Shown piece by piece: positions 1-32,307 of a stretch of 32,307 bases of DNA. How positions within the stretch are numbered: position 1 is the first letter of the stretch; each line of letters opens with the position of its first letter. This DNA comes from an uncultured Bacteroidales bacterium. Its GTDB lineage: Bacteria > Bacteroidota > Bacteroidia > Bacteroidales > Bacteroidaceae. The notes below the pieces were generated by a model. The model did not search any database. It was not told the origin of the DNA and saw nothing but the letters and a program-made list of their open reading frames with translations. A program made the translations under genes and the position numbers. The DNA lies in the NCBI GenBank assembly GCA_902782245.1, contig CACZMI010000019.1:1-32307 (forward strand), in the 5' to 3' direction.

Positions 1-843
1 GACGGTATGCGTCTGAGCCTTGCCAAGCGTTTCGCTTTCCAGCACAACAACATGGAGAGCCTTGAGAAGCAGCTCAACCACGCCTGCAAGCTGGCCGATG
101 AGCAGGGCGGCGGCGTTCTGGTAATCACCGAGGGTGTGTTCGGCATGGCCGGTGACCTGGGTCATTTGGCTGACATCGTAGAGTTCAAGAAGAAATATCC
201 GTTCCGTATACTTATCGACGATGCACACGGTTTTGGTACAATGGGTGCACACGGTCGCGGTACAGCCGAGCATTACGGCGTAATCGACCAGATTGATGTA
301 ATCTTTGACGCATTCGCCAAGAGTATGGCATCAATCGGTGGTGTAGTAAGCTCAGAGCCCGAGATCATTGACCATCTGAAGTGCAACATGCGTTCACAGA
401 TCTACGCCAAGTCACTGCCGCTGCCGCTGGTTATCGGTAACCAGAAGCGTCTGGACCTGATCAAGGCTCACCCCGAGTACCGCGAGCATCTGTGGGAGGT
501 TGTAAACGCTCTGCAGGGCGGCCTCAAGTCAGAGGGCTTCAACATCGGCGTAACCGAGTCACCTGTAACACCCGTATTCTTTGAGGGTGGCATCAACGAG
601 GGTACCAACGTGGTTGTTGACCTGCGTGAGAACTACGGAATATTCTGCTCAATCGTTACATATCCCGTTATCCCGAAGGGCCAGCTGATGCTGCGTATCA
701 TACCTACTGCATCACATACTCTGGATCATGTTAAGCGCACCATCGAGGTCTTCAAGGATGTCAAGAAGAAACTTGACGCCGGCTTCTACGAGGGCGCAAT
801 CCAGGATATGAACGTATTCAAGCGTGCTCAGATAAAGAGATAA
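1..843 (+). CDS. alpha-oxoamine synthase, probable cysteate fatty acyltransferase (5' partial)
   Basis: This is the C-terminal two thirds of a PLP-dependent alpha-oxoamine synthase (serine palmitoyltransferase / KBL family). The frame is open to the left edge, so the ATG at position 7 is internal; family members are about 390-400 residues and 280 are visible. Numbering from that ATG, the IDDAHGFG block (D72, H74) would contact PLP and AKSMASIGG carries the Schiff-base lysine (K105). Members condense an amino acid with an acyl thioester, releasing CO2. The stop overlaps the next start (TAATG). Because the next genes are a cysteate-synthase-like enzyme and an SDR, I infer that the amino acid is cysteate and the product 3-dehydrocapnine, as in the Bacteroidetes sulfonolipid pathway. 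A conventional serine palmitoyltransferase is the main alternative. The family is certain; the substrate is inferred from context. Confidence 0.82.
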   Translation, partial: DGMRLSLAKRFAFQHNNMESLEKQLNHACKLADEQGGGVLVITEGVFGMAGDLGHLADIVEFKKKYPFRILIDDAHGFGTMGAHGRGTAEHYGVIDQIDVIFDAFAKSMASIGGVVSSEPEIIDHLKCNMRSQIYAKSLPLPLVIGNQKRLDLIKAHPEYREHLWEVVNALQGGLKSEGFNIGVTESPVTPVFFEGGINEGTNVVVDLRENYGIFCSIVTYPVIPKGQLMLRIIPTASHTLDHVKRTIEVFKDVKKKLDAGFYEGAIQDMNVFKRAQIKR

Positions 844-2066
844 TGGGATATCAGCTTGTCTGCAAGAAGTGCGGCAAGGTAATAGGTGACTTTGCCGCCT
901 GGTTCAGCCAGGACCAGCTGTGTGAGTGCGGAAGCAACCACGCAGAAGTGGTTTATGATGCCGATTACCGTCAGCTGGATGAACTCTGCAAGCCCGGCCA
1001 GAACGTAAGCGACCTCTACCACTACCTGCCCTTCCTCCCTCTCACGGAGGCCGATGAGAAGGTAACCTGCGGTGAGGGTGCAGTTCCCATTGAGGAATGG
1101 GAGTTCCTGAGCCGATACGCCAAGGAACGTTACGGAATAGACTGCAAGGTAGTAGTTGCCCGCAATGACCTTAACGGAGGCAGCGGCACATTCAAGGATA
1201 TAGCCGCATCACTGGCAGCCACACTGTTCAAGAAACACGGAGTAAAGGAGTATTGCCTGGCATCGACAGGTAATGCCGCCACCGCCTACGCCACCTATCT
1301 GGCCAAGGCTGGCGTCGGGTTTGACATATTCGCTCCGCACGATATGTACCCCGAAACCCAGCAGGCCATCCGCGCCACCGGTCAGAACCTCCAGGTATCT
1401 GAGGGCGGTTACGGTCAGGCCAAAGCCGAGGCTGCCGATTTCCACAAGAACCGGAACGTAATGATATCGGCCGGTAACATCGACCCCATTCGCGTAGAGG
1501 CCAAGAAGACACTTGTCTTTGAGTGCATGCGCCAACTGGGCCGAATCCCCGATGTCTATATGCAGGCAGTAGCCGGAGGCACCAGCCCCATCGCATTTGA
1601 GAAAGGAATGCGTGAGATAGCCGATGCATACCCCGAGTATAAGATGCCGCGCATGCTGCTGGTTCAGCAGGATACCTGCGATCCCATGGTCCAGGCCTGG
1701 GAATGGGCAATAGAGAACGGATTCCCGCAGGGCTGGAACAAGCACTTCCCCACTGTGGTTCCGCAGACCAGGATTTCCATCCTCACTGCCGGCACCCCCG
1801 GAATGTACCCGCTTGTAGGCCCCATCGTTAAGAACAGCGGTGGCTGTTTCCTGCGCGTCAAGGAAGAGGGTCTGGAGCGCTATGGCCGTATGGTCAAGGA
1901 TAATCAGGGCATCTACATGGGTCCCGCATCGGTAGTATGTATAGCCGGATTCTTCAAGGCACTTGAGGAGAACAAGCTCAAGAGCGGCGATCTGGTTCTG
2001 CTCAACACCGGCGAGGGATGTAACCGTGCTCTCTGGTTTAAAGAAGCAATAGACAACTGCAAATGA
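843..2066 (+). CDS. threonine-synthase-like PLP enzyme, probable cysteate synthase
   Basis: This is a fold-type II PLP enzyme of 407 residues. An N-terminal CxxC...CxC knuckle (C7, C10, C27, C29) resembles the zinc-ribbon start of some threonine synthase homologues. The PLP lysine lies in SGTFKD (K118), and the phosphate-binding loop is STGNAATA (141-148). Cysteate synthases are threonine synthase paralogues that replace the phosphate of O-phosphoserine with sulfite to make L-cysteate. That role fits here because the gene is coupled upstream to an alpha-oxoamine synthase (1-nt overlap) and downstream to an SDR (ATGA overlap), the order expected for capnine synthesis. A true threonine synthase would normally sit with homoserine genes, which are absent. 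Other beta-replacement chemistry cannot be excluded from sequence alone. Confidence 0.78.
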   Translation: MGYQLVCKKCGKVIGDFAAWFSQDQLCECGSNHAEVVYDADYRQLDELCKPGQNVSDLYHYLPFLPLTEADEKVTCGEGAVPIEEWEFLSRYAKERYGIDCKVVVARNDLNGGSGTFKDIAASLAATLFKKHGVKEYCLASTGNAATAYATYLAKAGVGFDIFAPHDMYPETQQAIRATGQNLQVSEGGYGQAKAEAADFHKNRNVMISAGNIDPIRVEAKKTLVFECMRQLGRIPDVYMQAVAGGTSPIAFEKGMREIADAYPEYKMPRMLLVQQDTCDPMVQAWEWAIENGFPQGWNKHFPTVVPQTRISILTAGTPGMYPLVGPIVKNSGGCFLRVKEEGLERYGRMVKDNQGIYMGPASVVCIAGFFKALEENKLKSGDLVLLNTGEGCNRALWFKEAIDNCK

Positions 2067-2863
2067 ACAAGTTCAAGGATAAGGTAGTCTGGATAACCGG
2101 TTCGTCATCTGGCATAGGTGAGGCAACCGCATATGAGTTTGCGCGTGAGGGTGCACGGCTCATTCTCACTGCACTTGAGGCCGACCTCTTGGAGAAGGTA
2201 GCCGCCCGTTGCATTGAGTTGGGTGCTCCCGATGCCAAGCCCCTACCCTTCGATCTGTCTAAGAAAGATGAGGTTGCCGGGCTGGCCGAGCAGGCCTGGC
2301 AGGTATTCGGACACATAGACGTGTTCTACAACAACGCCGGCATAAGCCAGCGCGGAACCACCTGTGAGACCGAGATGCGTGTCATCAACAAGGTCATGGA
2401 CATAAACTGGTTCGCTCCGGTAATCATGACCAAGGTGATACTGCCCAAGATGATAGAGAACGGCGGCGGCCAGCTCATGGTCACCACCAGCATCAACGGA
2501 AGGTTCGGATTCCCGCTGCGTTGCGCATACAGTTCATCCAAGCACGCCCTGTACGGATTCTTTGAGACCGTCCAGGCCGAGTATTACAAGGATAACATCC
2601 GCGTAACAATAGTATGCCCAGGTCGCGTCCAGACACGCATATCTTTCTACGCACTGGAAAAAGACGGAAAGCAGCACGCCAAGATGGATGCCGGTCAGGC
2701 CGGAGGTTGCACCCCCGAGCAGGCCGCCCGCAAGATAGTCAAGGCCGTGTACCGTAAAAAGCGCGAGGTCCTTGTGGGCCGAAAGGAACTCCTGATGGTA
2801 TACATCAAGCGTTTCTTCCCCGGACTCTGCGCCAAGATAGCCCGTTCCATTAATCCGATGTAA
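2063..2863 (+). CDS. short-chain dehydrogenase/reductase, probable 3-dehydrocapnine reductase
   Basis: This is a classical SDR of 266 residues. It has the TGSSSGIG cofactor loop (12-19), NNAG (90-93), a catalytic Ser near 143, and the YSSSK motif (Y156, K160). The C-terminal 25 residues are hydrophobic and basic (YIKRFFPGLCAKIARS), which suggests membrane association, as in 3-ketodihydrosphingosine reductases. The start codon overlaps the upstream stop in an ATGA, so translation is probably coupled. By position it would reduce the ketone left by the alpha-oxoamine synthase to give the amino alcohol (capnine or dihydrosphingosine). The SDR assignment is certain; the substrate comes from gene context. 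Confidence 0.85.
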   Translation: MNKFKDKVVWITGSSSGIGEATAYEFAREGARLILTALEADLLEKVAARCIELGAPDAKPLPFDLSKKDEVAGLAEQAWQVFGHIDVFYNNAGISQRGTTCETEMRVINKVMDINWFAPVIMTKVILPKMIENGGGQLMVTTSINGRFGFPLRCAYSSSKHALYGFFETVQAEYYKDNIRVTIVCPGRVQTRISFYALEKDGKQHAKMDAGQAGGCTPEQAARKIVKAVYRKKREVLVGRKELLMVYIKRFFPGLCAKIARSINPM

Positions 2864-2884
2864 ATAACAAAAACACATAGAACT

Positions 2885-4666
2885 ATGAAAAAAGAGATTC
2901 AATTCAGTCTTGTTTACCGTGACATGTGGCAGTCATCAGGCAAGTATGTACCACGTAAGGACCAGCTGGCCAAAATTGCTCCGGTAATTATCGATATGGG
3001 CTGCTTTGACCGCGTTGAGACCAACGGCGGTGCCATGGAGCAGGTTAACCTCCTTTACGGAGAGAACCCCAACCAGGCAGTCCGTACATTCACCAAGCCT
3101 TTCAACGAGGTAGGCATCAAGACCCACATGCTTGACCGTGGTCTGAACGCATTGCGCATGAACCCGGTTCCGGCCGATGTACGTCAGCTCATGTATAAGG
3201 TAAAACACGCTCAGGGCGTTGACATCACACGTATATTCTGCGGACTTAACGATCCGCGCAACATAATTCCCTCAATCAAGTGGGCAAAGGAGGCAGGCAT
3301 GACCGCTCAGGCTACCATGTGTATCACCTATTCCAAGGTACACAACGCCGAGTACTACATCAACCTGGCCGAGCAGCTCATCGAGGGCGGCGCACAGGAA
3401 ATCTGCCTTAAGGATATGGCTGGCATCGGCCGTCCTGCAATGCTGGGCACCATCGTCCGCGCCATCAAGGAGAAACATCCCGATATCATCATACAGTACC
3501 ACGGCCACAACGGCCCCGGTTTTGCTGTAGCCTCAATGCTTGAGGTTGCCAAGGCCGGCGGTGACGTTCTGGACGTAGCCATGGAGCCCCTGTCATGGGG
3601 TAAGGTTCACCCTGATGTAATAACCATTCAGGCCATGCTCAAGGATGCCGGATTCCTGGTAAAGGACATCAACATGAAGGCTTACATGGAGGCCCGCAGC
3701 CTCACTCAGAGCTTCATGGATGACTTCCTGGGATATTGGATCGACCCCAAGAACTCATTGATGAGTTCACTGCTGGTTGGTTGCGGCCTGCCCGGCGGTA
3801 TGATGGGATCACTTATGGCTGACCTTAAGGGTATGCACGCCGCAATCAACGCCAACCTCAAGAAAAAGGGAGAGAAAGAACTCTCTGAGGATGAGCTTCT
3901 GGTTGAGCTCTTTGACGAGGTGCAGCGCATATGGCCTATGCTGGGTACTCCCTGTCTGGTTACACCGTTCAGCCAGTACGTAAAGAACGCCGCTCTGATG
4001 AACCTCTACAGCAAGTCAATGGACGAGAAGCCGTTTACACGTATGGATCCCGCCATGTGGGGTATGGTTCTGGGCAAGTCAGGCAAGCTGCCCGGCGAAC
4101 TGGCTCCTGAGATTGTGGAGATTGCCAAGGAGAAAGGCTTTGAGTTCTATACCGATGATCCTCAGGTACTCTACCCCAACGAGCTCCCGCGCTTTGAGAA
4201 GGAGATGAAGGAGAACGGCTGGGACCGTGGTCAGGATGATGAGGAGCTCTTTGAGTTCGCCATGCATGAGAAGCAGTACCGCGAGTATAAGTCCGGTCAG
4301 GCCAAGGATCAGTTCAACAAGGATCTTATGGAGCGTATGGAGAAGGCTCAGGCCGGCACAGCAGGTGCACCCGTCAAGCACTTCACCGCAGCCGATAAGC
4401 GTGCCATCCTGCACCCGGATGCCGAGCCTATCGAGGCAGCTGTCAGCGGCCGCGTAATCTGGGATCTGGACTACATGGATCAGTCAACCAATCCTCCCTT
4501 CGGCAAGCAGTACAAGAAGGGTGACTGGATGGTCGGCATTCAGGCTAGCGGCAACAGTTTCATCGACAACGCCACCGCACCCTACGACTGCCACCTTGCA
4601 GCCGTCGAGAAGGAGCACGGCTCACTCGTCACCAAGGGTGAGGTCATCGGCTGGATCGAGAAATAA
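2885..4666 (+). CDS. carboxyltransferase-domain protein (pyruvate carboxylase B / oxaloacetate decarboxylase alpha-like) with degenerate biotinyl domain
   Basis: This 593-residue protein has the layout of pyruvate carboxylase subunit B or oxaloacetate decarboxylase alpha: an HMGL-like TIM barrel, a PYC_OADA middle region, and a C-terminal biotinyl-like domain. Active-site hallmarks remain: D13 in YRDMWQS, FCGLNDPRN (118-126), the carboxyltransferase lysine in LKDMAG (K176), and the metal-binding HxH (H206, H208). From about residue 518 the chain follows a biotinyl domain (VSGRV, KKGD, TAPYD, VTKGEVIGWIE). However, the AMKM biotinylation motif is replaced by QASGNSF near 553-559, with no lysine at the expected position. 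It starts 21 nt after the SDR with no terminator between, so it may share that operon. Its substrate is unknown; it may work without biotin or with a separate carrier protein. Confidence 0.8.
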   Translation: MKKEIQFSLVYRDMWQSSGKYVPRKDQLAKIAPVIIDMGCFDRVETNGGAMEQVNLLYGENPNQAVRTFTKPFNEVGIKTHMLDRGLNALRMNPVPADVRQLMYKVKHAQGVDITRIFCGLNDPRNIIPSIKWAKEAGMTAQATMCITYSKVHNAEYYINLAEQLIEGGAQEICLKDMAGIGRPAMLGTIVRAIKEKHPDIIIQYHGHNGPGFAVASMLEVAKAGGDVLDVAMEPLSWGKVHPDVITIQAMLKDAGFLVKDINMKAYMEARSLTQSFMDDFLGYWIDPKNSLMSSLLVGCGLPGGMMGSLMADLKGMHAAINANLKKKGEKELSEDELLVELFDEVQRIWPMLGTPCLVTPFSQYVKNAALMNLYSKSMDEKPFTRMDPAMWGMVLGKSGKLPGELAPEIVEIAKEKGFEFYTDDPQVLYPNELPRFEKEMKENGWDRGQDDEELFEFAMHEKQYREYKSGQAKDQFNKDLMERMEKAQAGTAGAPVKHFTAADKRAILHPDAEPIEAAVSGRVIWDLDYMDQSTNPPFGKQYKKGDWMVGIQASGNSFIDNATAPYDCHLAAVEKEHGSLVTKGEVIGWIEK

Positions 4667-4682
4667 GCTGACTCAGCACACA

Positions 4683-4727
4683 AAAAAATGATACAATTGG
4701 GGACAGACCCCAATTGTATCATTTTTT
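4683..4727. terminator. bidirectional hairpin terminator with 20-bp perfect stem
   Basis: The arms at 4683-4702 and 4708-4727 are perfectly complementary over 20 bp, with a 5-nt ACAGA loop. The stem begins in an A run and ends in a T run, so it can terminate transcription on both strands. It lies between the convergent carboxyltransferase-like gene (+) and the lipoprotein gene (-). The core TGATACAA..GGGGAC recurs in the hairpin near 31654. Confidence 0.85.
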
Positions 4728-4740
4728 GTTTGTCACTCTG

Positions 4741-5634
4741 TTACTGCTTGATAAAGACAGGAGAGCGGCCTACGAACAAGCAGTACGCCTTATTGCCGTC
4801 AACTACGAACGGGAATGTGAATCCGTCGGTCAGGTTACCGGTGTACTGCTGGGGATCATAAGTGGGATGCCACGATGCAGCCCAGGGATCGTCATAGTCA
4901 AAATCATCGCAGCCATCCTCACGCCACAGGGTACGGAATGTAACCTCGCCGGAACTTGCAATGATGCCGTCCTTGTATGTGTATTTGCAGATGAAACGCT
5001 GACACCACGGTTCTACAATAAGATCTATGTTGTCACCATCCATTTTCATTGCAATGCAGACTTTCTCGTCACCTGCCTTATAGGCTTCAAAGCTGAACCA
5101 TATGCCTTGGATTTCAGATATATCGTTGGGCAGTTGTGCACCTTTTCTGAAATACATAAGCATACCGAATTCCGACTTCAGCATCATAACTGAACCGTTG
5201 CGGATCAGGATGACCTCAGCATAGTCAGGGAGTTCATGAGTGTCTTCCTCCCAGTCTGACAATCCTGCGTAGCGGCCCTGTTCCCATACGGCATATTTGG
5301 ATTGGGCCTTGCTGACAGTACCTCTCAGTATATTACCCTCCAATTCAAATTGGCCCTCTACATGTTTGAGGTTATTTACTATCAGAGTTTGAAGGCTCGG
5401 ATCCATATATGAGTTCTCAATCTCCAGAACGAATGAGCCGTTCTCCTGGATAACAAGAGTCTCAATTCCCGGACGACCACGGTCGGGCTCATTGACATAC
5501 CATTCTCCTGCCATAGCTTTCATTGAAACCTCAACGCTGGTGCCGGAAACGTTTTCATCCTTGAGTTCATCTTCATTCTCACAAGCAGCAAGAACGGGAA
5601 GAGCAATCAATGCCCACGCTAAATACTTTTTCAT
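4741..5634 (-). CDS. lipoprotein of unknown function
   Basis: I chose the ATG at 5634 (MKKYLAWALIALPVLAAC); an in-frame TTG two codons upstream is less likely. The product is about 297 residues, with a signal peptide and a lipobox ending at Cys (VLAAC), then an acidic linker (ENEDELKDEN). This is the pattern of a lipoprotein exported to the surface or outer membrane in Bacteroidetes. The body is mixed beta sequence, rich in Trp, Tyr and Asp, with segments such as GEWYVNEPDR and IQGIWFSFEAYK, suggesting two lipocalin-like beta modules of about 130 residues. I recognise no catalytic motif. A TAnnTTTG box lies about 36 nt upstream. It is probably a single-gene unit, closed by the 20-bp-stem hairpin. 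Confidence 0.8.
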   Translation of the reverse strand: MKKYLAWALIALPVLAACENEDELKDENVSGTSVEVSMKAMAGEWYVNEPDRGRPGIETLVIQENGSFVLEIENSYMDPSLQTLIVNNLKHVEGQFELEGNILRGTVSKAQSKYAVWEQGRYAGLSDWEEDTHELPDYAEVILIRNGSVMMLKSEFGMLMYFRKGAQLPNDISEIQGIWFSFEAYKAGDEKVCIAMKMDGDNIDLIVEPWCQRFICKYTYKDGIIASSGEVTFRTLWREDGCDDFDYDDPWAASWHPTYDPQQYTGNLTDGFTFPFVVDGNKAYCLFVGRSPVFIKQ

Positions 5635-5669
5635 ATACAATAGGTTTATAATTAGGTCCTTTTATGATG

Positions 5670-5677
5670 CAAATATA
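5670..5677 (-). promoter_or_regulatory. Bacteroidetes-type -7 box for the lipoprotein gene
   Basis: Read on the - strand this is TATATTTG, a full match to the TAnnTTTG consensus, 35 nt before the ATG at 5634. No good -33 TTTG is found at the expected spacing, so the call rests on the -7 box alone. Confidence 0.45.
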
Positions 5678-5706
5678 AAAATAATCCAAATAAAGGCCGA
5701 TAAGCG

Positions 5707-6495
5707 TCAGGCTTTGCGGCGAACTATCACGATGCTCACCTCATAAAGAAGATAGATGGGGAGCGTGACGATTGTCAGCGTAAAGACATCGGTGGTAGGG
5801 GTGATTATTGCAGCGATGATGAGGATCACCACGATGGCGTGACGGCGGTACTTCTTCATGAAGTCGGCGTCTATTATGCCAAGTTTGCTCAGGAACCAGG
5901 CCAGGATAGGCAGTTCAAAGAGTATTCCCATAAGCAGGGTCAGAGTCACCAGTAAATCGGTATATGACTCCAGCGTAATCACGTTGGGAATGCTCTCACT
6001 CACCTGATACGTACCCAGAAAGCGGAATGCCAGCGGGAATATAATAAGGTAGTCCAGCACGATGCCCACCATAAAGAGAATGTATGACCATACAATGACC
6101 TTGGTGGAGCTGCTGCGCTCGTTCTGGTGCAGCGCCGGGCTCACAAACCCGAACAGGGCATACAGCGTGTAAGGAAGAATCACCACCAGGCTCACATAGA
6201 ACGCCATTTTCATGTGGATCATGAACTGCGCGGTAAGCGTGGTGCTGAACAGGTCCACACTGAAATCCCTCAGAGCCGATGCATCTACGCCCATATAACC
6301 CGCCACAGCCGATATCCAGCGGTACAGGATAAAATCCGGGCTGCTAGGTGCCAGTATAAGTCTGAAAAGCGGTTCCTTGAAACAGAACGCCACGATAAAC
6401 CCCACCACGGCAACGGCAAGGACACGCAGGATCACATCCCGGAGAGCATCCAGATGGTCCCAGAAAGTCATAGGCTTATCGTCAAGGGCAGCCAT
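5707..6495 (-). CDS. tatC: Sec-independent protein translocase TatC
   Basis: This 262-residue multispanning inner-membrane protein has the TatC pattern: an N-terminal cytosolic helix FWDHLDALRD, six hydrophobic segments, and FVSPALHQNER in the first cytoplasmic loop. TatC binds twin-arginine signal peptides and, with TatA, exports folded proteins. It follows tatA by 14 nt on the same strand. One oddity is that the N-terminal motif usually reads HLxELR, and the Glu that helps read the signal peptide (E15 in E. coli numbering) is Ala here (A17). The second signal-binding Glu, in NER, is present. Confidence 0.95.
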   Translation of the reverse strand: MAALDDKPMTFWDHLDALRDVILRVLAVAVVGFIVAFCFKEPLFRLILAPSSPDFILYRWISAVAGYMGVDASALRDFSVDLFSTTLTAQFMIHMKMAFYVSLVVILPYTLYALFGFVSPALHQNERSSSTKVIVWSYILFMVGIVLDYLIIFPLAFRFLGTYQVSESIPNVITLESYTDLLVTLTLLMGILFELPILAWFLSKLGIIDADFMKKYRRHAIVVILIIAAIITPTTDVFTLTIVTLPIYLLYEVSIVIVRRKA

Positions 6496-6509
6496 GACGT
6501 AACAGATTT

Positions 6510-6743
6510 TTACTTGGATTCGGGTTCAGCGTCCTTGGACGGCTCTTTTGCACCGGTTTCATCGGCAGGAGTGTTAATCTCCTTTTCCACCTCCTTCATA
6601 CCCTCCTTGAAGTTCTTTACGCCCTTGCCCATGCTCTTCATAAGCTCGGGAATACGCTTGGCCCCAAACAGGAGCAATATAGCCAGAACTATAAGGATAA
6701 TTTCACCGGTTCCAAGACCAAGAAGCAGAGGAGTAAGTTTCAT
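6510..6743 (-). CDS. tatA: Sec-independent protein translocase TatA
   Basis: The ATG at 6743 gives a 77-residue protein; an in-frame TTG two codons upstream is unlikely. One N-terminal transmembrane helix (about residues 8-25) is followed by the FGAKRIPEL hinge and an amphipathic helix (MKSMGKGVKNFKEGMKE), then an acidic, charged tail. This is the TatA/TatE layout. TatA oligomerises to form the translocation path with TatC, encoded 14 nt downstream. No separate tatB is seen; single TatA-type systems are common in Bacteroidetes. Confidence 0.95.
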   Translation of the reverse strand: MKLTPLLLGLGTGEIILIVLAILLLFGAKRIPELMKSMGKGVKNFKEGMKEVEKEINTPADETGAKEPSKDAEPESK

Positions 6744-6771
6744 AGCCAAATACCTTTAATTTAGTTTTTGA

Positions 6772-6779
6772 CAAAAGTA
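6772..6779 (-). promoter_or_regulatory. Bacteroidetes-type -7 box for tatAC
   Basis: The - strand reads TACTTTTG, a full TAnnTTTG match, 28 nt before the tatA ATG. A convincing -33 element is not visible. The box lies in the 106-nt divergent gap shared with the Hdr-like operon. Confidence 0.45.
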
Positions 6780-6822
6780 ATTATTTGTTTTGAAACGGGT
6801 TGGAATAGCCGCATAAAATGAT

Positions 6823-6830
6823 TAATATTG
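6823..6830 (+). promoter_or_regulatory. possible -7 box of the Hdr-like operon
   Basis: TAATATTG matches TAnnTTTG with one mismatch, 20 nt upstream of the ATG at 6850. A GTTG lies about 20 nt further upstream, where TTTG is expected. The match is weak, but it is the best candidate in this gap. Confidence 0.3.
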
Positions 6831-6849
6831 CACTTTAAAATATCAGATT

Positions 6850-7923
6850 ATGGAAGAGAAAGATTTCTTTATAACCGGAATTCAGCAGGTGGGCGTAGGT
6901 ACCACATCAGTATATGATTCATGGAAGTGGTTCATCAACATGTTCGGAGTCGATATCCGTGTCCTTGAGGATGACACTGTTGCAGAGCGCATGCTCCCGT
7001 ATACGGGCGGACATCCGCGCAAGCGCCATGCGGCCATCGCCGTAAGCCTTCAGGGAGGCGGCGGATTCGAGATATGGCAGTATTCCGAGCGCAAGCCCAA
7101 ACCGGTAAGTTTCCAGATACAGGTAGGAGACCTGGGCATTTTCTGCGCCAAGGTCAAGTGCCGCAACACCGAAAGCGCCCACAAGTACGCATCGGAGCGC
7201 TGGGACAAGGTAAGCCCCATAGTCACTGCTCCCGATGGCTCCAAGACATTCTATATAACCGATCCCGAGGGCAACTGGTTCCAGGCCGTGCAGGATGATT
7301 ATCTACTGATTGATGAGGGTAAGGAGTTTGGCGGAATGATAGGCTGTATGATAGGCGTGACCGATATGGACAAGGCCCGCACCGTCTATTCCGATATCCT
7401 GGGATACAACAAGGTAATCTACAACGAATACGGTCATTTTGATGACCTCAAGCCCCTGGCTGGTGGTGACGGAGAGTTCCGCCGCACACTGCTCAAGTGG
7501 TCACAGCCCAACAAGGGCGCATTCTCACCCATATTCCCCACCGGTTACATAGAGCTGGTGCAGTGCCGTGACCGCGAGCCCCGCAAGATATTCGAGGGCC
7601 GCTACTGGGGAGACCCCGGATTCATCCAGATATGCTTTGACGTAACAAACATGGATGCCCTGGGCAAGTGGTGCGCCGATCACGGACACCCCTTCACCGT
7701 TGACAGCTGCCCCGACGGCAAGCAGTTCAGCATGGGTGACGCATCGGGCCGATTCACATACATCGAGGATCAGGACGGCACTCTGATAGAGTTCGTGGAG
7801 ACCTACCGCATATCGGTAGCCAAGAAACTGGGCTGGTACATCAACCTGCTCTACCGCAACCGCGAGAAGCCACTCTCCAAGCTGCTGTTCCGCGCCATGA
7901 AGATGAACCGCAAGAAGTTTTGA
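6850..7923 (+). CDS. VOC-fold (glyoxalase/dioxygenase superfamily) protein heading an Hdr-like operon
   Basis: This 357-residue protein has two VOC domains, about 8-155 and 160-322. VOC features include DPEGNWFQA in the first domain, MIGVTDMDKA plus a DILGY segment, and DQDGTLIEFVE closing the second. The family includes glyoxalase I, methylmalonyl-CoA epimerase and extradiol dioxygenases, which bind a divalent metal through His/Glu. Here the usual His positions read Gln (GIQQVG; FQIQVG; GFIQICF), so metal binding is doubtful. The C-terminal 35 residues are basic and lie outside the fold. It is the first gene of a packed operon; the next gene starts 10 nt after its stop. I infer it acts on, or delivers, the substrate of the redox complex, but the substrate is unknown. 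Confidence 0.75.
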   Translation: MEEKDFFITGIQQVGVGTTSVYDSWKWFINMFGVDIRVLEDDTVAERMLPYTGGHPRKRHAAIAVSLQGGGGFEIWQYSERKPKPVSFQIQVGDLGIFCAKVKCRNTESAHKYASERWDKVSPIVTAPDGSKTFYITDPEGNWFQAVQDDYLLIDEGKEFGGMIGCMIGVTDMDKARTVYSDILGYNKVIYNEYGHFDDLKPLAGGDGEFRRTLLKWSQPNKGAFSPIFPTGYIELVQCRDREPRKIFEGRYWGDPGFIQICFDVTNMDALGKWCADHGHPFTVDSCPDGKQFSMGDASGRFTYIEDQDGTLIEFVETYRISVAKKLGWYINLLYRNREKPLSKLLFRAMKMNRKKF

Positions 7924-7933
7924 AAAGTAAACA

Positions 7934-8551
7934 ATGGGAAACCTTATTGATATCATCAAGTCCGATGTCCGATACGAGGACTCGCTCAAGGCTTGTATGA
8001 ACTGCGGCATATGCACGGCCATCTGCCCTGCCGCCGAGTTCTACGACTATGACCCCCGCCGCATATGCGACACCGTACAACGCGGTGATGAGGAGCAGGT
8101 AGAGAAGCTGCTACGCTCCGACACCATCTGGTACTGCGGTCAGTGCATGTCGTGCAAGCCCCGTTGCCCCCGTGGCAACATACCCGGAGCGGTAATCAAC
8201 ATACTGCGCAAGGTTTCGCAGGATATGGGCTACTACAAAGAGAGCCACATGGGTCGGCAGCAGGTAGACCTGATGGCCGGCATAGGTGACAACATCCTTA
8301 ACATAGGTTACTGCGTACATCCCGATGTGGTATTCCCCGAGAAACACCCCGAGCAGGGACCTGTATGGGAGTGGTATATCAAGAACATCAAGGCTGTATC
8401 GCCCAAATTCGGAGCCAACTACCACGGTGAGGGAGCCGGTGCGCTGCGCACCATCAACCCTGAGACCATGGAGGAACTCCGCAACATATTCCGCGTAACC
8501 GGAGGAATGGATTTCCATGATTCCATAAAAAACGGCCCGCACAATGAATAA
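7934..8551 (+). CDS. HdrC-like double [4Fe-4S] protein (first copy)
   Basis: This 205-residue protein is related to heterodisulfide reductase subunit C. Two ferredoxin-type motifs are complete: C21, C24, C27, C31 followed by Pro, and C68, C71, C74, C78 followed by Pro. Both can bind [4Fe-4S] clusters and pass electrons between an HdrA-like flavoprotein and an HdrB/D-like catalytic subunit. There is no signal or membrane segment, so it should be cytosolic. The C-terminal 100 residues (after about 100) extend past the usual HdrC core and have no motif I recognise. Its stop lies inside the next gene (8-nt overlap), which suggests coupled translation and a fixed stoichiometry. Confidence 0.85.
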   Translation: MGNLIDIIKSDVRYEDSLKACMNCGICTAICPAAEFYDYDPRRICDTVQRGDEEQVEKLLRSDTIWYCGQCMSCKPRCPRGNIPGAVINILRKVSQDMGYYKESHMGRQQVDLMAGIGDNILNIGYCVHPDVVFPEKHPEQGPVWEWYIKNIKAVSPKFGANYHGEGAGALRTINPETMEELRNIFRVTGGMDFHDSIKNGPHNE

Positions 8552-8879
8552 GTTCGGATTCGCCATAAAGACTCCGCGTTCCGAGAACATGGACAAGGTA
8601 TCGCTGGAGCGTTACCACATGCTGCTGGACCGTGAGCCATCGTTCAAGCGCTGTTTCCAGTGCGGATGCTGCAGTGCCACATGCTCGGCACGCCAGTTTA
8701 CCGAATTCAGCATACGCCGCGTACACACATCGTTCCGTCGCGGAGAGTACGCCGGTCTGGACGAGGAATTAAGGAAGTGCATGCTTTGCGGCAAATGCAC
8801 CCTGGTTTGCCCACGCGGGGTAAACCTAAGGTCACTCATTATCAATATGCGTCAGATCCTTGACGAGACTAAACAGTAA
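8544..8879 (+). CDS. HdrC-like double [4Fe-4S] protein (second, short copy)
   Basis: This 111-residue protein has two complete CxxCxxCxxxC sets (C37, C40, C43, C47 and C79, C82, C85, C89), spaced as in HdrC. The first set is followed by Ser rather than Pro; the second by Pro. It lacks the C-terminal extension of the preceding gene, so the two are distinct paralogues rather than a recent duplication. It overlaps the previous gene by 8 nt, and the next gene starts 6 nt after its stop. Two HdrC-type proteins also occur in sulfur-oxidising Hdr-like (sHdr) systems, though those lack a membrane HdrDE-type subunit. It probably relays electrons to the membrane protein that follows. Confidence 0.85.
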   Translation: MNKFGFAIKTPRSENMDKVSLERYHMLLDREPSFKRCFQCGCCSATCSARQFTEFSIRRVHTSFRRGEYAGLDEELRKCMLCGKCTLVCPRGVNLRSLIINMRQILDETKQ

Positions 8880-8885
8880 GCCGCC

Positions 8886-10841
8886 ATGAAGATACATGCA
8901 TATCCGTATAATGACTTTGTGATACCGTTCCTTATCGGTACGGTACTGCTGTTTGCCATCATCATCTACAAGTACATACGCTGGATCCGCAAGTTCAGCC
9001 CGGAGCAGCGTAAGGTGATACGCAGCAACTGGTACTCCTGGAAGATATTCCCAGCTATCTGGGAGATGTTCCGTGAAGGCCTTCTGCACGCCCGCATCCT
9101 TAAGAAAAACCTGCTGCTTGGTATCATGCACCAGGCATTTGCCTTAGGCTGGTTCCTACTGATTGTGGTGGGTGCCGTAGAGAGCCGTGACGCCTTCTAC
9201 ACCATGCAGCACGAGCAGTCAATAGAGGCTGTACATGAACTGCAGCAGCAGAACGGCTGGCACATCTATAACACAGGTGAGGACAAGAACCCCGAGTACC
9301 TGAACCAGCGCCGCTACCGTGTTGAAACCGAGGACGGCATAGCCCGAATCCATTATCACCGCCCGTTCTACGTAGGCATTTTCTACCGCTACTTTGTACA
9401 CAAGGCACCGGCATCATTCCGTCAGCACAAGGCCTACTCCGACCTGATGGATGCACTGCTGCTGTACGTATTCCTGGGTCTGACGATGGCCTTCGTCAAG
9501 ATATTCTGGTCCAAGGTTCTGGGAATGCGCCGCACCACCAAGCATACCATCATAGACCGGTTCTCCAAGTTCTCGCTGTGGATGATATTCCCCATGCGTT
9601 TGCTTGCCGAGTCCATCACGGCATGTCTGTACGGCAACGGAGGATTCTTTACCCAGGCTGTGGGCAACCTGTTCGACCCCATGATTGTCCGCGGCATGGA
9701 GACATCGGTCTGGATGCTCTACTCGCTCATGCTGGGCGTGTTCTTTGTGACCATGCCGTTCACCCGCTACATGCATATCTTTACCGAGTTGCTCCTTATA
9801 TACTTCCGCAAGATAGGCGTCCGTGAGGAGACCGCCAAGACCGGCTACACACTGTTTGAACTCAACGCCTGCTCACGTTGCGGCGTGTGCATATCGGGCT
9901 GTCCCATAGACAAGGTACTTGAGAACCATGAGATCCAGTCTGTATATCTTATCCGCAGCCTGCGCAATCAGGAGCGCGGCAGCCGTCTCAGGATGATTGC
10001 CGACAACTGTCTTATGTGTGACCGATGCACGGTTGATTGCCCGGTAGGCATAGACCTGAGCGCCCTGCGCCGCCAGACACGCGCCAAGGGAGCAATCGAT
10101 ACCACCGGCAATTACGTATATCTGGACAAGAAACAGACTCCGTTCAACGCCATAGGCCGTGTAGCTTACTTTGGAGGATGTATGTCACATCTTACTCCCG
10201 GTATAACCGAGTCCATGGAGCGCATATTCACCGCTGCCGACCAGAAATACTGGTACATGGACAAGCTGGCCACCATCTGCTGCGGCAGGCCCTTGCAGCA
10301 GCAGGGATTCACCGCCCAGGCTGCCGAATTGCGCCGCAAGAACACAGACCTGATAGAGAAATCGGGGGCCACCATGCTGGTAACATCCTGCCCCATCTGC
10401 TATCAGTCATTCAAGAAGGAGTACAATCTGAACATACCGGTGGTTCACCACACCGAGTACATAGACATGCTGATTAAGCAGGGACGCCTCAAGGTACGTC
10501 ACGATGACCGCAAAGTATCATATCATGACCCGTGTGAGCTGGGCCGCGGCTGCGGAATCTATGATGAGCCGCGCAATGTGCTCAGCGCCGTGACCAACCT
10601 GCAGAAAACCCGCTATCAGCGTGAAAAGAGCGTATGCTGCGGATTCAATCTGGGTGATACTAAACTCAGCATTGAGCAGCAGACCAAAATAAGGAACGCA
10701 TCACTTGAGAATCTTACCAGCAAGCCGGTCGATGCCATAGCAACCGCCTGCCCCATGTGTAAGAAAGCGTTCCAGCATGCCACTAACGACTATCCGGTAA
10801 GGGATATAGCCGAGATCGTGGCAGAGAACCTTATAAACTGA
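8886..10841 (+). CDS. membrane HdrE/HdrD-like fusion: cytochrome-b-type domain + two [4Fe-4S] + two CCG modules
   Basis: This 651-residue protein joins a membrane domain to an HdrD-like soluble part. Hydrophobic helices lie near 11-31, 76-98, 187-208, 228-248 and 274-305. H82 in helix 2 and H297 in PFTRYMH (a motif shared with NarI/HdrE/DsrM proteins) are candidate heme-b ligands. A loop of about 85 residues separates helices 2 and 3. The soluble part has two ferredoxin motifs (C329, C332, C335, C339; C375, C378, C381, C385) and two complete CCG modules (C432, C465-C466, C502, C505; C550, C584-C585, C622, C625). CCG modules in HdrB/HdrD bind the non-cubane clusters that cleave disulfides. It would link the menaquinone pool to a cytosolic thiol/disulfide-type reaction. 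The architecture is clear; the substrate is unknown. Confidence 0.85.
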   Translation: MKIHAYPYNDFVIPFLIGTVLLFAIIIYKYIRWIRKFSPEQRKVIRSNWYSWKIFPAIWEMFREGLLHARILKKNLLLGIMHQAFALGWFLLIVVGAVESRDAFYTMQHEQSIEAVHELQQQNGWHIYNTGEDKNPEYLNQRRYRVETEDGIARIHYHRPFYVGIFYRYFVHKAPASFRQHKAYSDLMDALLLYVFLGLTMAFVKIFWSKVLGMRRTTKHTIIDRFSKFSLWMIFPMRLLAESITACLYGNGGFFTQAVGNLFDPMIVRGMETSVWMLYSLMLGVFFVTMPFTRYMHIFTELLLIYFRKIGVREETAKTGYTLFELNACSRCGVCISGCPIDKVLENHEIQSVYLIRSLRNQERGSRLRMIADNCLMCDRCTVDCPVGIDLSALRRQTRAKGAIDTTGNYVYLDKKQTPFNAIGRVAYFGGCMSHLTPGITESMERIFTAADQKYWYMDKLATICCGRPLQQQGFTAQAAELRRKNTDLIEKSGATMLVTSCPICYQSFKKEYNLNIPVVHHTEYIDMLIKQGRLKVRHDDRKVSYHDPCELGRGCGIYDEPRNVLSAVTNLQKTRYQREKSVCCGFNLGDTKLSIEQQTKIRNASLENLTSKPVDAIATACPMCKKAFQHATNDYPVRDIAEIVAENLIN

Positions 10842-10848
10842 CAAGATT

Positions 10849-11901
10849 ATGAACCGTTTTTGGAACGAATATCAGAAAGCCATAGCTGATGACCACTACT
10901 TCTATGAGCGCAGCTGCATCCGTCAGACCTTTTTCCCGGGCTCTGAGACCGCATTCCTGCGTATGCTCCGTGAAGAGCTGAACAAGGATATCTTTGATGA
11001 TTTCCGTCAGCACACCTGCACCGGCATAGGATACCATACCGATGTGGTACCACTGGAGACCACGATGACAGTGGTGGCCCGTCTCTTCTCACTCATGACA
11101 GAGCACGGCTATGAGAACTACGTACCGTCATGCGTAACATCATTCGGTGTATTCACCGAGATGTGCCATATGTGGCAGGAGCATCCCGAGCTCTTGGAGA
11201 AGACCCGTGAGAACCTCTACAAGGCCTGCAAGCGTGAGTTCAACATACCCAAGAACATAGCCCACCCGTCGGACGTGATCTATCATTTCCGCAATGAGTT
11301 GGCCCAGAAGATGAAATACCGTCTGGTAAACCGCTTTACCGGCCGTCCCCTTAAGGTTGTGGAGCACATAGGCTGCCACTACGCCAAGATATTCCCCGAT
11401 AAGGGTGTGGGTAAGGCTGAATTCCCCTACGTTCTTGCCGGTATGATCGAGGCCTGGGGCGGAGAGGTTGTTGATTATCCCGAGCGCCGTCACTGCTGCG
11501 GATTCGGATTCCGCCAGTACCTGGTTCAGGAGAACCGCGGCTACTCAGTATCCAACACCAAGAAGAAGCTTGAGTCCATGGAGCCGTATGAGCCCGATTT
11601 CATTGTCTCCAACTGTCCCGGATGCTCCATGTTCCTGGACCGCTGGCAGTACACCATAGCCGAGATGGAGCACAAGACCTATGACCGTGAAGGCTACGGC
11701 ATACCCGTACTCACATATGAGGAGATGGCCGGCCTGCTGCTGGGTTATGACCCGTGGGAACTGGGCCTGCAGATACATCAGGTACAGGCCGAGCGCCTAC
11801 TTGACAAGATAGGCATACCGTATGACCCCAAGGCCAAGTACAGAGCAGCCGACGGCAAGATACTGCGTGCCCCGGAGAAACCCGAGAACCTTTTAGTCTA
11901 A
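10849..11901 (+). CDS. HdrB-like subunit with one intact and one eroded CCG module
   Basis: This 350-residue CCG-domain protein is like heterodisulfide reductase subunit B. The second module is complete: C176 (HIGCHY), C216-C217 (HCCGFG), C256 and C259 (NCPGC). In the first module the expected cysteines are mostly replaced: FFPGS (S32) for the leading Cys, C57-T58 in place of CC, and C95 followed by S98 in place of CxxC. It can therefore hold one non-cubane cluster, where classical HdrB holds two. The C-terminal tail of about 75 residues, after the last CCG cysteine, is longer than usual. It starts 7 nt after the membrane subunit, and the HdrA-like gene follows within 9 nt. It probably forms a second catalytic or electron-entry site of the complex. 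Confidence 0.82.
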   Translation: MNRFWNEYQKAIADDHYFYERSCIRQTFFPGSETAFLRMLREELNKDIFDDFRQHTCTGIGYHTDVVPLETTMTVVARLFSLMTEHGYENYVPSCVTSFGVFTEMCHMWQEHPELLEKTRENLYKACKREFNIPKNIAHPSDVIYHFRNELAQKMKYRLVNRFTGRPLKVVEHIGCHYAKIFPDKGVGKAEFPYVLAGMIEAWGGEVVDYPERRHCCGFGFRQYLVQENRGYSVSNTKKKLESMEPYEPDFIVSNCPGCSMFLDRWQYTIAEMEHKTYDREGYGIPVLTYEEMAGLLLGYDPWELGLQIHQVQAERLLDKIGIPYDPKAKYRAADGKILRAPEKPENLLV

Positions 11902-11909
11902 GTTTGATT

Positions 11910-12926
11910 ATGAAAAAAGTCGCTATAATAGGAGCCGGCCCCGCCGGTATAGAGGCCGCATCAGTACTGGCCAAAAACGGTATTGAGGTAACCCTTTTTG
12001 AAAAGTCCGAGACTCCGCTCAAGAACATCCAGGACAAGGCATTCCTGTTCCCCAACTTCCAGGCAGCACAGGAGATAGCCGATGATCTGAGCGGCAAACT
12101 CCTGGCCGACGGCATCACTACCGTGTTCGGCGTAGAGATAATAGACCTCAAATGGCAGGGAACCGAGTGGAAACTCATTGACAGCAAGGAGCAGACATAC
12201 GTGACCGATGCCGTACTCATTGCCACCGGTTATCAGGTATTCGATGCCCACCGCAAAGAGGAACTTGGTTACGGCATATACAAGGGCGTAATCACATCGC
12301 TCGATATGGAGCAGATGATCAAACACGGCAAGATACTCAACGCCAACGGCGATGAGCCCAAGCGTATAACATTCCTGCAGTGCGTAGGCTCCCGTGACGA
12401 GAAGAGCGGCAACCACTACTGCTCCAAGATATGCTGCGTAACTGCCGTAAAACAGGCCATCGAGGTCCGCAAGCAGCTGCCCAAATGTGAGGCATCGGTA
12501 TTCTACATGGACCTACGTATGTGGGGGCAGGGATTCGAGGAGATGTACCGCACCGCCCAGGAAAAGTACGGCGTAAGTTTTGTACGCGGCCGAATATCGG
12601 AGGCTGCCGCCACGTTCGATGGCCGTGTCCAGCTTAAGAGTGAGGACACCCTGATGGGCCTGCCCCTTAAGATGACCACTGACCTTCTGGTTCTCATGGT
12701 AGGCATGGAGGCATCATGCGGCACCAAGGCCCTGGGTAAGTCATGCGGCATAAGCGGTGATTACGGATTCATCAAGTCCGTCAACCCCCACCTCTATGAC
12801 AACGAGACCGGCAAGCCCGGCCTGTTTGTAGCAGGTACCTGCAAGCGCCCCATGAGCATATCGGACTCCATTAACGATGCCCGATCGGCGGCGCTTGCCA
12901 TTAAAGATTATCTGGAAACGATATGA
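11910..12926 (+). CDS. short HdrA-like FAD protein
   Basis: I chose the ATG at 11910 (MKKVAIIGAG); a TTG two codons upstream is the alternative. The 338-residue product has an N-terminal dinucleotide fold (GAGPAG, 8-13; FAD acidic residue near E31) and an ATG-type second loop (LIATGYQ). It also has the HdrA signature: C158 in LQCVGSRD, then C171, C175, C176 (YCSKICC), which binds a [4Fe-4S] cluster. The C-terminal AGTCKRPMSISDSINDA matches the flavin-binding end of HdrA. It lacks the N-terminal thioredoxin-reductase-like extension and the C-terminal ferredoxin domain of methanogen HdrA (about 650 residues). It is the last gene of the operon, followed directly by a strong terminator. Confidence 0.85.
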   Translation: MKKVAIIGAGPAGIEAASVLAKNGIEVTLFEKSETPLKNIQDKAFLFPNFQAAQEIADDLSGKLLADGITTVFGVEIIDLKWQGTEWKLIDSKEQTYVTDAVLIATGYQVFDAHRKEELGYGIYKGVITSLDMEQMIKHGKILNANGDEPKRITFLQCVGSRDEKSGNHYCSKICCVTAVKQAIEVRKQLPKCEASVFYMDLRMWGQGFEEMYRTAQEKYGVSFVRGRISEAAATFDGRVQLKSEDTLMGLPLKMTTDLLVLMVGMEASCGTKALGKSCGISGDYGFIKSVNPHLYDNETGKPGLFVAGTCKRPMSISDSINDARSAALAIKDYLETI

Positions 12927-12930
12927 TAAA

Positions 12931-12972
12931 AAAAAGAAATCGGTCGGAAACAAATCCGACCGATTTCTTTTT
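12931..12972. terminator. bidirectional terminator, 18-bp perfect stem
   Basis: The arms 12931-12948 and 12955-12972 pair perfectly, with a 6-nt AACAAA loop; A and T runs at the ends let it work on both strands. It separates the Hdr-like operon (+) from the convergent secreted-protein genes (-). Confidence 0.9.
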
Positions 12973-12985
12973 ATAGTGTTTCTTA

Positions 12986-13480
12986 TTACTTAAGAACTTT
13001 GAAGGTTATTCCTTGTGAATTGACGATATAGGTGCCTGCAGGCAATTCCTCAATGCTGAATGAAGCAGTGCCGTTCCTGTCGGCCTTGCCGGTGTTCAGC
13101 AGGCGTCCGTCGGCCGAATATACATTCACCGGCAAATCCTGAGCAAGACCGGTTACGGTTATAGTATAACTGTCTATCAGGAACCGGATATCGCTTTGTT
13201 CAACCTCCTGAACCTCTGTGGGAGGATTACCCGGATTCTCGCTTGTGGTAAAGGTAAACTTGGCCAGGTTTCTGATCGGATAGCTCACCACGTAATCCTT
13301 TCCGTCGACAATAGCGCTGAACACCACATCGTTTTCGGTAAAGGTTATTACCGGCTTGTACTTGAAAGCCAATTCGGCTACGGTACCGTCTTTAAGGTGG
13401 GCCACCATTACGTTTTGGGAACGCATGACTGCCGGAGCAGACAGTAGCAAAGTCACCAGAACAGCAAGAAACCTCCTCAT
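12986..13480 (-). CDS. small secreted protein with type IX-like C-terminal sorting domain
   Basis: This 164-residue protein has an N-terminal signal peptide (MRRFLAVLVTLLLSAPAVMRSQ). The C-terminal 65 residues resemble a Por/type IX secretion sorting domain: VNVYSADGRLLNTG, FSIEELPAGTYIV, and a final FKVLK. The middle (GTVAELAFKYKPVITFTEND) is beta-rich, and I recognise no enzyme motif. It lies 10 nt downstream of the CE15 esterase gene on the same strand, so it is probably cotranscribed. Type A domains of this kind normally send cargo across the outer membrane, but this mature protein is little more than the domain itself. It may be a small surface or scaffold protein; its function is unknown. 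Confidence 0.7.
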   Translation of the reverse strand: MRRFLAVLVTLLLSAPAVMRSQNVMVAHLKDGTVAELAFKYKPVITFTENDVVFSAIVDGKDYVVSYPIRNLAKFTFTTSENPGNPPTEVQEVEQSDIRFLIDSYTITVTGLAQDLPVNVYSADGRLLNTGKADRNGTASFSIEELPAGTYIVNSQGITFKVLK

Positions 13481-13490
13481 AAGTAATTAA

Positions 13491-14717
13491 TTATTTAAAA
13501 TCAACCTGAGCCCAGGGGATCCACTTCTGAACCTCTTTGTCAGCCAAGGTCTCGTCAACAAACTGGATGATGGTGTTGGCATCCTCCTTGCCAAGCAGGA
13601 ATTTGTCAATGAAGGCCTCAACCTCGGGATACTGGCTCTTGGGGAGCTGGCAGTGACCATGCTTGCCCTGAACTGAGAATCCCATACGGTCCTCAATGCC
13701 GAACTTCTTCCAAACCTCACGGGCAGCTACGCATGATACGTAACCTGCCTCATCAGCCAGCCACTCATAGTCTGTGTTACCCAGAACCAGCAGGGCACGC
13801 GGGCAAACCAGAGCGCAGAGCTCATGATGGTCATACGGAAGCTTTGATACGTTGGCATCCTTCCAATCCCACATTGACTCCTTGAACCAGTGGGGATCAG
13901 TGTTGCCCAAAGTCTCTACATGACCCAGAGTCTCGGATACACGCCATGCAGCAGCACCGCCGCCACCGGGCTCCTGAGCGATTGTCAGAGCAATACGCTC
14001 ATCGAATGCGCCTGACCAGAGAGCCATCTTACCTGCATATGAGCAACCGGTTACGCCGATGTGCTTCATATCAATCTTGCTGGCGGCACCTACAATCTCC
14101 AGACCGTCAATGATGCGGCTTACGCCCCAGGGCCACATTGCGTATGCACCGTTCTCAACAAGCTCGGGATAGATCTTGTTGATAGGCTCGCTGCCACGCT
14201 TCTGCTGGTGAGCCATTACCTGACCCATGTTGAAGTTCATTGTGGCTATGTTGCGGTCCGAGAAGAAATTACGCGGCAGGCTGATACCTGACATACCTAT
14301 CATGAGGGGGAACGGACCGTCACCCTCGGGATATGTGATCTTAGATGTAATGGTCAGAGTCTCGCCGTTGCGGTGAACAATAACGGTAAGGGTATTATCC
14401 TCAAGCTTAGCCTCGATATCCTTCTTGTCAACCATAGGCTTCTCACCTACCTCATAGTGATAGAGCTCGCGGATAATCTCGGCACGACGCTTCTCCCAGT
14501 CCTTGAATTTCTTGACCTGCTTCTTGCTGTTTGAGAACTCAAACGGATTGGTAAGTGTCTCTGATACAGTAGCCTCTTCAACTGACGGGAATGCGGGTGC
14601 GGGATATTTGGAACCAGCCCACTCCTGATCATACACCAAAGGAATTGATTTCTGTGCCATTGCCGGAACTACTGCCAGAACGGCTGCGGCAACCAAAATT
14701 GACTTAATTCTCTTCAT
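13491..14717 (-). CDS. secreted CE15-family glucuronoyl esterase
   Basis: This 408-residue alpha/beta hydrolase has a signal peptide ending near AMAQ (about 21). CE15 hallmarks are WGVSRIIDGLE (197-207), the nucleophile elbow GCSYAGK (S226; the family usually has GCSRxGK), QEPGGGG (E249) followed by AAAWR, DPHWF (274-278), and the C-terminal GKHGHCQLP carrying the catalytic His (H353 or H355). CE15 enzymes cleave esters between lignin alcohols and 4-O-methylglucuronate on xylan, freeing hemicellulose from lignin. Arg-to-Tyr at the position after the nucleophile differs from the fungal consensus; bacterial members vary. The gene has its own -7 box and is followed by the small sorting-domain-like protein. 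Export to the periplasm or surface is likely. Confidence 0.85.
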   Translation of the reverse strand: MKRIKSILVAAAVLAVVPAMAQKSIPLVYDQEWAGSKYPAPAFPSVEEATVSETLTNPFEFSNSKKQVKKFKDWEKRRAEIIRELYHYEVGEKPMVDKKDIEAKLEDNTLTVIVHRNGETLTITSKITYPEGDGPFPLMIGMSGISLPRNFFSDRNIATMNFNMGQVMAHQQKRGSEPINKIYPELVENGAYAMWPWGVSRIIDGLEIVGAASKIDMKHIGVTGCSYAGKMALWSGAFDERIALTIAQEPGGGGAAAWRVSETLGHVETLGNTDPHWFKESMWDWKDANVSKLPYDHHELCALVCPRALLVLGNTDYEWLADEAGYVSCVAAREVWKKFGIEDRMGFSVQGKHGHCQLPKSQYPEVEAFIDKFLLGKEDANTIIQFVDETLADKEVQKWIPWAQVDFK

Positions 14718-14762
14718 ATTAAAAGTATTTAGGTTAAATAATCGCTAATTGGAAAAAGTTTC

Positions 14763-14770
14763 CAAATATA
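14763..14770 (-). promoter_or_regulatory. Bacteroidetes-type -7 box for the CE15 esterase gene
   Basis: The - strand reads TATATTTG, a full TAnnTTTG match, 45 nt upstream of the esterase ATG. A short inverted repeat (TTGGAAA/TTTCCAA, 14749-14765) overlaps it on the start-site side and could be an operator. There is no clear -33 box. Confidence 0.45.
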
Positions 14771-14789
14771 GTCATTTTTTATTCTTATT

Positions 14790-15797
14790 TCAGAAACCCA
14801 GGCGGATTTTAACCGGGAGATGGTCCGAATAACCTCCCTGATAGCGCCGCCCGTTATATGTGCGCAGCGGCTTTACCCCGCCGTAGTTGTCATCATCCGT
14901 CAGAAGGAAATCAGGATTCATATACTCCACTCCCAGCAATTCAGTACATCCCAACCCGTTTGTAAATGATCCTGACAGAATGAACTGGTCATACTTATCC
15001 CACTCTCCTTCATACTTGTAACTGCCATCTTCAAGGTAATCCGTAACGGTAACCAACTCGCTGTCCCGTGCATCGGCTCCGGTCCTGAACGGTCGGGCAC
15101 GGAGGGTTTCACGCACCGCATGGTCATCGGGCCCCTCATTGAGATCACCCATTATAATTATATAAGGTTTGCGGCGGACGTTAAAAACGCTGTCGGCCGA
15201 TGCCCGCAACCTGCGTGCCGCACTCATGCGCAGCGGCTCGGTCTGCTCCTCTCCGTTAAGGCGGCTGGGCCAGTGGCACACATACACATCTATGGTATCA
15301 TGGTTCTCCAACACACCCGTAACATGCAGGATATCACGGGTTGCACCCCCTCCGTAGCGTCTAAGGTCCACTCTGAGTGACTCCTGCCCTATAAGCCTGA
15401 AATAACTGCGACGATACAGGAGCGCCACGTCTATGCCGCGGCGGTCGGGCGAATCGGTTATCACAAAACGGTATCCGGCCTCACGCAGTGCGGCGCGTGC
15501 CGTAAGGTCATTCAGCACTGTTTTGTTCTCAATCTCCGCCAGTCCCACCAATGCAGGAGCCTGGTCTTCATCGGCCGCTACTATCACCTTGGATACCGCA
15601 TCCAGTTTATCCCAATAGCGGGAACGGTTCCAGTGATAATCCCCCTGGGGCGTATATGCGTCATCATCCTTGAGGGGGTCATCCTCAGGGTCAAACAGAT
15701 TCTCCGTATTAAGAAACATTACCGTCATGCTCTGCTGTGAGCACAACTCAAAAGGAATTAGGATGCAAACAATCAGGAAAAGGAAAAAACGTTTCAT
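14790..15797 (-). CDS. secreted endonuclease/exonuclease/phosphatase-family protein
   Basis: This 335-residue protein has an N-terminal signal peptide (MKRFFLFLIVCILIPFELCSQ). The EEP fold motifs follow in order: FLNTENLFD (metal-binding N30 region), LAEIEN (metal-binding Glu), VCHWPSR, GDLNEGPDD, and the terminal SDHLPV catalytic His. EEP members cleave phosphodiesters in DNA, RNA, lipids or inositol phosphates; the sequence does not say which. Export makes an extracellular nuclease or phosphatase likely. It lies 8 nt downstream of the beta-helix lipoprotein, so the two probably form an operon. Confidence 0.85.
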   Translation of the reverse strand: MKRFFLFLIVCILIPFELCSQQSMTVMFLNTENLFDPEDDPLKDDDAYTPQGDYHWNRSRYWDKLDAVSKVIVAADEDQAPALVGLAEIENKTVLNDLTARAALREAGYRFVITDSPDRRGIDVALLYRRSYFRLIGQESLRVDLRRYGGGATRDILHVTGVLENHDTIDVYVCHWPSRLNGEEQTEPLRMSAARRLRASADSVFNVRRKPYIIIMGDLNEGPDDHAVRETLRARPFRTGADARDSELVTVTDYLEDGSYKYEGEWDKYDQFILSGSFTNGLGCTELLGVEYMNPDFLLTDDDNYGGVKPLRTYNGRRYQGGYSDHLPVKIRLGF

Positions 15798-15805
15798 TTA
15801 TGGTT

Positions 15806-17221
15806 TTATTGATATTGGAAACAGCCCGCATCTGCCCCTGTGGCAGGTCTCGGAACTCCCGCCAGGTCAACCGGCCAGTCCGCCCCGAGATGGTCGGCAA
15901 TGCCACGTGCAGGCGACAGCGAATCCAGCGCAAACACTGAGCGGTATCCGTGCATGGTGCGGTCACGGAAATTGTATGGTCCGAATATATCCCCCTCGCG
16001 GTCCTCAAAAACCACGCCGGTGTATCGGGTATCGGTGGTATCCCTTACCATCAGCAGCGAATGGCTTATGCTGTAAGGAGCCTTGTCCCTGACCGAATCA
16101 GCCAGCAGGGTGACAAACTCCTGCTCATGACGGCCGGTAATTATGCAATTGCTGAACGATGCCTCCCGGAGCGGCACATAACCATCACCACTCCTGTCGG
16201 TAATAAGCACTGCCTGAGCCCCTATACTCCACATGGAGAATCCGGCAATAGTGCAGAAAGTAAACCGTGACCATCCGCCCGTAATGTCCACACAAGTTAC
16301 GCCCGCATTGGTAATCTGAGAGTTAGCCACCTCTATGCGGCAGTCTGTAGCCTGTATGCCGTTACCGTCTACATTATGGATTATGCTGGAAATCACACTC
16401 AGTTTCAACAGGTCAGAACCGGCGCTGTCGGCTATTACGCCCCACTGCCCGCCGTGAATGTCACACCACTCCAGACGATTGCCGTAACTGCCGCCGCGCA
16501 GTCTTATTCCGCCCCACTGTCCGGCCAGGTCATCGTACTTCAGATCCTGCAGCATATAGTCCAGACGGTCGCCGCGCATCATAATGACACTGTCCACGGT
16601 TCCCTTGGCCACCAGCCGGCCCGCCACGTCAAGCACCGCATCTTTATGGAAATAGAGTCTGGTTCCGGGAGCAAGCGTCAGGGTTGCGCCTTCTGCCACA
16701 TAGAGACTGTCAAAGATCAGGTAAGGCAACGCAGAATCCAAAAGCGTATCGGCCTCTATCCGTTTACCCCGCAGCCTTACTGCATTCATGCCATAGGCCT
16801 TCAGATGCACGTTCTGTACAGCCCCGCTCTCCAGCACAAACCTTATTGAATCAAGTGCCTGCATTATATCCGGCTGTCCGGTCTGCTCCATATTTACCGA
16901 TACGAAACAGAACAGGCTGTCATGAGCCGGAATCTCCAAACCGGTAATGACCGCCCCGCCCTCACCGTCCAGATTCATACGGAACGGGCTGGATGTACCT
17001 GCACCCATCAGTGCGTCAAACCTGATACCCATATCATTCTGATTGTAAATCATGAATTGGGCCGATGCCGACGCCACACCTGCAAAAACGGTGTCAAAGC
17101 ACACCGTATCTGCACTGAATTCCAGCACGTAATCCTTATCGGCACTGAATTTCCAGTCATCCGTGCATGACCACACAGCCAGCATCGGGAGCAGCAGATT
17201 CATCAACCGGAATCGTTTCAT
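15806..17221 (-). CDS. lipoprotein with right-handed beta-helix domain
   Basis: This 471-residue protein starts MKRFRLMNLLLPMLAVWSC, a lipoprotein signal peptide with Cys19. Residues of about 30-140 look like a beta-sandwich (SADTVCFDTVFAGVASASAQ), a pattern seen in choice-of-anchor-type modules. From about 170 the chain has repeated short beta-coil units with G, N and D turns (LEWCDIHGGQWGVIADS, QATDCRIEVANSQITNAG), typical of a right-handed parallel beta-helix of the kind found in polysaccharide-binding or lyase proteins. No lyase active site is evident. It is upstream of the EEP gene with an 8-nt gap. It is probably a cell-surface or periplasmic glycan-interacting lipoprotein. Confidence 0.75.
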   Translation of the reverse strand: MKRFRLMNLLLPMLAVWSCTDDWKFSADKDYVLEFSADTVCFDTVFAGVASASAQFMIYNQNDMGIRFDALMGAGTSSPFRMNLDGEGGAVITGLEIPAHDSLFCFVSVNMEQTGQPDIMQALDSIRFVLESGAVQNVHLKAYGMNAVRLRGKRIEADTLLDSALPYLIFDSLYVAEGATLTLAPGTRLYFHKDAVLDVAGRLVAKGTVDSVIMMRGDRLDYMLQDLKYDDLAGQWGGIRLRGGSYGNRLEWCDIHGGQWGVIADSAGSDLLKLSVISSIIHNVDGNGIQATDCRIEVANSQITNAGVTCVDITGGWSRFTFCTIAGFSMWSIGAQAVLITDRSGDGYVPLREASFSNCIITGRHEQEFVTLLADSVRDKAPYSISHSLLMVRDTTDTRYTGVVFEDREGDIFGPYNFRDRTMHGYRSVFALDSLSPARGIADHLGADWPVDLAGVPRPATGADAGCFQYQ

Positions 17222-17278
17222 ATAGCGTTCATCATCGTTTTGGTACGCTAAGATAAAACGTAAATCGCAAATAAAAAG

Positions 17279-17286
17279 TATCTTTG
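17279..17286 (+). promoter_or_regulatory. -7 box immediately upstream of the BASS transporter
   Basis: TATCTTTG matches TAnnTTTG fully. It ends 9 nt before the ATG at 17296, so the transcript would have almost no leader. There is no clear -33 TTTG. Confidence 0.5.
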
Positions 17287-17295
17287 CCGCCCGAA

Positions 17296-18270
17296 ATGAA
17301 AAGCAGATTCATCAAATTCCTCAAGGACTGGATGCTGGTGATAGGAATGATCTCCGGTGCGAGCGCCTATCTCATATACGCACAGATTCCCTCCATACAT
17401 ACCGCCGGACCTGTTCTGGAGGCCATATGCCGCCGCACTCAGCCCATACTGCTTTTCCTTATGCTGTTCATCAGTTTCAGCCGCATAGAGCCCCGTCAGC
17501 TCAAATTCAAACGCTGGCATATACGCAACCTGGCATTACAGGTCTCCGTCTTCCTGATTCTCTGCTTCACGGTAATATGGGCCATGCACAGCAATACCGC
17601 TGCTGCCGTATGGATACTCCGTCACCGTGTTCTCTTTGAAACAGGCATGCTCTGCATGATATGCCCCACCGCCACGGCATGCGCAGTGGTTACCGGCAAA
17701 CTGGGTGGTGATATGGCACAGGTGGTCATGTACACCATAATCATCAATCTGGCAGTATCGGTTGTGGTACCGCTCACCGTACCGCTGCTCTATCCGCAGG
17801 CCGGAATAACGTTCATAGCCGCATTCAGCCGCATATTGGCCAAGGTATTTCCGCTGCTCATCCTGCCCTGCCTGGCAGCATGGACGGTACGCTGGCTCAT
17901 GCCCAGGTTCCATAATTGGTTGGCATCCATGATAAACCTGAGTTTCTATCTGTGGAGCGTAGCCCTGACACTGGCCATACTTATGAGCACACGCGCCATC
18001 ATACACAGCCGCTGCAACATGCTCACCCTTATCGGCATAGCTCTTGTCTCCCTGCTCTGCTGCATATTCCAGTTCGCCGTAGGGCGGCGCACAGGACGCA
18101 GGGAGGGCAGCCGCATAGAGGCCAGCCAGGCATTCGGACAGAAAAACACCGTATTCGGAATCTGGATGGGCTACACCTTCTGGAATCCGCTGGTATCGGT
18201 AGCAGGCGGCTTCTACACCATCTGGCACAACATCCACAACACAAGGCAGTTGTATAAAGCCAAGAAATAA
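17296..18270 (+). CDS. bile acid:sodium symporter (BASS) family transporter
   Basis: I use the ATG at 17296; a TTG four codons upstream lies inside the -7 box and cannot be the start if that box is used. The product is about 324 residues and highly hydrophobic, with around nine or ten transmembrane helices. BASS features are the central ICPTATACAVVTGKLGGD stretch, equivalent to the first sodium-site crossover, and SQAFGQKNTVFGIWMG late in the chain, equivalent to the second crossover. Family members move bile acids, pantoate, pyruvate or other organic anions with sodium. The substrate cannot be read from sequence. tilS starts 15 nt downstream, but with its own promoter box. Confidence 0.82.
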   Translation: MKSRFIKFLKDWMLVIGMISGASAYLIYAQIPSIHTAGPVLEAICRRTQPILLFLMLFISFSRIEPRQLKFKRWHIRNLALQVSVFLILCFTVIWAMHSNTAAAVWILRHRVLFETGMLCMICPTATACAVVTGKLGGDMAQVVMYTIIINLAVSVVVPLTVPLLYPQAGITFIAAFSRILAKVFPLLILPCLAAWTVRWLMPRFHNWLASMINLSFYLWSVALTLAILMSTRAIIHSRCNMLTLIGIALVSLLCCIFQFAVGRRTGRREGSRIEASQAFGQKNTVFGIWMGYTFWNPLVSVAGGFYTIWHNIHNTRQLYKAKK

Positions 18271-18271
18271 C

Positions 18272-18279
18272 TACTTTTG
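18272..18279 (+). promoter_or_regulatory. -7 box immediately upstream of tilS
   Basis: TACTTTTG matches TAnnTTTG, and a GTTG (18249-18252) lies 19 nt upstream in place of the -33 TTTG, inside the 3' end of the transporter gene. The box ends 5 nt before the tilS ATG at 18285, which implies a leaderless or nearly leaderless mRNA. Confidence 0.5.
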
Positions 18280-18284
18280 CAGTG

Positions 18285-19619
18285 ATGCAATTCACGGATA
18301 AGGTAAAGGAGTTCATCAGCAGCAACGCGCTACTGAAGGAAGGTGCACACGTAATCGTGGGCCTAAGCGGAGGTGCCGACAGTACCGCTCTGCTCATGGT
18401 ATTGCTCCGCCTTGGTTACCGCTGCACGGCTGTCCACTGCAACTTCCACCTGCGCGGTGCCGAGAGCGACCGTGACCAGCAGTTCGCAACCGACCTGTGC
18501 AAAAAACTTGGAGTGAAACTTGAAGTCTGCAGTTACGACACCAAGGCATACGCAGCAGAGCACGGAATATCCATAGAGATGGCCGCCCGTGAACTCCGTT
18601 ACGCCGACTTTGAACGGATCATGAATGAAGCCGGAGCCGATGCCATATGCATAGCCCACCACCGTGACGACTCCGTAGAGACCGTCCTGCTCAACCTGAT
18701 CCGCGGTACCGGAATCAAAGGCCTTACCGGCATCAAACCCCGTAACGGCCACATCATCCGTCCGCTGCTGTGCGTATCACGTCAGGAAATTGAGGATTGG
18801 CTCCATAAAGAAGGCCAGCCCTACATCACCGACAGCACCAACCTTGAGACCGACTACACACGCAACAAGATCCGTCTGCAACTGCTGCCCCTGATGCGCG
18901 CCATCAACCCCGATGCCGACAACGCCATCACCTTGACTGCCGCCCACCTGCAGGAATCATACGCCATCTACCGTAACGCAGTTGACAATGCCCTGGACAC
19001 CATAGTCACAAAGGCCGATGACGGATTCACAATTGACATCCCGCAACTGCTCAGGCAGCCCTCCGTCAGCGCAGTCCTGTTTGAGATACTCTCACCGTTA
19101 GGTTTCAATAGCGCCCAGATTAATGACGTGGCAGTATCGGCCCATGCTCAGCCCGGACTCAGATTCCGCTCAGCCACTCATGAAATCATCAAAGGACGCA
19201 ATGAGTTCTGTGTCCGTAAGCTTTCATCAGACCGGTTTGAGCCAATTGTAATGGATATTCAGCCCGGCAACTCGGTTATTCTGCCCGATGGCCGCACCTT
19301 AAGCATCAGCACAGCTCCTGCCGGAACGCCCATATCCAAAAATCCTGACATTGCCACATTTGACGCATCCCTGCTCATGGGAGGCAGTCTTACCATACGC
19401 CCCTGGGCCGCCGGTGACTCATTCATTCCCTTCGGCATGAAAGGACGCAAACTTGTAAGTGATTTTCTTACCGACATCAAAACAAGCCCCGCAGAGCGCA
19501 GAAACCGCCTCGTAGTATCTTTTAACAAAGATATCATCTGGGTATTGGGGTACCGCACCGACAACCGCTACCGCGTTACTAAACAGACCGCTACCCAGCT
19601 CATCCTGAGCCTCATTTAA
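18285..19619 (+). CDS. tilS: tRNA(Ile)-lysidine synthase
   Basis: This cytosolic enzyme of about 444 residues has an N-terminal PP-loop ATPase domain: VGLSGGADSTALL, then VHCNFHLRGAESDRD, and AHHRDDSVETVLLNLIRGTG. A C-terminal TilS domain follows (GDSFIPFGMKGRKLVSDFLTD). TilS uses ATP to attach lysine to C34 of tRNA-Ile(CAU), so that the tRNA reads AUA and is charged with isoleucine. It is essential in most bacteria. Start choice: the GTG one codon upstream (18282) is less likely than the ATG. It lies just downstream of the BASS gene with its own -7 box. Confidence 0.95.
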   Translation: MQFTDKVKEFISSNALLKEGAHVIVGLSGGADSTALLMVLLRLGYRCTAVHCNFHLRGAESDRDQQFATDLCKKLGVKLEVCSYDTKAYAAEHGISIEMAARELRYADFERIMNEAGADAICIAHHRDDSVETVLLNLIRGTGIKGLTGIKPRNGHIIRPLLCVSRQEIEDWLHKEGQPYITDSTNLETDYTRNKIRLQLLPLMRAINPDADNAITLTAAHLQESYAIYRNAVDNALDTIVTKADDGFTIDIPQLLRQPSVSAVLFEILSPLGFNSAQINDVAVSAHAQPGLRFRSATHEIIKGRNEFCVRKLSSDRFEPIVMDIQPGNSVILPDGRTLSISTAPAGTPISKNPDIATFDASLLMGGSLTIRPWAAGDSFIPFGMKGRKLVSDFLTDIKTSPAERRNRLVVSFNKDIIWVLGYRTDNRYRVTKQTATQLILSLI

Positions 19620-19692
19620 GCCAAATAGACACAATTTTTCAACAATTCGTAATATTAATCTAAATAAATATTACGTTATAATTATTAATTGT

Positions 19693-19700
19693 TAACTTTG
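19693..19700 (+). promoter_or_regulatory. -7 box of the repeat lipoprotein operon
   Basis: TAACTTTG followed by CG is a full TAnnTTTG match in an AT-rich stretch. It leaves a leader of about 85-90 nt before the ATG at 19795. The 175-nt gap between tilS and this gene holds no other recognisable element. Confidence 0.5.
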
Positions 19701-19794
19701 CGCCACAATAGTACTTAAAAAGGGCCAATAAATGGACTATAATTCGACATACAACAATTTTAATCAACCTAATTTTCCACAAATCATTTTATTT

Positions 19795-22700
19795 ATGAAA
19801 CAGAAACTGTTTGGAGCAGCCTCATTGGTTGCGTTCATTCTGTTTGGAGCATCATGCTCTAACCAGGAACAGTCAGAGTTCAATCTGGACTCTGTTAAGC
19901 AGCAGGTTACAATCTCTGCTACAGTGACTTACAGCACAGGCGTTGATGTAAACGCCACAAGCTATTCTATCGTAAACTCAAAGCCTGCTGCAGGTCGTAG
20001 GGTATTCATCGAGGTTCCCTACGCTCAGTATTCAGCAGCCGCTGCTGCAGGCAACAAGATTTTTGAGACAGTAACCGATGAGAACGGTAAGTTCTCAATC
20101 ACCATCCCCACCAAGAGTACCGGTATCACAGGTACAATCCGTATGGAGGAGTTCACCGATGTTTACCGCACCTATGAGAAGATGGACGCCGACGGCAAGC
20201 CCGTATTCAAATCAGAACTCCGCAACTACGATTTTACTTACAATTTCGCACCAAACGCTCTTAAGCCCGGCGGTCTCCAGTTCCCCGAGGAACTTGTTTA
20301 CAACAGCAAAAAGATTGACGTAGACCAGTTCTCAAACAACGTGACAATGACCGGTAAGGTTAACCTGGCTTATGAAACAGGTTTCCGCAAGGGTGACTTC
20401 AAGGCCGCCAGCAAGGCTACCGTCGAGTTTACCGTTGTTTACGACTACGGCACACCCGCCGCTCTTGAGCTCAAGTTCGGTACCACAACCGACGCTCAGG
20501 GTAACTACTCAATCTCACTGCCCGTCAAGTCTCTGGCCGACGGTTTCCATATCACAGGCCTCAAGGTTCTGGGTATTGGCGACAGCCAGTTCACTCACTA
20601 TGACACAGACTCAACAACAGTTAAGGTTTACGGCGCATACGAGCTGATGAACTTTGGTAACACTGCAGGTGTAGGCGGTCTCAACTTTGCCAACATTATT
20701 GAGGGTGTAACCTACAACCTGGGTTCACAGAACCTTCTGTTCACACCTTACTACAATGCAGGTGTAACCGATGCCGCTAACGCCAAGCCCGATAACTGGG
20801 ATGACAATCTGATTGGTTGGGCAGCCGGTATGACAGGTTTCGATGAGTCATACTCCAAGACCGCCACTCTGACCGGTAAGGTTTACATGCCTTATCTGGT
20901 ATCATTCGGCGAGGCCGCATACCGCAACGAGCCTCAGACCATCGTACTGACCGGTCCCGCCCCCTATGACAACGGTCTCACAGTCATCACCGATGCTCAG
21001 GGTAACTTCAGCGTTGATATTCCCGTACAGGATGACAATGCCATCAACTTTGCAGTTGAGCTGGCCGAGGATGTTCAGCCCTTTGAGTTCATTGACTCCA
21101 AGTCAAAGAAGATAGTTCTCCGCGAGGGTGCTTATGACAACAACACCCAGATAAAGGCCGAAGGTGCCCAGTGGTACGAGCTTGGTGATTTCTACTTCCA
21201 CTACACTCCCGATGGCCTTGAGCAGCCCGCAGAATGGAACAACGACCTGATTGGTTGGTACAAGAGCGCTGATTTTAACGTGCCCGTACAGGTAAAGGGT
21301 AACATACTGTTTGCAGTAGAGACCTCATACGGTACAGGTGAGTATGTAGCACAGACACGCATCGTTGAGGTTTATGATGCCACCAATGACCGCACATTCG
21401 CCATCAAGACAAAGGCCAACGGTGCTTATGACTTCATGATTCCTCTCAAGGATGAGAATGATCAGCCCAACATTTCAATCACATCCGCTACCTATGCAAC
21501 CAATGAGTTCGTTCACTACCCCAAGTACAACGAAGATGCAACCAAACTCATCTCGGGTACATACTCCATCTACAAGACTGTTTATGAAAGCAAGGATGAC
21601 AAGGAGGCATGGAACAACCTTGGTACTCAGTACATGTACATTGATGACACTGACCTTGACCACGCTGTTTCAACCTACAATGACGATCTTGCAGGCTGGT
21701 ACGTTCTGGCCGATGGAAATGATGTAGTTTACAAGAACACCGCCAAGGCAACCGGTAAGGCTCTCAAGGCCGAGGAGACCGGCTTCCTGACAGGTGAATT
21801 CAAGGCTGCAAAGGGCCTGCTCGTAAAACTCACCATCAACCTTTCTGATGATGTTTCCGTACTGACCAACAACTCAGGCGTATTCTCATTCAATGTTCCT
21901 ATCAAGAACGTAGGCGATGAGGCCGATGTTGACGTATCGGCTACCGCTATTGATGTTGAGGACTTCAAGCATTATAAGGATGCATCCGGCAAGACTCAGA
22001 TCCTTGAAGGAACATATACCGGTACAAGCGTAGTTGAGACCGGCGCCGCATGGAACGACCTTGGCACCGTTTACTACGAGTTCTCTCCCGCCACCGGCTT
22101 TGCCATGTGGAACAATTACGCCCAGTATATAGCAGGTTGGGCCTACAAGAAGGGATACAATGTAAAGAAGGCTGTTACCGGTTCTGCCATGCTGTCAGTT
22201 GAGGACGGTTTCCGTGTAGGTCATTATGAGGCCGCCAAGAACCTTCCCGTCAAGATTACAGCCGGTGGCATTACCTATGTAGCCCCCACTGACAACGAGG
22301 GTAACTGGAGTATTGACGTTCTGCAGCAGTTTGCTGATGACGAGTATTCTGTAACATGGAACACAGCCAGCTTTGATATTGAAGACCTGGGTCTGACATT
22401 CACACACTATCGTAACCCCGGATCAGAGGCCACAATGGATCTTGAGGGTGAATATGACTACAATGGCGATGTCAATCCTTCAAGCAACTGGTATGAGAAG
22501 GGAACCCGTTACTACATCTTCGATCCGGACGGCTCACCCAAGAACTGGGAGACTGACCTTTACGGCTGGGCCGTTTGGGGCGCAGATGAGAAGACCACTC
22601 TTACCATTGAGGGTAACATCAAGAAGGCCGCCGAGGTATTCAAGGCTGGTACCGCTCAGGAGACATGGGTTAACGCAGCCAACGCTCTTGCTGACGTAAC

Positions 22701-23049
22701 AGTCGGTTCAAACACATTCAAGGTTGTAACCAACGGAAGTGGTAAGTTCACCGTACAGATCAAGGTTAAGGAACAGCCCGATAACGTTACTGTTACCGTT
22801 TCGCCCGACGACATCAAGGAGACCGCCTTCCAGCACTGGACTGACCAGTCTGATAACGGCACAAAGAAGGCTGTCCCCGGCACATTCAAGTCTGCAGACA
22901 ATGTATCTTCAACAGTAGTATCCAAGTCTGGTTCTACAACAAGATATCCGCTTGAGCACTCTGCCAAGATGACCTTTAAGCCGGATGATGGTTCACTGAC
23001 CGGTTGGGGTTCATACGACTGGAGTGGTAAGTATGACGATGAGGAATAA
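19795..23049 (+). CDS. large surface lipoprotein of about seven tandem beta-sandwich-like repeats
   Basis: I start at the ATG at 19795, which gives a signal peptide and lipobox (MKQKLFGAASL...FGASC); an in-frame ATG at 19732 would add 21 polar residues in front. The 1084-residue chain is made of repeats of about 140-175 residues. Each has a leading [VT]xG strand, a DxxGxFs-type turn (DENGKFSI, DAQGNYSI, DNEGNWSI), an FxHY motif, a W..LGxxY segment (AWNDLGTVY, AWNNLGTQY), and a closing W..DLxGW (WNNDLIGW, WETDLYGW). The DxxGxF turn recalls carboxypeptidase-regulatory/transthyretin-like modules. I do not recognise the whole repeat. A 299-residue outer-membrane barrel follows 38 nt downstream, so they may form a surface complex. 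There is no enzyme motif. Confidence 0.82.
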   Translation: MKQKLFGAASLVAFILFGASCSNQEQSEFNLDSVKQQVTISATVTYSTGVDVNATSYSIVNSKPAAGRRVFIEVPYAQYSAAAAAGNKIFETVTDENGKFSITIPTKSTGITGTIRMEEFTDVYRTYEKMDADGKPVFKSELRNYDFTYNFAPNALKPGGLQFPEELVYNSKKIDVDQFSNNVTMTGKVNLAYETGFRKGDFKAASKATVEFTVVYDYGTPAALELKFGTTTDAQGNYSISLPVKSLADGFHITGLKVLGIGDSQFTHYDTDSTTVKVYGAYELMNFGNTAGVGGLNFANIIEGVTYNLGSQNLLFTPYYNAGVTDAANAKPDNWDDNLIGWAAGMTGFDESYSKTATLTGKVYMPYLVSFGEAAYRNEPQTIVLTGPAPYDNGLTVITDAQGNFSVDIPVQDDNAINFAVELAEDVQPFEFIDSKSKKIVLREGAYDNNTQIKAEGAQWYELGDFYFHYTPDGLEQPAEWNNDLIGWYKSADFNVPVQVKGNILFAVETSYGTGEYVAQTRIVEVYDATNDRTFAIKTKANGAYDFMIPLKDENDQPNISITSATYATNEFVHYPKYNEDATKLISGTYSIYKTVYESKDDKEAWNNLGTQYMYIDDTDLDHAVSTYNDDLAGWYVLADGNDVVYKNTAKATGKALKAEETGFLTGEFKAAKGLLVKLTINLSDDVSVLTNNSGVFSFNVPIKNVGDEADVDVSATAIDVEDFKHYKDASGKTQILEGTYTGTSVVETGAAWNDLGTVYYEFSPATGFAMWNNYAQYIAGWAYKKGYNVKKAVTGSAMLSVEDGFRVGHYEAAKNLPVKITAGGITYVAPTDNEGNWSIDVLQQFADDEYSVTWNTASFDIEDLGLTFTHYRNPGSEATMDLEGEYDYNGDVNPSSNWYEKGTRYYIFDPDGSPKNWETDLYGWAVWGADEKTTLTIEGNIKKAAEVFKAGTAQETWVNAANALADVTVGSNTFKVVTNGSGKFTVQIKVKEQPDNVTVTVSPDDIKETAFQHWTDQSDNGTKKAVPGTFKSADNVSSTVVSKSGSTTRYPLEHSAKMTFKPDDGSLTGWGSYDWSGKYDDEE
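19909..23046 (+). repeat. protein-level tandem repeat array, about seven diverged units
   Basis: Approximate unit starts are 19909, 20341, 20863, 21286, 21736, 22165 and 22591, a period of about 420-450 nt except for a longer second unit (about 520 nt). The shared closing motif W..DLxGW falls at 20797-20820, 21232-21258, 21673-21699, 22108-22140 and 22546-22570, with a shortened LTGWGSYDW at 22998-23024. The units are diverged at the DNA level, so this is an old duplication, not a recombining direct repeat. Confidence 0.7.
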
Positions 23050-23087
23050 TCTGTCATTCTAACTCAAATATCTAAAAACGATTAGTT

Positions 23088-23987
23088 ATGACAATTAAGA
23101 AAATAACATCTCTTCTGATTCTGTCAGTGCTCCCTCTGGGAGTCCTGACAGCTCAGGAAGACAAAGATTACCTGCCCAAGGCTGGTGATCTGGCAATAGG
23201 AATTGACATGCAGCCCGTTTACAGTTTCTTTGGCAATCTTGCCAATGGTGACGTCGGTAACGGTCTGGGTCAGTTCGGCGGTGAGGATCCTTTCGGTATC
23301 ACAGGCATATCCATCATGGGTAAATATATGCTTGACAAGACCACTGCACTGCGTGTCAATGTAGGTATCAACAAGGATGTTACCAAGACTTACTCATACA
23401 GTAGGGATGATGCGCCAATACTATCCCAATCAAACCCTCTTTCCGAAGCCAAGGTTCAGGACCTCAATAAGTTCAACAGAGCAGGTTACTCTCTGGCAGC
23501 AGGTATTGAGTTCCGCCAAGGTAAGAATCGCATCCAGGGTTACTTTGGTGGTGATGTAGTATTCGGCATTGAGAAGGAGCGTTACCAATTCAGTTACGGA
23601 AACGCTTTGACTGATGCCAACCAGATTCCTACTCGTACAGCATACAACAACGTTCCCGGCGGTTTCCCCAGCGCTCCCAAAATCGCAAACGTAGGATACT
23701 GGACCAGGACATATGCTACTGAGTCATACGCATGCACCGTACTGGCTGGTGTTGCCGGCAGGCTTGGTGTTGAGTATTTCATAGTACCTCAGCTCTCATT
23801 CGGCGGTGAGGTTTCACTTCTGATAGCAGAGAGATTTGAGAAGGGTTCATACACCAAGTCAGAGGGTTACAACCCCACAACTGCACAGGTTGAGACTCAT
23901 ACTGAACTCATGCGTCCCGCTTCAAGCCAGTTCCATATCGGAACCGAGAATCTGGGCGGCAAGCTGTTCATGATGTTCTACTTCTGA
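23088..23987 (+). CDS. outer-membrane beta-barrel protein
   Basis: This 299-residue protein has a signal peptide (MTIKKITSLLILSVLPLGVLTAQE) and alternating amphipathic beta-strands throughout (LRVNVGINKD, SLAAGIEFRQGKNRIQGYFGGDVVFGIE, LAGVAGRLGVEYFIVPQLSFGGEVSLLIAE). It ends in an aromatic residue (MMFYF), as outer-membrane barrels do for BAM recognition. About eight to ten strands are likely. It follows the repeat lipoprotein by 38 nt and is closed by a terminator. The pairing suggests it anchors, exports or is capped by that lipoprotein, but nothing in the sequence fixes its role. Confidence 0.78.
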   Translation: MTIKKITSLLILSVLPLGVLTAQEDKDYLPKAGDLAIGIDMQPVYSFFGNLANGDVGNGLGQFGGEDPFGITGISIMGKYMLDKTTALRVNVGINKDVTKTYSYSRDDAPILSQSNPLSEAKVQDLNKFNRAGYSLAAGIEFRQGKNRIQGYFGGDVVFGIEKERYQFSYGNALTDANQIPTRTAYNNVPGGFPSAPKIANVGYWTRTYATESYACTVLAGVAGRLGVEYFIVPQLSFGGEVSLLIAERFEKGSYTKSEGYNPTTAQVETHTELMRPASSQFHIGTENLGGKLFMMFYF

Positions 23988-24007
23988 TAACAACCTTTAT
24001 CCTGATA

Positions 24008-24042
24008 AAAGCAGGCTGTCCCAAATTTGGACAGCCTGCTTT
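24008..24042 (+). terminator. hairpin terminator overlapping the next promoter
   Basis: The arms 24008-24021 and 24029-24042 form a perfect 14-bp stem with a 7-nt CAAATTT loop, followed by a T-rich tract. It ends the lipoprotein/barrel operon. Its loop and first stem base contain the TTTG used as -33 by the next promoter. Confidence 0.85.
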
Positions 24043-24057
24043 GTTTATGTATCTTTG
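24026..24057 (+). promoter_or_regulatory. full Bacteroidetes sigma-70-type promoter for the LytTR gene
   Basis: TTTG at 24026-24029 and TATCTTTG at 24050-24057 are separated by 20 nt, matching the TTTG-N(19-21)-TAnnTTTG consensus. The ATG at 24065 follows the -7 box by 7 nt, so the leader would be nearly absent. Confidence 0.65.
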
Positions 24058-24064
24058 CGTTCCG

Positions 24065-24916
24065 ATGACAAAAAACACTGACAACACGGTTCCAAAACTG
24101 ATGCTACAGAAGCGGTTCCTCATTCAGACCGTCGCATTTGTGGCTCTCTTTTCCATGCTTTTCATGACACTGTACCAGCCGTTCTCAAATACCACCTGGT
24201 TCGGGTTCGGTTCATGGAAACAAGCCGGAGTCACCGTGCTGTTCTACTTGGTTGCAGTCCCCACCCTTATCATGAGCAAGTTGCTGCTGTCAGGTCTGAG
24301 TACGGTCCACAGCATCACCGTAAAACGTTTCCTTTTGTGGCACATCCTGGAGTTTCTGGTAATTGCCATAGAGTATTATCTGTTTACGGTATGTTTCAAG
24401 TTAGGTCTTTCACGGGAGTTACCCCAACTGCTCATACGCATACCGTCATGTGTTGCACTGATTCTGGCCATCCCCTACACCATCGTATGGTTCTACGCCC
24501 AGTACAAGGCCAAGAAAGAGGAGTTGGAACTCTTCAAGGTCACTCATAAGCGGGAGACCATGGAGTCTGCTCACCGTCTCATACAGTTCCGTGACAGCCA
24601 GGGCAAGCACAAGATGTCACTAAGCGAGGACTCCATATTCTACATAGAGTCACAGGACAACTACGTTCAGATATTCTATGACCTGGAGGGCAAACTGTCC
24701 AGTTATCTGCTGCGCTGCAGCACCCAGAAGATTGAGGAGGACCTTGAAGGCACGGGTATAGTGCGTTGCCGCCGATCATTTCTGGTCAACACCGCCAAGA
24801 TAGCCCGATACGGAAAGGAGCACGGTCACCTTACCGTCACGCTTGACCATCCGTCGGGCAAGACCATCACGGTTACCCCTGCTTATTACCGCGCCGTACT
24901 GACACGGCTTTCTTAA
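24065..24916 (+). CDS. membrane-anchored LytTR-family transcription regulator
   Basis: I start at the ATG at 24065 (MTKNTDNTVPK); a TTG at 24041 lies upstream of the -7 box. The product is about 283 residues. Four hydrophobic segments fill residues of about 17-150 (FLIQTVAFVALFSMLFM; VTVLFYLVAVPTLIM; LLWHILEFLVIAIEYYLF; IPSCVALILAIPYTIVWFY). A short charged linker follows, then a LytTR DNA-binding domain (about 185-283): FYIESQDNYVQIFY, LLRCSTQKIEEDL, RCRRSFLVNTAKI. There is no receiver domain or kinase partner in the window, so the membrane part may itself sense a signal. Its stop overlaps the convergent nucleoside-symporter-family gene by 3 nt. Confidence 0.85.
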   Translation: MTKNTDNTVPKLMLQKRFLIQTVAFVALFSMLFMTLYQPFSNTTWFGFGSWKQAGVTVLFYLVAVPTLIMSKLLLSGLSTVHSITVKRFLLWHILEFLVIAIEYYLFTVCFKLGLSRELPQLLIRIPSCVALILAIPYTIVWFYAQYKAKKEELELFKVTHKRETMESAHRLIQFRDSQGKHKMSLSEDSIFYIESQDNYVQIFYDLEGKLSSYLLRCSTQKIEEDLEGTGIVRCRRSFLVNTAKIARYGKEHGHLTVTLDHPSGKTITVTPAYYRAVLTRLS

Positions 24917-26205
24917 GAATTTTTCTTACTTTTTGAATCTTTGAAGAACACTGCGAACAGCAGTGTGACCACCACCATATATCCGGCGAATATAAACCAC
25001 GCCCGGCTCCAGTCAGCGACTGCCGCCCTGAACACATAACGGTCCATAACCGCACCGGCACCCATCAGACCTATCGTGGCACCCACACCGTTTGACATCA
25101 TCATGAACAGTCCCTGGGCACTTGCCCTTATGCTCCTGTCCACATTCTGCTCCACGAAGAGCGATCCGGCTATATTGTAGAAATCAAACGCTATTCCGTA
25201 CAGGATACAGCTCAGCACAAAAAGCAGCACCCCGGGCATATCCGGAGTGCCCACCCCGAACAGTCCGAACCTGAGCACCCAGGCCGTCATAGACATAAGC
25301 ATAACCTTCTTTATTCCAAACCTTTTCATAAAGAACGGAACCAGCAGGAAACAGAGTGTCTCGGATATCTGCGACAATGACAACAGGGCGTTGGAATTCT
25401 TTACCGCGAACGTATCGGCATAAACCGGGTTTGAAGAGAATGAACCCAGGAACGTGTTGGCATAGCCGTTGGTAATCTGAAGTGCCGTACCCATCAGTAT
25501 GCAGAAGCCAAAGAACACGGCCATTTGCCTTACTCTGAACAGACTGAAGGCATTCAATCCAAGCGCCTCCCTCAGACTCCGGCCGGCACCTGCATCTGCT
25601 GTAGGACAAGACGGCAGAGTTAGTGCATACAGACTCAGTGCCAGTGACAGGAATCCCGACAGTATAAGTTGTGTATAGGAATTCTGCATACTTATGCCAT
25701 CTATTGAAATAAAGTTTACAGCCAGCATACTGCAGATAAAGCCCACCGTTCCAAACAGACGGATTGGAGGATAATCCTTTACCGGATCTCCTCCGGCCTG
25801 ACCGATAATGCTGTAACAGACCGAATTCGTAAGTGCTACGGTTGGCATAAAGAAAACTATGCTCATGGCATACAGACCAAACAGCGGCGCAAATTCAGGC
25901 TGTCCTGCAGCGGAACAGTAAAAGCCGGCCGACAGCATGAATCCGCCTGCCAGCAGATGACAGACAGAAAGAGTTTTCTGAGCCTGAATGAAACGGTCTG
26001 CAACTATACCCACAAGCGCAGGCATAAACAGTGACACTATGCCGTTGGCGGCAAAAAACCACTTGATCTGACTGCCAAGACCCGCCTGAGCCAGGTATCG
26101 GCCAATCGAAATAAGATAGGCACCCCACACCGCATACTGCATAAAAACCAGCACAACCAGCCGGATTTTCAGCCCAAATCCATTCAAAATGTCACTTTTA
26201 CGCAT
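24913..26205 (-). CDS. MFS transporter, nucleoside:H+ symporter family
   Basis: This 430-residue, 12-helix protein begins LKIRLVVLVFMQYAVWGAYLISIGRYL, the first-helix pattern of NupG-type nucleoside:H+ symporters, with FFAANGIVSLFMPALVGIVADR continuing the family motif. The loop between helices 6 and 7 is polar (SCPTADAGAGRSLREALGLN). NupG-like proteins import nucleosides with protons; in Bacteroidales these are common salvage genes. The C-terminus ends in a charged KDSKSKKNS. It is divergent from the DUF3575 operon, with an 88-nt gap containing a 16-bp palindrome. Confidence 0.85.
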   Translation of the reverse strand: MRKSDILNGFGLKIRLVVLVFMQYAVWGAYLISIGRYLAQAGLGSQIKWFFAANGIVSLFMPALVGIVADRFIQAQKTLSVCHLLAGGFMLSAGFYCSAAGQPEFAPLFGLYAMSIVFFMPTVALTNSVCYSIIGQAGGDPVKDYPPIRLFGTVGFICSMLAVNFISIDGISMQNSYTQLILSGFLSLALSLYALTLPSCPTADAGAGRSLREALGLNAFSLFRVRQMAVFFGFCILMGTALQITNGYANTFLGSFSSNPVYADTFAVKNSNALLSLSQISETLCFLLVPFFMKRFGIKKVMLMSMTAWVLRFGLFGVGTPDMPGVLLFVLSCILYGIAFDFYNIAGSLFVEQNVDRSIRASAQGLFMMMSNGVGATIGLMGAGAVMDRYVFRAAVADWSRAWFIFAGYMVVVTLLFAVFFKDSKSKKNS

Positions 26206-26241
26206 CTATAAGCCATTATTTGGCCGCGAAGTTAGCATTTA

Positions 26242-26257
26242 ATAACAAATTTGTTAT
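26242..26257. promoter_or_regulatory. 16-bp perfect palindrome, candidate operator
   Basis: ATAACAAATTTGTTAT is a perfect palindrome in the divergent gap between the nucleoside-symporter-family gene and the DUF3575 operon. It abuts the -7 box at 26257-26264 and so lies between -33 and -7 of the rightward promoter. That is a typical repressor position. AT-richness raises the chance background. Confidence 0.35.
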
Positions 26258-26264
26258 AAATTTG
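26257..26264 (+). promoter_or_regulatory. -7 box of the DUF3575/Omp85/CobW operon
   Basis: TAAATTTG followed by C fully matches TAnnTTTG, 29 nt before the ATG at 26294. No exact -33 TTTG is present at the right spacing. Confidence 0.5.
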
Positions 26265-26293
26265 CAAGTCAAAATCGCGTACGCACGCATATA

Positions 26294-27733
26294 ATGAGAG
26301 GCAAAAGGGCAAAAACTCTACTTGTAATTCTATCGCTGGTTGTGGCAATCCTGAGCACCATGACACGCCCTGCATATGCACAGAGCCGTTCCATGGGTTC
26401 AAACCTGCTTAAGGTGGGTGACTCCACGGTAAAGCGCATCATGCCGGTACCTGAATCAGACAGCACATATGCCGATGCCGATTACACCGAGGTTCACTTC
26501 AGGCAGAACAAAGCAGACCTGGATCTTGATTACATGGACAACGGCAAATCCCTGGAACATCTGCACAGGGTATTCGACTCGTTGGGCATAGAGAACGTTG
26601 CAGCCGTTGAGATTATCGCCCAGTCATCACCTGACGGTGGCCTGGCACGTAACGAGTGGTTGACCGAACACCGTTCGCAGGTTATCCTGGAATACATGAA
26701 CCTGCACTTTCCCGAACTCAAGGACAGGATATCGCTCAACACAGTGACCGAGTCTTGGGAGAACCTCTCCATGTATGTTGCACAGGACCCCAACCTGACA
26801 GAGAAGAACAGAACCAAGATTCTGGATATCATTGACTCCCCCACCATGAGTGTGGCCACCAAGAAGTCCAGACTCAAGAACAATCTGGGCAGTCAGTCAA
26901 AACTGGGTAACCTCTACTCATACCTGCTCAAGTACTACTATCCCGTCATCAGAAATACAGGTATATATGTCCTCCATACCGTTGAGCCCGTTACGGCCTT
27001 CAACATGCCGCCATTGGTTCCATACGTAGAGGAGACCAGCCCGGTATTGCCCGACACCATCGGCCCCGCACCGGCACAGTCTGAGCCTCATGTGTTTGAG
27101 GAGCCCGATTCAACTCCGCCTGAGCGCAAACGTCCGGTACTTGCAGTAAAGACCAATCTGCCCTACTACGGATTCTTCAGGAAAGACTTGGGATGGGCGC
27201 CTATCTACAACGTCGAAGCCGAATGGTATCCCACCGAGAACGGCCGATGGACACTGCTGGGAGAGTATGAATTCCCATGGCATATGGCCAAGGATAATCA
27301 CGAGTGCTTTGAGATACTCAATCTTCAGTTGGAAGCCCGCAGATATTTCAAGAAAGCATCCAACCACTCCGGACACTACCTTTCAGCATACGCAGGTGTA
27401 AACCTGTTTGATATCTGTTTTGACGGATATTCCGGTCACGGATTCCAGGGCGAAGGCTTTGGAGGCGGTCTGGGTTACGGTTATGTACTGCCGCTCGGCA
27501 AAAAGCCGGACACCAGATGGAAACTGGAATTCTTTATCAAGGGCGGTGTATACGTAACATTGTATGATCCGTATGATGCAGGTAACCCGTTCCAGGGTAA
27601 ATACTACTACGAATGGTATGATGCCCCCAACCTTTTCATCAGACGTAACATGATTTTCCGCTGGTTAGGTCCTACCGGTGCAGGTATCACACTCAGTTAT
27701 GATCTGATCCGAAAGAAAGTCAAGAACAAGTAA
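26294..27733 (+). CDS. OmpA-like / DUF3575 outer-membrane protein
   Basis: This 479-residue protein has a signal peptide ending near PAYAQS (about 30). Residues of about 65-190 resemble an OmpA-C peptidoglycan-binding fold (VHFRQNKADLDLDYMDN, then IIAQSSPDGGLARNEWLTEHRSQVILEYM). A Pro-rich linker follows (about 250-275), then a DUF3575 domain (about 280-479) with the characteristic LAVKTNLPYYGFF start and beta-barrel-like strands (YVLPLGKKPDTRWKLEFFIKGG). DUF3575 proteins in Bacteroidales are small outer-membrane barrels, often near fimbrial or other surface genes. It begins a run of four same-strand genes with gaps of 33, 4 and 4 nt. Confidence 0.85.
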   Translation: MRGKRAKTLLVILSLVVAILSTMTRPAYAQSRSMGSNLLKVGDSTVKRIMPVPESDSTYADADYTEVHFRQNKADLDLDYMDNGKSLEHLHRVFDSLGIENVAAVEIIAQSSPDGGLARNEWLTEHRSQVILEYMNLHFPELKDRISLNTVTESWENLSMYVAQDPNLTEKNRTKILDIIDSPTMSVATKKSRLKNNLGSQSKLGNLYSYLLKYYYPVIRNTGIYVLHTVEPVTAFNMPPLVPYVEETSPVLPDTIGPAPAQSEPHVFEEPDSTPPERKRPVLAVKTNLPYYGFFRKDLGWAPIYNVEAEWYPTENGRWTLLGEYEFPWHMAKDNHECFEILNLQLEARRYFKKASNHSGHYLSAYAGVNLFDICFDGYSGHGFQGEGFGGGLGYGYVLPLGKKPDTRWKLEFFIKGGVYVTLYDPYDAGNPFQGKYYYEWYDAPNLFIRRNMIFRWLGPTGAGITLSYDLIRKKVKNK

Positions 27734-27766
27734 ATCATTCCATATTTCATTAACCCTCCCACTTAT

Positions 27767-29047
27767 ATGAAAAAGAACTGTTTGCTTCTGGCCGCATTGT
27801 CTTTGTCCCTGTCTGTTATGGCTCAGAAAGAAGAAATCATCAAGACAGGATGGAATTTCGGACCGCTTCCGGTAGTAGGTTTTGACTCGGACCTGGGTTT
27901 TCAGTACGGACTGTGCTGTGACATTTTCAACTACGGCAACGGCACCAACTACCCCCAGTATGACTATAAGATCAACGTTGAGGCATCGACCTACACAAAA
28001 GGCTCCAGCATACTGCGCACATATGGAGATTTCAAGACTCTCATTCCTGACGGTAAGCTTTTCTTTGACATAACCTACTTTAACGCACCCAAATTCGGAT
28101 TCTACGGCTACAACGGCTACGCCACCAAATTCGACCCCGATCTCATATTCCCTGCCGGACTTCCCGAGGATACCAAGACGGGTTACAACTTCATGTCCCG
28201 CAATCAGTTCCGTGCCTTGGCCAGCATACGCAAGACCATAACCGGCAATCTCAGTTGGGCAGCCGGCCTTGCTTTCTATCACATAAAGACGGACCGTCTG
28301 AACCTTAAGGAATATGAAGGCCAGATGACTCTATATGATGCCTATATTGCTCAAGGTCTTATCCGCGACGATGAAAAGAACGGCGGAAACGTGACTCAAC
28401 TCCGCGCCGGCCTTGTCTATGATTCACGCAACCATGACAGTGACCCCACCAGAGGTGAGAACATAGAACTCTCATTGGTATATGCCCCGGATCTGATTGA
28501 CGCCGGCGGCTACAGCAACCTGGGCGTTCACCTGAGCCTGTGCCAGTATCTGCCCATATTTTCAGACAGGCTTACATTTGCATACCGCGCTCTGGTCCAG
28601 GCAAAACTCTGGGGAGAGATACCCTACTATTTTACAAATAACATAAACAGCTTGTTCTTCCGCAAGATGTACACCGAAGGTTTAGGCGGCAACGCCTCTG
28701 TAAGAGGACTCAACCGCAACGGTGTGCTCGGCGACGGATTCTTAATGCTAAACACCGAACTCAGATGGCGCATCTATGACTTCAAGTTCATTAACCAGAA
28801 CTGGCAGATAGCCACAAACCCGTTCTTTGACTTGGGCAAGATCATTCAGCCTTACCGTCTTGACGAGCAGAAGGCTGCCATCGGCATGTATCAGGGCGAC
28901 GAATCCAAGCCCCATTTCACTGCAGGATTGGGTATCAAACTGATAATGAACCACAACATGGTCATTTCATTTGAGGGAGGCAAGCCGTTCAATTCAAATG
29001 ACGGAACCGGACTTTGGACTAATATAGGCTTCAACTACCTGTTCTGA
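27767..29047 (+). CDS. Omp85/BamA-type outer-membrane barrel without POTRA domains (first of pair)
   Basis: This 426-residue protein has a signal peptide (MKKNCLLLAALSLSLSVMAQ) and goes directly into a beta-barrel. The Omp85 loop-6 signature appears as SVRGLNRNGVLGDGF, followed by the strand MLNTELRWRIYDF and a penultimate FFDLGK; the chain ends GFNYLF. This matches the bacterial surface antigen (BamA/TamA-like) barrel. The N-terminal POTRA repeats needed for BAM function are absent, so it is not BamA itself. Short Omp85-type barrels of this sort may move lipids or small proteins. The next gene is a paralogue starting 4 nt later. Confidence 0.85.
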   Translation: MKKNCLLLAALSLSLSVMAQKEEIIKTGWNFGPLPVVGFDSDLGFQYGLCCDIFNYGNGTNYPQYDYKINVEASTYTKGSSILRTYGDFKTLIPDGKLFFDITYFNAPKFGFYGYNGYATKFDPDLIFPAGLPEDTKTGYNFMSRNQFRALASIRKTITGNLSWAAGLAFYHIKTDRLNLKEYEGQMTLYDAYIAQGLIRDDEKNGGNVTQLRAGLVYDSRNHDSDPTRGENIELSLVYAPDLIDAGGYSNLGVHLSLCQYLPIFSDRLTFAYRALVQAKLWGEIPYYFTNNINSLFFRKMYTEGLGGNASVRGLNRNGVLGDGFLMLNTELRWRIYDFKFINQNWQIATNPFFDLGKIIQPYRLDEQKAAIGMYQGDESKPHFTAGLGIKLIMNHNMVISFEGGKPFNSNDGTGLWTNIGFNYLF

Positions 29048-29051
29048 TTCC

Positions 29052-30353
29052 ATGCTTCGCCGTCTGCCTGCAACCGCACTGCTCTCAGTATTCATATTCC
29101 TGGGCGCATGGGCCGATAATGGTGTCGATTCGACCGTAAAGCAAGGCCGGTCAGTAAACCCCTTACCCTCCATGGCATATGACTCGGACTTCGGTCTGAT
29201 GGCGGGAGGAATCATAGACATAAACTATTACGGCGGCCTGTACCCGAATTACAGGCACAGGTTGTGTCTGGAAGCACTTACATACTCCAAGCATGCCAGT
29301 TATTATATGTTCCAGTATGACTCCAAATATCTCATACCGGGCATACGGACATCGTTCAAGGCCTACCTGGACGACAATCCGCTCTACTGGTTTTACGGAT
29401 TCAACGGCTCGGTAAATGACTATGACCGCGACCTTAACTGCAACCATGAGAAAGGCATTGCGTATTACAGCATTGACAGGGTATTCCTCAACACACGTCT
29501 GGAATTCAGCGGTCCCCTTGTTCCTAATCTGGACTGGACATCAAAGTTATCATACTGGCATTACTGGATAAAGGAACTCAACTGGCAGGGATATGACCAC
29601 GCAAACACTCTGTTCCGCAAGTACCGCAGCATGGGTCTTATAGAGGATGCCGAATCCGACGGCGGCGATGTATTTGAGTTTCAGGCAGGACTCAAGTTTG
29701 ACACGCGCAACATAGAAGCCACACCGTCAAGAGGCATCTATGCCGATATAAACCTGGCCTGGGCACCGGATATGTTCAAGACCGGATATGACTATCTTAA
29801 ACTTGCGGCAAGGTTCCGTCAATACCTGAGTCTGGCCACAGAGCGTCTGGTTCTGGCTTACAGTCTGGCATATCAGGGTACCATTGCCGGCAATCAGCCC
29901 TTCTACACCCAATCATACATGATCCATTTCAAACCCTCCGACGGTTTGGGTGGCGCCACCACCCTGCGCGGAATACTGTACAACCGCATAGTGGGCGATG
30001 ATTATGCATGGGGTAATTTTGAACTGCGCACCCGCGTGTTTGATGTCAACATACTCCGCCGCAGGGTATTCGGTGTCATCAGCCCTTTCTTTGACGCAGG
30101 TGCAGTAATCCGTCCCTTCCGTTTTGAACGTCAGGCGCAGGCATTCTACGCTGCTGACAATGTGACAGCCGTCCCGTATGACCAGTACCGTTCATCGCTT
30201 CTGGACAAGGCCCGTGAACTGCATATGGCATGGGGTATCGGCGGTCAACTGGTAATAGACTATAATTTCATCCCGTCCGTAACGTTTGGCATACCTTTTG
30301 ATAAAAGAGACGGTGATTACGGTCTTTACATGGTATTAGATTACATCTTTTAG
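29052..30353 (+). CDS. Omp85/BamA-type outer-membrane barrel without POTRA domains (second of pair)
   Basis: This 433-residue paralogue of the preceding gene has a signal peptide (MLRRLPATALLSVFIFLGAWA). Shared segments include NPLPSMAYDSDFGLM versus GPLPVVGFDSDLGFQ at the mature N-terminus, and matching blocks such as FYGFNGS versus FYGYNGY and FDTRNIEATPSRGIY versus YDSRNHDSDPTRGEN. The loop-6 motif reads TLRGILYNRIVGDDY, with Leu-Arg-Gly-Ile in place of Val-Arg-Gly-Leu. The chain ends MVLDYIF. It also lacks POTRA domains. The pair probably arose by tandem duplication and could form a hetero-oligomer or serve two substrates. Confidence 0.85.
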   Translation: MLRRLPATALLSVFIFLGAWADNGVDSTVKQGRSVNPLPSMAYDSDFGLMAGGIIDINYYGGLYPNYRHRLCLEALTYSKHASYYMFQYDSKYLIPGIRTSFKAYLDDNPLYWFYGFNGSVNDYDRDLNCNHEKGIAYYSIDRVFLNTRLEFSGPLVPNLDWTSKLSYWHYWIKELNWQGYDHANTLFRKYRSMGLIEDAESDGGDVFEFQAGLKFDTRNIEATPSRGIYADINLAWAPDMFKTGYDYLKLAARFRQYLSLATERLVLAYSLAYQGTIAGNQPFYTQSYMIHFKPSDGLGGATTLRGILYNRIVGDDYAWGNFELRTRVFDVNILRRRVFGVISPFFDAGAVIRPFRFERQAQAFYAADNVTAVPYDQYRSSLLDKARELHMAWGIGGQLVIDYNFIPSVTFGIPFDKRDGDYGLYMVLDYIF

Positions 30354-30357
30354 AATT

Positions 30358-31608
30358 ATGAACGATAAAACTCCGGTCCTGCTGCTCACCGGTTACCTGG
30401 GCAGCGGTAAGACGACGTTGCTCAACCGTATCCTGAGCAACAGCAAAGGCATTAAGTTTGCGGTAATAGTAAATGATATAGGTGAGGTGAACATAGACGC
30501 CAGCCTCATCCAGCAGGGAGGTGTGGTAGGTATGAACGATGACAGCCTGGTAGCCCTGCAGAACGGTTGCATATGCTGCACCCTCAAGATGGACCTTGTG
30601 GAGCAGTTGCACCAGATAATCGCCCTGCATCGCTTTGACTATATCGTGATTGAGGCCAGCGGAATATGTGAGCCCGGTCCGATAGCCCAGACCATCGAGT
30701 CAATTCCCCGTATGGAAGCCAAGTACACCAAGGACGGCGTACCACAGTTGGACTGCATTGTAACAGTGGTCGATGCCCTGCGTATCCGTGACGAGTTCGG
30801 TTGCGGCGATGACCTGGTTAAGAAGAATATCGGCGAGGAGGACCTGGAGAACCTGGTCATCCAGCAGATTGAGTTCTGCAATATAGTTCTGCTCAACAAG
30901 GCATCCGAGGTAAGTGCCCAGGAGTTGCTGCGCATCCGCAAGGTGGTCCGTGCCCTGCAGCCCCGCGCCCGCATACTGGAGTGCGATTACGGTGACATAG
31001 AGCTGGAGAATATTCTCAATACAAATATGTTTGACTTTGAGAAAGTTGCCACCAGCGCCACCTGGATCCATGAGATTGAGAAACGCGGCGATGAATTGGA
31101 GCATCAGGAAGAGGAGGAGCATCATCACCACCATGATGACGATGACGACGATGATGACGATCACGATGAACATGAGCATCATCACCACCATGACCACGAG
31201 CACCATCACCACCACGACCACGAGGGCGGTGAGGTCGAGGAATACGGCATCGGCACCTATGTATATTACGCGCGCAAGCCAATGGACCTGAACCGTTTTG
31301 ACTGGTTCGTATCAAAGAAGTGGCCCAAGGGCGTTATCCGCACCAAGGGAATGTGCTACTTTACCGATGAGTTTGACATCTGCTACCTCTTTGAGCAGGC
31401 CGGCAAGCAGATGTCACTCAAGAACGCCGGACAGTGGTACGCCACCATGCCCGAGAACCAGCTGGCCAACATGCTACGATCCGATCCCACCCTGGCTGCC
31501 GACTGGGACGAGACCTACGGTGACCGAATGCAGAAGCTTGTCTTCATCGGCCAGAACCTGGATAAGGCCTACATCAAGAAAGAACTGGACGCCTGTCTGA
31601 CAGACTAA
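30358..31608 (+). CDS. CobW-family (COG0523) metallochaperone GTPase
   Basis: This 416-residue G3E GTPase has the P-loop TGYLGSGKTTLL (11-22), the metal-binding CxCC motif GCICCTL (C71, C73, C74), Walker-B-like YIVIEASGICEPGP, the guanine-recognition-type NKAS segment, and a C-terminal CobW domain. Residues of about 248-289 are almost entirely His, Asp and Glu, a metal buffer common in zinc-handling members. COG0523 proteins use GTP to hand zinc or other metals to client enzymes, often under zinc limitation. No Zur-type operator or zinc importer is seen here. It starts 4 nt after the second Omp85-type gene, so the operon may link metal supply to the envelope; the client is unknown. Confidence 0.9.
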   Translation: MNDKTPVLLLTGYLGSGKTTLLNRILSNSKGIKFAVIVNDIGEVNIDASLIQQGGVVGMNDDSLVALQNGCICCTLKMDLVEQLHQIIALHRFDYIVIEASGICEPGPIAQTIESIPRMEAKYTKDGVPQLDCIVTVVDALRIRDEFGCGDDLVKKNIGEEDLENLVIQQIEFCNIVLLNKASEVSAQELLRIRKVVRALQPRARILECDYGDIELENILNTNMFDFEKVATSATWIHEIEKRGDELEHQEEEEHHHHHDDDDDDDDDHDEHEHHHHHDHEHHHHHDHEGGEVEEYGIGTYVYYARKPMDLNRFDWFVSKKWPKGVIRTKGMCYFTDEFDICYLFEQAGKQMSLKNAGQWYATMPENQLANMLRSDPTLAADWDETYGDRMQKLVFIGQNLDKAYIKKELDACLTD

Positions 31609-31611
31609 AAC

Positions 31612-31645
31612 AAAAAAGACCGACTCAATCGAGCCGGTCTTTTTT
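31612..31645. terminator. hairpin terminator after the CobW-family gene
   Basis: The arms 31612-31622 (A run then GACCG) and 31635-31645 (CGGTC then T run) are complementary, with a partly paired 12-nt centre. A U tract follows on the + strand and an A run on the other side, so it can work on both strands. Confidence 0.85.
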
Positions 31646-31653
31646 TTGAAAAA

Positions 31654-31686
31654 TGATACAAAAGGGGACTGTCCCCTTTTGTACTA
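31654..31686. repeat. second hairpin, related to the one at 4683-4727
   Basis: TGATACAAAAGGGGAC pairs with the sequence running from 31671 to 31686 around a central T. There are 13 consecutive pairs (31657-31669 with 31671-31683), then an A-C mismatch and a GU pair. It shares TGATACAA..GGGGAC with the hairpin near 4683. It follows a normal terminator in the same convergent gap, so termination alone does not explain it. It could be a dispersed REP-like palindrome. Confidence 0.5.
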
Positions 31687-31688
31687 TT

Positions 31689-32307
31689 TTACTTCTTTGA
31701 AGCGAGAGCCTGAGCTACGTCAACGGCGCAAGCAACTGAGCAACCTACCATCGGGTTGTTACCGATGCCCAGGAAACCCATCATCTCAACGTGTGCGGGA
31801 ACTGAAGATGAACCTGCAAACTGAGCGTCAGAGTGCATACGACCCATGGTGTCGGTCATACCGTATGAAGCGGGACCTGCGGCCATGTTATCGGGATGCA
31901 GGGTACGGCCTGTACCACCACCTGATGCAACTGAGAAATAAGGCTTGCCGGCCAGAACACGCTCCTTCTTGTAAGTACCTGCAACGGGGTGCTGGAAACG
32001 TGTGGGGTTGGTTGAGTTACCAGTGATTGATACGTCAACGCCCTCTTTCCACATGATGGCTACGCCCTCACGAACGTCGTCGGCACCGTAGCACTTAACC
32101 TTGGCACGGGGACCGTCGCTGTACGGAATGGTCTTAACCACCTTGAGCTTACCGGTATAGTAGTCAAACTTGGTCTGAACATATGTGAAACCGTTGATAC
32201 GGCTGATGATCTGTGCGGCATCCTTGCCCAGACCGTTCAGGATAACGCGCAGGGGCTGCTTGCGAACCTTATCGGCCTTAGCGGCAATCTTGATGGCACC
32301 CTCAGCG
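31689..32307 (-). CDS. GGGtGRT-family protein (5' partial)
   Basis: The reading frame is open to the right edge of the window, so the start lies outside; about 205 C-terminal residues are visible. The protein contains SGGGTGRTLHPDNMAAGP, the motif that names the GGGtGRT family, plus TDTMGRMHSDAQFAGSS and FLGIGNNPMVG near the end. An upstream segment (LRVILNGLGKDAAQIISRING) precedes it. The family is conserved in many anaerobic Bacteroidetes and Firmicutes, and I know of no established function. The GTG at 32141 is internal, not a start. No signal or membrane segment is visible. Confidence 0.75.
   Translation of the reverse strand, partial: AEGAIKIAAKADKVRKQPLRVILNGLGKDAAQIISRINGFTYVQTKFDYYTGKLKVVKTIPYSDGPRAKVKCYGADDVREGVAIMWKEGVDVSITGNSTNPTRFQHPVAGTYKKERVLAGKPYFSVASGGGTGRTLHPDNMAAGPASYGMTDTMGRMHSDAQFAGSSSVPAHVEMMGFLGIGNNPMVGCSVACAVDVAQALASKK

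Follow-up and report, generated by a model that had tools for sequence, protein, structure and literature searches.

What is the function of a packed set of heterodisulfide reductase (Hdr)-like genes in an uncultured member of the Bacteroidales? The window analysed here is one whole contig of 32,307 nucleotides, the start of which truncates the first gene at its 5' end. The original prediction described six genes packed as one operon, with gaps of 10 nt or less and a single 8-nt overlap, and the coordinates of the open reading frames (ORFs) confirm this arrangement. All six genes are located on the same strand:

6850..7923, + strand: VOC protein (Pfam Glyoxalase), four-module fold, no invariant His
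7934..8551, + strand: HdrC1-like electron carrier with two CX2CX2CX3C [4Fe-4S] motifs (NF041779 HdrC, 89 bits; cut-off 350)
8544..8879, + strand: HdrC2-like protein with two [4Fe-4S] motifs, overlapping HdrC1 by 8 nt
8886..10841, + strand: HdrDE-like fusion (Pfam CCG twice and Fer4_8) with two [4Fe-4S] and two complete CCG motifs
10849..11901, + strand: HdrB-like protein of the sHdrB1 kind (NF041780, 147 bits; cut-off 450)
11904..12926 (or from 11910), + strand: HdrA-like FAD protein of sHdrA length, full-length match to 6tjr
12931..12972, both strands: terminator-like hairpin of 18 pairs at the end of the operon, after the last gene

The encoded proteins comprise, in this order, 357, 205, 111, 651, 350, and 340 (or 338) amino acids, and the spacings between the genes are 10, -8, 6, 7, and 2 (or 8) nt. 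Pfam and NCBIfam assigned them to VOC/glyoxalase proteins, 4Fe-4S dicluster (HdrC-like) proteins (two genes), a protein with 4Fe-4S and two CCG domains, a CCG (HdrB-like) protein, and an HdrA-like flavoprotein. Of 30 loci from the genus, the window among them, 27 have the VOC gene followed by HdrC1, HdrC2, and the beginning of HdrDE; these loci extend no further than HdrDE. Since the order VOC-HdrC1-HdrC2-HdrDE is kept in these loci, the packed gene set is not a product of chance.

A sulfonolipid gene set is present upstream of this operon, at 1-2863. The genes at 1-4666 did not figure in the original prediction:

1..843, + strand: cysteate acyltransferase of the CFAT/SulA kind, truncated at the 5' end (start of the listed ORF at 7)
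843..2066, + strand: CysS407, PLP enzyme of the threonine-synthase/cysteate-synthase kind (TIGR03844, 108 bits; cut-off about 325)
2063..2863, + strand: SDR (NF004825, 232 bits; cut-off 215), with CFAT, CysS, or VOC genes as neighbours in relatives
2885..4666, + strand: divergent pyruvate-carboxylase-B/OadA-like protein (PRK09282, 207 bits, below the cut-off of 402)

Between these genes and the VOC-Hdr operon, the opposite strand carries tatC, a TatA-like ORF, and one unknown gene. The CFAT of the window, which covers residues 145-424 when aligned with a full-length relative, was matched by phmmer to 7u7h (A. finegoldii SulA; 2e-111), 28eh ('Cysteate-C-fatty acyltransferase'; 5e-98), and serine palmitoyltransferase (6e-48). 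CysS407 scores below the TIGR03844 cut-off, but it clusters with CysH/CysDN in some relatives and does not co-occur with the archaeal-type synthase (see below); it is probably a cysteate synthase and likely represents a second family of this enzyme. The SDR, by its family and position, is probably a 3-ketocapnine reductase. Like the known sulfonolipid pathway, the window and the linked loci contain an SDR and a cysteate-synthase-like enzyme together with CFAT; in contrast, no link of that pathway to Hdr or to a CysH route within the cluster was found in print. The kcr genes of A. finegoldii were reported, in the available part of that study, as not clustered with cfat and Cys (mLife 2024, PMC11211663). 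Other conserved neighbours of CFAT (c10-c16) were rejected as pathway genes: on reading, their sequences look like those of housekeeping genes (BamD, RpoZ, CoaBC, RecN, and FabI kind plus one unknown), so that their conservation would be ordinary synteny.

The five proteins encoded after VOC, namely HdrC1, HdrC2, a membrane/HdrD fusion, HdrB, and a short HdrA, would form one Hdr-like complex. The cluster-ligand cysteines are conserved in alignments of 66-96 homologues. These include all eight motif Cys of HdrC1 (72/72 sequences) and of HdrC2 (66/66 sequences), as well as four invariant Cys of HdrA (158, 171, 175, and 176; 90 sequences). The N-terminus of HdrDE, with H68, H82, and H297 invariant among 74 aligned sequences, is helical and probably membrane-embedded. 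HdrB displays the N-terminal signature C23/C57-T/C95-x-T-S-x-G and a complete C-terminal CCG motif. No listed Hdr-type NCBIfam model reached its cut-off with the operon proteins, and no match was found among the characterised complexes tested, which agrees with the original view that no known complex has this gene content.

Similarity to methanogen HdrABC and HdrDE extends to the FAD-FeS core of HdrA, the folds of HdrB and HdrC, and the CCG motifs. Unlike in the methanogen enzymes, however, the N-terminal HdrB motif is degenerate, and methanogen HdrA chains match the window HdrA from about residue 99 to 331 only. The corresponding NCBIfam equivalogs were missed (HdrA 176-229 vs 1100-1400; HdrB 128-147 vs 345-450; HdrC 63-89 vs 160-350), and to our knowledge CoM and CoB, present in methanogens, are absent here. 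QmoABC, DsrMK, and TmcB are Hdr-related quinone-linked complexes, and the operon may encode a Qmo-like supply of electrons to a dissimilatory APS reductase. It is unlike these complexes in its model scores (QmoC 48.9 bits vs a cut-off of 300; DsrK 67 vs 400; TmcB 46 vs 735) and unlike QmoABC, which has two HdrA-like flavoproteins, in the presence of one HdrA only.

sHdr systems, which make sulfite from sulfane sulfur as described in part of PMC11582611, occur in sulfur oxidisers as type I (shdrC1B1AHC2B2) and type II (shdrC1B1AHB3 with etfAB). The closest relative found outside the order is a type II-like sHdr locus from another class of the phylum (L217/L218), to the HdrA of which the window HdrA shows 33% identity. 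The C1-B1-A core is shared with sHdr and has the same order (C1-B-A-C2) in many relatives outside the window clade. The order in the window is C1-C2-DE-B-A, which is permuted in comparison with C1-B-A-C2-DE of other Bacteroidales. The short HdrA is collinear with 6tjr, which we take to be the sHdrA structure (residues 1-330 to 1-335, E 1.7e-51). Also, the sHdrB1 signature of the window HdrB (C23, C57-T, C95-x-T-S-x-G) is identical in HdrB of L217/L218, a comparison with sHdr-like loci and not with an experimentally studied sHdrB1.

Unlike in sHdr, HdrC2 is free and the second HdrB part is fused to a helical membrane-type domain; the B2-like CCG pair sits in this HdrDE fusion, with 24% identity to the C2B2 protein of L217. 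The partner genes are those of sulfonolipid synthesis, not of sulfur-based energy metabolism. Single-sequence tblastn searches (E 1e-3) of 185 loci and the window revealed neither matches to the L217 Hyp protein, used for sHdrH, nor a DsrE relative. L217 EtfA and EtfB matched only L167 and L153, both fetched around CFAT, so that no EtfAB was found at Hdr loci in this search. LbpA was not found with Hdr either. Of 23 genomes, G054 had no GCV_H gene and the other 22 had one each, which was separated from HdrB by more than 500 kb or lay on a different contig. LbpA of L217 matched only L215, from its own genome. Because LbpA, sHdrH, and EtfAB were not found with the complex, it belongs to neither of the published sHdr types I and II. 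In two loci that were looked at (L087 and L103), HdrB occurs without HdrC1 and HdrDE at the locus, as would fit either a split operon or a smaller complex.

EtfD is a reductase of the electron-transfer-flavoprotein:quinone type. The predicted model of HdrDE (pLDDT 85.9) had its best fold match in M. smegmatis EtfD (9ojn; E 5.5e-20; 788 alignment columns, TM 0.65 by query), although the two share only 16% identity. This match supports the earlier proposal of a membrane Hdr-like complex, probably quinone-linked. Together with the operon linkage to CFAT and SDR, it also argues for an EtfD-like module that makes no sulfite but transfers electrons for a different redox reaction in the synthesis of sulfonolipids or other lipids, such as flavoprotein reoxidation or reductase supply. 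We consider such a role unlikely, given the lack of ETF genes at Hdr loci in the above search; it also leaves unexplained the anti-association with CysH and the overlap with cysteate synthase reported below.

In a number of relatives, Hdr and sulfonolipid genes occupy one operon, in the tightest case with an overlap between Hdr and a bona fide cysteate synthase gene. The gene order is VOC-CFAT-SDR-C1-B-A-C2-DE-cysteate synthase, with overlaps, in L051 and CFAT-CysS-C1-B-A-C2-DE-SDR-VOC in L089. Hdr is also at operon distance from CFAT or cysteate synthase in L058, L062-L064, L113, L132, L133, L138, L173, L178, and L189. The cysteate synthase encoded downstream of Hdr in L062 is likewise bona fide, with a TIGR03844 score of 418 (cut-off 324.9) and a match to PDB 9k3c at 9e-144. 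In a scan of named genomes, CFAT or cysteate synthase was present in the fetched flank of 21 of the 80 HdrB loci and missing from that of the other 59, flanks often being cut by contig ends. The latter loci, the five Hdr-containing genomes without detected CFAT, and the presence of VOC at 34 of the 80 loci would fit a general complex of thiol or energy metabolism, possibly with a VOC-bound substrate, to which the proximity of sulfonolipid genes is incidental. This is very unlikely in view of at least 10 changes in linkage to CFAT or cysteate synthase on a quick tree of 104 HdrB sequences (77 rows counted), on which two Hdr gene orders occur. Three Alistipes and two Butyricimonas loci belong to the 59 without CFAT or cysteate synthase in the flank. 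The Hdr locus of Butyricimonas synergistica DSM 23225 is L145.

Co-occurrence was examined in 247 genomes of the order, 175 with and 72 without CFAT, which are not phylogenetically independent. Presence was defined by E<1e-100 for CFAT, E≤1e-60 for HdrB, E≤1e-30 for CysH, CysS407, and VOC, and E≤1e-20 for the archaeal-type cysteate synthase. With G048 scored as lacking Hdr, its HdrB being cut by a contig end (L056), Hdr was found in 73/175 CFAT-positive vs 5/72 CFAT-negative genomes (p=1.2e-8). The difference among genomes without CysH (23/38 vs 2/54, p=1e-9) also speaks against a general metabolic role, as does the fact that two of the five CFAT-negative exceptions (G192 and G200; 76% and 82% complete) carry cysteate synthase. 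The link was not significant among CysH-positive genomes (50/137 vs 3/18, p=0.12). CysS407 and the archaeal-type synthase, detected in 47 and 66 of the 247 genomes, showed no overlap; CysS407 is weakly tied to CFAT (40/175 vs 7/72, p=0.02). An MGL-like enzyme was dropped as an Hdr partner, as it adjoins Hdr in only two of 186 sequences (185 loci and the window; L055 and L201).

The AlphaFold model of the VOC protein (pLDDT 86.8) was matched by Foldseek to 1zsw, GLOD4, and dioxygenases, so the structure search gave the generic four-module VOC fold only. VOC is associated with CFAT (p=1e-7) and, across all 247 genomes, with Hdr (36/46/42/123, p=0.0055), but not with Hdr within the CFAT-positive genomes (34/41/39/61, p=0.44). 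At loci without Hdr, it adjoins SDR, CFAT, or CysH genes. Thus, VOC tracks the sulfonolipid genes; only some members of the family are found next to Hdr, and VOC is not specific to it. The link originally drawn between VOC and Hdr holds as a frequent one, conserved in the genus loci mentioned above but limited to 34 of the 80 named loci; VOC as a dedicated Hdr partner was rejected. Because VOC occurs at Hdr-less loci and shows no association in CFAT-positive genomes, its suggested role in binding or making the substrate of the complex is unsupported. Nor did we find support for a CoA-linked or disulfide substrate; the neighbouring genes point to sulfite for sulfonolipid synthesis.

CysH is the usual maker of sulfite, and it is enriched together with CFAT (137/175 CFAT-positive vs 18/72 CFAT-negative genomes). 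In L203, genes for CysH, CysD, CysN, a DASS-like permease, and CysQ are located inside a CFAT-VOC-CysS407 cluster, and relatives of these genes are present in L192, L194, and L193 (cut by the contig end). CysS407 shares one cluster with CysH-CysDN in some relatives, where CysH-CysDN-permease-CysQ is a sulfate-to-sulfite route within the sulfonolipid cluster. Among the 40 CFAT-positive genomes with CysS407, four possess both Hdr and CysH, nine Hdr only, 26 CysH only, and one neither (p=2.3e-5); that is, 39 have Hdr or CysH. With one genome per family (26 families), the median p of this anti-association is 0.002. It is weak in CFAT-positive genomes with the archaeal-type synthase (14/11/30/7, p=0.047) and absent from those with neither known synthase (32/3/31/7, p=0.31). 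These weaker trends count against the reading developed below, as do the 50 of the 73 genomes with Hdr and CFAT that also carry CysH and the 15 CFAT-positive genomes that have neither Hdr nor CysH.

The CysH threshold retained 155 genomes and dropped G000 (4e-17), G147 (5e-17), and G132 (1e-25); the curated cut-off was reached by 142 of the 247. In the 23 CFAT-positive genomes with Hdr and without CysH, 18 gave no match to PAPS_reduct, and five gave matches only in frames of 392-901 amino acids, which are longer than CysH or CysD. The PAPS_reductase-domain match in G000 was rejected as CysH on reading: the PP-loop protein has 863 aa and ferredoxin-like Cys, and its gene neighbours another large ORF.

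The observed gene content, conserved cluster ligands, kinship to sHdr, operon linkage, and, in part of the sample, complementarity with CysH point to a variant of sHdr that is linked to menaquinone, has the anabolic role of providing sulfite for cysteate, and replaces the sulfate-reducing route in part of the order. We regard this as rather probable and infer substrate, direction, quinone acceptor, and complex formation as follows. The five Hdr-like proteins would constitute a membrane complex that descends from sHdr enzymes of the sulfur-oxidising kind. Sulfane sulfur, bound as a persulfide either to a carrier or to the complex itself, would be oxidised at the HdrB/HdrA sites to cytoplasmic sulfite. 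Electrons would travel from the FAD/[4Fe-4S] of HdrA through the HdrC proteins, reach the HdrDE fusion, and finally enter menaquinone. Cysteate synthase would then use sulfite to form cysteate, which CFAT and SDR would convert to capnine and sulfonolipids. Hdr would stand in for the permease/CysDN/CysH/CysQ sulfate route kept in the same cluster by other Bacteroidales. The chances are about even that gut and rumen Bacteroidales convert sulfane sulfur to sulfite in this way with menaquinone as the acceptor, without a lipoate carrier or oxygen, and solely for the sulfonolipid head.

The same pathway role could be fulfilled in the opposite direction: a thiosulfonate such as thiosulfate, S-sulfocysteine, or a similar compound would be cleaved at its S-S bond into sulfite and thiol with electrons from menaquinol or another donor. 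Clusters of this kind serve methanogen HdrB in disulfide reduction; the window HdrB has a complete C-terminal CCG motif, unlike HdrB of L217/L218, where C256 is lost; and the replacement of CysH argues for sulfite supply only. Reduction nevertheless appears improbable to us, as the nearest architectural relatives (by sHdrA-collinear HdrA, HdrB1 signature, and C1-B-A-C2 order) are oxidising sHdr-type systems, and menaquinol donates electrons only weakly where thiosulfate is to be reduced.

No earlier work that connects sulfonolipids with Hdr or with CysH genes of the same cluster was found, most subscription journals being outside the search. A cockroach paper was rejected as a precedent, since Hdr in its available part concerns Desulfosarcina and methanogens (PMC10266427). 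Gut bacterial sulfonolipids are described, in parts of two papers, as bioactive and as shifting in level with diet and disease (PMC11211663, PMC10191378). The word "sulfite" is absent from the main text of the sulfonolipid papers examined, including these two, and the source of sulfite for cysteate therefore looks open. If the oxidative reading is true, it accounts for sulfite in sulfonolipid makers without APS/PAPS reductase and ties gut sulfide or sulfane sulfur to host-active lipids through menaquinone. An sHdr-type enzyme would then work anabolically in anaerobes, with sulfur oxidation machinery as part of lipid synthesis; we know of no earlier anabolic role of such an enzyme in anaerobes. 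A gene of the pyruvate-carboxylase-B/OadA-like kind present at 2885..4666 of the window adjoins VOC in L032.

All six packed open reading frames of the Hdr operon claimed by the original prediction are present at 6850-12926, with gaps of 10, -8, 6, 7 and 2 or 8 nt. The same prediction had overlooked a sulfonolipid gene set at 1-2863. The source genome (2.5 Mb, 85.7% complete) contains the window as one entire contig, and the closest named relatives of its HdrB come from Bacteroidaceae/Bacteroidales MAGs, several of herbivore-gut origin, which is the basis for assigning it to the order Bacteroidales. The features accompanying the operon are as follows.

First gene of the set at 1-2863: cysteate acyltransferase gene of the CFAT/SulA type, cut by the contig end (match to 7u7h, 2e-111)
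843-2066: threonine-synthase/cysteate-synthase-like PLP enzyme (CysS407), after CFAT
Within 1-2863: SDR, a probable 3-ketocapnine reductase, after CysS407
2885-4666: divergent pyruvate-carboxylase-B (PycB/OadA)-like gene, after the SDR
12931-12972: strong terminator-like hairpin directly after the Hdr operon

The window CFAT matched a chain named cysteate-C-fatty acyltransferase at 5e-98 and serine palmitoyltransferase far more weakly; 7u7h is the cysteate acyltransferase SulA of A. finegoldii (PMC9304779). The PycB/OadA-like gene adjoins sulfonolipid genes in the window and in a number of relatives from the genus. The copy from locus L071, which is 99% identical, showed no AMKM-type biotin-attachment motif at its C-terminus. 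Downstream of the sulfonolipid genes and ahead of the Hdr operon, the minus strand carries tatC (5707-6495, above the NCBIfam cut-off) and a putative TatA-like ORF (6510-6749), the latter judged by reading the sequence alone. Also on the minus strand, a homologue of fungal-type glucuronoyl esterases (13491-14717; PF22244, 234 bits) adjoins an endonuclease/exonuclease/phosphatase family protein.

Family scans assigned the six ORFs to a VOC/glyoxalase protein, two 4Fe-4S dicluster proteins (HdrC1 and HdrC2), a 4Fe-4S/CCG fusion (HdrDE), an HdrB-like CCG protein, and an HdrA-like flavoprotein. The N-terminus of HdrDE is helical, and the 4Fe-4S motifs and CCG domains, two of each, lie behind it. 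Subunit alignments of 66-96 sequences each, the window included, showed that the eight motif cysteines are kept in HdrC1 (72 sequences) and HdrC2 (66), as are H68, H82, H297, and the 4Fe-4S and CCG motifs in HdrDE (74; C625 at 99%), C158, C171, C175, and C176 in HdrA (90), and the C-terminal CCG motif in HdrB (96). The N-terminal half of HdrB retains only C23 (99%), C57, and C95; these, together with T58, T97, S98, and G100, are common to HdrB of L217 and L218, loci from two genomes that belong to a different class of the phylum. HdrA matched 6tjr, presumably sHdrA, from end to end, whereas methanogen HdrA chains matched from about residue 99 onward only. The best fold match of the predicted HdrDE model (pLDDT 85.9) was EtfD of M. 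smegmatis. The HdrB signature, the end-to-end 6tjr match, and the EtfD-like model thus indicate that the complex combines a core derived from sHdr with a quinone module that is probably membrane-bound.

The L217 and L218 clusters are sHdr type II-like, with the gene order C1-B-A-hyp-C2B2-EtfB-EtfA-EtfD-like plus LbpA- and DsrE-like genes (Pfam run on L217). Type I is described as shdrC1B1AHC2B2 and type II as shdrC1B1AHB3 plus etfAB, and sHdr-LbpA systems form sulfite in the cytoplasm by oxidising sulfane sulfur (PMC11582611); LbpA was termed inevitably associated with sHdr systems (PMC6067878). Searches of the Bacteroidales Hdr loci revealed neither sHdrH nor etfAB, and LbpA was not found with their Hdr complex either; by published criteria the latter is therefore not a member of sHdr type I or II.

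Matches were present in 78 of 247 genomes of the order (E<=1e-60); a phylum-wide sample, the window's genome apart, yielded two weak ones among 334 (E<=1e-40). Some MAG loci, such as L087 and L103, carry HdrB, with or without HdrA, separate from other Hdr genes. Hdr was detected in 73 of the 175 CFAT-positive versus 5 of the 72 CFAT-negative genomes. VOC is likewise tied to CFAT (75/175 versus 7/72). VOC and Hdr were associated across all 247 genomes (both, VOC only, Hdr only, neither: 36/46/42/123; p=0.0055), with no association within CFAT-positive ones (34/41/39/61; p=0.44).

Hdr and sulfonolipid genes are operon-mates in several lineages. The order is VOC-CFAT-SDR-C1-B-A-C2-DE-cysteate synthase, with overlaps, in L051 and CFAT-CysS-C1-B-A-C2-DE-SDR-VOC in L089; DE-CFAT occurs in L178 and CFAT-CysS-C1 in L113 and L173. 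In L062, the gene that follows HdrDE encodes a bona fide cysteate synthase (TIGR03844, 418 versus a cut-off of 324.9; 9k3c, 9e-144), with relatives at the same position in L051, L058, L063, L064, and L189. Among 80 HdrB loci from named genomes, the fetched flanks contained CFAT or a cysteate synthase in 21, VOC in 34, and any of CFAT, synthases, VOC, or SDR in 37; neither CFAT nor synthase was seen in 59. Contig ends often shortened the flanks. A quick tree built from 104 HdrB (33 linked, 44 unlinked, 27 omitted because their flanks were short; support is weak at 32 of 101 inner branches) requires a minimum of 10 changes in linkage.

None of the 247 genomes carried both the archaeal-type cysteate synthase (present in 66) and CysS407 (in 47), which is compatible with a review assigning the archaeal type to gut Alistipes/Odoribacter and CapA to others (PMC10191378). 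CysS407 (843-2066; L071:1768-2991) is probably a second, threonine-synthase-like cysteate synthase family; it is weakly tied to CFAT (40/175 versus 7/72; p=0.02) and in some genomes shares one cluster with CysH/CysDN.

CysH produces sulfite. The CFAT-VOC cluster of L203 extends into genes for CysH, CysD, CysN, a DASS-like permease, CysQ, and CysS407; curated cut-offs were exceeded by CysH, CysD, CysN, and CysQ and missed by the other two. Relatives of these genes occur in L192 and L194, and of most of them in L193, up to the contig end; L195-L197 have the short form CysS-CysH-CFAT. CysH is enriched with CFAT (137/175 versus 18/72). The 40 genomes with CFAT and CysS407 comprised 4 with Hdr and CysH, 9 with Hdr only, 26 with CysH only, and one with neither (p=2.3e-5); when each of the 26 families was represented by a single genome (500 draws), the median p was 0.002 and the worst 0.0097. 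The trend was weaker with the archaeal-type synthase (14/11/30/7, same order; p=0.047) and absent with neither synthase (32/3/31/7; p=0.31); all CFAT-positive genomes gave 50/23/87/15 (p=0.0095). Hdr occurred in 23 of 38 CFAT-positive versus 2 of 54 CFAT-negative genomes lacking CysH; in those with CysH the link was not significant (50/137 versus 3/18; p=0.12). A PAPS_reduct search of the 23 CFAT-positive genomes with Hdr and without CysH gave no match in 18; the matches in the other five fell in frames of 392-901 aa, which exceeds the length of CysH or CysD. The one frame whose sequence was read, from another contig of the window's genome (L212:2742-5333), encodes a protein of 863 aa that combines a PAPS_reductase-like domain with ferredoxin-type cysteines and, judged by its sequence, is perhaps a defence gene product.

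From the sHdr kinship, the linkage to sulfonolipid genes, and the replacement of CysH, we infer that the Bacteroidales complex would supply sulfite to cysteate synthase and pass the electrons from sulfite formation to menaquinone. Judged by standard potentials, the oxidation of sulfide or persulfide to sulfite lies close to equilibrium when menaquinone is the acceptor; draining of sulfite into cysteate would therefore pull it forward. Literature searches on the topic found no published work joining Hdr with sulfonolipids. If the sulfite-making role holds, the complex works like an sHdr and is a variant of this kind placed in a new pathway context, sulfonolipid synthesis. In two genomes, PLP enzymes of Cys/Met metabolism lie directly beside Hdr genes, at L201:13763-14944 and L055:8974-10155 (69% identical) and are a possible candidate for the sulfur donor of the complex; L201 additionally carries a CysH-like gene and an OsmC gene.
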